NCBI GenBank assembly: GCA_030550025.1
Contig: JAUQQC010000008.1
Location: 1-49,200, forward strand
Length of the DNA stretch: 49,200 nucleotides
Reading direction: 5' to 3'
From: Acidobacteriota bacterium
GTDB taxonomy: Bacteria > Acidobacteriota > Blastocatellia > HR10
The position numbers were made by a program, and so were the translations under genes. Shown here in pieces: positions 1 through 49,200 of the stretch (its first letter is position 1; each line of letters begins with the position of its first letter). The notes below the pieces were generated by a model. The model made no database searches. It worked only from the letters and a program-made list of their open reading frames with translations, and was not told where the DNA came from.

Positions 1-989
1 GGGGTCTTGAAGAAGACGTCCCATGCGGGATGATCGAAGACCTCGATGACGCCCTCCGCGTGCGTCAACAGCAACCGGCGCGGTTGCCAAGGATCGACAC
101 TCAGCTCGCGGAAGATGAGTTGCGCCGAGAGTCCCGTGAGTTCGCGCCAGAACCGTCCCCCGGTCGCACTCTTGTAAAGAGCGTTCTCGACGCGCGCCGA
201 ATCAAGACGGCGCCGGATGAGCGCATAAATGACCTCGGGATTCTCCGGACTGATGGCGAGAAGCGGCGAGCGCACCGGATACGCCGATCGCCACGGCAAT
301 CCTTCGTTCACAGCGCGCCAGGTCTCTCCCCCATCGGTTGTCTTGTAAATGCCATGCGCTTCGCTCCCAAGATACACGATACGCGAGTCGTTCGGATGGA
401 CGACTAATTGCCGCACTGAGGTATATGGCGCCGCGCCAATGGCCGGAGGTAGTCCGGCGCTCGCTGACTTCCAGCTTCTCCCACCATCGTCGCTACGATA
501 GACGCCGTGTCGCGCCGTCCCAACATAGACCACTTTGGGATTTGAAGGTGCGGCCTCGATCGCCAGGGGAATGAGTCCGTCGGGCAAAGCGGGAACACGC
601 CGCCAACGCTCTCCCCCATCGTCGCTCACCAAAAGTCCGCGTCGAGTCCCAGCAAAGAGACGCCCTTGGCTCTCAGCTACGGCGAACGTCTCCTCCCACA
701 GCAGCCGTTCAATCCGTCGGTCCGCCAGGCTGATGCAGAAGAGCCCATCGCTGGCTGCGATCCATGCGCCTCCGCTCGTTCGCCTCCGCAGCGCATGAAG
801 ACGCCGCAGGCCACGCCCAAGAGAGACCTTCTTCCATGTCCGCCCGCGATCGCCGCTCATCAATACCGCATGATCCGTGAGCAACCACAGCCCTTCAGCC
901 CGCTCCCCTCGGACGTTCCAGCGCCATGACGTTCCCGTAACGAGCACCAGGAGAAGCCAAAGAGTCCTTCGACGAGACCTCGTCCTCAT
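1..989 (-). CDS. BNR/Asp-box repeat secreted protein (partial, C-terminus off the left edge)
   Basis: Reading the minus strand from an ATG at 989 gives 329 codons without a stop, continuing past the window edge. The N-terminus (MRTRSRRTLWLLLVLV) looks like a signal peptide. At least five Asp-box motifs follow (SGDRGRTW, SDDGGERW, SDDGGRSW, TTDGGETW, SATGGRFW), spaced as in sialidase/YCF48-like beta-propellers. The start overlaps the stop of the upstream enolase-superfamily gene as ATGA, with AGAGGTG eight bases ahead, so the two are translationally coupled in one operon. Proteins of this class are usually exported beta-propellers in binding or assembly roles; no catalytic function can be assigned here. 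Family call is firm, function unknown. Confidence 0.85.
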   Translation of the reverse strand, partial: MRTRSRRRTLWLLLVLVTGTSWRWNVRGERAEGLWLLTDHAVLMSGDRGRTWKKVSLGRGLRRLHALRRRTSGGAWIAASDGLFCISLADRRIERLLWEETFAVAESQGRLFAGTRRGLLVSDDGGERWRRVPALPDGLIPLAIEAAPSNPKVVYVGTARHGVYRSDDGGRSWKSASAGLPPAIGAAPYTSVRQLVVHPNDSRIVYLGSEAHGIYKTTDGGETWRAVNEGLPWRSAYPVRSPLLAISPENPEVIYALIRRRLDSARVENALYKSATGGRFWRELTGLSAQLIFRELSVDPWQPRRLLLTHAEGVIEVFDHPAWDVFFKT

Positions 990-2098
990 AACGCGCTCAC
1001 CTCTCGACGCACGGTCATCCGCTCGATGAAACGCTCATTCACGGCGAATCCGATCCCAGCCTCCGTTGGCACTCGAATCGTCCCCCGCGGCGTGACTTCC
1101 ACCTCCGGCTCGATGATGTCGTGCTCCCAATAGCGTCGGCTCGCCGAGACATCGCCCGGCAGCGAGAACCCCTCTAATGTCGAGAGCGCGATGTTGTGCG
1201 CTCGCCCAATGCCCGATTCTAACATCCCACCACACCAGAGGGGCACGCCCTGAGCGCAGCAGAGGGCGTGCAGGCGCCGCGCCTCGGTATACCCCCCAAC
1301 GCGCCCGAGCTTGACGTTGATGATCCGACATGCTCCAATGGCCAACGCCTTCCGCGCCTTCTCGGCGCTCGTGATCGCCTCATCCAAGCAGATAGGCGTG
1401 CGCAACCGCCGCTGCAGCTCGGCATGGTCTAACAGGTCATCATGAGCGAGCGGCTGCTCGAGCATCATCAGGTTGAAGTCATCGAGCGCGCGGAGCACTT
1501 GCGCGTCCTCGAGCGTATAAGCTGCGTTGGCATCCGCCATGAGGGGGATATCGGGAAAGACCGCGCGCACGGCCCCGACGATATCCCGCTCCAAACCCGG
1601 CTTGATCTTCACCTTGATCCGTCGATAGCCGGCCGCCAGCTCTCGTTCAACCGTCTTCACCAAGTCCGAGAGCGAGGGCTGAATGCCAATGGAGACGCCA
1701 CATTCGATCTCCGTGCGCGTGCCACCCAGGAGCTGCCATAGTGGCTTCCCCTCTCGACGCGCTTGCAAATCCCAACACGCGGCTTCCAGCGCGCCTTTGG
1801 CCATATTATGCCCGCGAACGGCGCGGAAGAACGCGGGGACTTCCTCGGCCGTCGCGAACTCGCGCCCCAGCAGCATCGGGACGAGAAAATCCCGCAACAC
1901 GAGCCACGCCCCGTCCACAAACTCGTGGTTGTAGAATGGCTCTTCAGGAGCCGTGCACTCGCCCCACCCTTCACCCCCCTCCGTATCGAAGACCCGAATG
2001 AGCAAGATGCGCCGCCAGTCAGTGCGCCCAAAGCTCGTCTCAAACGGAGCACGGAGCCGCATGCGGATTTCCCGAAGCTCGACGCGTTGAATCTTCAT
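986..2098 (-). CDS. Enolase-superfamily enzyme, o-succinylbenzoate synthase / N-acylamino-acid racemase-like
   Basis: A full-length 370-residue member of the muconate-lactonising subgroup of the enolase superfamily. The capping domain covers about 1-120 and the TIM barrel the rest. Visible catalytic residues are the KxK pair (K163, K165), metal ligands D189 (MADAN), E214 (LEQP) and D239 (CLDEA), and the second-face lysine K263 (NVKLG). The GGMLESGIGR stretch near 290 is typical of Bacillus-type MenC and N-succinylamino-acid racemases. Known members dehydrate SHCHC to o-succinylbenzoate for menaquinone, or racemise N-acyl amino acids. No other men gene is present, and the gene sits between a secreted repeat protein and a BNR protein in a polysaccharide-type operon, so the substrate is open. 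Confidence 0.82.
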   Translation of the reverse strand: MKIQRVELREIRMRLRAPFETSFGRTDWRRILLIRVFDTEGGEGWGECTAPEEPFYNHEFVDGAWLVLRDFLVPMLLGREFATAEEVPAFFRAVRGHNMAKGALEAACWDLQARREGKPLWQLLGGTRTEIECGVSIGIQPSLSDLVKTVERELAAGYRRIKVKIKPGLERDIVGAVRAVFPDIPLMADANAAYTLEDAQVLRALDDFNLMMLEQPLAHDDLLDHAELQRRLRTPICLDEAITSAEKARKALAIGACRIINVKLGRVGGYTEARRLHALCCAQGVPLWCGGMLESGIGRAHNIALSTLEGFSLPGDVSASRRYWEHDIIEPEVEVTPRGTIRVPTEAGIGFAVNERFIERMTVRREVSAL

Positions 2099-2118
2099 CT
2101 TCGCTCCCCCAGTACTGC

Positions 2119-3303
2119 TCAGAATCCCGATCCCGGGCGCGAGACGGAATAGACGCTGGGAATCTCCGGACCAACGATCTCCGGCGGAACAGGGGTCATC
2201 GGCATGAGTTGCCCTAACCCGCTCGGCGCCAACGGGACGATTAATGAGGTCGTCGAGAGCGGCCGGAAGATCGGGCCTTCGATCACGCGCATCGGCTTCG
2301 GCGTCGGGCTCAATGCGCGCACCAGATCGAGAGCCGAAGCCGTCCCTTCAACCGCTGAGGCGGTGACGGCACGACACCGATTCACGGGCTCCACGACGAT
2401 GCCCGCGCGCCGCAAGAGCCGCACGAGATCCCCTTCGCAAATGGGCGCCAAGGGCGTCCATCCGTACTCCGGGCGCGCATTCCACCGTTCCAGCTCGGCG
2501 AGCGCGGCCGCCAGAGTCCATCCCTGGGCGGGAGCCGTGAGGCCGGAGATCCTCACCAAGAGCATGGCGAGCATCGCCTGTGTCAGGCGATCGCGCCGCT
2601 CAAAAAGAAGCGCGCGCGCGCGCGCGACATCAACCGGAAGCTCGCCGATTTCCGGCAGCACCCGCGCAGTGGAGGAGACCGGCCAGCCGGCTTGTGAAAG
2701 AACATCCCACATCTTGCGCTCGGTCATCCATTCATCGAGCGCCCATCCTTCAGCTGGAGCGAGACCTCGCGCATGAAGCCAAGCGGCCGCCTCCTCGGGC
2801 GTGAAAGCCCGATTGGGCGCAAGTACGCGCGCAAGCAGCTGCGCGAACTGCCCTTGGGTGATCGGCATCCCGTCGCGAAAGATCGCGCGCGCGCGAGCTC
2901 GGGTGATGCCCCCTTGTCCCGGTTGCGCCGCCGGATGCGCGGCGAAGCGTGTCCCCCGAAGCATCGGCGCCAGATCGTCCTCGCGCAATGGAGCTTCAAG
3001 TCGCCATCCCTCCTTGGGACGACGCCCCAAACGCTCCAATTCGCGCGCCGCACGCTCGGCCGTCCACCCCTCCGGCGGTTCGGCCAAGCCTAAAGCCCAC
3101 GCCAGAAGGATCGCCCACTCCCCTTGCGGGATCTCCGCGCAGCACTCGTCCTCGGCCAGAACAACCGGCTCAGCGCCTCCCCCCGAACGCTCCGCCAGCG
3201 GCTTCGGGATCGAAGGCTGAATGACGATGGCCGAGAGAAATGCCACGGCTACGAAAGCCCCTCCGAACAGTGCCTTCCTTTTGCGAGCGCTCATGGCGAT
3301 CAT
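2119..3303 (-). CDS. Secreted or membrane-anchored protein with three GW-type tandem repeats
   Basis: 394 residues from the ATG at 3303, which overlaps the kinase stop as ATGA and has AGGGAG six bases upstream; a second ATG three codons in is possible. Residues 10-30 form one hydrophobic segment, so the protein is exported or anchored. Three units of about 62-67 residues (58-121, 148-209, 239-305) share the pattern [IL]xQ..[WFL]A.LL..., then a W/FT.E.AA..L helix, then P.EGW, then an acidic E.D[LM]...L...G helix. A Pro-rich tail follows (331-394). The arrangement recalls S-layer homology modules but lacks their signature, so I do not assign it. It may be an envelope-binding partner of the co-polymerase encoded just upstream. 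Confidence 0.8.
   Translation of the reverse strand: MIAMSARKRKALFGGAFVAVAFLSAIVIQPSIPKPLAERSGGGAEPVVLAEDECCAEIPQGEWAILLAWALGLAEPPEGWTAERAARELERLGRRPKEGWRLEAPLREDDLAPMLRGTRFAAHPAAQPGQGGITRARARAIFRDGMPITQGQFAQLLARVLAPNRAFTPEEAAAWLHARGLAPAEGWALDEWMTERKMWDVLSQAGWPVSSTARVLPEIGELPVDVARARALLFERRDRLTQAMLAMLLVRISGLTAPAQGWTLAAALAELERWNARPEYGWTPLAPICEGDLVRLLRRAGIVVEPVNRCRAVTASAVEGTASALDLVRALSPTPKPMRVIEGPIFRPLSTTSLIVPLAPSGLGQLMPMTPVPPEIVGPEIPSVYSVSRPGSGF
2389..3132 (-). repeat. Three diverged protein repeats of about 65 residues
   Basis: Internal repeats encoded at residues 58-121, 148-209 and 239-305 of the secreted protein. Each opens with x-Q then an LL helix, has a central W/FT and EGW (or YGW) motif, and closes with an acidic helix ending in G or F. 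The units are too diverged at DNA level to recombine, which points to old duplication kept by selection. Confidence 0.7.
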
Positions 3304-5888
3304 CCTTCGCTCCCTCTGTGTTCCTGTCGTCGAGTGCTCCGAATCGCCTCCACCCCTCGACTCCATAAGGATCTCCTCGATGCCCCTTCCTCGCGCGGAC
3401 GATAGTAGTACTGCTCGTAGCGGCTCTCCTCGGGCCGAATATCGTTCAACACTACACCCCAGATGGGCGCATTCGCTCGGGCAAGCCGCTCGACGGCCCG
3501 CCGCACGACCTTGCGGTCCGTCCGATTGAATCGGACGACGATGAGAACCCCATCCACAACCGGAGCGATCACCATAGGATCGCTCACCGCGGCGACCGGC
3601 GGAGAATCGAGGATGACCCACTCAAACTGCGCCTTGAGCCCTCGAACCAGCTCACCCATGACCTCCCGGTCGAGCAACAGGAACGGATTCTGCGGCGGAC
3701 GCCCAGCGGGAAGAACATGCAAATTCGGAACGTCCGTCTCACAGATGAGCGCCGGAAGTTCCGCCTCGCCCGCCAGATAAGCCACAACGCCTTCGGCCTC
3801 CGACGAGGATGATCCCCCCTGCGGCGACGCCTCCTGTATCCTTCTCTGCAACGCGCGCTCGACGGCCACGCGCAAGGCCTCAAGCTCGAACGGCTTGGTG
3901 AGATAATCCGCCGCACCTCGACGCACCGCCTCAATGGCCGTCTCCAACGATGCGTGCCCGGTGACCAGCACAACTTCCGTGCGCGGACTCAGCCCCTTGA
4001 TGCGCTCCAGCAGCTCCGTGCCGTTCATCCCAGGAAGCTTGATGTCCACGATCGCGAGAGCGACGTCGTTGTCGCGGAGCTTCGCCAGCGCGTCCTGCCC
4101 GTCTTCCGCCACGAGAATCGGGCCAAGCGTCCACCCTCCTCCAAGCCCATCGCGCTGAAAGACGGCGAGCCCACTGGCGATCAAATTTCGCACCGCCGCC
4201 TCATCATCCACGACGAGGACGGCTCCAAGTTGCGAACCTCGACGCTTGAGTCGAGGAAACCGACGATGTATATCCGGACGGCGCAGATCGAAATCCACCA
4301 GGATCGTACGCGCGCCCAACCGGGCCGCCGTTCGCGCCAGCTCGCACGCGATCGTCGTCTTCCCTTCTTCCATCACCGAACTGGTGATCAACACGGCGCG
4401 CGAGGAGAGCCCCCGATGAAAGAGCTTGAGGTTCGTCCACAATCCGTGAAAAGCTTCGCGCCGAGCGAATTCCTCTACGGTGAGGGAACGCGGGACTTCT
4501 CCGAGCACGGGCTGCCCGAGCAGCCGTTCGATCTCCTCGGCATCCCGAATCGTGTTGTTCACGAAATCCCTGGCGACGACGATTCCTACGCCGAGCAGAA
4601 GTCCCCCGAACAACCCGAGCAACAGAACGCGCGGACTTTGACGATTGAGCGGAACCCGAGGGGGCACGGCGCGATCCACAAGTGCGACATTATTGCGAAG
4701 GAGCTGTCCCCCTAACTCCACGCGGTTCAACGTCTGCTTCAGCTCGCGCGCGATCTCCGAAACAACGGCCTGTTGCAAGATTTGGTCGAGAAGCCGCGGA
4801 TCGGTGCTGGCGCTCTGCACGCGCTGCTGTTCGAGATCGCGCGCGCGTCGGGCCTCCGCCTCTTTTTGACGGGCCACCTCCAGCTCGTTTCGGAGCGCTT
4901 CCAAAGCGACGTCGGTCGCTCGCGCGATCTGCTCTTCCAACGCGCTCAGCTGCGCACGGAGCTGAACGACGCGCGGATTCCGCTCCAAGAATCCCTTCTG
5001 TGCCAATTCGCGGAGCTCCCGCTCCAGCATCGCCTTTCGCTCCAAGAGTCCACCGAGTTCGTTCGGGCCAGTGAGCAAGGCAGCGATGCGATGAGGAGCC
5101 TCCCGCGCCGCCACGGCCTGCTGATACCGAGCTTCGACCCGCTGTCGCTCTCGTTGCGCCTCCAGGAGAGTCTGCGTCGCCACCTCCAGGGCGCTTGTGT
5201 CCACTCTCCCTCGAGCCGCTTCGGTCGGGATGAGGCCGAGCTCGCGAGCGACCTGCTGCAATTGCTCGATCACTCGCGCTTGATTCGCCTCAGCCCGCTC
5301 AAGCAAAGCTCTCAAGGCTACGATCGTCTCCTGGAAGCTCTTCTTCCGCTCCTCGAGGTTGCTCGCGACATACACCTCGGCGAGCGTATTCGCCCATAAC
5401 GCCGCTTCCTCGGGCGACTCACGCGTCACCGCAATGGCGATGATCCGCGTGTTCTCCACCTGACGCGGCGCGACCGAAGCTTGAAGCTCCGCGGCCAACT
5501 CCTCCCGATTCCGCCCCTGATACGGCGGCAGACGCATGAGCGCCTCGGCCGCACGCAACGCCAGCGTGCTGCCGGAGATGATGCGCAGTTGCGTTTGGAA
5601 GTAGTACTCGTAGTCGAAGTAGCTGTTGTACTGCGGAGTCATCACCGCTTGCGTCGGATCAATCGGCGCTGAAGGAAGCTCGACCGAGACCGTCGCCTGC
5701 GCCTGATAGAGCGGTGTGCGCAAAAACCCCGATAAGAAGGCAAGACCGAGACAAAGAAGCGCCGAGGCCAGAACCGTCCACTTGCCTCGACGAAGGAGGT
5801 CAAGGTAATAGCGGTAATCCACACCCGCGTTGAGACTTTCTATTCCCGACACATGGGGAATTGTATCAATGCCTCCAGGTGCGGGCAA
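3300..5888 (-). CDS. Wzz/BY-kinase (polysaccharide co-polymerase and tyrosine autokinase) with an internal receiver domain
   Basis: 862 residues. An N-terminal Wzz domain (about 23-115) has TM1 at 37-57; a long periplasmic coiled coil (180-395) is followed by a PxxP stretch (VPPRVPLNRQSP) and TM2 at 420-440. The bacterial tyrosine kinase follows: Walker A (SSVMEEGKTT, 503-512), Walker A' (VDFDLRRPD, 531-539) and Walker B (VILDSPP, 758-764), with a C-terminal Tyr cluster (YEQYYY, 824-829). Such proteins control export and chain length of capsule or exopolysaccharide. Uniquely, a complete CheY-like receiver (about 555-685; DD 561-562, D615, T643, K665) lies between Walker A' and Walker B, joined by a GGSSSS linker. 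The start is a TTG with GGAGG only 2-3 bases before it; a GTG twelve codons in is an alternative. Confidence 0.9.
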   Translation of the reverse strand: MPAPGGIDTIPHVSGIESLNAGVDYRYYLDLLRRGKWTVLASALLCLGLAFLSGFLRTPLYQAQATVSVELPSAPIDPTQAVMTPQYNSYFDYEYYFQTQLRIISGSTLALRAAEALMRLPPYQGRNREELAAELQASVAPRQVENTRIIAIAVTRESPEEAALWANTLAEVYVASNLEERKKSFQETIVALRALLERAEANQARVIEQLQQVARELGLIPTEAARGRVDTSALEVATQTLLEAQRERQRVEARYQQAVAAREAPHRIAALLTGPNELGGLLERKAMLERELRELAQKGFLERNPRVVQLRAQLSALEEQIARATDVALEALRNELEVARQKEAEARRARDLEQQRVQSASTDPRLLDQILQQAVVSEIARELKQTLNRVELGGQLLRNNVALVDRAVPPRVPLNRQSPRVLLLGLFGGLLLGVGIVVARDFVNNTIRDAEEIERLLGQPVLGEVPRSLTVEEFARREAFHGLWTNLKLFHRGLSSRAVLITSSVMEEGKTTIACELARTAARLGARTILVDFDLRRPDIHRRFPRLKRRGSQLGAVLVVDDEAAVRNLIASGLAVFQRDGLGGGWTLGPILVAEDGQDALAKLRDNDVALAIVDIKLPGMNGTELLERIKGLSPRTEVVLVTGHASLETAIEAVRRGAADYLTKPFELEALRVAVERALQRRIQEASPQGGSSSSEAEGVVAYLAGEAELPALICETDVPNLHVLPAGRPPQNPFLLLDREVMGELVRGLKAQFEWVILDSPPVAAVSDPMVIAPVVDGVLIVVRFNRTDRKVVRRAVERLARANAPIWGVVLNDIRPEESRYEQYYYRPREEGASRRSLWSRGVEAIRSTRRQEHRGSEG
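3791..4238 (-). other. CheY/NtrC-type receiver domain inserted in the BY-kinase domain
   Basis: Encodes residues about 551-700 of the kinase. All receiver landmarks are present: the acidic pair in VLVVDDE, the phospho-acceptor aspartate in AIVDIKLPG, the conserved T in VLVTGHAS and the lysine in YLTKPFE. The flanking halves (RRPDIHRRFP before, VVAYLAGE after) join up as a normal BY-kinase once the insert is removed. The frame is unbroken on both sides. The right junction is a Gly/Ser linker. Confidence 0.9.
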
Positions 5889-5897
5889 TCCCTCCGC

Positions 5898-5927
5898 TTG
5901 CCGAAGGTCCGTCCCTTCAGATAGGAT
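5898..5927 (+). promoter_or_regulatory. Candidate sigma-70 promoter of the acyl-CoA synthetase gene, near-leaderless
   Basis: TTGCCG (5898-5903), an 18-base spacer, then TAGGAT (5922-5927). Transcription would begin about 5934, five bases before the ATG at 5939, and there is no Shine-Dalgarno sequence. A perfect dyad AGGATTATCCT (5923-5933) overlaps the -10 and sits in the 50-base gap between the divergent starts, so it could be an operator. Confidence 0.45.
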
Positions 5928-5938
5928 TATCCTCGGCT

Positions 5939-8098
5939 ATGACCGAAACCCGACATCCGCTCGACCCGATCTTCAAGCCGCGCTCTATCGCCGTCATCGG
6001 CGCTTCCCGAAAGAAGGGTTCCATCGGATGGGAAATCCTTCACAACATCGTCGAGTATGAGTTCAACGGTAAGGTCTTCCCCGTGAATCCGCACGCTGAG
6101 GTCATCCACTCGATCAAATGCTTCCCGAGCGTCCTGGATATCCCGGATCCGGTGGACCTGGCCATTATCGTCGTCCCGAAGGAAGAGGTCCTTCGGGTCG
6201 TGGATGAATGCGGGCAGAAGGGCGTGCGCGGCCTGGTCGTCATCACCGCGGGCTTCAAGGAGACCGGTCCGGCGGGGCTCGAACGCGAGCAGAAACTGGT
6301 TGAGAAAATCCGACAGTACGGCATGCGCATGATCGGTCCCAACTGCATGGGCGTCATCAACACGGATCCGACGGTGCGGCTGAATGCGACCTTCGCGCCG
6401 ACGCGCCCGCTACCTGGGCGTATCGGCTTCACCTCGCAATCGGGCGCCCTTGGAGCAGCTATCTTGAACATGGCCGAGCGCCTCGGCCTTGGCTTCTCAA
6501 TGTTCGTCTCCATGGGCAATAAGGCCGATGTCTCCGGCAATGACCTGCTCCAGTATTGGGAGGACGATCCCCACACGGACGTCATCCTCATGTACTTGGA
6601 ATCCTTCGGGAATCCCAGAAAGTTCACGCAATTGGCACGACGCGTGACTAAGAAGAAGCCCATCATCGCCGTGAAGGCAGGACGCACGGCCGCCGGCGCG
6701 CGCGCGGCCTCCTCGCATACAGGAGCTCTCGCCGGACTCGACCTCGCGACCGAAGCCCTGCTGGAACAGTGCGGCGTTTTGCGCGCGCACTCGATCGAAG
6801 ATCTGTTCGACCTCGCGATGGCCTTCGTCTATTGCCCGATCCCGCATGGAAACCGCGTGGCCATCCTCACCAATGCCGGAGGCCCGGCCATCATGGCGAC
6901 GGACGCCTGCGTCAACTTCGGTTTGAAGATCGCCGATCTGGCACCGCGCACCCGTGCGCAATTGCGCGCGCGACTGCCCGAAGAGTGCACGGTCGAGAAC
7001 CCCGTCGATCTCATCGCAAGCGCCGATGCAGCAACCTATCGCTTCGCCCTCGATCTCCTGCTGACAGACGAGAATGTGGACGCGGCCATCGTGATCTTCG
7101 TCCCTCCGATCATGGTGACCCCCCACCAGATCGCGGACGCTATCGCCGATGTCACGAGCCACCACGAGAAGCCCGTGCTCGGCGTCTTCATGGCGCCCGA
7201 GGACTTCTTCCGCCAAATGCACCAGCGCCCGAGTCGCACCTTCCCCATCTACCAATTCCCGGAATCCGCCGCTCGTGCGCTCTCAGCCTTGGTCGCGTAC
7301 CGCGAGCGCCGCGATCGGGAAGAGGGGCAGGTTCGCACCTTCGACGTCGAGCGCGAGATCGCCAAACGCATCTTCGCGACGGTACGCCAAGAGGGGCGAA
7401 CGGAGTTGAACTCCGCCGAGGCGTTGACGGTCCTCGATGCCTATGGCTTGCCGGTGTGCCGCTTCGGCTTCGCGCGCACCTTGAAAGATGCTCTGACCGC
7501 TGCTCGGGAGATCGGGTACCCAGTCGTTCTGAAAGTCCTTGCCCACACACTCACCCATAAATCGGAGATCGGCGGCGTCATCGTCGACGTGCGCACGGAT
7601 GAGGAACTCATCCGCAGCTTCCAGACGCTTATGGAGCGCGTCGAACGCCACGGATTGAACGGCGTGTTCCAGGGCGTCCTCGTCCAAGAAATGATTCGCG
7701 GCGGACGTGAAGTCATCTTGGGCATCGTCCAAGACCCGCAGTTCGGTCCGTTGATCATGTTCGGCCTGGGCGGCATCTACGTGGAACCCTTAGCCGACGT
7801 CGTCTTCCGCATCTGGCCGATCACCGATCGCGATGCCCGCGAGATGATCCGCTCAATCCGCAGCTTCCCTATCCTCAAGGGGACGCGCGGCGAACCTCCT
7901 GTGGATTTCACCACGCTGGAGGAAGCCTTGATGCGCCTCTCGCAATTGGCTGGAGATTTCCCCGAGATCGCTGAGCTGGATGTGAATCCCTTTCTGGCAT
8001 CCCCGGTCCCAGGAGCGAGCAAAGCCGTGGATGCCCGCATCCGATTGAAAGAGGCCAGGCCCCGTGATGAAAAAACGGGGGTGAGGCTCATACCGTGA
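5939..8098 (+). CDS. ADP-forming acetate/acyl-CoA ligase, fused alpha-beta subunits
   Basis: 719 residues from ATG 5939. Order of domains: CoA-binding Rossmann fold (about 8-140, with SIAVIGAS), succinyl-CoA-ligase-like domains (about 155-450) with the phosphorylated histidine H260 in SSHTGA, and a C-terminal ATP-grasp domain (about 500-710). The enzyme interconverts acyl-CoA, ADP and phosphate with the free acid, CoA and ATP, conserving energy. There is no GNAT domain, so it is not a Pat-type lysine acetyltransferase. An in-frame extension upstream to 5861 is unlikely because it would cross the promoter and lacks family similarity. The gene is monocistronic; its stop lies inside the groEL terminator hairpin. 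Confidence 0.9.
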   Translation: MTETRHPLDPIFKPRSIAVIGASRKKGSIGWEILHNIVEYEFNGKVFPVNPHAEVIHSIKCFPSVLDIPDPVDLAIIVVPKEEVLRVVDECGQKGVRGLVVITAGFKETGPAGLEREQKLVEKIRQYGMRMIGPNCMGVINTDPTVRLNATFAPTRPLPGRIGFTSQSGALGAAILNMAERLGLGFSMFVSMGNKADVSGNDLLQYWEDDPHTDVILMYLESFGNPRKFTQLARRVTKKKPIIAVKAGRTAAGARAASSHTGALAGLDLATEALLEQCGVLRAHSIEDLFDLAMAFVYCPIPHGNRVAILTNAGGPAIMATDACVNFGLKIADLAPRTRAQLRARLPEECTVENPVDLIASADAATYRFALDLLLTDENVDAAIVIFVPPIMVTPHQIADAIADVTSHHEKPVLGVFMAPEDFFRQMHQRPSRTFPIYQFPESAARALSALVAYRERRDREEGQVRTFDVEREIAKRIFATVRQEGRTELNSAEALTVLDAYGLPVCRFGFARTLKDALTAAREIGYPVVLKVLAHTLTHKSEIGGVIVDVRTDEELIRSFQTLMERVERHGLNGVFQGVLVQEMIRGGREVILGIVQDPQFGPLIMFGLGGIYVEPLADVVFRIWPITDRDAREMIRSIRSFPILKGTRGEPPVDFTTLEEALMRLSQLAGDFPEIAELDVNPFLASPVPGASKAVDARIRLKEARPRDEKTGVRLIP

Positions 8099-8113
8099 GA
8101 GCCTCGCCCCCGT
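8075..8113 (-). terminator. Intrinsic terminator of groEL, overlapping the end of the synthetase gene
   Basis: Arms 8075-8089 and 8099-8113 pair over 15 positions with one G-T wobble around a 9-base loop. On the minus strand the hairpin is followed by a run of six T (complement of 8070-8075), as in a rho-independent terminator. The left arm is coding sequence of the converging synthetase and its stop codon is at the loop, so one hairpin may serve both directions. Confidence 0.85.
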
Positions 8114-8117
8114 CAGC

Positions 8118-9770
<1,653 letters not shown>

Positions 9771-10094
9771 TCATTTGCTGGCCGACTTGGCCTTCGAGGC
9801 CGTTTCAATCACCGCGAGGATCTCATCCTCGCGCATGATCAAGTACTCCTCATCATCAATCCGGACTTCCGTCCCCGCATATTTACCAAAAAGCACGCGA
9901 TCCCCAACCTTCACGTCAAGGGGGATTTTCGTGCCGTTCTCCAGAATCTTCCCGTTCCCCACGGCGACGACTTCCCCTTGCTGGGGCTTTTCCTTCGCCG
10001 TGTCCGGGATGATGATCCCTCCACGGACTTGCTCCTCCTCTTCCAACCGCTTCACAACAACGCGATCATGTAAGGGACGAATATTCAAAGCCAT
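9771..10094 (-). CDS. groES: 10-kDa co-chaperonin GroES
   Basis: 107 residues from ATG 10094, preceded by GGAGGTGGAT; a start six codons further upstream is possible but has no better ribosome site. The protein forms the heptameric lid of GroEL. The N-terminal [12 protein letters not shown] and the mobile loop with [13 protein letters not shown] are clear. It is first in the groES-groEL operon, expressed from the promoter at 10147-10175. Confidence 0.98.
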
Positions 10095-10146
10095 ATCCAC
10101 CTCCTGCATCAAAATTCTTACATCGCCAAAACTTGATTCAGTTGGA

Positions 10147-10175
10147 ATTATATAATCTGCGTCTCATACTGTCAA
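10147..10175 (-). promoter_or_regulatory. Consensus sigma-70 promoter of groES-groEL
   Basis: On the minus strand, TTGACA (10175-10170), exactly 17 bases, TATAAT (10152-10147): a perfect consensus. The leader to the groES ATG is about 45 bases. No CIRCE element (TTAGCACTC-N9-GAGTGCTAA) is present, so HrcA control at the usual site is not indicated. Confidence 0.9.
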
Positions 10176-10211
10176 GATGTGCCCTCTCTCATCCCTTGGT
10201 TCTCTGGCTTA

Positions 10212-10237
10212 TGGTAGTTAATTTTACTTTACTACCA
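10212..10237. promoter_or_regulatory. Inverted repeat in an AT-rich patch between divergent promoters
   Basis: TGGTAGT (10212-10218) and ACTACCA (10231-10237) are perfect inverse complements separated by 12 AT-rich bases. The element lies between the groES promoter and the micropeptide promoter. It could bind a regulator, or act as a weak terminator for upstream read-through. No regulator family can be named. Confidence 0.4.
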
Positions 10238-10255
10238 GCAGATTAAATTTACCTC

Positions 10256-10283
10256 TTGACTTTTTAGAAAACTATGCTATACT
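10256..10283 (+). promoter_or_regulatory. Sigma-70 promoter of the micropeptide genes
   Basis: TTGACT (10256-10261), a 16-base spacer, TATACT (10278-10283). Start of transcription is expected near 10290, about 34 bases ahead of the first micropeptide ATG at 10324, leaving room for its GGAGG ribosome site. Confidence 0.75.
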
Positions 10284-10323
10284 AGTGGTGAAGTTTGAAA
10301 AATGAAACGAAGGAGGGAGGAGT

Positions 10324-10434
10324 ATGAGACGAGAGAAGGGACAGCTTGACCTGGCGACGCTACTTCTGGCGTTGCTCGCTGCTTTGCAACTTCTGGGAAG
10401 CGGCTCATGCCCAATCCCAGGGGTGACGCAATAA
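10324..10434 (+). CDS. Micropeptide 1 (36 residues, hydrophobic, one cysteine)
   Basis: ATG at 10324 follows a very strong ribosome site (AAGGAGGGAGG). Layout: a basic start (MRREK), the core GQLDLATLLLALLA, a hydrophobic stretch, then GSGSCP and a short tail. Micropeptide 2, 48 bases downstream, has the same core and GSGxCP ending. Ten of the 14 core codons differ only synonymously between the two, which is strong evidence that the peptide sequence is under selection. The single hydrophobic stretch suggests membrane insertion or export; the C-terminal cysteine does not fit a standard lipobox. I do not recognise the family. Confidence 0.8.
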   Translation: MRREKGQLDLATLLLALLAALQLLGSGSCPIPGVTQ

Positions 10435-10482
10435 CGAGGCCCAACGGGCTCGTGACATCTCACAGCAAAGGAGGAAGAGGCT

Positions 10483-10581
10483 ATGCGGACCCAATTCGGA
10501 CAACTCGACTTAGCAACGCTCCTTTTGGCTCTGCTGGCGTTGGCCGCGCTCTTGGGATCCGGACAATGTCCGACTCCCTAG
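10483..10581 (+). CDS. Micropeptide 2 (32 residues), paralogue of micropeptide 1
   Basis: ATG at 10483 with the near-perfect ribosome site AAAGGAGG eight bases upstream. The peptide starts MRTQF, has the same core GQLDLATLLLALLA, and ends GSGQCPTP. It lies in the same transcript as micropeptide 1; a small stem-loop (10435-10452, with a bulge) separates them. A stem-loop follows its stop at 10585-10601. The ECF sigma gene starts 117 bases downstream and may be read through. Function unknown. Confidence 0.8.
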   Translation: MRTQFGQLDLATLLLALLALAALLGSGQCPTP

Positions 10582-10584
10582 TGC

Positions 10585-10601
10585 GTCCCTCCTGTAGGGA
10601 C
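10585..10601 (+). terminator. Stem-loop after the micropeptide genes
   Basis: GTCCCT and AGGGAC pair perfectly around CCTGT, four bases after the stop of micropeptide 2. Only a short GTTT follows, so termination would be partial. Confidence 0.45.
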
Positions 10602-10650
10602 GTTTCGCGCCGACGTACACAGCGTCGAGCTTCTTCATAAACCTCCTCAC

Positions 10651-10670
10651 GGGACCCCATTCGGGGTCCC
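10651..10670 (+). terminator. 8-bp stem-loop upstream of the ECF sigma gene
   Basis: GGGACCCC and GGGGTCCC flank the 4-base loop ATTC, then CACTTTCCC. The stem is strong but the T run is poor. It may terminate or attenuate the micropeptide transcript, or protect mRNA ends, just before the sigma factor's ribosome site. Confidence 0.55.
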
Positions 10671-10698
10671 CACTTTCCCATCAGGAGGGCGAAGGGAT

Positions 10699-11259
10699 AT
10701 GGCGACAGCGGCAGCTCACGTCATTTCGGATTTGGAGTTAGCTCGGGCCTCAGCCCAAGGGAAGATGGAGGCGTTCGAGCGACTCTATCAGATGTATCAC
10801 CGGCGGGTGTATTCGTTGTGCCTGCGACTTGTCGGCAATGTCGCCGATGCGGAGGATTTGACGCAGGAGGTGTTCCTCCACCTCTACCGAAAGATCGGAA
10901 GCTTTCGGGGAGATGCGGCCTTCACGACGTGGTTGCATCGGCTGACGACGAACTTAGTCTTGATGCATCTTCGGCGGCGACGACCGAACTACGAGCTGAT
11001 GGGGGATACCGAGGTGAAGGCTCTGCTGGAGGCTCGTCGAATGGATGAGGGGATGTCTCGGATCGTAGACCGCATTGCGTTGGAGCGCGCGTTAATGGCC
11101 TTACCCATCGGTTATCGGACGATCCTCGTGCTGCATGATATTGAGGGCTATGGGCACGAGGAGATCGCTCGGATGCTCGGGGTCACCGTGGGGACGACGA
11201 AATCTCAGCTTCACAAGGCGCGGCTGCGACTCCGACGGCTTTTGAAGCGGCGGCGCTGA
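10699..11259 (+). CDS. ECF-family RNA polymerase sigma factor
   Basis: 186 residues with AGGAGGG ahead of the start. Sigma region 2 (about 22-90) has the typical DAEDLTQEVFLHLY followed by the FTTWLHRLTTN promoter-melting segment. Region 4 (about 130-182) has the ALPIGYRTILVLHDIEGYGHEEIA helix-turn-helix. There is no region 3, as expected for ECF factors, which direct polymerase to stress or envelope promoters. No anti-sigma gene lies beside it: upstream are the micropeptides and downstream is convergent pyrC, 13 bases away. Its controller must be elsewhere, or be unconventional. Confidence 0.93.
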   Translation: MATAAAHVISDLELARASAQGKMEAFERLYQMYHRRVYSLCLRLVGNVADAEDLTQEVFLHLYRKIGSFRGDAAFTTWLHRLTTNLVLMHLRRRRPNYELMGDTEVKALLEARRMDEGMSRIVDRIALERALMALPIGYRTILVLHDIEGYGHEEIARMLGVTVGTTKSQLHKARLRLRRLLKRRR

Positions 11260-11272
11260 GCGGGCGATCGGC

Positions 11273-12556
11273 TCATGGGCGATCCGCGTGATAGACCACG
11301 CGACCGGCGACTAAGGTCGCCCGTACGGCCCCGGTGAGATGCCATCCCTCAAAGGGCGTATTGCGACCTTTCGAGCGAAACTGTTCGGACCGGACGATGA
11401 ACGGGCGCGTCGGATCCAAGATAGTGATGTCGGCGACGGCACCCGGTTTCAGTGTCCCTCCCGGGAGATTCGCGATGCGGGCGGGATTCGTCGAGAAGAG
11501 TTCGACCAAGCGCATCCATCCGATGAGGCCTTGATGCACGAGGCGATCCAGGGCGAGACTGACGGCCGTCTCCAAACCCACGATGCCGAAGGGCGCGCGC
11601 TCGAACTCGAGCGCCTTTTCATCGGGATGATGCGGGGCATGATCCGTTGCGATGGCGTCAATCGTTCCGTCAACGAGGGCCTCATGGATCGCTCGGATGT
11701 CCCGTTCCGTTCGCAGCGGGGGGTTCACCTTGGCGTTAGTATCGTAGTCGCGGACCGCTTCTTCCGTGAGGGTGAAGTGATGCGGCGTGACTTCGCAACT
11801 GACCCGCACGCCGCGACGTTTCGCTTGGCGCACCAACTCGATTGAGAAGGCCGTGCTCACATGGGCCAGATGCACGTGAGCGCCGGTCAGCTCGGCCAGG
11901 ATGATATCTCGCGCCACGTGTACTTCCTCGGCTGCCGCTGGGATGCCCTTCAACCCAAGGCGTAGCGACCACAAGCCTTCGTTCATGACCCCTCCGGCCG
12001 AGAGAGATTTATCCTCACAATGATCAATCACGGGAATGTCCAATTGCCGGGCATATTCCATGGCGCGGCGCATGATCTGAGCATTCATGACGGGTTGACC
12101 ATCGTCGCTGATGGCGATGATACCGGCTTCTCGCATTTCACCGATCTCGGCCAGGGCCTCTCCGCTCAATCCTTGCGTGATCGCGCCGATGGGATAGACG
12201 CGCACGGCGCCGACCTCGCGAGCGCGCTCGAGGATGAAGCGCGTCACGGCCCGATTATCGTTGACCGGCTGCGTGTTGGGCATGGCGCAGACGGCCGTGA
12301 ACCCCCCGGCGGCAGCCGCGTGCGTACCCGTCTCGATGGTCTCGACGTCCTCGCGGCCGGGCTCGCGCAAGTGAACGTGAAGATCAATGAATCCCGGAGC
12401 AACGATGCACCCGCGCACATCAAGGACCTGGGCCTCAGGAACTGAGATCTCCGGAGCGATCTCCCGGATGATCCCATCCTCGACGAGGAGATCTCCTTTC
12501 ATCTCTAACCGTTCGGAGGGATCCACGATGGTCCCCGACTTGATCAGCACGCGCAT
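11273..12556 (-). CDS. pyrC: Dihydroorotase
   Basis: 427 residues, class I amidohydrolase. It closes N-carbamoyl-aspartate to dihydroorotate, third step of pyrimidine synthesis, in the cytoplasm. Metal ligands are visible in [10 protein letters not shown] (about 58-67), CEVTPHH in the middle, and ATDHAPHH near 305. It is transcribed alone, divergent from the yceD-rpmF operon. The mRNA looks leaderless: the -10 ends ten bases before the ATG and there is no ribosome site. pyrR and pyrB lie about 20 kb away in the same window. Confidence 0.96.
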
Positions 12557-12565
12557 CGGGCGGAA

Positions 12566-12594
12566 ATAATAGGAGGAGCTGGCGAATTGGTCAA
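12566..12594 (-). promoter_or_regulatory. Promoter of pyrC, leaderless
   Basis: On the minus strand, TTGACC (12594-12589), 17 bases, TATTAT (12571-12566). Transcription would begin near 12559, about three bases from the ATG at 12556. No Shine-Dalgarno sequence fits in between. Confidence 0.75.
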
Positions 12595-12701
12595 GGTGCC
12601 CGCGCTCTCTAGTTGAACTTCCTCGACTTTTCTGGTAACCTAAAGGCCGTCGCCGGAGCGGTCACAAGCAAGAGGCGGTCCCGCAAGTGGACGCCGGTGC
12701 A

Positions 12702-12729
12702 TTGACACGGGAAAGAGGTCGAGTATAAT
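12702..12729 (+). promoter_or_regulatory. Promoter of the yceD-rpmF-fab operon, near-leaderless
   Basis: TTGACA (12702-12707), 16 bases, TATAAT (12724-12729): both hexamers match consensus. Initiation near 12736 leaves about nine bases before the ATG at 12745 and no Shine-Dalgarno sequence. Confidence 0.85.
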
Positions 12730-12744
12730 TCGGGGCTTTCGACC

Positions 12745-13275
12745 ATGTACGTGGATTTGACGCAGCTTGAACGCGATGAGCTGCGCGTCGAGCACGAATA
12801 TGCGGCCGGGGAATTGGAGTTGGATGATGAGGAGATGGTCCTCTGCGCCCCGCCGCGCGTGCGCTTTCGGCTGCAGCGGCTCGGCTTGGAGATTCGCATT
12901 GAGGGGCGGGTCGAGGCGGAAGTCGAAGTCCATTGTGATCGGTGCTTGAGTGCGTTTCGGCTCACGGTGACTCCGGATTTTGATGTCCTCTATGCCCCAG
13001 TGGCGGTCCTCACGCCGGAAGAGGAGGTTCAGCTGACCGAACGAGATCTCCGCTTTGGCTTCTACCAGAATGAGCTGATTGACATTGATGCTCTGGTGCG
13101 GGAACAGATTCGTCTGGCGCTTCCGTTCCGCCTCCTTTGCCGAGAGGATTGTCGTGGGCTGTGTCCACAATGCGGAGCGGATTTGAATCGCGAAGTCTGC
13201 CGCTGCGCGTCGCCGCCGGCGGACGCGCGTTGGGCGGCCCTCTGGGAGTTGAAGCGGCGGATGGAAGGTATTTGA
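12745..13275 (+). CDS. DUF177/YceD family protein
   Basis: 176 residues. YceD-family proteins are found next to rpmF across bacteria and are linked to large-subunit rRNA metabolism; the molecular role is unsettled. This one carries likely zinc ligands in CDRC (64-67) and in CREDCRGLCPQCG (132-144), the latter being the conserved C-terminal signature of the family. It opens the operon continuing through rpmF, plsX and the fab genes. Translation probably starts on a nearly leaderless mRNA. Confidence 0.9.
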   Translation: MYVDLTQLERDELRVEHEYAAGELELDDEEMVLCAPPRVRFRLQRLGLEIRIEGRVEAEVEVHCDRCLSAFRLTVTPDFDVLYAPVAVLTPEEEVQLTERDLRFGFYQNELIDIDALVREQIRLALPFRLLCREDCRGLCPQCGADLNREVCRCASPPADARWAALWELKRRMEGI

Positions 13276-13318
13276 GGATGAGCGCGCAGCGGGAATTCCG
13301 GTCAGGAGGTATACGACG

Positions 13319-13498
13319 ATGCCGAATCCGAAGCGTCGTCACTCGAAATCACGGCGGGGGAAACGACGAGCGCATGATGCCCTGACGCCCCCGAATCTCA
13401 CCACGTGCTCGCAGTGTCGAGAGCCGGTGCTGCCGCACCGCGTGTGTCCTCGCTGCGGGTATTACAATGGGCGCGAGGTCATCCCTGTGAAAGAGTGA
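13319..13498 (+). CDS. rpmF: 50S ribosomal protein L32
   Basis: 59 residues, normal for L32. The basic N-terminus MPNPKRRHSKSRRGKRRAH is typical, and two CxxC pairs (C30/C33 and C43/C46) form the zinc site of the zinc-containing version. AGGAGG stands ten bases ahead of the ATG. It lies 43 bases after yceD and is followed by plsX with a one-base gap (TGATATG), the widespread yceD-rpmF-plsX order. Confidence 0.97.
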   Translation: MPNPKRRHSKSRRGKRRAHDALTPPNLTTCSQCREPVLPHRVCPRCGYYNGREVIPVKE

Positions 13499-13499
13499 T

Positions 13500-14528
13500 A
13501 TGCTGCGCATCGCGCTCGATGCCATGGGGAGCGATCGGGCGCCGGAGCCCGAGGTGGAAGGGGCCGTGCGCGCGGTGCGGGAGTTGGATCTGACGATCGC
13601 GCTCGTGGGGCCGGAAGCCCTGCTCCGCGAACATGTGCGGCGGCGGAGTACGGATGCGCGCATTGAGATCGTGCCTGCCACTGAGGTGATCGCGCCCGAC
13701 GAACCGGTGGCCCAGGCCATCCGAAAGAAACGCGACTCGACGATCCATGTCGGCCTGCGGCTCGTTCATGAAGGATATGCGCAAGCATTCGTGAGCGCAG
13801 GCAACACGGGAGCGATCATGGCGGTGGCGAAAATGATCTTGAAGACGCTCGGCTCGATCGATCGCCCGGCGCTGGCTGCCGTCCTGCCGACGTTCGCTGG
13901 AGGAAAGGCGGTTCTGATTGACGTTGGGGCGAACGCCGAATGCCGTCCCCTGCATCTGGTGCAGTTCGCCATCATGGGAGACATCTATGCGCGCCTGATC
14001 TTGGGCATCGCTTCGCCCCGAATCGGTTTGGTCTCTATTGGCGAAGAGGAAGCCAAGGGGAACGAACTGACGCGCGAGGCCTATAAGCATCTGGAGCGCT
14101 CGGGCCTTCGCTTCGTCGGAAACGTCGAGGGACAGAACATCTACACGGGGGATGTGGACGTCATCGTCTGCGATGGGTTCACGGGCAACGTCATTTTGAA
14201 GACGAGTGAGGGCGTCTTCGACCTGCTGCGTGCAGGGCTGCGGCAGGAACTGCAGCGCACGTTTCGGACGCGGCTCGGAGCGTGGCTCGCGCGTCGGGCG
14301 TTCGAGCGCTTTCGACAGCGCTTCGACTATTTCGAATCCGGGGGAGCGCCGCTTCTAGGCGTCCGACAGGTGTGCCTCATCTGTCACGGCCGCTCCGACA
14401 GCCGGGCCATCAAAAACGCCATTCGCATCGCGAAGGAGTTGGTCGAGCGTCGCGCTCCTGAACACATCGAACGAGAGATCGCGAGGGTGCAAGAGGCCGA
14501 CGGCGAGCGCATCGAGGCTACGTCGTGA
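13500..14528 (+). CDS. plsX: Phosphate acyltransferase PlsX
   Basis: 342 residues, full length. PlsX converts acyl-ACP and phosphate to acyl-phosphate, the donor for PlsY in phospholipid synthesis, and is peripherally membrane bound. Family motifs include the N-terminal IALDAMGSD, SAGNTGA near 99, and VCDGFTGNV near 222. It begins two bases after the rpmF stop and is followed by fabH, the usual order. Confidence 0.96.
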   Translation: MLRIALDAMGSDRAPEPEVEGAVRAVRELDLTIALVGPEALLREHVRRRSTDARIEIVPATEVIAPDEPVAQAIRKKRDSTIHVGLRLVHEGYAQAFVSAGNTGAIMAVAKMILKTLGSIDRPALAAVLPTFAGGKAVLIDVGANAECRPLHLVQFAIMGDIYARLILGIASPRIGLVSIGEEEAKGNELTREAYKHLERSGLRFVGNVEGQNIYTGDVDVIVCDGFTGNVILKTSEGVFDLLRAGLRQELQRTFRTRLGAWLARRAFERFRQRFDYFESGGAPLLGVRQVCLICHGRSDSRAIKNAIRIAKELVERRAPEHIEREIARVQEADGERIEATS

Positions 14529-14573
14529 GGTTTCTCGAAGGGGGATTGCTCTCGGGGATAAACGCTCATCCGA

Positions 14574-14582
14574 GGGGGGGGG
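14574..14582 (+). promoter_or_regulatory. Run of nine G forming the ribosome site of fabH
   Basis: GAG followed by nine consecutive G, three bases before the fabH ATG at 14586. It is the only Shine-Dalgarno-like sequence for fabH. Slippage in the tract would change the spacing to the start codon and hence translation. Confidence 0.5.
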
Positions 14583-14585
14583 ATC

Positions 14586-15572
14586 ATGAAGAAGGTGAAC
14601 GCCGGGATCACGGGAACCGGGCATGCGCTTCCGGAAGAGGTCATCACCAATGCTGATTTGGAGAAGATGGTGGACACATCCGATGAGTGGATCTCCACGC
14701 GCACGGGGATCAAAGAGAGGCGCAAGGCGCGTCCTGACGAATACACCTCGACGCTGGCCACGCGCGCGGCGCGTCAGGCCATGGAAATGGCGGGCGTAGA
14801 GGCCAAGGACCTCGATGTCATCATCTGCGCGACGGTCTGTCCGGACATGGCCTTGCCGGCGACGGCGTGCATTATTCAATCGCTCTTGGGAGCGAAGCGG
14901 GCGGCGGCCTTCGACATGGCCGCTGCGTGCTCGGGTTTCATTTACGGTCTGACGCTCGCCGAGGGGATGATCAAGGCTGGGCGCGCGCACACGATCTTGC
15001 TCATCGGCGCAGAGTTGCTCACGCGATACGTGGATTACACGGATCGCTCGACGTGCGTCATCTTCGGGGACGGGGCGGGAGCCGCCATCATCCAGCCGGT
15101 GGAGGATGGACGCGGGCTGCTGGCCGCGCGGATTCAAAGCGATGGCGATTACGTGGACTACCTCTATACGCCCGGGGGAGGGACGCGCTATCCCGCCTCC
15201 ATCGAGACCGTGACCAATCGCCTGCACTACATCAAGATGCGCGGGAATGAGCTTTTCAAAGTCGCTGTGCGCAGCATGGAGGAGATCTCGCGGCAGGTGC
15301 TCGACGATTTGCGCATGTCGCCGAATGACGTTGACCTCTTCATCCCGCATCAAGCGAATCAACGCATCACGGAGGCGGTGGCTGAGCGATTGGGGCTGCC
15401 CCTGGAGAAGGTCTACTCGAACATCCACCGCGTGGGGAACACCTCTTCGGCCTCCATTCCCATTGCGCTTGACGAGTGCGTGCGCGCGGGCCGGGTGAAG
15501 CCAGGCGATCTGCTCATGATGGCGAGCTTTGGCGCAGGCGTCACCTTCGGCGCGGCCGTCCTCCGGTGGTGA
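14586..15572 (+). CDS. fabH: Beta-ketoacyl-ACP synthase III
   Basis: 328 residues. It starts fatty acid synthesis by condensing acetyl-CoA (or a branched acyl-CoA) with malonyl-ACP. The catalytic triad is complete: C115 in AAACSG, H255 in PHQAN and N285 in GNTSS. The DTSDEWI and RTGI motifs near 30-42 are typical. It sits between plsX and fabD in the fatty acid operon. Confidence 0.97.
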   Translation: MKKVNAGITGTGHALPEEVITNADLEKMVDTSDEWISTRTGIKERRKARPDEYTSTLATRAARQAMEMAGVEAKDLDVIICATVCPDMALPATACIIQSLLGAKRAAAFDMAAACSGFIYGLTLAEGMIKAGRAHTILLIGAELLTRYVDYTDRSTCVIFGDGAGAAIIQPVEDGRGLLAARIQSDGDYVDYLYTPGGGTRYPASIETVTNRLHYIKMRGNELFKVAVRSMEEISRQVLDDLRMSPNDVDLFIPHQANQRITEAVAERLGLPLEKVYSNIHRVGNTSSASIPIALDECVRAGRVKPGDLLMMASFGAGVTFGAAVLRW

Positions 15573-15575
15573 GGT

Positions 15576-16511
15576 ATGAATCGGATCGCGTGCGTCTTCC
15601 CTGGCCAAGGTTCGCAATATAGCGGGATGGGCCGTCGCATGGCTGAAGCGTACGCTCTCGCGCGCGAGGTTTTCGAGCGCGCCGATGCCGCACTCGGGTT
15701 CTCACTCAGTCAGCTCTGCTTTGAGGGCGACGAGGAAGAGTTGAGGCGGACGGAGAACACGCAGCCGGCGATCCTAACGACCTCAGTGGCGTGCTATCGC
15801 GTCCTGGAGCAAGCGGGTGTACGTCCCGATTTCGTCGCCGGGCACAGCTTGGGCGAATATACAGCCCTGGTGGCGTCCGGCGCACTTGCTTTCGAGGATG
15901 CCGTCCGTCTGGTGCGGCGGCGCGGCCAGTATATGCAAGAGGCCGTCCCCCTCGGACAGGGGGCGATGGCGGCGATCCTCGGTGCCTCGCTGGAGATCGT
16001 CGAACAGATCTGCCGCGAGGCGGCTGAAGGGCAAGTCTGCGCCCCGGCCAATTTCAATTCGCCGCAGCAGATCGTGATCGCTGGACACAAGGAGGCCGTC
16101 GAACGGGCCGTTGCGCTGGCGCGCCAGCGTGGGGCGCGACGCGCCGTCCCCCTTCCGGTGAGCGCGCCGTTTCATTGCCCTTTGATGCGCCCGGCCGAAG
16201 AACGACTGGCCGAAGACCTCGCCCGCGTGGCGTTCGCCGACCTGAAGATTCCGCTCGTGAACAACGTAGAGGCGGCGATCGTCACCTCGGGAGAAGCCGC
16301 CCGCGAGGGGTTGCGCCTCCAGGTCTCGCGCCCGGTGCGATGGGAAGAATCGGTCCGACGACTGTTGACCGAAGGGGTTACGACGTTCATCGAGGTCGGC
16401 CCCGGGCGCGTGCTCTCGGGCCTCATCCGGCAGATCGATCGCTCGGCTCGAACCCTCGCCGTCGAGGACCCTGATTCGCTGGAAGAAACGCTCAAGGAGC
16501 TACGGGCATGA
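15576..16511 (+). CDS. fabD: Malonyl-CoA:ACP transacylase
   Basis: 311 residues. It loads malonyl groups from CoA to ACP. FPGQGSQ (8-14), the nucleophile S91 in GHSLGEY, and the catalytic histidine in SAPFHCPLM (about 202) are present. Starts three bases after fabH and ends overlapping fabG by four bases (ATGA). Confidence 0.97.
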   Translation: MNRIACVFPGQGSQYSGMGRRMAEAYALAREVFERADAALGFSLSQLCFEGDEEELRRTENTQPAILTTSVACYRVLEQAGVRPDFVAGHSLGEYTALVASGALAFEDAVRLVRRRGQYMQEAVPLGQGAMAAILGASLEIVEQICREAAEGQVCAPANFNSPQQIVIAGHKEAVERAVALARQRGARRAVPLPVSAPFHCPLMRPAEERLAEDLARVAFADLKIPLVNNVEAAIVTSGEAAREGLRLQVSRPVRWEESVRRLLTEGVTTFIEVGPGRVLSGLIRQIDRSARTLAVEDPDSLEETLKELRA

Positions 16512-17251
16512 TTCGCTTGGATGGACGCGTCGCCATTGTGACGGGGGCTTCGCAGGGCATTGGCCGCGACTGTGCGTTGGCGCTGGCCGAACACGGTGCC
16601 GATGTGGCGCTCCTGGCGCGAACGCGCGAGAAACTGGAGGCCGTCGCTGAAGAGATTCGCCGCCTGGGGCGGCGTGCGCTGGCGCTGCCGACCGATGTGA
16701 CCGAGGCCGAACAGGTGAAAATAGCTGTCGCGCGCGCACTCGAGGAGTGGGGGCGCATCGACATTCTGGTGAATAATGCGGGCATCACGCGCGATGCGCT
16801 CCTGCTCCGCATGAAGCGCGAGGATTGGGACCTCGTCTTGCAAACGAATCTGACGAGCGTCTTCCTGTGCTGCCAGGCCGTGTTGCCGACGATGTTGCGA
16901 GCGCGCTATGGCCGGATCATCAACATCACCTCGGTCATGGGGCAGATGGGAAACGTCGGCGTTTCCAACTATGCGGCATCCAAGGCGGGCATCATTGGGT
17001 TCACCAAAGCCCTCGCGCGCGAGGTCGCTTCGCGCAACATCACGGTCAATGCCGTCGCTCCGGGGTTCATTGACACGGACATGACGCGCGCCTTGAGCGA
17101 AGAGGTGCGACGACAGATGCTCGCGCTTATCCCTCTTCAACGGATGGGCACCGGCGCGGATGTGGCCGCCGGTGTCGTCTTCCTGGCCTCCGAGGAGGCC
17201 GGCTATATCACCGGACATGTCCTCAACATCAATGGAGGGCTCTACATGTGA
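16508..17251 (+). CDS. fabG: 3-oxoacyl-ACP reductase
   Basis: 247 residues, classical short-chain dehydrogenase that reduces 3-oxoacyl-ACP with NADPH. The cofactor site TGASQGIG (12-19), NNAG (89-92), and catalytic S142, Y155 and K159 (NYAASK) are visible. Translationally coupled to fabD. Confidence 0.97.
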   Translation: MIRLDGRVAIVTGASQGIGRDCALALAEHGADVALLARTREKLEAVAEEIRRLGRRALALPTDVTEAEQVKIAVARALEEWGRIDILVNNAGITRDALLLRMKREDWDLVLQTNLTSVFLCCQAVLPTMLRARYGRIINITSVMGQMGNVGVSNYAASKAGIIGFTKALAREVASRNITVNAVAPGFIDTDMTRALSEEVRRQMLALIPLQRMGTGADVAAGVVFLASEEAGYITGHVLNINGGLYM

Positions 17252-17261
17252 CGCCGCTCGG

Positions 17262-17296
17262 TTGATCGCCCGGTCACGGGCAGCGTAAAATTACGC
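17262..17296 (+). promoter_or_regulatory. Internal promoter of acpP with a dyad over the -10
   Basis: TTGATC (17262-17267), 18 bases, TAAAAT (17286-17291). The -10 lies inside a perfect dyad, GCGTAA-AA-TTACGC (17283-17296). A protein bound there would block polymerase, so this could be the lipid-responsive control point for ACP and fabF. The sequence is not the known FapR or FadR site. Confidence 0.5.
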
Positions 17297-17325
17297 CTCA
17301 ATCTTCGAACAAGGAGGGACGATGT

Positions 17326-17571
17326 ATGGCGGATCCAACGATCGAGGAAAAGGTGAAGCAGATCATCGTGGACGAACTGGGCGTGGATGAATCCGAAGTC
17401 ACGCCGAACGCGCGCTTTGTGGACGACTTGGGGGCCGACTCGCTCGATACGGTGGAACTGGTTATGCGCTTCGAGGAGGAGTTCGGCATCGAGATCCCGG
17501 ACGAGGATGCGGAGAAGATCGTCAGCGTCCGCGATGCCATCGAGTACATCGAGAAACACAAGAAAGGATGA
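17326..17571 (+). CDS. acpP: Acyl carrier protein
   Basis: 81 residues, acidic. S39 in GADSL is the phosphopantetheine attachment site. It carries growing acyl chains for the surrounding Fab enzymes. AAGGAGGG precedes the start. A separate promoter just upstream would allow the high expression ACP needs. Confidence 0.97.
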
Positions 17572-17628
17572 CGACGCCTCTTCCGCTCGCGCTTCGGCGG
17601 GCGGAAGAGGAGAGGGCGGGAGGGGAAC

Positions 17629-18870
17629 GTGAAGCGACGAGTCGTAGTGACGGGAATCGGCTTGGTCTGCGGCCTGGGCAATACGACCGAAGAGACGTGG
17701 CGCGGTCTGATCGAGGGGCGCAGTGGCGTGGACTACATCACGCGCTTCGACGCCTCGGGCTTTCCCGTCCGCTTCGCGGCGGAGGTGAAGAACTTCGACC
17801 CGCTGAAGTACATCGAGAAGAAGGACGTCAAGAAGATGGATCCATTCATTCATTTCGCCATCGCCGCCGCTCAAGAGGCCGTGGACGATGCAGGACTGAA
17901 AATCACACCGGAGAATGCCGAGCGCGTCGGCGTATATATCGGCTCGGGGATCGGGGGCTTCTCGGTGATCGAGCGTGAACACCAGAAGTTCCTGGAAGGC
18001 GGGCCGGGGAAGATCTCGCCCTTCTTCATCCCAGCGGCGATCGCGAACTTGGCGGCCGGCCAGGTCTCGATCCGATTCGGCGCGCGCGGGCCCAATAGCG
18101 CCACGTGTACGGCTTGCTCGGCCGGCGCGCACGCCATCGGCGATGCGTTCAAGATCATCGAGCGCGGGGATGCCGACGTGATGATCTGCGGCGGTGCGGA
18201 GGCGGCCGTCACGCCGATGGGCGTGGGCGGCTTCGCCGCCATGCGCGCCCTCTCGACCCGCAACGAGGAACCGCAGCGCGCAAGCCGCCCCTTCGACCGC
18301 GATCGCGATGGATTCGTCATCGGCGAAGGCGCCGGGATCCTCGTCTTGGAATCCCTCGAACATGCGCGCGCGCGAGGAGCGCGAATCTATGCGGAGATCG
18401 TCGGCTACGGGATGTCTGCCGACGCCTATCACATCACGCAGCCTCCGGAGGACGCCAATGGCGCCATCCGCGTCATGCAGTACGCGCTGCGGGACGCCGG
18501 CATCACGCCCGATTGCGTGGATTACATCAACGCGCACGGGACCTCGACCTACTATAACGACAAGCTGGAGACCTACGCGATCAAGTGCGTCTTCGGCGAA
18601 CACGCGTACCGGCTCGCCGTCAGCTCGACCAAATCCATGACGGGACATCTGCTCGGCGCTGCCGGAGGATTGGAAGCAGGCATCACGGTGTTGGCCATTT
18701 ACCATCAGATCCTCCCGCCGACGATCAACTACGAGAATCCCGATCCCGACTGCGACCTCGATTATGTTCCGAACCGCGCGCGCCGAGCCGAAATTCGGTA
18801 TGCCCTCTCGAACTCCTTTGGCTTTGGCGGCACCAACGCGGCGCTTCTCTTCAAACGCTACGAGGAATGA
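17629..18870 (+). CDS. fabF: Beta-ketoacyl-ACP synthase II
   Basis: 413 residues, GTG start with GGGAGGGG ahead. It elongates acyl-ACP with malonyl-ACP. The Cys-His-His set is complete: C163 (TACSAG), H303 (NAHGTST) and H340 (KSMTGH). The gatekeeper region GSGIGGFS (106-112) is normal. It follows acpP by 57 bases, the common order. Confidence 0.97.
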
Positions 18871-18874
18871 ACCT

Positions 18875-19654
18875 ATGCGAATCGTCGTATGTCTGAAGCA
18901 AGTCCCCAAACGCGATCTCGCCCTGCGCCTCAATGAGGCCGGGACTTGGATCAAGGAAACGGACCTGAGTTGGGAGATCAACGAACCGGATGTCTACGCG
19001 CTCGAAGAGGCCTTGCGGTTGAAAGAACGGCTGGGGGGAGAAGTCATCGTCTGTTCGCTCGGACCGGCGCGCGTGGAGCAAGCCATTCGCGAAGCGTTGG
19101 CCAAGGGCGCGGATCGAGCGCTGCATCTCCTGGATCCGGTCTTCGAGGGATTAGATGCGTTTAACACGGCGCGCGTGCTGGCCGAAGCGTTGCGTCGCGA
19201 ATCGTTCGATCTCATCCTCACGGGGCTGCAATCGGACGACCACGGCTATGCGCAAACGGGCGTCATCCTCGCGGAGCTGCTCGGGTTGCCGCACGCCACG
19301 ATCGTCATGCAGATCGAAGTGCTCGATGGAGGCGTGAAGGTGAAGCGGGAATTGGAGGGGGGATGGTTTCAATGGATCGAGCTGCCGTTGCCGGCGTTGC
19401 TGACGATCCAATCCGGGATCAACCAGCCGCGCTACGCCACGCTCAAGGGCATCATGGGGGCGAAGAAGAAGGAGATTCGTCGCCTGACGCTCGCCGATCT
19501 CGGCCTCTCGGCCGATGCGCTGCGCAACAAACAGGAGCTGGTGCGCGTCTTCTTCCCCACGAAGGCGAAGCGCACGGAGTTCCTCGAAGGCTCGCCGGAA
19601 GAAGTCGTCGCCAAGCTCATCGAGAAATTGCGTTACGAAGCCAAGGTCTTGTGA
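18875..19654 (+). CDS. etfB: Electron transfer flavoprotein, beta subunit
   Basis: 259 residues from ATG 18875, four bases after fabF; longer in-frame extensions lie inside fabF. The N-terminal MRIVVCLKQVPKRD and the ETF-beta signature around 150-190 (VKVKRELEGG, PALLTIQSGINQPRY) identify the subunit. With EtfA it carries electrons from acyl-CoA dehydrogenases or other flavoenzymes to the membrane. The placement inside the fatty acid operon is notable. Confidence 0.95.
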   Translation: MRIVVCLKQVPKRDLALRLNEAGTWIKETDLSWEINEPDVYALEEALRLKERLGGEVIVCSLGPARVEQAIREALAKGADRALHLLDPVFEGLDAFNTARVLAEALRRESFDLILTGLQSDDHGYAQTGVILAELLGLPHATIVMQIEVLDGGVKVKRELEGGWFQWIELPLPALLTIQSGINQPRYATLKGIMGAKKKEIRRLTLADLGLSADALRNKQELVRVFFPTKAKRTEFLEGSPEEVVAKLIEKLRYEAKVL

Positions 19655-19676
19655 ACCACCGCAAGGAGCGGACGCG

Positions 19677-20666
19677 ATGGGCTCTTCGATCTTCGTCATT
19701 GCCGAACAGCGTGATGGAAAACTCAACAAAGGGACCTGGGAAGCGCTCGTGGCCGGACAGCGCCTGGCCGTTCAAGTGGGCGGGACGGTCTCGGTCCTCC
19801 TGCTCGGGTACGGGGTCGCTCAACTGGCCGGCGAGTTGGCGTCCAAGAAACTGCGGGACGTCCTGGTGATCGAAGACGAACGCCTGGCCGAATATACGCC
19901 CGATGGCTACACGGCCGCGCTTGTGCCGGTGATCCGTCACGAAGCGCCGGATTTCGTCCTCATGAGCCATACCTATCAAGCGCGCGATTTCGCGCCGAAA
20001 CTGGCGGCGGCCATCGGCAAGTCGCTCGTGAGCGACTGTATCGGATACCGCGTCGAGAATGGAACGGTGATCTACACGCGACCGATCTTCCAAGGGAAGA
20101 TCCATGCTGAAGTGCGATTCACCGATGATCCACCGTATCTGGTCACGTTCCAGGCCGGTGCTTTCCGCGCCGACGAAGTGGAAGCGGCGGCGACGCCGGC
20201 TCCCATTCGCTCGCTCTCGGTGGACCTCAGCCAAGTGCCGATTCGGACGCGCCCGCTAGAGCGCTTCCGCGAAGCGAAGCAGGCCGTGGACCTCAGCTCG
20301 GCCGAACGCATCGTCGCCGTCGGACGTGGGATCAAGAGCGAAGAGAATCTCGCCCTGATTCGGAAGCTCGCTGATGTCCTCGGCGCGGAGATCGGCGCCT
20401 CTCGTCCCGTGTGTGACAGCGGATGGCTGCCCATGGAGCGCCAGATCGGCAGCTCTGGCCAGACCGTCTCCCCCAAGCTCTATCTCGCCATCGGCATCTC
20501 CGGCGCGATCCAACATGTCGTTGGGATGAAGGGCTCTCGCACCATCGTCGCCATCAACAAGGACCCGGAAGCGCCGATCTTCGATATCGCCGACTATGGG
20601 ATCGTCGGCGATCTCTTCGAGATCGTCCCCGCGCTCATCAAGGCGCTGGAGCAGCTCAAGGAATAG
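19677..20666 (+). CDS. etfA: Electron transfer flavoprotein, alpha subunit
   Basis: 329 residues from ATG 19677, with GCAAGGAGCG ahead. The C-terminal FAD domain has the signature around 240-310: [11 protein letters not shown], the [14 protein letters not shown] stretch and [16 protein letters not shown]. It partners EtfB, 22 bases upstream. A T6 run follows the stop but no clear hairpin precedes it. Confidence 0.96.
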
Positions 20667-20827
20667 TCTTTTTTACGCGCAGAGCCGACTACCGCGAGGC
20701 CGACGTCGACACCGCTCTCTGCCAGGCACGAGAGGGCAACACGGGTACTCCTTTGTCGAGATTGCGCCGCGCGCGCCGCAGGTGTAGTATAATTGCTATC
20801 GGGCACCGATGAGAGGAGGGGAACGAG
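20667..20827 (+). other. Gap between etfA and the small coiled-coil gene
   Basis: Holds a T6 run just after etfA and a good -10 (TATAAT, 20788-20793) about 35 bases ahead of the next start. The -35 is poor: the best candidate, TTGCGC at 20762, is 20 bases away. No RNA gene or ORF is supported. Confidence 0.4.
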
Positions 20828-21043
20828 ATGAGAGGATGCGCGTGGGGAGTCTTCCCCTTCGGATTCGGCTTTTACGTTGACTGGAGGGACATCGAGGACC
20901 TGTGGCTCTTCGGCCGTCGGTTCTACACGCGCCGGGAGAAAATCGAATATCTGAAGCGGCTCAAGGAGAAGTTGGAGCGAGAGCTGCAAGGGATCGAAGA
21001 GCGTATCCGGGACCTGGAGGCTCAGGAGGCGGCGTCCCGATAA
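20828..21043 (+). CDS. Small coiled-coil protein (71 residues), unknown function
   Basis: ATG 20828 with GAGAGGAGGGG ahead. An aromatic/glycine head (WGVFPFGFGFYVDW) is followed by a highly charged helix (about 33-69) with heptads of K, L and E, predicted to form a coiled coil. The overall plan resembles DUF5320-type small proteins, but the Met/Gly-rich head of that family is missing. It is probably expressed from the -10 at 20788, with the acyltransferase 24 bases downstream. No function can be given. Confidence 0.7.
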   Translation: MRGCAWGVFPFGFGFYVDWRDIEDLWLFGRRFYTRREKIEYLKRLKEKLERELQGIEERIRDLEAQEAASR

Positions 21044-21067
21044 CCTCTCGGCGAGAGAGATTGGCCG

Positions 21068-21826
21068 ATGGGTGGCGAGCGTCCTCGCCTTCTTCTCAAT
21101 CCCCTTCTGCGTTCTCTGGACGAGGCCCAACTGCGCCGCCGCGTGTATGAGTTCGCCGACCTCTCATCCTATTCGTTCTGGGAGCGGTGGAGCATCCGGG
21201 CGCTCGGCCTGCTCGGCTACTGGTGGATCGCGGCGTTCGGACGCACGATCCGCTGGACGGTCGTGGATGAACAGTACCATGAGGAGATCCGCCGCGCGGG
21301 GAAACGGATCATCTACGCGTTCTGGCACAATCGGATCTTCCTGGCGACGTGGTTCTGGCGGCATCGCGGCATCGTCGTGATGACGAGCCAAAGCTTCGAT
21401 GGGGAATATATCGCCCGCTTCATCCAGCGATTCGGATACGGAGCCGCGCGCGGGTCTTCCACGCGAGGCGGCCACCGTGCCCTTTTGGTGATGGCGGCCT
21501 GCTTGCATCGCGGGCTCGATGTCGCGTTCACGATAGACGGGCCGCGCGGACCGGTCTATGTGGCCAAGAAAGGCGCTGTGATGCTCGCCAAGCTCACGGG
21601 GCACGCCATCCTCCCCTTTCACATCTCCGCGGAGGCCTTCTGGGAGCTGCCGAGTTGGGATCGCTTTCAGATCCCCAAACCATTCACGCGCGCGGTCGTC
21701 CTGCTGGGGCCGCCGATCACGGTCCCGGCGGACGCCGATGATGCCCTCCTGCAACAAAAGCATGCGGAGCTACAAGCCACGCTCGACGCGTTGCGCGAAC
21801 GCGGCGACCGATGGTTCCGGCGGTGA
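21068..21826 (+). CDS. Lysophospholipid acyltransferase family protein (DUF374)
   Basis: 252 residues. The PlsC-like fold is marked by H87 in AFWHNR, the GSSTRGG motif (129-135) and DGPRGP (157-162), all typical of DUF374 acyltransferases. Residues 40-60 form a membrane-associating segment. Relatives add acyl chains to lysolipids or lipid A-like acceptors at the inner membrane. Its position beyond the fab/plsX block suits a lipid role; the acceptor is unknown. Converges with selB, six bases apart. Confidence 0.88.
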   Translation: MGGERPRLLLNPLLRSLDEAQLRRRVYEFADLSSYSFWERWSIRALGLLGYWWIAAFGRTIRWTVVDEQYHEEIRRAGKRIIYAFWHNRIFLATWFWRHRGIVVMTSQSFDGEYIARFIQRFGYGAARGSSTRGGHRALLVMAACLHRGLDVAFTIDGPRGPVYVAKKGAVMLAKLTGHAILPFHISAEAFWELPSWDRFQIPKPFTRAVVLLGPPITVPADADDALLQQKHAELQATLDALRERGDRWFRR

Positions 21827-21832
21827 TCTCGC

Positions 21833-23749
21833 TCACAAGATGATGCGCTCGTTGCCCACGCGGCGCGTCACGTGCTGGCGATCGAGGTATTCCAAGAGTG
21901 GGATGGCGTATTTTCGAGAGACCCCCGTGAGGGCTTTGAACGTCCCCACGTCGAGCGTGGCGCTGATGGCCTTCTGTTGGCGCACGCGCTCGATCAATTC
22001 CCGCAGGGCTTCGGCCGCGAACGTATGCTCGCCCACGCGCACGAGTACCCCGCGGTGGAGCAAGAATTGATAAAGTTTTCGCGCCTTCTCAGGATCGAGC
22101 TGTTGCCGAAGGATCACCTCTTCCAAAGTCGGGGGCTGCCACTTCGCTGCTCGAAAGGCCTCCAGGAGCTTTCGTTCAATCTCCGCCTCCTCATCCGAGA
22201 GTCGGACGACATGCGTCGCCAATCGCACCCACTCCCGTTCGACGTGGAATTCCGGTTCTTGACAGAGTCGAGCGAGAAGCTCCGCCGCGGCGAATTCCGG
22301 GATCTCGCGCAGAAGCAGGGCGCGCACGTCGCGGTGCGGCATCCCCGGATCCAACGGATGCTCGCGATGGAATGCTGCGAGCGCGTGTTGCAATGCCGCC
22401 TTCATCTCCTCATACGCCGCACGGGCGAGGAGGTGGCGAGGAGTGCTCGCGATGTCAATGAGTCGTCCCACCGCGCTGTGCGCGCGCAGGGCGTCGTGAA
22501 GCTGCGGCTCCAAGAGGTCCGTGCGAGCAGCGAGTTCCGGATAACTCATCCCGCGTTTTCCAGCCCTCTCCACCCAGAGCGCAAGCCGTTCTTGCGCGTC
22601 CGCCGTTTCGATCCGAAGGAGCGCGGCGACGATCGCCTCCCGATCCTCCGCCCCTGGACGAAAGGCGCGGTGCTTCTCCGGTAAAGCGTCGATGACCTCT
22701 CCTCCGCCAATGGTCAGCGGTGGCGAATAGCGTCGGACGATGAAGCGATCGCCCGGTAGGACGAACGTCGGCGATTCCAAGCGAAACTGCACGAGGCCGG
22801 ATTCCCCCGGATGTAATTCCGTTCGATCGAGCAGCACGACGCGCGCCAAGATCTCGGCCGTCCCGATATGAAGGCGAAGGCGCGTGCGCGTCTGCACCGC
22901 GTGGGGTGCCGTTCCGAGCAGCTCCAAGCGCGCATCTATCCGAGAGGTGGGGACGAACCGTCGGCTCGACACGACGACCTGACCGCGCTCGAGGTCTTCG
23001 ACAGCAACGCCTTGCAGATTCATTGCCGTCCGCTCCCCGGCGACGGCCACCGAAACGGGCTGACCATGGACCTGAAGGCCACGGATCGTCGCCCGGCGCT
23101 GTGCAGGGAGCACATCCACTTCGTCCCCGACGGCGAACTGCCCGGCGATCAGCGTCCCCGTCACGACCGTCCCAAATCCTCGCACGGTGAAGACGCGATC
23201 AATGGGCAGGCGCGGGACGGCATCGCGCCGCTTCTCCGCCACCGTCGCCGCGATCTGGGCGAGTGCCGCTTTCAACTCCTCGATCCCCTCCCCAGTGCGC
23301 GCGCTGACGCGTACGATCGGCGCTCCCTCCAAGAACGACCCGACCACGAGATCGCGCACTTCCGCTTCGACCACCTCGAGCATCTCTTCGTCCACCAGAT
23401 CCACCTTAGTGATCGCGATCAATCCCGATTTCACGCGCAGGAGCCGACAGATGTCGAAATGCTCGCGCGTTTGAGGCTTCACCGATTCATCGGCCGCTAC
23501 GACAAGTAGCACGAGATCGATCCCGTGGGCACCAGCGAGCATGTTCTTGATGAACCGTTCATGTCCAGGAACATCCACGAAGCCCAAGCGCGTCTCTCCA
23601 AGAGCCAAAAAGGCGAAGCCGATGTCGACCGTGATCCCTCGCTCCTTCTCCTCCTTCAGCCGGTCCGTATCGATTCCCGTCAGAGCTTTCACCAAGGCCG
23701 TCTTCCCATGATCGATATGTCCGGCCGTGCCCACGATGACGTGTCGCAT
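21833..23749 (-). CDS. selB: Selenocysteine-specific elongation factor SelB
   Basis: 638 residues. The GTPase domain has G1 GHIDHGKT (10-17), G3 DVPGH (59-63) and G4 TKVD (114-117), followed by translation-factor beta barrels and C-terminal winged helices (about 370-638) that bind the SECIS hairpin. SelB brings Sec-tRNA to UGA codons. No selA, selD or selC lies in the window and no gene here needs a UGA read-through. It follows the LolA-like gene closely and probably shares its transcript. Confidence 0.95.
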
Positions 23750-23788
23750 CGTTCCCCTTCCTGAAGCGACATCAGCCGCCGTGCCGGC

Positions 23789-24622
23789 CTACGGCCTCTC
23801 GGGCTTTCTCTCTGGCGGTTTGCCCGTCGGCCTCTCCGACTTCCCCTCGGGTTCGGGCTCGATGTCGCCGATCTCGATCTTGCCGCTGAACCGCCGATAG
23901 TTCGTATAGCGAATCACCATGCGGACGCGAACGGATCGTCCTGGGAAGTCCAAGACGTCGTCCGCATACGTGTAGGTCGGGAACCAGAGCTTGTCCTCGA
24001 TGTTCTCTCGGTACGTCTCAAAACGCGGGAACTTGTTCTGCCGATCCTCGGGCAAGCCCTTGCCCTGCACCTTCACGATCATCAAGTCCACCGTGTCCAC
24101 CCAGATGCGCCCTTGGAAATAGCGCTCGTGCATCTTCTTCGGATCGGGAGGGCGCCGGGGGCGCACGTCGAAGACATAGGTGTCGATCTCATCAATGCGC
24201 TCGCGCCCGACGTAGGTGACGACATACTTGGGCAAGTCCTCCAGGCCGAGGGCGAACGGCTGAATCCCGGCGAAATCGGCGAAATCGTACTGCGTGATGA
24301 CGATCTCGCGGAGCGTGGGGACGGGGAAATAGAGGATGCGTTCCTCGCGCTCGCCCCGATCGTTCACGATGATCTCGGAGACGCGCCGGAATTCCCCGGT
24401 CACCAGGTCGCGCGGGCCGAGCGTCTGAATGGTGATATCCTGCCGGAAGACGAAATTCTTGAACTCCTGACGCAACCGGCTCTCGTTGGCGGCGAACTTC
24501 CGGATGAGCTCCTCGACGGGGATGCCATCCACAGTCTGTTGGGCCGGAGCGGGCGATTGCGCCCCGCGCGCGACAGGGAGAGAGCTCCAGAGGAGCAATA
24601 AGAGAAGGACGAACTTCCTCAT
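23789..24622 (-). CDS. LolA-like outer-membrane-lipoprotein-sorting-fold secreted protein
   Basis: 277 residues from ATG 24622, with AGGTCAGGTG ahead; the longer start at 24646 adds eight residues before the signal peptide and is less likely. A signal peptide (MRKFVLLLLLLWSSLPVARG) leads into a beta-rich region with the motif GRIWVDTVDLMIVKVQGK, typical of LolA/LolB-fold proteins that handle lipids in the periplasm. A Pro/Glu/Lys-rich tail follows. True LolA is shorter and this is a diverged relative. It lies 39 bases ahead of selB. Confidence 0.7.
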   Translation of the reverse strand: MRKFVLLLLLLWSSLPVARGAQSPAPAQQTVDGIPVEELIRKFAANESRLRQEFKNFVFRQDITIQTLGPRDLVTGEFRRVSEIIVNDRGEREERILYFPVPTLREIVITQYDFADFAGIQPFALGLEDLPKYVVTYVGRERIDEIDTYVFDVRPRRPPDPKKMHERYFQGRIWVDTVDLMIVKVQGKGLPEDRQNKFPRFETYRENIEDKLWFPTYTYADDVLDFPGRSVRVRMVIRYTNYRRFSGKIEIGDIEPEPEGKSERPTGKPPERKPERP

Positions 24623-24745
24623 CACCTGACCTCGCATTATCCTCATCGCATCACCTCACCCTTCAATTCTATCGGCTCGTTGACCGTTCGTACATAGCCG
24701 CGTCCTCGTGCAAAGGAGATGCGCCGTTTCGAGGCGGCGATGCCT

Positions 24746-25708
24746 TCAGGGACGTTTCTCGTGGACTTCGCGCAATGTCTCGCCGACGATGTAGAAACAG
24801 ACGAAGGTGAGCACCATGATTCCAGCTGGGAAGATGAGCAGCCACGGCGCAACGCTCATCGCCTGCATGCCCTCGTGGACGAGCGCCCCCCAGCTCGCCT
24901 GCGGCGCCTGAATGCCCAGACCGAGGAAGCTGATGAATGCCTCCTGGAGCATGACGGAGGGAATAGTGAGCACCGTGTAAGCGATGATCGGCCCGCTCGC
25001 GTTTGGGAGGAGATGGCGAAAGAGGATCGTCCACGTTCCGGCCCCGGCCGCGCGCGCGGCTTCGACGAAGGGTTCGTTCTTGAGCACCAAGATTTGCCCG
25101 CGCACGATGCGCGCCAACGTCAGCCATGAGACTGCCCCTAAAGCGGCGAAGAGCAATACCAGGCGCACGCCTGGCCCTCGAAGCCATTCGGCTACCGCCC
25201 CATCGGGACGGAGCCGAAGGAAACGGATCATCGGCTCCACGATCTCCGGCTCAGCGAACAATGCCATCAACACAAGCACGAGGAAGAGATACGGGAGCGA
25301 GAACAACACATCCACCACGCGCATCATCACCTCGTCCACGCGCCCGCCAAAATATCCGGAGATGGCACCATAGGTCACCCCAATCACCGTCGAGATCGCC
25401 GTCGCGACGAGCGCCACCAGCAGAGAGAGGCGCCCGCCATAGAGGAGGCGGGCCAGCAGGTCGCGCCCCAAGATGTCGGTTCCCAGATAATGCCTGTTCG
25501 TCAAACTCGGAGGCGAGAGCCCAAGCTCCAGATCCGTCTGATCGTAACCGTACGCGAGCCACATCGGACCGATCACAACGGCGATCCCCACAACGCCGAG
25601 GAACCCCGCGGCCAAGAGTGCCGAAGGGCGCTCCCGGAGAGGTCCCCACATGCGCGCCATCGAAAATTTCTTCCACACGCCTTCTGACCGCGTGCGATTC
25701 CTGCTCAT
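24746..25708 (-). CDS. oppC: Peptide ABC transporter permease, OppC/DppC type
   Basis: 320 residues with about six membrane spans and a soluble N-terminus. The EAA loop reads EAARAAGAGTWTILFRHLLPN, the contact with the ATPase. It starts overlapping oppB by four bases (ATGA). With OppB it forms the channel for oligopeptides delivered by the binding protein. No ATPase genes (oppD, oppF) follow: the next gene is the LolA-like gene, 123 bases on. The ATPases must be supplied from elsewhere. Confidence 0.93.
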   Translation of the reverse strand: MSRNRTRSEGVWKKFSMARMWGPLRERPSALLAAGFLGVVGIAVVIGPMWLAYGYDQTDLELGLSPPSLTNRHYLGTDILGRDLLARLLYGGRLSLLVALVATAISTVIGVTYGAISGYFGGRVDEVMMRVVDVLFSLPYLFLVLVLMALFAEPEIVEPMIRFLRLRPDGAVAEWLRGPGVRLVLLFAALGAVSWLTLARIVRGQILVLKNEPFVEAARAAGAGTWTILFRHLLPNASGPIIAYTVLTIPSVMLQEAFISFLGLGIQAPQASWGALVHEGMQAMSVAPWLLIFPAGIMVLTFVCFYIVGETLREVHEKRP

Positions 25709-26631
25709 CCTTCTCTCCCCAGAGCGACGCGCGGATCCAAGAGAGCGATCGCGATGTCCACAAGCAAATTGAGGACGATGAGCGCGATCGCAGTGAACGA
25801 GACGATCCCCAAGATCAACGTGTAATCGCGATTGAGCGCGGCTTGGACGAAGAAGTGCCCCAATCCGGGAATCGCGAAGATCTTCTCGATGACGACGGTC
25901 CCGGCCAGAAGGAATGCGAGCGATGGACCGGTGAACGAGAGGACGGAGAGAAGCGCCGGACGCAGCGCATGCCGCAGGAGGATCGCGCGGGGATGGACGC
26001 CCTTAGCGTGAGCTGTTCGGATGTAGTCTTGGGCGAGCGCCTGTTGCACGCCACTTTGGGTCAAGCGCGCGATGTAGGCGACGTAAGCGGCCGAGAGCGT
26101 CAGGACAGGCAGCACCAGATGTCGGGCCTCACCCCATCCCGCCGGCGGGAACCAGTAGAGCGTCAAGCTGAAGAGGAGGACCAGAAGCGGTCCGAGCACG
26201 AAATTTGGCGTCACTACCCCCAAGACGGCCAGCCCCATCACGGCGCGTACCCAGGCAGAGTGTGGGTGGAGAGCTGCCAGAACACCCAAGGGCAAGCCGA
26301 GGCCGAGGGCCAGCGCATACGCTGCCAGCCCAATGGGCACCGAAGCGCGAAGACCCTGGCGCACGATCTCGCCCACCGTCGCATCGGGATAGCGGTAAGA
26401 AGGCCCGAAGTCCAACCGCACGAGCCCGCGCATGTAGTTCGCATACTGGACGTACCACGGCTTGTCCAAGCCATAGTGACGATCCAGATGCGCCTCAATC
26501 TCCGCCGGTACGGCGCGCTCCCGACGGAACGGCTTCCCGGGCGCCCATCGCACCACGAAGAACGTGAGCGTGAGAATGAGCCAGAGAAGCGGAATGGCCA
26601 AGAGGATGCGTCTGAGGATATACCCCCTCAT
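25705..26631 (-). CDS. oppB: Peptide ABC transporter permease, OppB/DppB type
   Basis: 308 residues from ATG 26631, four bases after oppA. The N-terminal MRGYILRRILLAIPLLWLI is the standard OppB opening with its first membrane span, followed by five more. The EAA-like loop is AHAKGVHPRAILLRHALRPA. It pairs with OppC. A longer in-frame start would overlap oppA and is not needed. Confidence 0.94.
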   Translation of the reverse strand: MRGYILRRILLAIPLLWLILTLTFFVVRWAPGKPFRRERAVPAEIEAHLDRHYGLDKPWYVQYANYMRGLVRLDFGPSYRYPDATVGEIVRQGLRASVPIGLAAYALALGLGLPLGVLAALHPHSAWVRAVMGLAVLGVVTPNFVLGPLLVLLFSLTLYWFPPAGWGEARHLVLPVLTLSAAYVAYIARLTQSGVQQALAQDYIRTAHAKGVHPRAILLRHALRPALLSVLSFTGPSLAFLLAGTVVIEKIFAIPGLGHFFVQAALNRDYTLILGIVSFTAIALIVLNLLVDIAIALLDPRVALGREG

Positions 26632-26635
26632 AGCA

Positions 26636-28432
26636 CTATCGCCCAGAGAAGCCGGGTGGGGTTCCCTCACGCTCCACGGCGACGAATTTCAGCGGATGCC
26701 GGTCGAGGACGTTGGCGTGCCATCCGCGAACATAGGGCTTGCGGAGGAAGTTGGTGACCGAGCTGTAGATCGGAATGATCGGCAGGTCGTCAAGCAACAC
26801 CTCCTCGGCCCGAGCCAGGAGAGCCATACGCCGGTGATCGTCGGAGGTCGCATTCGCCTGCTGGATGAGCCGATCGTATTCGGGGTTGGCCCAACCGGTC
26901 GGATTGTTCGGGCTCGTCGAGAGCATGGAATCGAGGAAGCTCGTCGGATCGCTGAAATCGGCCGAGAAGCTTCGCCGCGCGATATCGAAATCCCCGAGCC
27001 GCACAGTGTTCAGGTAGACTTGCCACTCCTGGTTAATCAGCTCGACACGAATGAGGGGAAAGGTGCGCCGCCAATCGGCCTGAATGGCCTCGGCGATCTG
27101 CGCATGAAGCGCGCCCGTATTGTAGAGGAATCGGAGGCGAAGGCCGCGCCCCTCGGGGTATCCGGCGGCCGCCAAAAGCTGTCGCGCGCGCTCCGGGTCA
27201 TAACCGACCTTCGACGGCCGCGGATACTTGCCTTGAAAATCCGAAGGGGTGAAGGCGCCCGACGGCTGCTGCCCTGCCGCCAGCAATCGCCGACAGAGGC
27301 GTTCCCGATCAATGGAGAGCGCCAAGGCCCACCGCACGCGCCGATCGCTCAACGGGGGACGGCGCACATTCACCAACAGGAAATAGCTGAGTAGATATGG
27401 GCCGGAGACGTAATCGCGCTTCTGCTGCAGCCGTCGAAGCGCATATGGCGGTAACAATCCGCTCACCAATACGTCCAGTTCGCCCGCTTTGTAGAGGTTC
27501 AACACGGTCGTCGCCTCGTCATACGGATAGAAGATCGCGCGCTGCAGTCGCACGCGCGCGGCATCCCAGTAGAGCGGATTCTTCTCTAGGACGACGCGCC
27601 GTCCCGGCGTGAACTCCACGAGCCGAAAAGGGCCATTGCTCACGATATGTTCTGGGCGCGTCCACGCGCGGCCATAGCGCTCGATCGCCTCGCGCGGGAC
27701 CGGCCGATAGACTCCGAGGGTCGTGAGCTTGAGGAAGAAGGCCGTCGGCGCCTCCATCTCCACCTCGAGCGTGGCGTCATCGAGCGCGCGCACGCCGACA
27801 TCCTCCGCGCTCAGTGTCACCGCTTCCCAAGGGTGGTCGTTCAAACGGCGACGCAACTCTTGAAGATGCCGGGCTTCAGAAGGCACGTCTTCGCGCCGAA
27901 TCCGGCGGAGCTCATCCGGAGTGAGCATCAACTCACGTCCGAAGACGTCGGTGAGAAATCGCCCCGTTCGCCGATCGCGCACCTTCACCCTCCCCGTATT
28001 ATAGGCCTCGGCGTTTTTGATGTAATACAGCAAGTAGGCGTTCGGCGATGCCGTCTCCGGAGCCAAAGCGCGGCGCCAGGAGTAGACGAAATCCCACGCC
28101 GTTACCGGACGCCCATTGCTCCAGCGCGCCGTGCGGCGCAGACGGAAGCGGAAGCGCGTGGCGTGCTCGTTCACTTCCCACGCCTCGGCGACGGCGGGGA
28201 TCGGATCCAAGGTCACCGGATCATACTCGGTCAAGCCCTCGAAGAGGTTGATCACGATCTGCTCCTCGACGCTGCCAGGTGCTCGATGCGGATCGAGCGA
28301 CGCCGGATCGGCGCCATTCCCCACGCGGAGGACGGCTCCCTCCGGTGGCTCGATCTTTCCGAAGTATGCGGCCGGATGCGCGCACGAACCCAAGAGCAGA
28401 AGTCCGACGCCGATGCACACAAGCCGCTTCAT
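26636..28432 (-). CDS. oppA: Oligopeptide-binding lipoprotein, OppA type
   Basis: 598 residues. A lipoprotein signal (MKRLVCIGVGLLLLGSC) puts the lipidated cysteine at 17. The SBP family 5 fold follows, with LDPHRAPGSVEEQIVINLFEG near 45 and WSNGRPVTAWDFVYSWRR near 105. There is an extra segment around 140-215 compared with the shortest members. It captures peptides or similar ligands and hands them to OppBC. First gene of the operon. Confidence 0.94.
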   Translation of the reverse strand: MKRLVCIGVGLLLLGSCAHPAAYFGKIEPPEGAVLRVGNGADPASLDPHRAPGSVEEQIVINLFEGLTEYDPVTLDPIPAVAEAWEVNEHATRFRFRLRRTARWSNGRPVTAWDFVYSWRRALAPETASPNAYLLYYIKNAEAYNTGRVKVRDRRTGRFLTDVFGRELMLTPDELRRIRREDVPSEARHLQELRRRLNDHPWEAVTLSAEDVGVRALDDATLEVEMEAPTAFFLKLTTLGVYRPVPREAIERYGRAWTRPEHIVSNGPFRLVEFTPGRRVVLEKNPLYWDAARVRLQRAIFYPYDEATTVLNLYKAGELDVLVSGLLPPYALRRLQQKRDYVSGPYLLSYFLLVNVRRPPLSDRRVRWALALSIDRERLCRRLLAAGQQPSGAFTPSDFQGKYPRPSKVGYDPERARQLLAAAGYPEGRGLRLRFLYNTGALHAQIAEAIQADWRRTFPLIRVELINQEWQVYLNTVRLGDFDIARRSFSADFSDPTSFLDSMLSTSPNNPTGWANPEYDRLIQQANATSDDHRRMALLARAEEVLLDDLPIIPIYSSVTNFLRKPYVRGWHANVLDRHPLKFVAVEREGTPPGFSGR

Positions 28433-28454
28433 CGCTCAAGCGAAGGAGCGATAG

Positions 28455-28483
28455 ACCTTACCACGCGTGGCCCGCAGGCGCAA
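28455..28483 (-). promoter_or_regulatory. Candidate promoter of the opp operon
   Basis: On the minus strand, TTGCGC (28483-28478), 17 bases, TAAGGT (28460-28455), about 20 bases ahead of the oppA ATG. The hexamers are moderate matches. Confidence 0.45.
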
Positions 28484-28601
28484 GCGGGGGAGTCCAACGT
28501 TTTCGAGCGCGCAGCCGCTTTACTTCCCGCCGGTTCTGTGCTAATCTCTTCTAACTTGAAGAGGAAGAAAAACTTGAGTGCGAGGGAGGCACATATCGCT
28601 T

Positions 28602-28871
28602 GTGGCTCTGACGAAGGAGATCAAACGCGAGCTGATCGAGAAGTTCCGCGTGCACGAGAACGACACGGGATCGCCAGAAGTGCAAGTGGCGATCCTGACG
28701 TATCGGATCGCGCAACTGACGGAGCATTTCAAGACGCATAAGAAAGACTATCACTCGCGCCGGGGGCTATTGAAGCTGGTGAGCAAGCGCCGCCGACTCC
28801 TGGAGTATTTGAAGCGGACCGACAGTCGGCGCTATTACCAGCTCATTGACCGGCTCGGGTTGAGAAAGTGA
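28602..28871 (+). CDS. rpsO: 30S ribosomal protein S15
   Basis: 89 residues from a GTG at 28602, which matches the family length; a GTG eight codons earlier would encode the ribosome site itself. Conserved features include ALTKEIK, the [10 protein letters not shown] loop and the DYHSRRGL stretch that binds 16S rRNA. Upstream of pnp, the classic rpsO-pnp pair. Confidence 0.96.
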
Positions 28872-28943
28872 CTTGACGCGACGACCATACGGCCACGCTC
28901 AACAAGAGGCGGACGCGGGACGCGATCCAGGCCGGGAGATCAT

Positions 28944-28960
28944 GCGATCCTTCGGATCGC
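28944..28960 (+). promoter_or_regulatory. Hairpin in the rpsO-pnp intergenic region
   Basis: GCGATCC and GGATCGC pair perfectly around TTC. A second stem (CGCTCT/AGAGCG, 29044-29060) lies closer to pnp. In E. coli this interval holds RNase III sites through which PNPase limits its own synthesis; these stems could play that role. Confidence 0.45.
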
Positions 28961-29117
28961 TGGGAGCACCCGTTAGTTATTCCTTCGCCTCGAGGATCGG
29001 CGTGGCTTTCCCGACACCCATTTGGCGAGTGGTGAGCTCCACGCGCTCTTCAGGAGAGCGGTCGGGAGCTGACCCGATATCTGTTCACCTGATAGGCAGC
29101 AAACGAGGATGAGGACG

Positions 29118-31268
29118 ATGGTTCTGAGGGATTCCATTGAAATTGGCGGAAAGCGAATCACTCTGGAGACAGGACGAATCGCCCGACAGGCCGATGGAGC
29201 GGTGCTCATTCGGCTTGGCGACACGATCGTGCTGGTGACGGCGGTGGCCGAGAAGGAGCCGCGCGAAGGGGTTGACTTCCTCCCCCTCACGGTGGACTAT
29301 CGCGAGAACAACTATGCGGCCGGGCGCATCCCGGGTAACTACTATCGCCGCGAGGGACGACCGACGGAGAAGGAGGTCCTCACAAGCCGCTTGATTGATC
29401 GGCCCTTGCGACCGCTCTTCCCCGAAGGCTACCGCTGCGAGACGCAAATCATCGCGCTGGTTGTCTCCGCCGATACGGACTATGATCCCGATATCTTGGG
29501 GATCACGGGCGCTTCGGCCGCACTTTACTTCTCGGACATCCCCTTCTTCGAGCCGGTCGGAGGCGTCCGCGTCGGCTTGATTGACAACCATTACATTCTG
29601 AACCCCACCTATGAGCAGACGCGACAGTCGCGGTTGAACCTCGTCGTCGCCGGGACAGAAGACGCGATCGTGATGGTCGAGTGCGGCGCCAAGGAAGTGC
29701 CGGAGGAGGTGATCGTTGAGGCGCTCGTCTTCGCTCACTCGGAGATCAAGAAGCTGTGCGCCTGGCAGAAGGCACTTGGCGAGAAGTTAGGCATCCGTAA
29801 GCGCGAGGTCGCCCCGCCAGTGCTCGATGAGGAGATCGTGCGCGCGGTAGAAGCGACCTGGGGAACGGAGCTGCGTCAGGCGCTTGACGTCACCAATAAG
29901 ACGAAGCGGGAGAGCCAGGAAGCGCTCACACAACTTCGGCAGCGGATCCTGGAGGCGACCCCCGAGGACCAGCGCGAGATGACGGCGCGCGCCTTCGAGC
30001 TCCTCCGTGAACGCTTCTTCCGTGAGGATATTCTCATCCATCGGCGTCGCCCCGATGGACGTCGGTTCACGGAGATTCGCCCGATCGAATGCGAGGTGGG
30101 ACTGCTGCCGCGCACGCATGGCAGCGCGCTCTTCACGCGTGGGGAGACGCAAGCGCTGGTGACGACAACGCTCGGCACTCGAGAGGACATCCAGTATCTG
30201 GACAGCCTGGAGTTCGGGGAGATCGAGCGGCGCTTCATGCTCAACTACAACTTCCCACCGTTCTGCGTGGGCGAAGTGGCGCGCCTGGGGGCACCGAGCC
30301 GACGTGAGATCGGGCATGGGGCGCTGGCCCATCGGGCGTTGGAACCGGTCCTGCCGTCGGAGGATGCCTGGCCCTATATCATTCGCGTCGTTTCGGAGAT
30401 CACTGAATCGAATGGATCCTCCTCGATGGCGACCGTCTGCGGTGGAAGCCTCTCCCTCATGGATGCCGGCGTGCCGATCAAAGCGCACGTGGCCGGAATC
30501 GCCATGGGCCTGGTCATGGAGGACGATAAGTACGCGATTCTGACCGACATCGCGGGGGCTGAGGACCACTACGGGGACATGGACTTCAAGGTCGCTGGCA
30601 CGCGCGAGGGGATCACGGCCTTGCAAATGGACATCAAGATCAAGGGCGTGGACGCCGAGATCCTCTCCCAGGCGCTGGAGCAAGCGAAGGAAGCGCGCAT
30701 GGTGATCCTGGACAAGATGGAACAAACGATCGCGCAGCCGCGGCCGGACATCAGCCCCTATGCCCCGCGCATCTTCACCATGCAGATCCCGCCTGAGAAG
30801 GTGCGCGATGTGATCGGGCCTGGAGGGAAGGTCATCCGCAGCATCGTGGACAAGACCGGGTGCAAGATCGACATTCTCGACGATGGGCGCGTGCACATCG
30901 CTTCGACGAACAAGGAGGCGGCCGATCAGGCCATGCAGCTCATTCGCGATCTCACGATGGAGATCGAAGTCGGCAAGACCTACGTCGGCCGCGTCTCCCG
31001 TCTGACCGAATTCGGCGCCTTCGTCGAGATCGTCCCGGGAACGGAAGCGCTCCTGCACATCTCGGAGGTCGCTCCGCACCGCGTGCGGGATATTCGCGAA
31101 GTGCTCAAGGAGGGGGACATCATCAAGGTCAAGTGCATCGCCAACGACGGCATGGGGCGCATCCGACTGAGCCGCAAGGCGCTCCTCATGGAGCAGGATC
31201 GTTCGGCGCGCAAGCGCGTGGACGAGCGATCTCGAACGGAAGATCGCTCCCGTCGACCTCGACGATGA
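29118..31268 (+). CDS. pnp: Polyribonucleotide nucleotidyltransferase (PNPase)
   Basis: 716 residues from ATG 29118, chosen over the ATG at 29109 because GAGGATGAGG is better spaced. Two RNase PH domains (about 5-225 and 310-535) flank a helical linker, then KH (about 555-612, IGPGGKVIRSIVDKTG) and S1 (about 618-690, GRVSRLTEFGAFVEI). The enzyme degrades RNA 3'-5' with phosphate. The basic tail (RSRRPRR) is ordinary. It is downstream of rpsO and followed by the DUF3108 gene 27 bases on. Confidence 0.96.
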   Translation: MVLRDSIEIGGKRITLETGRIARQADGAVLIRLGDTIVLVTAVAEKEPREGVDFLPLTVDYRENNYAAGRIPGNYYRREGRPTEKEVLTSRLIDRPLRPLFPEGYRCETQIIALVVSADTDYDPDILGITGASAALYFSDIPFFEPVGGVRVGLIDNHYILNPTYEQTRQSRLNLVVAGTEDAIVMVECGAKEVPEEVIVEALVFAHSEIKKLCAWQKALGEKLGIRKREVAPPVLDEEIVRAVEATWGTELRQALDVTNKTKRESQEALTQLRQRILEATPEDQREMTARAFELLRERFFREDILIHRRRPDGRRFTEIRPIECEVGLLPRTHGSALFTRGETQALVTTTLGTREDIQYLDSLEFGEIERRFMLNYNFPPFCVGEVARLGAPSRREIGHGALAHRALEPVLPSEDAWPYIIRVVSEITESNGSSSMATVCGGSLSLMDAGVPIKAHVAGIAMGLVMEDDKYAILTDIAGAEDHYGDMDFKVAGTREGITALQMDIKIKGVDAEILSQALEQAKEARMVILDKMEQTIAQPRPDISPYAPRIFTMQIPPEKVRDVIGPGGKVIRSIVDKTGCKIDILDDGRVHIASTNKEAADQAMQLIRDLTMEIEVGKTYVGRVSRLTEFGAFVEIVPGTEALLHISEVAPHRVRDIREVLKEGDIIKVKCIANDGMGRIRLSRKALLMEQDRSARKRVDERSRTEDRSRRPRR

Positions 31269-31295
31269 CGGTCGCGACCAAGGTGGAGTGAGCGC

Positions 31296-32120
31296 ATGAG
31301 ACCGCGCACGCCAAGGAGGGCGAATGGTCTGGCCCTCGCGATGGGCGCCTTCCTGTTCGCGGTGGTGTTCGCGACGCCCGGGTATGCTCCTTCGAGCGGC
31401 CTTCCCTTCCCCATCGGCGAGCGCTTGACATACACGATCTCGTGGGCGTCGCATGTGGTCGCCGGAGAGATGACGCTGATGGTGAAAGCGCGGGGGCGCT
31501 TCTTCGACCGTTCGGGCGTGCATTTGGAACTACGCGCTGCCACGGTTGGCCCTGTGCGGACGTTGGTGAAAGCCCTCGATGAGCAATGGGTCTCCTACGT
31601 AGACCCGAAGACTGGACTCCCCTATCGGGTGGAACACTCGCGACGGGAAGGCGATCGCCGCACGGACCTCACGATCACGCTCGACCATCGGCGCGGGGTC
31701 GCGCACTTGAGCACAGGGCGAACGATCGCGATCTCCCCGGAGACGCGGGATATCGTCGCTTTCCTCTACCATCTGCGCACGCTCTCGCTTCGGCCGGGGG
31801 GCCGTCACCGGTTCTCCCTGTTGAGCGAGAGAAGGCGTCTCCTCGTTCGCGCGGACGTTGGCTCGCGCACCTTGCTCGAGACGCGCCTCGGACGCTTCGA
31901 AGCGATGGAGATCGCGTTGCGCGTGGAAGCGGTGGGGGGGAAAGCGGTTGAGATGCCGCGCCTGCGCCTCTGGCTCTCCCTCGATGAACGACGCGTGCCG
32001 TTGATGATCACGGCTGAGGAAAGGCTCGGAGAGATTCGCGTCGAGCTGGTCGAGATGGCGACAGGCGCGACCGTGAGCCGAGAGCCGACCGTGCCCTTCC
32101 CTGTGGAGCTGGCCCGATGA
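31296..32120 (+). CDS. DUF3108 secreted protein
   Basis: 274 residues with a signal peptide (about 1-31). The opening of the mature part (PFPIGERLTYTISW) and WVSYVDPKTGLPYRVEHSRREG match DUF3108 proteins, beta-rich and envelope-located with no proven activity. It overlaps pyrR by four bases (ATGA), an odd coupling of an exported protein to a pyrimidine regulator. Confidence 0.8.
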   Translation: MRPRTPRRANGLALAMGAFLFAVVFATPGYAPSSGLPFPIGERLTYTISWASHVVAGEMTLMVKARGRFFDRSGVHLELRAATVGPVRTLVKALDEQWVSYVDPKTGLPYRVEHSRREGDRRTDLTITLDHRRGVAHLSTGRTIAISPETRDIVAFLYHLRTLSLRPGGRHRFSLLSERRRLLVRADVGSRTLLETRLGRFEAMEIALRVEAVGGKAVEMPRLRLWLSLDERRVPLMITAEERLGEIRVELVEMATGATVSREPTVPFPVELAR

Positions 32121-32677
32121 GCGCGTCAGAGAAAGCGCTGTTGATGACGGCAGAGGAGATCGAGCGAACGCTCGAACGGCTGGCTGCCGAGATCGCCGCA
32201 TCGGAGCCTGCGACTGACAAGCTGATGCTCGTTGGCATTCGCACGCGGGGCGTGCCGCTTGCCCGCCGTCTGGCGGAGATCTTGTGGCAACGATATGCGC
32301 GCGATCTGCCGGTTGGCATCCTGGACATCACCTTCTATCGGGATGATTTGAGTCGCATCGCGCCTCATCCCGTGGTGAAGACGAGTGAGCTGCCGCGTGA
32401 TATCACGGGCCGCGTCATCGTACTCGTGGACGATGTGCTCTACACGGGACGAACGATCCGCGCCGCGCTCGATCATCTCATGGACTACGGGCGACCGGAT
32501 CGCGTGCGGCTGGCCGTGCTCGTGGATCGTGGCCACCGCGAGCTGCCGATTCAAGCGGATTTCGTGGGGCGCGCGATCCCGACCGAGCGGGATGAGATCG
32601 TCAAAGTCATGCTCCGCGAAGTGGACGGAGAGGATCGAGTCTTGCTGCTGAAACGGGAGACGACCGATGACGCGTGA
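32117..32677 (+). CDS. pyrR: Bifunctional pyr regulator / uracil phosphoribosyltransferase
   Basis: 186 residues. The PRPP-binding loop [19 protein letters not shown] (100-118) and the ITFYRDD motif (71-77) are diagnostic of PyrR. In Firmicutes it binds a leader RNA to attenuate pyr operons and also makes UMP from uracil. Here no leader or attenuator precedes it, since its start lies inside the DUF3108 gene, and pyrC has almost no leader. It overlaps pyrB by 11 bases. Confidence 0.94.
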
Positions 32678-33668
32678 GCCTACAGAAACGCGGCGCGAGA
32701 CGGAGCGCGAACCATCTTCCCCTCATCCCCGCGCGCGCCTCAAACGGAAAGATCTCCTTGGCATTCGCGAGCTCGACCCCGAGGAGATCCTCTTGATCTT
32801 GGACACGGCCGAGGCGTTCAAGGAAGTCTCTGAGCGCGAGGTCAAAAAGGTCCCCACGTTGCGCGGGAAGACGGTCGTGAATCTCTTCTTCGAGCCCTCG
32901 ACGCGCACGCGCACGAGCTTCGAGCTGGCGGCCAAACGCCTTTCGGCGGATACGGTCAGCATCGCCACGACGACGAGCAGCCTGATGAAGGGAGAGACGC
33001 TGCTCGATACGGTGCGGACGCTGGAAGCGATGGCCATTGATGCCCTCGTCGTGCGCCACTCGATGGCCGGCGTCCCGCATCAGCTCGCGCGCCATCTTCC
33101 CATTCCGGTCATCAACGCGGGCGATGGGGCGCACGAGCATCCCACGCAAGCTCTGCTGGATGCTTTTACGATCCGCGAGCGAAAGGGGCGGATCGCTGGA
33201 CTGAAGGTCGCCATTATCGGCGACCTCTTGCACAGTCGCGTCGCTCGCTCGAATATCTACTTGCTGACGAAGCTTGGGGCGAGCGTGTGGGTGAGCGGTC
33301 CGCAGACGCTCCTGCCCCCGCATTACGAGGAGTTGGTCCCCGACGGCCTTTACGTCACGCCGAAGATCGAAGAAGCGCTCGAGGGCGCCGATGTCGTCAT
33401 GGCGCTGCGCCTACAACTGGAACGGCAGAAGGAATGCTTCTTCCCCTCCCTCAAGGAATACGCCTTTCGGTTCGGCCTCACGCGCGACCGACTGCGATGG
33501 GCGAAAGAGGACGCGATCATCCTGCATCCGGGTCCGATGAATCGCGGGATCGAGATCGCCTCCGATGTCGCCGATGGCCCGCATTCGCTCATCCTCGACC
33601 AGGTCGCCAACGGCGTCGCCGTGCGCATGGCTGTCCTCTATCTCCTCATGGGTGGGACGCCCGCGTGA
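32667..33668 (+). CDS. pyrB: Aspartate carbamoyltransferase, catalytic subunit
   Basis: 333 residues. The carbamoyl-phosphate site STRTRTSFE (78-86), [10 protein letters not shown] near 152 and the C-terminal [11 protein letters not shown] are all present. It makes N-carbamoyl-aspartate, substrate of PyrC. An extra charged N-terminus of about 25 residues is present if the first ATG is used. No pyrI regulatory chain is seen. Confidence 0.96.
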
Positions 33669-33686
33669 ACGGGCTGATGCTGCCAC

Positions 33687-33716
33687 TTGGCGAGTCCCCG
33701 CTTCCTGCGCTATGCT
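33687..33716 (+). promoter_or_regulatory. Candidate promoter of glcDEF
   Basis: TTGGCG (33687-33692), 18 bases, TATGCT (33711-33716). The predicted leader of about 54 bases holds the hairpin at 33740-33757. Confidence 0.5.
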
Positions 33717-33739
33717 AAACGTTTCGCATTGGGAAGCGA

Positions 33740-33757
33740 CATCTCCCGTTGGAGATG
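33740..33757 (+). promoter_or_regulatory. Hairpin in the glcD leader
   Basis: CATCTCC and GGAGATG pair perfectly around CGTT, 19 bases before the glcD start and next to its GAGGGG ribosome site. It may stabilise the mRNA or affect translation. Confidence 0.4.
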
Positions 33758-33776
33758 AGCGAGGGGAATTCTTCGC

Positions 33777-35171
33777 ATGACCTCATGGATCGCCGAACTG
33801 AAGGAGATCGTCGGGAGCGAGGACATCATCACTGATCCCGAACGACTCCTCGTGTACGAGTGCGATGGGCTGAGCATTCACAAGCATCCCCCGGCGGCTG
33901 TCGTCTTCCCGGAATCTGCGGAAGAAGTCGTCGGCATTGTCAAAGTCCTCTGTCGGCATCGCATTCCCTTCCTCGCGCGCGGAGCGGGCACGGGATTAAG
34001 CGGAGGTGCCGTCGCCGTCCAGGATGGAGTGATCCTCGAACTCGCTCGGATGAACCGCATCCTGGAGATCGATTACGAGAACCGGCTCGCCGTCGTGGAG
34101 CCGGGGGTGATCAATCTGATGCTCACGCGCGCGGTGGCCGATGCCGGATACTTTTACGCGCCGGATCCCTCCAGCCAAATGGCCTGCACGCTGGGCGGCA
34201 ACGTCGCGGAGAACGCCGGCGGCCCGCACTGCTTGAAGTATGGCCTGACCGTCCATCACATCGCGGGCCTTGAGGTCGTCTTGCCCAACGGCGAGATGGT
34301 GACACTCGGCGGTCATGGGACCGACGCCGTGGGGTACGATCTGCTTGGTCTCTTCATCGGCTCCGAAGGAACGTTCGGGATCGCGACGAAGATCACCGTT
34401 CGTCTCACGCGACAACCTCAAGCGGTGAAGACCTTGCTCGCCGACTTCCTGAGCGTTGAGGACGCCAGTCGCGCCGTCTCGGCGATCATCGCCGCCGGGA
34501 TTTTGCCCTCGGCCATGGAGATGATGGATCGCGCCACGATCGAAGCCGTCGAAGCCTCCGTTTATGCCGCGGGTCTGCCCACGGATGCCGCGGCCGTGGT
34601 GCTCATCGAGTTGGACGGACTGGCGGCGAGCGTCGAGTATGACGCGGCCCGCGTCTTCGAGCTCTGCCGAGCCAATGGCGCGCGTTGCGTCTTGGTCGCG
34701 CGCGATGAGGTCGAGCGCGCGCGCCTGTGGGCCGGCCGCAAGGGCGCTTTCGGGGCGCTCGGTCGAATCCGCCCCGACCTCATGGTGCAGGATGCCGTGA
34801 TCCCGCGCAGCAAGCTCCCGGAAGTCTTGCCCGAGGTCTATCGCATCGCCGCGCGATATGGCCTCCGCATGGCGAACGTCTTCCATGCGGGCGATGGCAA
34901 CCTGCATCCGAACATCTGCTTCGACGGGAGGAATCCGGACGAAGTGCAGCGCGTGAAAGAGGCCTGCCGCGAGATCATGGAACTCTGCGTGCGCGTTGGC
35001 GGCACGCTCACCGGGGAGCATGGCGTTGGGTTGGACAAGATCGCCTACATGCCCCTCGTCTTCACCGACGACGATCTGGAAGCGATGGCGCGAGTGCGCG
35101 CCGTGTTTGATCCGGAAGGGCTCTGCAATCCCGGCAAGGTCCTCCCCGTACGGCGCTGTCGCGCCTTTTGA
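33777..35171 (+). CDS. glcD: Glycolate oxidase FAD subunit GlcD
   Basis: 464 residues. The FAD-binding (PCMH) domain has ARGAGTGLSGGAV (67-79) and GGNVAENAGGPHCLKYG (about 141-157). The C-terminal cap ends with HAGDGNLHPN and GEHGVGLDK, the usual active-site signatures of the GlcD/LDH-D family. With GlcE and GlcF it oxidises glycolate (or D-lactate) to the 2-oxoacid and passes electrons to the membrane. GAGGGG precedes the start. Confidence 0.93.
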   Translation: MTSWIAELKEIVGSEDIITDPERLLVYECDGLSIHKHPPAAVVFPESAEEVVGIVKVLCRHRIPFLARGAGTGLSGGAVAVQDGVILELARMNRILEIDYENRLAVVEPGVINLMLTRAVADAGYFYAPDPSSQMACTLGGNVAENAGGPHCLKYGLTVHHIAGLEVVLPNGEMVTLGGHGTDAVGYDLLGLFIGSEGTFGIATKITVRLTRQPQAVKTLLADFLSVEDASRAVSAIIAAGILPSAMEMMDRATIEAVEASVYAAGLPTDAAAVVLIELDGLAASVEYDAARVFELCRANGARCVLVARDEVERARLWAGRKGAFGALGRIRPDLMVQDAVIPRSKLPEVLPEVYRIAARYGLRMANVFHAGDGNLHPNICFDGRNPDEVQRVKEACREIMELCVRVGGTLTGEHGVGLDKIAYMPLVFTDDDLEAMARVRAVFDPEGLCNPGKVLPVRRCRAF

Positions 35172-35180
35172 CGGCTGAGG

Positions 35181-36515
35181 ATGACGCCTCAAAACGCGGA
35201 CGGGGTAGAACGAGAGCTGGTCTCCATCGTGGGAGAGGCGAACGTCCTTCGCCCGGTCCCGGAGACCTATGTGATTGATGATCGGCGTCCCGCGTTCGTC
35301 GTCTTCCCGGAGACGAGCGAGGAAGTCGCGGCTCTCCTGCGCTTGGCGCATGCGCGGGAGCTGGCCGTCGTCCCAATGGGATCAGGTCGTCGCCTTTCGT
35401 TCGGGAATCTCCCGGAACGCGTGGATATCCTTCTCTCGACGCGCCGCATGAATCGCATCTTGGAGTACGAACCGGCCGATCTCACTGCGAGCGTCGAAGC
35501 CGGATGTGCGCTGGAGGCGTTCAATCGAGCCGCTCTTCCGCATCGGCAATGGCTGCCTTTTGATCCCCCCGACGCGGATCGCGCGACCTTGGGGGGAATT
35601 GCCGCAGCTGACGACTTCGGTCCGTTACGCCACGGCTATGGACGACCGCGCGACTCGGTCATCGGCCTAGAGGTCGTGCAAGCGGATGGAACGCGTATTC
35701 GCGCGGGCGGACGCGTTGTCAAGAACGTCACCGGCTACGATCTCAACAAACTCTTCGTCGGAAGCTTTGGGACGCTTGGCGTCCTCGTGCGCGTGAATTT
35801 CAAACTCCGCCCCTCCCCGGAGGCCGAAGCGACGATCCTCTTCTTCGACTCTGGGTGGGAGCGACTTGAGGCGGGCGCACGCCAGATCCTCCAGTCGGAG
35901 CTTCTGCCAGCGGCCCTGGTGTTCGCCAATGAGGAAGCGATGTCCGTCCTTCTCCCGGATCATCCGCGGAAAGCGCTTCTTGTGCGATTTCTCGAAACGG
36001 CCCCGGCCGTCGTCTACCAAGTGGAGCGCGCGAAAGCGCTCGCGCATTCGCTCGCGGTAGAGCTCGTCGAGCTCAAGGACGAAGCAAGTCGCTCGATTTG
36101 GGAGAAGCTCGGCCGACTCCACCGACTCCTCCCGACCGACCTTCGGCTTCGGCTCAGCGTGCTTCCCGCGCGCACGGTCGAAGCCTTATGGGCGAGCGAG
36201 CGAGCGTTGGGCGAGAAGCTTGCTCGGCTCCATATTCTCGCGCAGCCCGGAACGGGCATCGTCCACATCGGAGGGGGGCTGGCGATCGGAGAGGAGCACA
36301 TCCTCTCTTCGTGCGCGCAAGCGATCCTCCACCTCCGAATGATGTGGGCAGCGCATCGGGGACGAGTGATCGTCGAACACGCGCCGCCGGAGATCAAGCG
36401 GTACGTGGATGTATGGGGCGATGTGGGAACGAGCCTTCCGCTCATGCGGGCGCTCAAGCACGCGTTCGATCCGAAGCGGATTTTGAGCCCCGGTCGCTTC
36501 GTCGCGGGTTTATGA
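35181..36515 (+). CDS. glcE: Glycolate oxidase FAD-binding subunit GlcE
   Basis: 444 residues, a second FAD-domain protein lacking the GlcD active-site block. The PP-loop-like PMGSGRRLSFG (65-75) and KNVTGYDLNKLFVGSFGTLGV (about 175-195) are typical of GlcE. It starts nine bases after glcD and its stop overlaps the glcF start (ATGA), so the three subunits are made together. Somewhat longer than E. coli GlcE. Confidence 0.9.
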   Translation: MTPQNADGVERELVSIVGEANVLRPVPETYVIDDRRPAFVVFPETSEEVAALLRLAHARELAVVPMGSGRRLSFGNLPERVDILLSTRRMNRILEYEPADLTASVEAGCALEAFNRAALPHRQWLPFDPPDADRATLGGIAAADDFGPLRHGYGRPRDSVIGLEVVQADGTRIRAGGRVVKNVTGYDLNKLFVGSFGTLGVLVRVNFKLRPSPEAEATILFFDSGWERLEAGARQILQSELLPAALVFANEEAMSVLLPDHPRKALLVRFLETAPAVVYQVERAKALAHSLAVELVELKDEASRSIWEKLGRLHRLLPTDLRLRLSVLPARTVEALWASERALGEKLARLHILAQPGTGIVHIGGGLAIGEEHILSSCAQAILHLRMMWAAHRGRVIVEHAPPEIKRYVDVWGDVGTSLPLMRALKHAFDPKRILSPGRFVAGL

Positions 36516-37810
36516 AGGGAAAGATGGCGATCGCGCATGCGCTCGAACGAGAAGCGGAGAAGCTGCTCGCGTGCATCCATTGCGGGCTCTGCGTGAGCGC
36601 TTGTCCGACGTATCTGCGGCTCGGCGATGAGAACGATTCGCCGCGCGGGCGCCTTTATCTCATGCGAGCGGCCGCTGAAGGGCGTCTGCCGCTGACCTCC
36701 GAAGCGCTCGCGCGCCACATTGACCTCTGCCTGGGTTGCCGCGCTTGTGAGACGGTGTGTCCTTCGGGCGTACGCTACGGGCGGGTGCTCGAAGCCATAC
36801 GCGCTGATCTCGCGCGCCAACGGCGGACGCTCGAACACCTAAGCGTGCGGTTCCTTCTGAACCACGTCTTCACGTCGCCGACGCGTCTGCGGTGGTTTTT
36901 CGCTCCAGCCCGATGGCTGCGACGTCGCGCCTTCGCCCGAAGATTGGCAGAAGGGAGACTTCTCCCGACCCGCCTGAAGCTCGCTCTCGAACTGCTCTTG
37001 GCGACCTCGCCCGAAGTGGACCCGATCTTCTCGCTCCCGCGCGAGCGCCGAGCTCCCTCATTCGCCTCCACGCGGGACCAAAAGCGGCGCGTCGCCTTCT
37101 TCGCGGGATGCGTCGCCCGCGAATTCTTCGAGCTGACGAATCGCGCGACGAAAGATGTCCTGGTCGCACACGGCTGTGAGGTCGAGGACCCACCGGATCA
37201 AGTCTGTTGTGGCGCCCTGCACGCTCACGCTGGAGAGATCGAGACGGCGCGCGCCCTCGCGCGAAGGAACATCCGCGTCTTCGAGCGCTCGGCGGCGGAA
37301 GCCATCGTCGTCAACGTCGCCGGCTGCGGCGCCATGCTCAAGGAATACGGCGAGCTGCTGGCCGACGATCCCGAATATGCCGCACGCGCTCGGGCCTTCG
37401 CCGCGCGCGTGCGCGACATCTCGGAATATCTCATCGCGATCGGGTTGCGGCCTGGACCGCGCCCGGTGAAGCTCACGGTCACGTATGATGCGCCGTGTCA
37501 TCTGCATCATGCGCAGCGCGTCACGGCGGCGCCGCTTGAGCTAATCCGTCGCCTCCCCGGCATCACCTTCGTCCCCCTGGTCGAGTCGGAGATGTGTTGC
37601 GGGAGCGCCGGGATCTACAATCTGCACCATCCGGAACTCGCCGATTGGCTGCTCCATCGCAAGATCGAACACCTCCGCCGAACGGGTGCCGACGTGTTGC
37701 TCACGGGCAACGCCGGGTGTCTCCTGCATCTTCGCCGTGGCGTACGGCAAGCCGGCCTCTCCATTCGCGTCATGCACCCGATTGAGCTTCTAGCCCTCAC
37801 GTATGAATGA
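36512..37810 (+). CDS. glcF: Glycolate oxidase iron-sulfur subunit GlcF
   Basis: 432 residues from ATG 36512. Two ferredoxin-type 4Fe-4S motifs (C21/24/27/31 and C73/76/79/83), then two CCG-type domains with CCGALH and CCGSAG near 245 and 370, as in heterodisulfide-reductase-like proteins. It carries electrons from GlcD/E to quinone. A longer in-frame reading upstream lies inside glcE and is rejected. Confidence 0.94.
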   Translation: MKGKMAIAHALEREAEKLLACIHCGLCVSACPTYLRLGDENDSPRGRLYLMRAAAEGRLPLTSEALARHIDLCLGCRACETVCPSGVRYGRVLEAIRADLARQRRTLEHLSVRFLLNHVFTSPTRLRWFFAPARWLRRRAFARRLAEGRLLPTRLKLALELLLATSPEVDPIFSLPRERRAPSFASTRDQKRRVAFFAGCVAREFFELTNRATKDVLVAHGCEVEDPPDQVCCGALHAHAGEIETARALARRNIRVFERSAAEAIVVNVAGCGAMLKEYGELLADDPEYAARARAFAARVRDISEYLIAIGLRPGPRPVKLTVTYDAPCHLHHAQRVTAAPLELIRRLPGITFVPLVESEMCCGSAGIYNLHHPELADWLLHRKIEHLRRTGADVLLTGNAGCLLHLRRGVRQAGLSIRVMHPIELLALTYE

Positions 37811-37837
37811 GGGGAAACTTTCAGTGGGGGAGAGAGG

Positions 37838-38791
37838 ATGAAGATCCATCAACTGCGCATCCCGACTCCGTTCCCCGTCGGCCCGATCAACGTCACGCTG
37901 CTTGTGGAAGACCCGATCACGCTTGTGGATACTGGCCCGCAGACCGATGAAGCCTTTGCCGCCCTACGCGAACAAGTGAGAGCCTGCGGCATCTCGCTGG
38001 AGCGGATTCGCCGAATCGTCCTCACCCACTCGCATGAAGATCACGCGGGCCAAGCAGCGCGTTTGCGAGCGCTCTCTGGCGCGACCGTCTACGTTCACCC
38101 CTGGGAGGCCGAGCGCTTGAGTCCCGCTTTCGACTACACGGCGTATCGCCACCTGCTGGCAGAATTAGGCGTGCCGGAAGAGATCATCACCCAATTCGAA
38201 GCCCTTCGCCGGAGGCTCCGCGAATTGATCGCTCCGGTCCCGGAGATCGCACTGCTTGAGGACGGAGATGAACTCACGTTCGAGCGTGAGTCCTGGCGCG
38301 TCGTGCACACGCCGGGACATACGCCCGGCCACATCGGCCTCTTTTCCGAGGGCCGACGCCTCCTCATCGCTGGAGACACGGTCCTGAAGCGAATTACCCC
38401 GAATCCCGTGCTGAATCCAGACCCCCAGAACGCATGCCGCCGCTTCCCTTCCCTTCGCCGTTTTCTCGCGAGCTTGGATCGGCTGCGAGAGCTAGCGCCG
38501 GTGTCGGTCTTCACTGGCCACGGCGAGGAAGTCCAGGACTTCGAGGCATACCGGCATGAGATTCGCCGTCACGTGCAAGAGCGGCAAAGGGCCATTCGCG
38601 CGGCCCTGGGCGCGCAGACGTTGACGCCGTGGGAACTCTCCCTGCGCCTCTTCCCCGAGGCGCGTACCGATCAACGATTCCTCGCCCTCTCGGAGACGAT
38701 CGCGCATCTCGACCTCGCTCTCTCCGAAGGGATGGTCATTCGCGAACAACGCGATGGGATCGAGTTCTATCGCGCGATTCCATCCCCTTGA
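37838..38791 (+). CDS. Metallo-beta-lactamase-fold hydrolase
   Basis: 317 residues. The zinc motif HSHEDH (64-69: H64, H66, D68, H69) and further ligands in HTPGHTPGH and FTGHGE place it with glyoxalase II/LACTB2-like hydrolases. A winged-helix-like C-terminus (about 245-317), as in LACTB2, follows. Substrates in this family include thioesters and RNA. It lies 27 bases behind glcF, so a link to glycolate or glyoxal metabolism is possible but unproven. Confidence 0.85.
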   Translation: MKIHQLRIPTPFPVGPINVTLLVEDPITLVDTGPQTDEAFAALREQVRACGISLERIRRIVLTHSHEDHAGQAARLRALSGATVYVHPWEAERLSPAFDYTAYRHLLAELGVPEEIITQFEALRRRLRELIAPVPEIALLEDGDELTFERESWRVVHTPGHTPGHIGLFSEGRRLLIAGDTVLKRITPNPVLNPDPQNACRRFPSLRRFLASLDRLRELAPVSVFTGHGEEVQDFEAYRHEIRRHVQERQRAIRAALGAQTLTPWELSLRLFPEARTDQRFLALSETIAHLDLALSEGMVIREQRDGIEFYRAIPSP

Positions 38792-38797
38792 AGAGAG

Positions 38798-38826
38798 TTG
38801 ACGTCCACGCCCTTCCCCCCTAGAAT
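38798..38826 (+). promoter_or_regulatory. Promoter of the ferredoxin-NADP reductase gene
   Basis: TTGACG (38798-38803), 17 bases, TAGAAT (38821-38826). The leader is about 115 bases and carries no clear structure. Confidence 0.7.
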
Positions 38827-38948
38827 TTGCGCCTTGGGCAGCGACACGTTGCAGCACATATGCACAGAGGAACGCGACAATGAGGGCCGCTTTCCTCCGA
38901 TTGCCCCTCACAGCTTTGAGTTGAGGATCTCCACAGGAGGGAAAACGG

Positions 38949-40319
38949 ATGGCAGCACCGAGGGCTTCTCACCTGATCGTCATCATCGGCGCCGGCCCAG
39001 CGGGGATCTACGCTGCGGGGAAACTTGCGGAAGCCGGCCATCACATCGTCCTTGTGAATCGGGACATCAAGCCGGGAGGACTCGCCGAATACGGGATCTA
39101 TTTCACGAAGCATCGGATGAAGGAAGGGATCCGGAAGCACTTTCGGCGCATCCTCGCTCATCCGCACGTCCACTACTTCGGTCACATCCGCGTGGGGAGA
39201 AACGGCGACGTCACCCTGGATGAAGTGCGCGCGCTATTGCGCCCATCGGCCGTGCTGATCACTACGGGCGCTCAAGGGACGAAGTTCCTCGGCATCCCCG
39301 GCGAGCACGCTCCGGGCGTCTATCACGCGAAGGACCTCGTCTATCACTACAATAACCTCCCGCCCTTCAGTCAGCGCACCTTCCTCATCGGCCAACGCGT
39401 CGCCATCATCGGCATCGGCAACGTGATGGTGGACATCGCACACTATCTCATCCATGCCCGTAAGGTGGAAGAAGTCATCGCCGTCGCCCGTCGCGGGCCT
39501 GGCCAACGCGCGTACACGGATAAAGAGTTCAAAGCCATCGCGGCCAACCTCGATGTGGACGACCTGCGCCGGGAGTTAGAGCGCATTCGAATACGCCTGG
39601 AAGCGATCGGCGAGGACGTCGAGGAGCTGTATCGCGAGCTGACCAAGCACGTGAATACTCCACCGGAAGAGGGCCCAAGCCCCACGCGCTTTCGCTTCCG
39701 ATTCCTCTGCGCGCCGAAGGAGATCGTCCTCGGTCCCGAAGGCCGTCCGAGTGCCTTGCGCGTCGAAGACACGGAGCTGGTACGCCGTGACCATTCCATC
39801 GTCGCCAAAGGTCTGGGGACGTACTGGGACATCCCATGTGATACCGTCATCTTCGCGGTCGGCGACAAGGTGGATGAGGATTTCGGCTTACCTGTTCGAG
39901 GAACGGAATACGTGACTAATCCCCACCCGGATCCGCACTACCCGGGCGATGAGGCTTATCAGGTATACGATCCCGAGAGGGGAGAAGTCCTCGAGGGCCT
40001 CTTCGTCGCCGGATGGTCGCGGAAGGCGTCCGACGGTTTGGTCGGAAAGGCCAAACAAGATGGCGAGCGAGGCGCCGAAGCCCTACTTCACTACGTGGAG
40101 CGCCTTGTGGTCGAACCGGTGGAAGATCTCGCCGAGCGTCTTGAGGCCTTCCGCGAGCACTTGCGCGCGCGGGGGGTGCGCTTCGTCGAATACGCCGAGG
40201 TCCAACGTCTGGAAGACGCCGAACGGCGCGAGGCCGAGCGGCGTGGGCTCGAATGGTTCAAGTTCGCGACGGACGAGGAGATGTTTCGCGCGATCGAATC
40301 CACAGCGGTAGCAGGATGA
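38949..40319 (+). CDS. Adrenodoxin-reductase-like ferredoxin/flavodoxin-NADP oxidoreductase
   Basis: 456 residues. FAD site VIIGAGPAGIYAAGKL (11-26) and an NADP-site variant VAIIGIGNVMVDIAHYL (about 154-170) match FprA/adrenodoxin reductase proteins, as does GLFVAGWSRKASDGLVG, which binds the flavin. It moves electrons between NADPH and ferredoxin. The C-terminus (about 370-456) is a charged helical extension not usual in FprA. AGGAGGG precedes the start. It has its own promoter. Confidence 0.85.
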   Translation: MAAPRASHLIVIIGAGPAGIYAAGKLAEAGHHIVLVNRDIKPGGLAEYGIYFTKHRMKEGIRKHFRRILAHPHVHYFGHIRVGRNGDVTLDEVRALLRPSAVLITTGAQGTKFLGIPGEHAPGVYHAKDLVYHYNNLPPFSQRTFLIGQRVAIIGIGNVMVDIAHYLIHARKVEEVIAVARRGPGQRAYTDKEFKAIAANLDVDDLRRELERIRIRLEAIGEDVEELYRELTKHVNTPPEEGPSPTRFRFRFLCAPKEIVLGPEGRPSALRVEDTELVRRDHSIVAKGLGTYWDIPCDTVIFAVGDKVDEDFGLPVRGTEYVTNPHPDPHYPGDEAYQVYDPERGEVLEGLFVAGWSRKASDGLVGKAKQDGERGAEALLHYVERLVVEPVEDLAERLEAFREHLRARGVRFVEYAEVQRLEDAERREAERRGLEWFKFATDEEMFRAIESTAVAG

Positions 40320-40351
40320 GGGGTGAGCATCGGGACTCTTCTTCAGCATCC

Positions 40352-40380
40352 TTGACGATGCCCAGGTGCGATGATACATA
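40352..40380 (+). promoter_or_regulatory. Promoter of the PPC-like secreted protein gene
   Basis: TTGACG (40352-40357), 17 bases, TACATA (40375-40380). Initiation near 40387 gives a leader of about 36 bases containing GGAGGTGA. Confidence 0.6.
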
Positions 40381-40422
40381 TGGGGTTGTGTCGGATGAGA
40401 GACCAATGCAGGAGGTGATTTG

Positions 40423-41862
40423 ATGAGGAAGAATTTCATGGTCCTTGCTCGTTCCCTTATTCCCGCTCTGTTGATCCTTGGCTTGATGCCTCCGACGAGG
40501 CCGTGGACAGGGGGTTCCGTTTTCCCTCTTGCACGGCCTCAGGCCCAGGAAGAGGTCGTCATCGAAGAAGAGGAGCCGAATGATACCCCATTGACAGCTC
40601 AGACCCTCCCTTTCCCGCGTCCGGGCGAGAAGGTCACTTTCCGAGGTCGGATCGCGCGCGGGGATAAGGGAAGTCGCAGCGAGGAGCTGGAGACGTTCTT
40701 CAGCCAATTCGGTTATGAGGTGGGTGAGATCCAAGATTGGATCGTCGCTGATCCGGATGCCCTCGGAGATGCCGCTTTGGGAGATGGACCGATCCCTCTG
40801 CGGATCACCGCTGATTGGAGAGCGGCGACGTCAACCCAACAAGCGCAACAAGAGACCGATCTCGATTTCTGGGTTGGTGCGTTGATAGACGATGAAACGT
40901 TTTTCATTGATGGATTCAAGGTCATGAGCGATATCCAGATGGCTACGGATCAGCGTCCGGAATCTTGGCCACGTCGCGACCAGCCGCAGCAAGCGGTCGT
41001 CCTCTATCTGCAACCGAAGGGCGTGCGGACGAGCGATGGAGAACCATTGCCCAATGATGGCTTTGCGCGGAAGCTCGTGATCGGCATCCAGCACTTCAGT
41101 GGCCCGGCAGCCGAATACACGGTGACGATTGAAAACCTGGCCGCGACCGGAACGGAGCAGGCGCCCTCCATAGAGCTAGAATCCCATCAGGTTGACGATG
41201 GGTTTTTCTCGATCCAATTTTTCGGAGGGCCTTCCGGAGCGATTCTCCTCAACCGATTCCGCCCCAGCCGCTATCCGGCGCGCCTCGTCGCGGTGAGCCA
41301 TCCGTTCTTCAGCTTCCGCGATCTCCCTGACCCAAGCGGCAAGTCCATCCGCGTGCTCGTGCTCGCTGGAGAGAGCGACCGGCCAGACGCGACGCCACCT
41401 CCCCTTGACCAAGCTCGCGTTTTGTTCGATAAGATGCTCCCGATCCCTCGGACGATCGAGAGCATCGGCGAAGTCATCGATCTGCCCATTGATCCACCGG
41501 TGACCATCGAGTCCGGTGTCGTTTACGTTGGGTTCCAATTCCCCTCGGATCCGATCGAGCAGACGGGGATCGCGCTGGCTCTTGACCGGAATCCGGCTCA
41601 ATTTCTCCGCACCTACCTCTCAGTTGATAACGGCCAAACGTGGGGGCGCCCACGTCGAGATGAGCCCTTCACGGGTTTGCCTGTCTTCATGAACGCCAAC
41701 ATCCGGGCGACGTTCGCCTTCGGGAAGATCGTCTCTTCTCAGATCGTGCGCGAATCACCGCTGAGAAAACGGCTCATGGGGAGTCACCCGGTGGCGCCTC
41801 TGAAGCCGCTTCGGATCGAACGCCTCGGGGAGGTGAAGGTAGGAGAGATCGTCGGCTGGTAG
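40423..41862 (+). CDS. Secreted protein with a PPC-like domain, unknown function
   Basis: 479 residues from ATG 40423, preceded by GGAGGTGATTTG. A signal peptide (to about 42) is followed by EEEEPNDTPLTAQTL, the EPND motif that opens bacterial pre-peptidase C-terminal (PPC) domains, which are beta-sandwiches of exported proteins. The rest is beta-rich with no catalytic motif I recognise; it ends in a basic, Pro-rich stretch. Next gene is 11 bases downstream. Confidence 0.75.
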   Translation: MRKNFMVLARSLIPALLILGLMPPTRPWTGGSVFPLARPQAQEEVVIEEEEPNDTPLTAQTLPFPRPGEKVTFRGRIARGDKGSRSEELETFFSQFGYEVGEIQDWIVADPDALGDAALGDGPIPLRITADWRAATSTQQAQQETDLDFWVGALIDDETFFIDGFKVMSDIQMATDQRPESWPRRDQPQQAVVLYLQPKGVRTSDGEPLPNDGFARKLVIGIQHFSGPAAEYTVTIENLAATGTEQAPSIELESHQVDDGFFSIQFFGGPSGAILLNRFRPSRYPARLVAVSHPFFSFRDLPDPSGKSIRVLVLAGESDRPDATPPPLDQARVLFDKMLPIPRTIESIGEVIDLPIDPPVTIESGVVYVGFQFPSDPIEQTGIALALDRNPAQFLRTYLSVDNGQTWGRPRRDEPFTGLPVFMNANIRATFAFGKIVSSQIVRESPLRKRLMGSHPVAPLKPLRIERLGEVKVGEIVGW

Positions 41863-41873
41863 CAGGACTTGGG

Positions 41874-42215
41874 ATGGAGATCGTAGATGTCCTTCACCTT
41901 ATCGCCGAGAGGAAGATCGCGGAGGCGATCGAACAGGGAGTTTTTGACAACCTCTCGCTCAAGGGACAGCCTGTGGATCTCTCTTTCAATCCCCTGGAGC
42001 CGCCCGAGCGGCGATTGGCGAATAAGGTCTTGAAGAACGCTGGCCTGTCTCCCATCGAGCTCTCGCTGCATCGTGAGCTGAGTGAGCTGCGGCGAGAATT
42101 CTCCCGCGTGAAGGATCCCACGGAGAGAGAGCGCCTCGCTCGTGAGATTCGCTGGCTCGTCCTGCAGATCCACCTGCTGCTGAAGAGCAAGCCTTCGAAC
42201 GAATGGGCTCCGTGA
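41874..42215 (+). CDS. DUF1992 (DnaJ-homologue-C28-like) protein
   Basis: 113 residues. IAERKIAEAIEQGVFDNLSLKG (10-31) is the family signature. The remainder is helical. DUF1992 proteins are widespread small cytoplasmic proteins, also found as a domain of eukaryotic DNAJC28; their role is unclear and no J domain is present here. Probably cotranscribed with the secreted protein gene. A strong stem-loop follows its stop. Confidence 0.85.
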   Translation: MEIVDVLHLIAERKIAEAIEQGVFDNLSLKGQPVDLSFNPLEPPERRLANKVLKNAGLSPIELSLHRELSELRREFSRVKDPTERERLAREIRWLVLQIHLLLKSKPSNEWAP

Positions 42216-42227
42216 GCGACTCACGGT

Positions 42228-42247
42228 GCGCTCCTGTAGAGGAGCGC
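42228..42247. terminator. 8-bp stem-loop between convergent genes
   Basis: GCGCTCCT and AGGAGCGC pair perfectly around GTAG. There is no T run on either side, so it may act as an mRNA-end stabiliser or a rho-assisted stop for the two converging operons. Confidence 0.5.
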
Positions 42248-42282
42248 GATCGAGATGCCGTTCGCCGGATGATCAGGAGCTT

Positions 42283-43587
42283 TCAGCGCTGAATTCCCGT
42301 CGGGAAGATACGGCGAGCTGAGCCGATATAGATGGCCTCTTGCACATCCCCACCGGCGAGCGAAGCTTGAAAGTATGTCTTGCCATTTTCAAGCAGGACG
42401 AACTCGCCGATCTGTGCGATGCGTCCATCTCGTTGAGGGGCTGGATCTCCGATCTCGGCGACCGTGGTGGTGACGGTCAACGGTCCCAAGCTGACAAGAT
42501 AAAGGCCTCCGGGCGTATCCCTTCCGGTGACCGTCGCCCGAAAGACGAGCTGCTCGCCATTGTTGCTACTCAACTCGCCGAAGCGCTCGAATCGCCCGGG
42601 GCCAAAAGGGACATTGCCCCCCTGAAGGACTTTCGACTGAAAGAAAACGAGAGGGCCGACGGTGACCGCTTCGAAAATGCCCTCCTTGGCGCGCTCACCG
42701 GTCAGGGTCGCGACGAAGACCAACTCGTTTCGATTTAAGGAGACGAAGCGAAATCGGTCGAAACGTCCGAGGCCGGGTCCTCCGGGAGCGTCTTCTCCAG
42801 AGAGGACAATGGATCGGGCGAATTCGCTGAGCTGCGGGAAAAGCGTCATCAGGAAGATCCCCTCCGGGGATTCGTCCCCCTCTACCTCCGCGATGAAGGC
42901 AATACGCACAGCTCCCAAGGGAAAAGCGTCAATCGAGAGCGTGGAGAAATCCCCGAACGCGCGGTATCGCCCTCGGCGCACGCCGATGGGTTGCCCTTGG
43001 AGAACGAGAGCGCCAACGTCCCCTCCTGCGACAAGCGCGAAGAAGAGGCCACGACGCGTCCCCTCGCCTTCCTCGACGACCGCTCGGAAGAGGACGACTT
43101 CCGTCTCTGGGATCGGGAGGATGCCGAACACGCGGATGCGATCCGTGAGCTCCAGCCGTTCAAAGGCGGCGAAGCGCCCGCGCGTCTGCGGTGCCAGTTG
43201 CCCGGCGAGCACAAGAGGACGGACGCGCTCGTGGGCTCGGACAATGAAGAGACCGCTTGAAGTTTCCCCTCCCTCCAGGGAGGCATGGAAGACCACCGTC
43301 CCTCGCCGATTGATCCGGACGGGGCCGAACGTTCGGAAACGACTACCGCGCGTCATCGGTGCTTCCTCGCCAGTCGCCACGAGCCGAAGCGGGCGCGGAC
43401 CGCTCTTCAGGAAAATGCCCTCAGGAGTCGTGTACACGACGTCTTCGTGATCGTTCACCGAGAGATAGGCCAGCTCGACCGTCGGCTCTTCGGGAATCGG
43501 CACGCGCGGTCTTCCCCATGGTGCCGGACCGAGCATCATAAGCCCGATGCCCAAAAGCAGGACGATAGGCAGATGTCGTCGTCTCAT
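42283..43587 (-). CDS. Exported NxxGxxxF-type tandem-repeat protein (DUF7453-like)
   Basis: 434 residues from ATG 43587, with GGGAGC ahead; the longer start at 43689 would precede the signal peptide. Residues 1-22 are a signal peptide. About six units of 55-65 residues follow, each with R[FY]..F..... and N..G..VF.A.....G.......GIF or LY motifs (for example INRRGTVVF and SNNGEQLVFRA). This is the choice-of-anchor tandem-repeat plan, likely a beta-propeller. Role unknown; it closes the UDP-glucose dehydrogenase operon. Confidence 0.8.
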   Translation of the reverse strand: MRRRHLPIVLLLGIGLMMLGPAPWGRPRVPIPEEPTVELAYLSVNDHEDVVYTTPEGIFLKSGPRPLRLVATGEEAPMTRGSRFRTFGPVRINRRGTVVFHASLEGGETSSGLFIVRAHERVRPLVLAGQLAPQTRGRFAAFERLELTDRIRVFGILPIPETEVVLFRAVVEEGEGTRRGLFFALVAGGDVGALVLQGQPIGVRRGRYRAFGDFSTLSIDAFPLGAVRIAFIAEVEGDESPEGIFLMTLFPQLSEFARSIVLSGEDAPGGPGLGRFDRFRFVSLNRNELVFVATLTGERAKEGIFEAVTVGPLVFFQSKVLQGGNVPFGPGRFERFGELSSNNGEQLVFRATVTGRDTPGGLYLVSLGPLTVTTTVAEIGDPAPQRDGRIAQIGEFVLLENGKTYFQASLAGGDVQEAIYIGSARRIFPTGIQR

Positions 43588-43609
43588 TTTTTCAGCTCCC
43601 GCTTGGGGA

Positions 43610-44440
43610 TCAACTCGATGACACGGCTTCCTCAGAACTTCGATCAGCGAGAACGGCGACCACATAGCCGATGCCGAAGGGGTGCGCATAGGAGAGGACG
43701 CGGTGGCGCACCGGGGTTTCCTCAGCCGCGCCCACCGCGATCAGGATCGGGCGATGGCCGCATTCGACAGCGAGGTCGCGCAGCTCGGGCGCAATCCGAG
43801 AGAGCCGGGCGAAATCTCCTTGCTCCAAGGACGAGACGATCTCGCGATCGAAATCAGCGGCGCGAGGATGATACCCATAGGGGGCGGCTTCGCTTAAGCG
43901 ATGACTCAAATTCGCGCTGGCGATGAAAACGGCACAACGTCCGAGCGCGCGCGCCGCACGCTCGATGCATCGTCCATAGCGGATATGGTCTCGATCCGGG
44001 AGATACGAGCTGCCCAAGACGACGACGCGGCCTCGCCATCCCGCTTCGTGAAGGAAATGAAGAGGCACGAGTGCTCCATGATCGAGCGGCGTGCCTTCCG
44101 GGATCTCGAAAATTCGCATCCGGTGATCAAGGGCTTCGCCGATGATCTCATCCACGAGCGCCAGATCGTTCTCGAACTGAAGGACGAGCATCGGAAGCCC
44201 GTGATGAGCGAACGACCCTCGCAAGACATCCCCCACGTGGATGCCGAAGGCATCGAATGCGACGGGGGCATGAGGTGTCGCGAGGACGATCGTCTCCGGA
44301 TTCACATGCGCGATCGCGCACGAGAGATGCTCGATCGCACGCACCAAGGGAGCAGCTCCACGCGCCAACTCTCCACTCAGAGCGCCGATCAAGATCGGCG
44401 CGTGCGGGAAGATCGCCGTCATGGTGAGACCGAGAGTCAT
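43610..44440 (-). CDS. MEMO/class III extradiol-dioxygenase-fold protein (AmmeMemoRadiSam protein B-like)
   Basis: 276 residues from ATG 44440, which overlaps the phosphatase stop (ATGA). The LigB/MEMO fold is marked by IFPHAP (10-15), VLATPHAP, the LDHGALVPLHFL segment, SANLSHRL, and the AVECGHRP stretch near the end, which carry the His metal ligands. Members include MEMO1-like proteins and ring-opening dioxygenases. The AMMECR1 and radical SAM partners of the AmmeMemoRadiSam set are not in the window, so the activity is open. Confidence 0.78.
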   Translation of the reverse strand: MTLGLTMTAIFPHAPILIGALSGELARGAAPLVRAIEHLSCAIAHVNPETIVLATPHAPVAFDAFGIHVGDVLRGSFAHHGLPMLVLQFENDLALVDEIIGEALDHRMRIFEIPEGTPLDHGALVPLHFLHEAGWRGRVVVLGSSYLPDRDHIRYGRCIERAARALGRCAVFIASANLSHRLSEAAPYGYHPRAADFDREIVSSLEQGDFARLSRIAPELRDLAVECGHRPILIAVGAAEETPVRHRVLSYAHPFGIGYVVAVLADRSSEEAVSSS

Positions 44441-45006
44441 GGATGCCCAGCTCGCACGGTCACAGGCACCGAGGTTCTCAAGCGCTCGGGAGCCTCCCAC
44501 ACATACCGCTTCATCCCTCGCAGATACCATCGGAAGCCGAAGGCACGCATCTCGCGATAGGCGCGTTCGGGATCCCAGCCTTCATAGAGGATACGATAGA
44601 GCGCGACGATGACGCCCGTGCGATCGGCCCCGCGACGACAATGAACGAGGACGGGACGAGCGGCCGGATCGGCAAGCAGCGCCAGGATACGGAGCACGGC
44701 CTCATCCTGAGGGCGCCGCCATCCGCTCAAGGGGATGTTCACATATCGCATGCCGAGCGACTCGACGAGCGCTCGCTCGCGCTCAGCGCGTTCGCCTGGT
44801 CCGCGCAGATCGATCACCGTTTTCACCCCGAGTCGAGCGAGATACTGAAATCCCACAGCATTCGGCTGCCCCGAACGGTAGAAGCCTTCGGCGACTTGTG
44901 CGAAGCGCGGCAGTCCGGGGAGGGTTGTCTCCTCTTGCGGCCAGACCCACGGAAGCGCGGTGAAGAGGAGAAGGATCCACCACAGATGTCTCGCGCGTTT
45001 CTTCAT
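44437..45006 (-). CDS. Periplasmic dual-specificity/tyrosine-phosphatase-like protein
   Basis: 189 residues from ATG 45006, with GAGGGA ahead; a start 17 codons upstream is less likely. A signal peptide (about 1-23) sends it across the membrane. The phosphatase signature is HCRRGADRTG, with nucleophile C123 and R129; GFYRSGQPN and a general-acid loop region precede it. This resembles bacterial DSP/Siw14-like enzymes, whose substrates may be phosphotyrosine, lipid or inositol phosphates. Within a glycan operon, a lipid-linked sugar phosphate is one guess. Confidence 0.85.
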   Translation of the reverse strand: MKKRARHLWWILLLFTALPWVWPQEETTLPGLPRFAQVAEGFYRSGQPNAVGFQYLARLGVKTVIDLRGPGERAERERALVESLGMRYVNIPLSGWRRPQDEAVLRILALLADPAARPVLVHCRRGADRTGVIVALYRILYEGWDPERAYREMRAFGFRWYLRGMKRYVWEAPERLRTSVPVTVRAGHP

Positions 45007-45108
45007 TCGCACTTCCCTCGACGCCGTCGCCTTCAAGCTCGGCGAAAAACATAGCACAAAATTCGCCTCCCTCCAACCTACTCCTTCAGCTCGAGGATCG
45101 CCATGCCA

Positions 45109-46305
45109 TCACGGGAGGACGATGGTGCGATTCGGTGCGCGCAATTCATAGCGGATGCCCCGCCACGAGATGCGACGCGAGAACGCCGCGACCATGCAGT
45201 TGTAGAAGAAGAGCACGCTCGCCAACGGATAGAGGAACCAATACGCCATGCGATACGGACGCAATTGTTCGCGATACGCGGTGAGGAGGCGCTCGACGGC
45301 ATGCGTGCGCACCATCGCTTTCAGAACGCCAGGGATGTAGACGGAGAGGAAAGCAAGGGTGGGTTCGGTCGCCTCCCCTCTCGAAACGAATTGAGCGATG
45401 GCGCGAGCGCCCGACCAGAAGAAGGCCACAAGGAAAAGGCTCGTGCTCAGCGTGAGCAACACCCAGAGATGGAGAGCGTATCGGCGCGTGATGACGATCT
45501 GACGCGTGGTGAATTCCAACACCTCGCGCAGCGAACATTCGCCCAATGATGGGAGTAAGCATTGGGGAACGAACACCACCGATCCCCCAGCGCGCCGAAT
45601 AGCTTCCGTCAGCCGATAATCATCCGAGACGCTCCCCCGCCAATATTCGCGCAAGCGGATTCGATCGGCCGTCTCACGTCGTAGCGCCATCGAACCGCCC
45701 CAAGCGAAATTGTGGGGGTGGGGACCGAGAGCCGTCGCGATCGGCGCGTTCCAGAGCGAGCGCAAGAGCGAGGCTAGGCCGCCCGTTGGAATGTACCATC
45801 GGTATCCGGTCGTCGCCCCCACGTCGAGCACACGCAGCGGCGCGACCAAATGTCGCAGCCAGTGGCGATCGCGCAGCGCATCGCTGTCGGTGAAGGCATA
45901 GACTTCGGGCCTCGTCTCGCTCGGGCGGGCTTCCAGATGCTCCAGAGCGATGAGCAGATTGTGCACCTTCTGGCCACAGTCGCTTGCCCGTCCGGCTTCC
46001 AGAACCGTCACCGGAGCCCCGGGCTCCCGCTCAACGACCTCTCGGATGACAGCGTAAGCCGGATCGGAACGCGATTCGAGGACGAAGATCACTTCGTATT
46101 CGGGATACTCCTGCTGCCGAAGCGCACGTATGTTCTCGTGAAGCTCGGGGTCCACGCCACGGCAGGGCACGATCACGGCAGCTGGAGGATGATAAGGCGG
46201 TGGATTCACGCGCAAGCGCTCACGCACGTAGTTCCAGTATCGAATCCCGGCCAACAGGGATCCCCAGCTTTGCGCGGCCGCTAGTGCCACCACCGGCCAG
46301 AACAT
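45109..46305 (-). CDS. Membrane glycosyltransferase, GT2/GT21 (ceramide-glucosyltransferase-like)
   Basis: 398 residues. A hydrophobic N-terminus, the GT-A start AAVIVPCRG (42-50), DxD-like FTDSDA (138-143), SDD (227-229) and RQIVITRRYA (268-277, a relative of the QxxRW motif) fit processive or ceramide-type transferases. C-terminal spans lie at about 278-300, 320-335 and 355-375. It probably adds a sugar from a UDP-donor to a lipid on the inner membrane. UDP-glucose dehydrogenase is two genes upstream, so UDP-glucuronate could be the donor; this is inference. Confidence 0.85.
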   Translation of the reverse strand: MFWPVVALAAAQSWGSLLAGIRYWNYVRERLRVNPPPYHPPAAVIVPCRGVDPELHENIRALRQQEYPEYEVIFVLESRSDPAYAVIREVVEREPGAPVTVLEAGRASDCGQKVHNLLIALEHLEARPSETRPEVYAFTDSDALRDRHWLRHLVAPLRVLDVGATTGYRWYIPTGGLASLLRSLWNAPIATALGPHPHNFAWGGSMALRRETADRIRLREYWRGSVSDDYRLTEAIRRAGGSVVFVPQCLLPSLGECSLREVLEFTTRQIVITRRYALHLWVLLTLSTSLFLVAFFWSGARAIAQFVSRGEATEPTLAFLSVYIPGVLKAMVRTHAVERLLTAYREQLRPYRMAYWFLYPLASVLFFYNCMVAAFSRRISWRGIRYELRAPNRTIVLP

Positions 46306-46307
46306 AA

Positions 46308-47096
46308 TCAGGGCAAGAGCGCGAAGATGCGCGCCGGTCCGCCCGATCCCCCCTCGATCGGAAGTACACCCACGATGACGATCGCCCCACGTGGAGGCAG
46401 CAGCCCCAATCCCGCGACGTTCTCCAAATGATACTTTCCGGCCCCATGCATGATACGATGCACAGGAAAGTCCTTCGAGGGGCCGAAGTCGACGCTGAGC
46501 GTGTCAATGCCAATACCGTGAATCTGCCGCTCGCGGACGAGAAACTCCGCCGCTTCTGGCGAGAACCCAGGGAAATGCATCACCCCTTGAGCATCTCGAT
46601 TCCGGTATGCTTCCGGATTCTCCCATCGTGCCTCCCAACCCGTGCGCATGAAGACGATAGCCCCACGCGGGATTCGACCATAGCGTCGCTCCCATCGCCG
46701 GAGGTCTTCGACCGCGAGCTGATAATCGGGATCGCGCGCGACCTTCTCCCGTACGTCAATGACGACGGCCGGAGCGATCAATTGTTCCGGGCGCAGTCGA
46801 TCCACCGACACCTGACCGGCGACGAAGTGATTAGGCGCATCCACGTGCGTCCCCATGTGCTCGGGCATGGCGAAGGCACCGGAGAAGACGCCGTCGCGCT
46901 CAAGTGTCGCGATGGTGCGGAACTCAAAAGGCCGATATTGCTCGCCCGGCCAGTAGGGGATCGTCGGACTCAAGCGATGCGTCAGATCCACGACGCGCCC
47001 ACGCCCGGCGAGCACGCGCTCCAATCGCCCTTGCGCCGAGACAGACGACGCCGCAGCCCATATGACGAGAGCGATGGTGAACCCCCTCTTCCTCAT
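46308..47096 (-). CDS. Exported cyclase-family (kynurenine-formamidase-like) hydrolase
   Basis: 262 residues from ATG 47096, which has GGGGAGGG nine bases ahead; an ATG at 47117 overlapping the upstream stop (ATGA) is a possible alternative. A signal peptide (about 1-22) precedes VVDLTHRLSPTIPYWPG (35-51) and the metal motif HMGTHVDAPNH (H80, H84, D86, H90) of the cyclase/formamidase family. These hydrolyse amides or lactones with a metal. Export is unusual for KynB itself, so the substrate is probably extracytoplasmic. It ends two bases before the glycosyltransferase start. Confidence 0.87.
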   Translation of the reverse strand: MRKRGFTIALVIWAAASSVSAQGRLERVLAGRGRVVDLTHRLSPTIPYWPGEQYRPFEFRTIATLERDGVFSGAFAMPEHMGTHVDAPNHFVAGQVSVDRLRPEQLIAPAVVIDVREKVARDPDYQLAVEDLRRWERRYGRIPRGAIVFMRTGWEARWENPEAYRNRDAQGVMHFPGFSPEAAEFLVRERQIHGIGIDTLSVDFGPSKDFPVHRIMHGAGKYHLENVAGLGLLPPRGAIVIVGVLPIEGGSGGPARIFALLP

Positions 47097-47113
47097 AGGA
47101 CGGTTCCCTCCCC

Positions 47114-48511
47114 TCATCCTGCGCCATGCGCGCGAGAGGCGGAGACGGCACGCCCGATCCCCATATACGTGAATCCCGCCCGACGCGCGTGCTCGGGATC
47201 AAAGAGATTGCGCCCGTCCAGCAGAAGATCGCCCCGCATGACGCGCCGAAGCGCGGCGAGATCAAGGTGGCGAAATTCCTCCCATTCGGTGACGAGGACG
47301 AGCGCATCGCACTCGCGAGCGAGGTCTATCGGATCGACCGCGTAGGAGAGCGCGAGATCGGGATGCTCCGCCTTCGCGTTCTCCATGGCGACAGGATCAT
47401 AGACTTTCACCCGCGCGCCCGCATCTTGCAACGCCCGTGCAATCGCCATGCTCGGAGCATCACGGATATCGTCCGTGTTTGGCTTGAAGGCCAAGCCTAA
47501 CAACCCGATCGTACGTCCCTCCAGGGATCCGAGGGCGGCGCGGAGTTTCTCGATCACAATGCGACGCTGAGCGACGTTCGTCGCGTAAGCCGCACGAAGT
47601 AAGGCCGGATCATACCCGATATGTTCGGCTAATCGAATCAAGGCCAGGAGATCCTTCCCCAAGCAGCTCCCCCCCCATCCGATCCCCGCCCGCAGGTAGT
47701 GCGGGCCAATGCGATGATCCAATCCCACGGCCTCCATGACTCGCAGCACATCGGCGCCGACGCGCTCGCAGATGTTGGCGATCTCATTGGCGAAACTGAT
47801 CTTCAGGGCGAGAAATGCATTCGAGGCGTACTTGGCCATCTCGGCGCTGTCCCAGTCCATCCACAGCAGCGGCACATGCCGCAGTCCATCAGGACGAGGG
47901 GGGATATAGTCCGGCGTCGGGAACGTTTGCTCTAGGATTGGACGATAGAGCTGGTGCACTAAGGGGACAGCTCTCGCATCCTCCGCGCCGACAATGATCC
48001 GATCCGGGTACAAGCAATCGTGCACCGCATTCCCCTCGCGCAAGAATTCCGGGTTGCTCACGACGAGCACCTGGCTCCCGAGAGAGGAGGTCCGAAACCA
48101 CTCGGCCATCCATCGGGCTGTCCCGACGGGGACCGTAGATTTACTCACGACGAGGCGCATCGTGCGTTCGGCCACTCGCTCGAACGCGCGTTTGAGCGTT
48201 TGCAGGACAGCCTCAATGTGGCGAAGATCCACATGCCCATCCACACGCGGTGGGGTGCCCACAGCGATCAAAACCGCATCGGCCTCTACGATTGCCGATT
48301 CCACGTCCTCCGAGAACGCGAGCCTTCCTGCAGCCATTTGAACGCGCAAGAGGCGTTCCAAACCGGGTTCGTAAATGGGCGAGAGACCTTCCCGTAACCG
48401 CGCGATTTTGCGCCGATTCACATCCACGCCCACGACGAGATGCCCGATGTGACTCAGACAAGCGGCCGTGACTAACCCGACATATCCTGTCCCGATGACG
48501 CAGATGCGCAT
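47114..48511 (-). CDS. UDP-glucose 6-dehydrogenase
   Basis: 465 residues. NAD site VIGTGYVGLV (5-14), the SKSTVPVGT loop (123-131), and catalytic C283 in GGSCLGKD (usually GGSCFPKD). It oxidises UDP-glucose twice to UDP-glucuronate, a precursor of acidic polysaccharides and glycolipids. An extra loop of about 15 residues (about 198-215) precedes the SAEMAKYASNAF helix compared with short members. It is the first gene of the minus-strand operon. Confidence 0.94.
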   Translation of the reverse strand: MRICVIGTGYVGLVTAACLSHIGHLVVGVDVNRRKIARLREGLSPIYEPGLERLLRVQMAAGRLAFSEDVESAIVEADAVLIAVGTPPRVDGHVDLRHIEAVLQTLKRAFERVAERTMRLVVSKSTVPVGTARWMAEWFRTSSLGSQVLVVSNPEFLREGNAVHDCLYPDRIIVGAEDARAVPLVHQLYRPILEQTFPTPDYIPPRPDGLRHVPLLWMDWDSAEMAKYASNAFLALKISFANEIANICERVGADVLRVMEAVGLDHRIGPHYLRAGIGWGGSCLGKDLLALIRLAEHIGYDPALLRAAYATNVAQRRIVIEKLRAALGSLEGRTIGLLGLAFKPNTDDIRDAPSMAIARALQDAGARVKVYDPVAMENAKAEHPDLALSYAVDPIDLARECDALVLVTEWEEFRHLDLAALRRVMRGDLLLDGRNLFDPEHARRAGFTYMGIGRAVSASRAHGAG

Positions 48512-48566
48512 GTTCGCCTCCCTCTCCGCAGCCCTTTTGGGTCAAGCACTGGATCAAAGGTTGATT

Positions 48567-48595
48567 ACTATAACACTCCCCTCGCCATCCGTCAA
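48567..48595 (-). promoter_or_regulatory. Promoter of the UDP-glucose dehydrogenase operon
   Basis: On the minus strand, TTGACG (48595-48590), 17 bases, TATAGT (48572-48567). Leader about 50 bases with GGAGAGGGAGG ahead of the ATG. It should drive the six genes down to 42283, which are spaced by at most about 100 bases or overlap. Confidence 0.75.
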
Positions 48596-48712
48596 AATCC
48601 CCCTCATCAAGCCATCCAACATGCACGCCCAATCGCGCGCTACAATCCACGCAGGAGACTGCTTCTCCCCTCCCCTTCGTGGTAGAATAGTTCCTTCGTT
48701 AAGGAGGGGGAC

Positions 48713-49200
48713 ATGCCGAACGGATTGACGCCTGAAGAACGAAGAGAGATTCGCGCTCAGCTCGAGCGAACGTTTGAGAAATCGGTGGCTGATGCCCTGA
48801 TGGAAGTCTTCGAGCGAATAGCGGAACGGCAGGCGGAGATCGCCCTTCGAGAAGAGCTGCGCGCTCTTTACGGCATCGTTCAAGAGATGGCCGTCGCCCT
48901 GAGAGACTTGCAAAGAGCGGTCGCGCAATTGACCGAAGCCCAAGCGCGAACGGAGGAGCGCCTCGGGCGATTGGAGGAAGCTATCGTTCATCTCACGGAA
49001 GCCCAAGCACGCACGGAAGAACGCGTCGGGCGATTGGAAGAACGAACCTCACGATTAGAAGAAGCTGTGACGCGACTAGTCGAAGTTCAGGCGCGCATGG
49101 AGGAAAGGGTCGGACGGTTGGAGGAAGCCGTGGCCCAACTCACAGCGGCCCAGGCGCGCATGGAGGAGAGGGTTGGACGGTTGGAGGAAGCCATGGCCCA
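48713..49200 (+). CDS. Coiled-coil repeat protein (partial, C-terminus off the right edge)
   Basis: 162 codons are visible from ATG 48713 (AAGGAGGGGG ahead). Residues 1-70 are helical; from 73 on, 21-residue units built of three heptads repeat (LTEAQARTEERLGRLEEAIVH and variants) with one extra heptad pair near 111-121. Such proteins in other genomes often end in a nuclease-like DUF3782 domain, but that end is outside the window. The -10 TAGAAT at 48683 lies upstream with a weak -35. Confidence 0.8.
   Translation, partial: MPNGLTPEERREIRAQLERTFEKSVADALMEVFERIAERQAEIALREELRALYGIVQEMAVALRDLQRAVAQLTEAQARTEERLGRLEEAIVHLTEAQARTEERVGRLEERTSRLEEAVTRLVEVQARMEERVGRLEEAVAQLTAAQARMEERVGRLEEAMA
48929..49200 (+). 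repeat. 63-bp tandem repeats encoding three-heptad coiled-coil units
   Basis: Units begin at residues 73, 94, 122 and 143 of the coiled-coil protein. DNA identity is highest between the last two copies, so the array may still vary in length by recombination. Confidence 0.8.

What the first reader, a model, noticed from the sequence alone, without database searches (positions are those of the whole stretch)
3300..5888. BY-kinase with a complete receiver domain spliced between Walker A' and Walker B
Seen: one unbroken frame holds Wzz, coiled coil, Walker A, Walker A', then a full receiver (DD, D615, T643, K665), a GGSSSS linker, and then the rest of the kinase including Walker B and the Tyr cluster. 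Known: BY-kinases and receivers are normally separate proteins. Inference: a histidine kinase could switch polysaccharide export by phosphorylating D615 and moving the two halves of the ATP site. This would couple His-Asp and Tyr phosphorylation in one chain.
Basis: partly seen in the sequence, partly recalled or inferred. Interest (0 to 1): 0.92.

Follow-up and report, generated by a model that had tools for sequence, protein, structure and literature searches.

The report
Capsule tyrosine kinase with inserted receiver
In one family of Blastocatellia bacteria, the enzyme thought to drive export of a surface sugar coat (a bacterial tyrosine kinase) carries a complete two-component "receiver" switch built into the middle of its catalytic domain, so two signalling chemistries that are normally in separate proteins meet in one molecule.

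Summary
One 862-aa frame (window 3300-5888, minus strand) holds a Wzz/PCP-2 membrane part. Its BY-kinase domain is split by a complete receiver (REC) between Walker A' and Walker B. The same architecture occurs in four MAGs of one Blastocatellia family (89%, 80% and 57% identical). All REC phosphorylation residues and all Walker residues are kept; REC and kinase are under similar purifying selection. A structure model gives a BY-kinase fold (VpsO Z 25) around a REC (NtrX Z 21). Nineteen ordinary BY-kinases of the class have no insert. No other case appeared among about 1,200 genomes or 72,556 plasmids, and no paper found describes one. In all four fusions the EX2RX2R octamer-interface motif is EX2HX2W. 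A coupled three-repeat protein follows. Fusion, partner and an unlinked β-barrel gene (next to GT4 and OPX genes) occur in the same four genomes; a fifth genome of the genus lacks all three, with a clean deletion at this locus. Most likely it is the PCP/BY-kinase of a composite OPX/β-barrel exporter whose assembly or kinase activity is set by aspartate phosphorylation of the REC. Phosphotransfer and the switch are inferred, not shown.

The parts
3300..5888 (-). PCP-2/BY-kinase with internal receiver domain, 862 aa, TTG start
   Evidence: orthologues
5577..5807 (-). Wzz domain, residues 28-104, including TM1 (37-55)
   Evidence: Pfam PF02706 E 8.9e-8; hydrophobic stretch read from sequence
4572..4667 (-). 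PCP-type PX2PX4SPR motif (within 408-420) and TM2 (421-439)
   Evidence: read from sequence; same in the G005 orthologue (PX2PX4SPK)
4437..4457 (-). Altered octamer-interface motif, residues 478-484 EAFHGLW (canonical EX2RX2R)
4353..4382 (-). Walker A, residues 503-512 SSVMEEGKTT
4275..4304 (-). Walker A', residues 529-538 ILVDFDLRRP
3840..4223 (-). Inserted receiver domain, residues 556-683
   Evidence: Pfam PF00072 557-676 E 2.8e-23; model pLDDT mostly 80-96 and NtrX match Z 20.9
4044..4046 (-). Predicted phosphoacceptor D615 (with D561/D562, T643, K665 invariant in 4 of 4)
3792..3839 (-). Fast-evolving linker back into the kinase, residues 684-699
   Evidence: linker (683-697) identity 7-47% between orthologues
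3438..3791 (-). Second half of the BY-kinase domain, residues 700-817, with Walker B 757-765 WVILDSPPV (3594-3620)
3390..3425 (-). C-terminal Tyr cluster, residues 822-833 SRYEQYYYRPRE
2119..3303 (-). Coupled partner gene, 394 aa from the ATG that overlaps the fusion's stop codon (ATGA), or 391 aa from ATG 3294; N-terminal hydrophobic segment and three tandem ~60-aa repeats; no Pfam or NCBIfam match
   Evidence: adjacent in all four fusion genomes

Best explanation
The gene encodes the inner-membrane co-polymerase/tyrosine kinase (PCP-2a, Wzc type) of a second polysaccharide export system. That system's composite outer-membrane channel (OPX plus beta-barrel, next to a WecA-like GT4) is encoded elsewhere in the genome. 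A receiver related to the N-terminal REC of a REC-GAF-(PAS)-HisKA-HATPase-REC hybrid kinase sits in the loop after Walker A', between the HRRF helix and the GLS/Y helix. Proposed action: a histidine kinase phosphorylates D615; the phospho-receiver changes packing next to Walker A' and/or pairs with the receivers of neighbouring subunits. This controls ring assembly and therefore trans-autophosphorylation and export. Shown here: architecture, conservation of all phosphorylation and catalytic residues, purifying selection, foldability in a model, loss of the usual ring-contact arginines, overlap with the partner gene, and co-occurrence with the beta-barrel export gene. Inferred: phosphotransfer, direction of control, and that the receiver replaces the lost ring contacts.
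For: Same architecture in four MAGs of two genera. DD, D, T, K and Walker A/A'/B residues invariant in A1. REC dN/dS 0.165 against 0.13-0.20 for the kinase halves in G000/G002 and G000/G003; linker free. Two-half kinase fold aligns over 202 residues to VpsO, Z 25.4, and REC over 117 residues to NtrX, Z 20.9. EX2RX2R becomes EX2HX2W in 4 of 4 fusions but is kept in 19 of 19 ordinary kinases; that motif makes half of the octamer interface and is needed for trans-autophosphorylation and polymer synthesis (PMC3795738). G001 has lost fusion plus partner in one deletion and lacks the beta-barrel; the GT4-barrel-OPX trio is intact in G000, G002, G003 and G005. Short OPX plus beta-barrel is an established composite translocon (PMC9601211). 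A phosphorylated single-domain receiver, EpsW, is already known to switch on EPS synthesis, with dimerisation of the initiating transferase as the proposed mechanism (PMC12802240).
Against: No biochemical data. No histidine kinase was recognised beside the gene in any of the four genomes. The hybrid kinase with the sister REC is missing from G005, which has the fusion, so it cannot be the only phosphodonor. The Tyr tail is short and fast-evolving (3 to about 8 Tyr). 15 of 58 positions near-invariant in ordinary kinases are changed, so kinase activity may be altered or lost. Co-occurrence rests on few genomes, and the two of the genus that lack everything are 87% and 73% complete MAGs.
Confidence: 0.58

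Rival explanations
1. Intramolecular hinge: phosphorylation of D615 shifts the two halves of the ATP site relative to each other inside one subunit, switching catalysis on or off without using oligomerisation.
For: The receiver starts 20 residues after the Walker A' Arg (R536), so it is close in sequence to the nucleotide site. Wzc switches between open and closed states through Walker A/B contacts (PMC8517177).
Against: The exit linker is unconserved and of low model confidence, which couples a hinge poorly. In Wzc the closed, ATP-competent state is stabilised by ring formation, so hinge and ring are not independent.
Confidence: 0.2
2. His-Asp phosphorylation has replaced Tyr autophosphorylation: the kinase is a weak enzyme or scaffold, and the receiver alone sets assembly and disassembly of the co-polymerase.
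For: Loss of EX2RX2R and 13 other near-invariant kinase positions, including the Asn after GKTTxxx; very long branch of the fused kinases; fast Tyr tail. BY pseudokinases proposed to work as scaffolds exist (EcpK, PMC12004946).
Against: Walker A Lys/Thr, DxDxR and the Walker B Asp are invariant in all four, unlike EcpK, which lacks all three motifs. Every orthologue keeps at least three tail tyrosines.
Confidence: 0.2
3. The receiver is a phosphorylation-independent docking module or passive spacer, kept for protein contacts only.
For: Receivers can act without phosphorylation (general knowledge); no cognate kinase was recognised nearby.
Against: All five residues of the phosphorylation site are invariant across four orthologues at 51-88% receiver identity, under dN/dS about 0.17-0.35; atypical receivers usually lose some of them (general knowledge).
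Confidence: 0.12
4. Assembly chimera, or a broken kinase with a recent accidental insertion.
For: None found.
Against: Four MAGs in two genera share it, at the same locus next to the same MR_MLE-family gene, in an open frame under purifying selection.
Confidence: 0.01

Closest known systems
PCP-2a / BY-kinases: Wzc and Etk (E. coli), VpsO, BceF, CapA-CapB (TIGR01007)
   Same: Wzz periplasmic part, two TMs, proline motif, MinD-like kinase fold with Walker A, A', B and a C-terminal Tyr cluster; structural Z 21-25 to VpsO, Wzc, CapB, Etk and BceF
   Different: A whole receiver sits between Walker A' and B; EX2RX2R is EX2HX2W; several other near-invariant positions are changed
NtrC/NtrX-class receiver domains, and the N-terminal REC of REC-GAF-(PAS)-HisKA-HATPase-REC hybrid kinases
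   Same: Full five-residue phosphorylation site; fold match to the NtrX receiver at 1.1 A over 117 residues; one clade with the N-REC of the genus's own hybrid kinase (100/86), with the nearest outgroup REC also at the N-terminus of such a kinase
   Different: Inserted inside another enzyme's catalytic domain instead of standing at a terminus
CpaE/TadZ-type proteins (receiver-like domain plus MinD-like ATPase)
   Same: A receiver-type domain and a MinD-family ATPase in one chain (from general knowledge, not tested here)
   Different: There the receiver-like domain is N-terminal and usually atypical; pilus assembly, not a tyrosine kinase
EpsW-EpsZ (M. xanthus) and receiver-containing small monoPGTs
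   Same: Receivers act on, or are fused to, the polysaccharide machinery post-translationally (PMC12802240)
   Different: Acts on the initiating transferase, not inside the BY-kinase
Composite OPX/beta-barrel translocons (EpsX/EpsY, Wzp)
   Same: Short OPX (303 aa, ending after SLBB) next to an outer-membrane barrel gene, in the same genomes as the fusion
   Different: The co-polymerase is encoded at a different locus

Membership tests
BY-kinase / PCP-2a | Family profile over its curated cut-off | tested here: met
   TIGR01007 135.3 bits against cut-off 108.05
BY-kinase / PCP-2a | Walker A, Walker A' (DxDxR) and Walker B residues | tested here: met
   GKT, DxDLR, DSPP invariant in 4 of 4
BY-kinase / PCP-2a | C-terminal Tyr cluster | tested here: met
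   Present in all four, 3 to about 8 Tyr
BY-kinase / PCP-2a | Wzz domain, two TMs, PX2PX4SPK-type motif | tested here: met
   Wzz over cut-off; motif and TMs read from sequence
BY-kinase / PCP-2a | EX2RX2R oligomer-interface motif | tested here: not met
   EX2HX2W in 4 of 4; canonical in 19 of 19 ordinary relatives. It is an interface motif, not a catalytic one, so the protein is filed as a variant, not as a typical member
BY-kinase / PCP-2a | Kinase fold | tested here: met
   Z 25.4 to VpsO over 202 residues; model pLDDT 70.5 overall, kinase core about 70-91. The alignment given to AlphaFold2 held three BY-kinases
BY-kinase / PCP-2a | Tyrosine autophosphorylation | not testable with these tools
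   Needs a bench assay
Response-regulator receiver | Full-length PF00072 with DD, D, T/S, K | tested here: met
   557-676, profile 1-110 of 111, E 2.8e-23; residues invariant
Response-regulator receiver | Phosphorylation by a histidine kinase | not testable with these tools
   Needs a bench assay
Composite OPX/beta-barrel export system (for the C24 genes) | Short OPX next to an outer-membrane beta-barrel | tested here: inconclusive
   OPX clear (PF02563 E 3.7e-23, 303 aa). Barrel only weakly recognised (BBP2_2 E about 5e-4 to 2e-3, under cut-off)

The most novel reading that the evidence does not exclude
A bacterial tyrosine kinase gated by two-component signalling within its own catalytic domain: aspartate phosphorylation of an inserted receiver takes over from the canonical EX2RX2R ring contacts, so that a histidine kinase directly decides when the polysaccharide co-polymerase ring assembles and autophosphorylates.
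Probability: 0.4. Interest if true: 0.88.

Novelty: new variant of a known kind. Interest (0 to 1): 0.78.

Why it matters
What signal starts and stops the BY-kinase phosphorylation cycle in polysaccharide export is poorly known. Here the answer may be written into the protein: an environmental sensor could act directly on the exporter. It makes a direct test possible: phosphorylate one aspartate and watch ring assembly, tyrosine phosphorylation and export. It is also a natural example of a regulatory domain inserted into a P-loop kinase while its catalytic residues are kept.

Tried and rejected
Assembly join: rejected by four genomes. First AlphaFold2 model with five sequences: mean pLDDT 50.8, receiver under 50, not used; alignments mixing many receivers with kinases misaligned the kinase halves. 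I first called the 468-aa C24 protein a Wza; it is the beta-barrel and the OPX is the next gene. Hybrid kinase as the sole partner: rejected as general because G005 lacks it. Search for the same fusion elsewhere with the A1 profile: none more in 396 genomes of the window's phylum, 284 of the phylum of L048's genome (Myxococcota), 398 of the phylum of L046's genome (a betaproteobacterium) or 32 assorted; no plasmid with 80% cover. These are samples at strict E-values and do not exclude distant fusions. Whether fused receivers form one clade against the hybrid-kinase receivers is undecided (p-AU 0.25). Papers: no report of a BY-kinase with an internal receiver in the held open-access library; subscription papers and domain-architecture databases could not be searched.
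Full report
OBSERVATION. The minus-strand frame at 3300-5888 is open for 862 codons from a TTG with a GGAGG ribosome site just upstream. Pfam, NCBIfam and PDB sequence searches agree on the order: Wzz (28-104), GNVR-type region, first half of a BY-kinase up to about residue 545, a complete response-regulator receiver (557-676, E 2.8e-23), then the second half of the kinase from about 697 to 830. TIGR01007 (polysaccharide tyrosine autokinase) passes its cut-off.

NOT AN ARTEFACT. The same full-length protein occurs in G002 (89%; record CALHAI010000004.1, uncultured Blastocatellia), G003 (80%) and G005, another genus of the family (57%). In an alignment of the four cytoplasmic parts the receiver's DD, D, T and K and the kinase's Walker A, A' and B residues are all invariant. 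dN/dS in the receiver is 0.165 for G000/G002 and G000/G003, against 0.13-0.20 for the kinase halves; the linker after the receiver evolves freely. In about 25 ordinary BY-kinases of the same class the distance from Walker A' to Walker B is 75-80 residues without exception; in three fusions it is 221-224, and about 228 in G005 by alignment.

STRUCTURE. An AlphaFold2 model of residues 441-862 (11 sequences in the alignment; mean pLDDT 70.5, receiver mostly 80-96, kinase core about 70-91) aligns across the insert to VpsO (Z 25.4, 202 residues), Wzc, CapB, Etk and BceF. The receiver aligns to the NtrX receiver (Z 20.9, 1.1 A over 117 residues). The alignment supplied contained BY-kinases with a gap, so the kinase match is not wholly independent. 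The insert lies in the loop between the helix after Walker A' (HRRF) and the GLS/Y helix (GVVAYL).

WHAT IS CHANGED IN THE KINASE. Of 58 positions conserved in at least 18 of 19 ordinary class members, 34 are kept in all four fusions and 15 are changed in all four. Both arginines of EX2RX2R are among the changed ones (His and Trp instead). In known BY-kinases that motif makes half of the octamer interface and is essential for trans-autophosphorylation and polysaccharide synthesis (PMC3795738), and ring formation stabilises the ATP-competent state (PMC8517177). The inserted receiver may therefore supply or control the ring contact; this is inference.

GENETIC CONTEXT. The fusion's stop codon overlaps an ATG that opens a 394-aa gene (ATGA), so the two may be translationally coupled. 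That protein has an N-terminal hydrophobic segment and three tandem repeats of about 60 aa (shuffle z 7-15) and no Pfam or NCBIfam match. It is beside the fusion in all four genomes and absent from four relatives of the order. In G001, same genus, the flanks are syntenic at about 80-83% DNA identity, but fusion and partner are removed by one deletion (window about 2157-5851) that leaves a 46-codon remnant of the partner.

EXPORT PARTNERS. The genome holds two OPX genes. One stands beside the ordinary BY-kinase on contig C29, with polysaccharide synthesis genes. The other is on C24 in the order WecA-like GT4, outer-membrane beta-barrel, 303-aa OPX, without a co-polymerase. The trio is intact in all four fusion genomes. 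The barrel gene is found only in those four and not in G001, G004 or four order relatives; in G001 the GT4 gene is kept but neither barrel nor OPX is found after it before the contig ends 347 bases on. Short OPX plus barrel matches the composite translocon described in PMC9601211. Hence the fusion is best read as the missing co-polymerase of the C24 exporter. The caveat is that G001 and G004 are 87% and 73% complete.

ORIGIN OF THE RECEIVER. The four fused receivers and the N-terminal receivers of one REC-GAF-PAS-HisKA-HATPase-REC hybrid kinase (G000:C10:71095-73464 and its orthologues in G002 and G003) form one clade (100/86). The nearest outgroup, from another phylum, is again the N-terminal receiver of such a hybrid kinase. 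The receiver was therefore probably captured from a hybrid kinase; the exact branching is unresolved. That kinase is a candidate phosphodonor, but G005 has the fusion without it.

DISTRIBUTION AND NOVELTY. The A1 profile rings at 1e-200 or better in the four fusion genomes, and no other fusion appears in the 396-genome phylum sample, 284 and 398 genomes of two other phyla, or 32 assorted genomes; no plasmid covers the junction. The held open-access literature describes no BY-kinase with an internal receiver. It does describe receiver control of EPS synthesis at the initiating transferase by EpsW, and notes receiver domains in small monoPGTs (PMC12802240). I file this as a new variant of the BY-kinase/PCP-2a family.

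VERDICT. Architecture, conservation and export association are well supported. Phosphotransfer to D615 and what it does to the kinase or ring are inference. I favour a phospho-receiver switch of ring assembly and autokinase activity (about 0.58), with an intramolecular hinge, replacement of Tyr phosphorylation by Asp phosphorylation, and passive docking as rivals.

Noticed in passing
window 2119-3303 (-): 394-aa protein with an N-terminal hydrophobic segment and three tandem ~60-aa repeats, no known family, strictly co-occurring with the fusion.
   Followed up: partly
L146 (G001:C6:68000-85488), about 11414-11562: Clean deletion of the fusion and its partner between conserved flanks in a member of the same genus, leaving a 46-codon 3' remnant of the partner.
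   Followed up: yes
L145 6689-10206 (G000:C24): GT4/WecA-like, outer-membrane beta-barrel and short OPX genes without a co-polymerase; two neighbouring genes on the other strand look PqqD-like and HPr-kinase-like (by eye) and are not found at this place in G001.
   Followed up: partly
L111 5096-7465 (G000:C10): Hybrid histidine kinase REC-GAF-PAS-HisKA-HATPase-REC whose N-terminal receiver is the closest relative of the inserted one; the next gene is a 1064-aa HEAT-repeat protein.
   Followed up: partly
window 47114-48511 (-): UDP-glucose/nucleotide-sugar dehydrogenase; enzymes of this family are known BY-kinase substrates in other bacteria, so it is a candidate substrate.
   Followed up: no
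window 4119-4151 (residues 580-590) and the hybrid-kinase N-terminal receivers: Receivers of this clade share a lengthened alpha1-beta2 loop of roughly ten residues compared with other NtrC-class receivers in the alignments.
   Followed up: no

Follow-up and report, generated by a model that had tools for sequence, protein, structure and literature searches.

Two tandem homologous micropeptide genes under protein-level selection upstream of an ECF sigma factor gene in Acidobacteriota

Organization of the micropeptide locus

The DNA analyzed here, referred to as the window, is a stretch of 49,200 nucleotides from an Acidobacteriota bacterium (contig JAUQQC010000008.1). A preliminary description had proposed that it contains two tandem ORFs of 36 and 32 residues, each with a strong ribosome site, behind a good promoter, and all of these features were found. 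Micropeptide 1 (10324..10434, plus strand; 36 aa, MRREKGQLDLATLLLALLAALQLLGSGSCPIPGVTQ) and micropeptide 2 (10483..10581, plus strand; 32 aa, MRTQFGQLDLATLLLALLALAALLGSGQCPTP), both referred to as A-type, share the core GQLDLATLLLALLA and end in the tails GSGSCPIPGVTQ and GSGQCPTP, respectively, and a GGAGG-type ribosome site precedes each of them. Comparison of the codons confirmed that 10 of the 14 core positions differ between the two ORFs, all synonymously and with no residue changes. The promoter (10256..10283, plus strand) is near-consensus, TTGACT-N16-TATACT, with the TG of an extended -10 element and AT-rich DNA upstream, and is followed by a short 5' leader (10284..10323, plus strand) with the ribosome site GGAGGGAGGAG. 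The spacer between the genes (10435..10482, plus strand) combines a small GAGGCCCAACGGGCTC hairpin with the ribosome site AAAGGAGGAAGAG according to our reading of the alignment. Across nine genomes the promoter follows the pattern TTGAC-N16/17-TATAC, and the 5' leader is partly conserved and A-rich (AAAAATGAA). Since the hexamer columns TTGAC and TATAC are invariant in these genomes amid diverged upstream DNA, the micropeptide genes are probably transcribed strongly and constitutively. The groES-groEL genes, which are divergent from the micropeptides, have a sigma-70 promoter of their own that matches the consensus in 12 of 12 positions (TTGACA-N17-TATAAT; 10147-10175, minus strand).

Downstream of the array lies a gene for an ECF sigma factor (10699..11259, plus strand; 186 aa) with the domains Sigma70_r2 and Sigma70_r4_2, identified by domain search and neighborhood comparison. 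Its leader (10622..10702, plus strand) contains the conserved elements CUUCUUC and CCUCCU; in the consensus fold, a G+C hairpin is enclosed by the pairing of these elements with the ribosome site (AGGAGG, GAAGGG). These pairs are mostly invariant and thus provide little covariation support, and the single-strand fold of 10582-10712 yielded z = -3.9. In one genome of the order (G005) the hairpin sequence is replaced and the CUUCUUC element retained. Judged from these pairing stretches, the sigma leader could possibly act as an RNA thermometer or other translational switch.

Distribution, copy number and selection

Homologues were searched for in 58 relatives and subsequently, with a family profile (A1), in 162 genomes of the class. 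All ten genomes of the order contained micropeptide homologues with the same reading frame, a ribosome site and the layout GQ(I/L)D...G-x-C-P, so that the frame-conserved relatives on which the preliminary description had let its claim depend do exist. Copy number varied, with two copies in each of the five genomes of the genus, three in G005, five in G006 and a single one in G007, G008 and G009; multiple copies were always arranged in tandem and every copy had its ribosome site. Each of the five genus genomes has orthologues of both micropeptides, and pN/pS across these five species was 0.18 for micropeptide 1 and 0.11 for micropeptide 2. Among 16 aligned A-type sequences, G, D and Cys were invariant. 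The family profile recovers both micropeptides in their own genome with E values of 1e-15 to 1e-18; both are included in the profile, and the matches outside this genome therefore weigh more. The proposal of tandem homologues under selection at the protein level is upheld by the conserved frames, low pN/pS, ribosome sites, promoter and varying copy number in ten genomes, and we regard both ORFs as functional, presumably translated members of an apparently order-restricted micropeptide family.

Within the phylum, no convincing family member was detected by profile search in the 152 remaining genomes of the class or in a sample of 396 genomes of the phylum, where three marginal matches all fell within long frames, and a second profile that included the copies of the second locus described below gave the same outcome outside the order. 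Marginal matches over the class and phylum searches were nearly all located inside long frames. One of them, NGQIDPLILLLAL in genome G343, forms part of a long membrane protein of another acidobacterial family (L058, about 1470-1540, minus strand) and was judged a chance likeness. It is very like the micropeptide core, and descent of the micropeptide from a long membrane protein of this type is conceivable even though we take the likeness as chance. A pattern scan of viral contigs returned a single match in a frame with neither start nor ribosome site, which was also attributed to chance. In agreement with the earlier statement that no known family is recognized, no entry in Pfam or NCBIfam reached its curated cut-off for the micropeptides, and a limited literature search found no paper describing the family.

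A second micropeptide locus and the defining motif

One weak profile match led to a second tandem pair in the genus, located between two genes that we take, by recognition from sequence, to be rlmN and rsmD. In the window's own genome this B-type locus (L091:4610-4936, corresponding to G000:C26:86609-86935) encodes MRERGQIDTVTLVLIMAFVILFLFLFLLLGGGTTP and MRERGQIDPITLALILVLVFSLILLVLLLSRPPA. Its layout consists of MRERGQ(I/L/M)D followed by a hydrophobic helix of about 21 residues, without Cys, and it has a promoter of its own (TTGACA-N17-TATACT). The locus is present in five of five genus genomes, and no copy was found upstream of rsmD in G005-G009. In the window's genome and in G002 a terminator-like stem (ATCCCCTGTG...CACAGGGGAT) with a T run lies between the two genes. 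The second copy in G003 (L219, about 365 bases upstream of rsmD) reads MDTMTLILVMAFVFLFLLLFLLLGGGGGS; it has lost the RxxGQ part and kept the ribosome site and helix. When A-type and B-type copies are compared, what stays constant is G, Q and D in the N-terminal part and not the tail. Consequently, the single Cys that had been noted earlier is a hallmark of the window locus but not of the wider family; since the second-locus copies have none, the family-wide constant element is the N-terminal GQxD.

Conservation of the gene neighborhood

The gene for the ECF sigma factor is the next gene downstream of the array in nine of the ten genomes, even though the flanks on both sides are rearranged; in G007 the peptide is kept and the sigma gene is absent beside it. 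In five of the ten genomes (G005-G009), the array is divergently flanked by a gene for a TPR regulator that also carries a Fis-type HTH. In the window's genus its place is taken by groES-groEL and the TPR gene is found elsewhere. Ancestrally, the genes were probably arranged as TPR regulator, peptides, sigma factor and pyrC, and lineages would differ in the side on which this arrangement was broken. A single origin of the linked sigma factors was not rejected in a tree test (p-AU 0.184), so the link between peptides and sigma factor can be plain inheritance. In other Acidobacteria, homologous sigma genes often have a zf-HC2 anti-sigma gene as a neighbor, which comes after the sigma gene at no fewer than three loci. 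The gene after the window's sigma gene is unrelated and convergent, and no anti-sigma gene adjoins.

Two further sets of small ORFs were observed near related regulators. In G001 and G004 (L251, L252), an ECF sigma paralogue is preceded at 144 bases by another small membrane ORF, which is conserved and distinct from the micropeptides (MEIRDLILLFFVFFQASLGLLLIGRFLMNVW..., 47 aa). In those genomes that were inspected, the gene directly 3' of the TPR+Fis-HTH gene encodes a small signal-peptide-like protein with repeated motifs such as GVTAGGRPYLPG...GVTAGGRPF, REGHTGRPGG and RESHAGRP (L129:5352-5740, plus strand; L130:5709-6074; L131:2572-2928; L032:7684-8001; L033, about 4712-5197; L034:4067-4432; L035:4146-4511; L036:4248-4598). 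Two of these proteins were tested against Pfam and gave no match. The TPR regulator and the repeat-bearing small secreted protein look like a candidate peptide-signaling pair in Acidobacteriota.

Predicted topology and proposed role

Residue analysis showed K and R in the N-terminal part, an uncharged hydrophobic helix and almost no charge after the motif. A single-sequence AlphaFold model of micropeptide 1 places a helix at residues 10-25 with moderate confidence (pLDDT 71.8), and the charge pattern together with the helix model predicts an N-in, C-out topology. The suggestion of a membrane or exported peptide thus stands as a prediction, on the strength of the positive N-terminus, the hydrophobic helix and the scant charge beyond it. 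In favor of a membrane location, the hydrophobic run of B-type copies, at 20-21 residues, has membrane-spanning length. On the other hand, the run in A-type copies, without Gly, covers only 9-15 residues and fits the h-region of a signal peptide equally well as a short membrane helix, and the G003 copy mentioned above is devoid of the RxxGQ part.

As the best explanation we tentatively favor constitutive single-span inner-membrane micropeptides with the N-terminus inside, whose cytosolic GQxD end would bind a partner, a reading that we consider a real possibility, if somewhat short of an even chance. From translation through membrane insertion, topology and partner binding to dimerization, the steps of this explanation are ones we infer. 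The near-consensus sigma-70 promoter would cause the micropeptides to be made constitutively and probably abundantly, and the several near-identical copies would ensure a high dose. The positively charged N-terminus with GQ(I/L)D would be kept in the cytoplasm while the hydrophobic helix enters the inner membrane, leaving the short tail (G-x-G-x-Cys-Pro at the window locus) on the periplasmic side. On this side, disulfide-linked dimers may form through the Cys end, or this end may bind a different group in the periplasm. The micropeptide would then most likely act as an accessory or regulatory small subunit that contacts its partner, through the GQxD end, on the cytosolic side of the membrane.

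Alternative explanations

The short hydrophobic run of the A-type copies makes cleavage to a signal a real alternative. The N-terminal 25 or so residues would then be a Sec signal cut at G-x-G, and Cys-Pro signals of 5-9 residues (SCPIPGVTQ, QCPTP, ACPIRF and alike) would be released, possibly to be read by the divergent TPR+HTH regulator of five genomes. The A-type layout of a positive end, 9-15 hydrophobic residues, G-x-G and x-Cys-Pro agrees with such a pro-peptide, as do the tails that differ among tandem copies and the presence of the TPR protein (475-483 aa) next to the array in G005-G009. In Firmicutes, tandem propeptides have been described beside TPR receptors (PMC11343458, PMC10075063), and the RRNPP systems are defined by a secreted propeptide of 10-100 aa and a directly adjacent receptor gene whose TPR region is C-terminal (PMC10075063). 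The micropeptides, at 32-37 aa, fall within this size range and their predicted layout is compatible with secretion; however, the TPR gene adjoins the array in G005-G009 only, is located on another contig (C3) in the window's genome, has a small secreted neighbor of its own and encodes the reverse domain order, with TPR at about 85-407 and the Fis HTH at 444-469. In addition, conservation falls on the GQxD end and not on the presumed mature peptide, and constancy of G, Q and D would not be expected from a mere Sec signal. With the second-locus copies, which have the longer helix and no Cys, also weighing against it, we judge export of a cleaved signal to be rather unlikely. Control of the adjacent ECF sigma factor, either by a membrane micropeptide retaining or freeing it in place of the usual anti-sigma protein or through an effect of peptide translation on the downstream gene, would account for the position of the array before the same kind of sigma gene despite rearranged flanks and for the missing anti-sigma gene; furthermore, no family peptide was found upstream of the sigma homologues in other Acidobacteria or of the sigma paralogues examined in the order. 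Against this, the link may be inherited gene order only, the peptide occurs without the sigma gene in G007, no sigma gene lies near the second peptide locus, and some Pyrinomonadaceae-type sigma factors are also without an adjacent anti-sigma gene, which leaves direct control of the sigma factor with a distinctly low probability.

Tandem membrane peptides controlled by antisense RNA, similar to the type I toxins Ldr, Ibs and Hok, resemble the micropeptides in size, hydrophobicity (a small hydrophobic membrane peptide is predicted here as well) and copy arrangement, and several type I toxins carry a single Cys (PMC8309996), as do the A-type copies. Nevertheless, the promoter scan revealed no sigma-70 promoter antisense to the micropeptide genes, the sole minus-strand match being the groES promoter (10175-10147). 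Neither the short leader nor the open, strong ribosome site nor the strong promoter suggests repression, and the genes occupy single fixed chromosomal places throughout the order, making a toxin very improbable. The basic end, the G followed by Q and the hydrophobic stretch of the micropeptides are reminiscent of class III signal peptides. Prepilin peptidase would in this case cut after the Gly of xGQxD and the helix would join a pilus-like assembly, but the class III pattern G|xxxxE was not found in any copy, with the acid at +3 and none at +5, there is no globular part and no Pfam pilin family matched, and we consider prepilin-like stubs scarcely credible. A lipoprotein lipobox ([LVI][ASTVI][GAS]C) was likewise rejected, as most copies have G, S or T at -3 and position -1 can be Q or T.

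Implications and comparison with known systems

The protein libraries searched contained no entry for this conserved tandem micropeptide family, and its GQ(I/L)D motif, two loci and conserved neighborhood give rise to testable predictions. It is unlikely, though worth consideration, that the array regulates an ECF sigma factor that lost its protein anti-sigma factor or is the peptide signal of the TPR+Fis regulator. To our knowledge, no such peptide-based gene control has been described in Acidobacteriota, and if either link were functional, control at the peptide level would be added to this phylum.

Tiny hydrophobic membrane peptides in tandem are a known kind, and it is the family, the motif and the setting that appear to be new. 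Type I toxins of the Fst/Ldr and Ibs kinds also comprise tandem copies of tiny hydrophobic peptides, but the micropeptide genes differ from them in their strong open ribosome sites, their fixed chromosomal place and the lack of a detected antisense promoter. With the RRNPP systems (Rap/Phr, PlcR/PapR, Rgg/SHP) the micropeptides share a small peptide with a basic end and a hydrophobic stretch, a tandem arrangement of propeptides and, in five genomes, an adjoining TPR regulator. They are distinguished by their occurrence outside the Firmicutes, an N-terminal TPR region with a C-terminal HTH, a regulator that is non-adjacent in the window's genus and conservation of the N-terminus of the peptide. 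The ECF sigma/zf-HC2 anti-sigma pairs of Acidobacteria include a homologous sigma factor, whereas that of the window has a micropeptide array upstream instead of an adjoining anti-sigma gene. Small single-span bacterial membrane proteins are alike in being 30-37 residues long, with a basic N-terminus, a single hydrophobic helix and a ribosome site of their own; compared with these, the micropeptides match no curated family and are set apart by a constant GQ(I/L)D and a tandem array restricted to one order.
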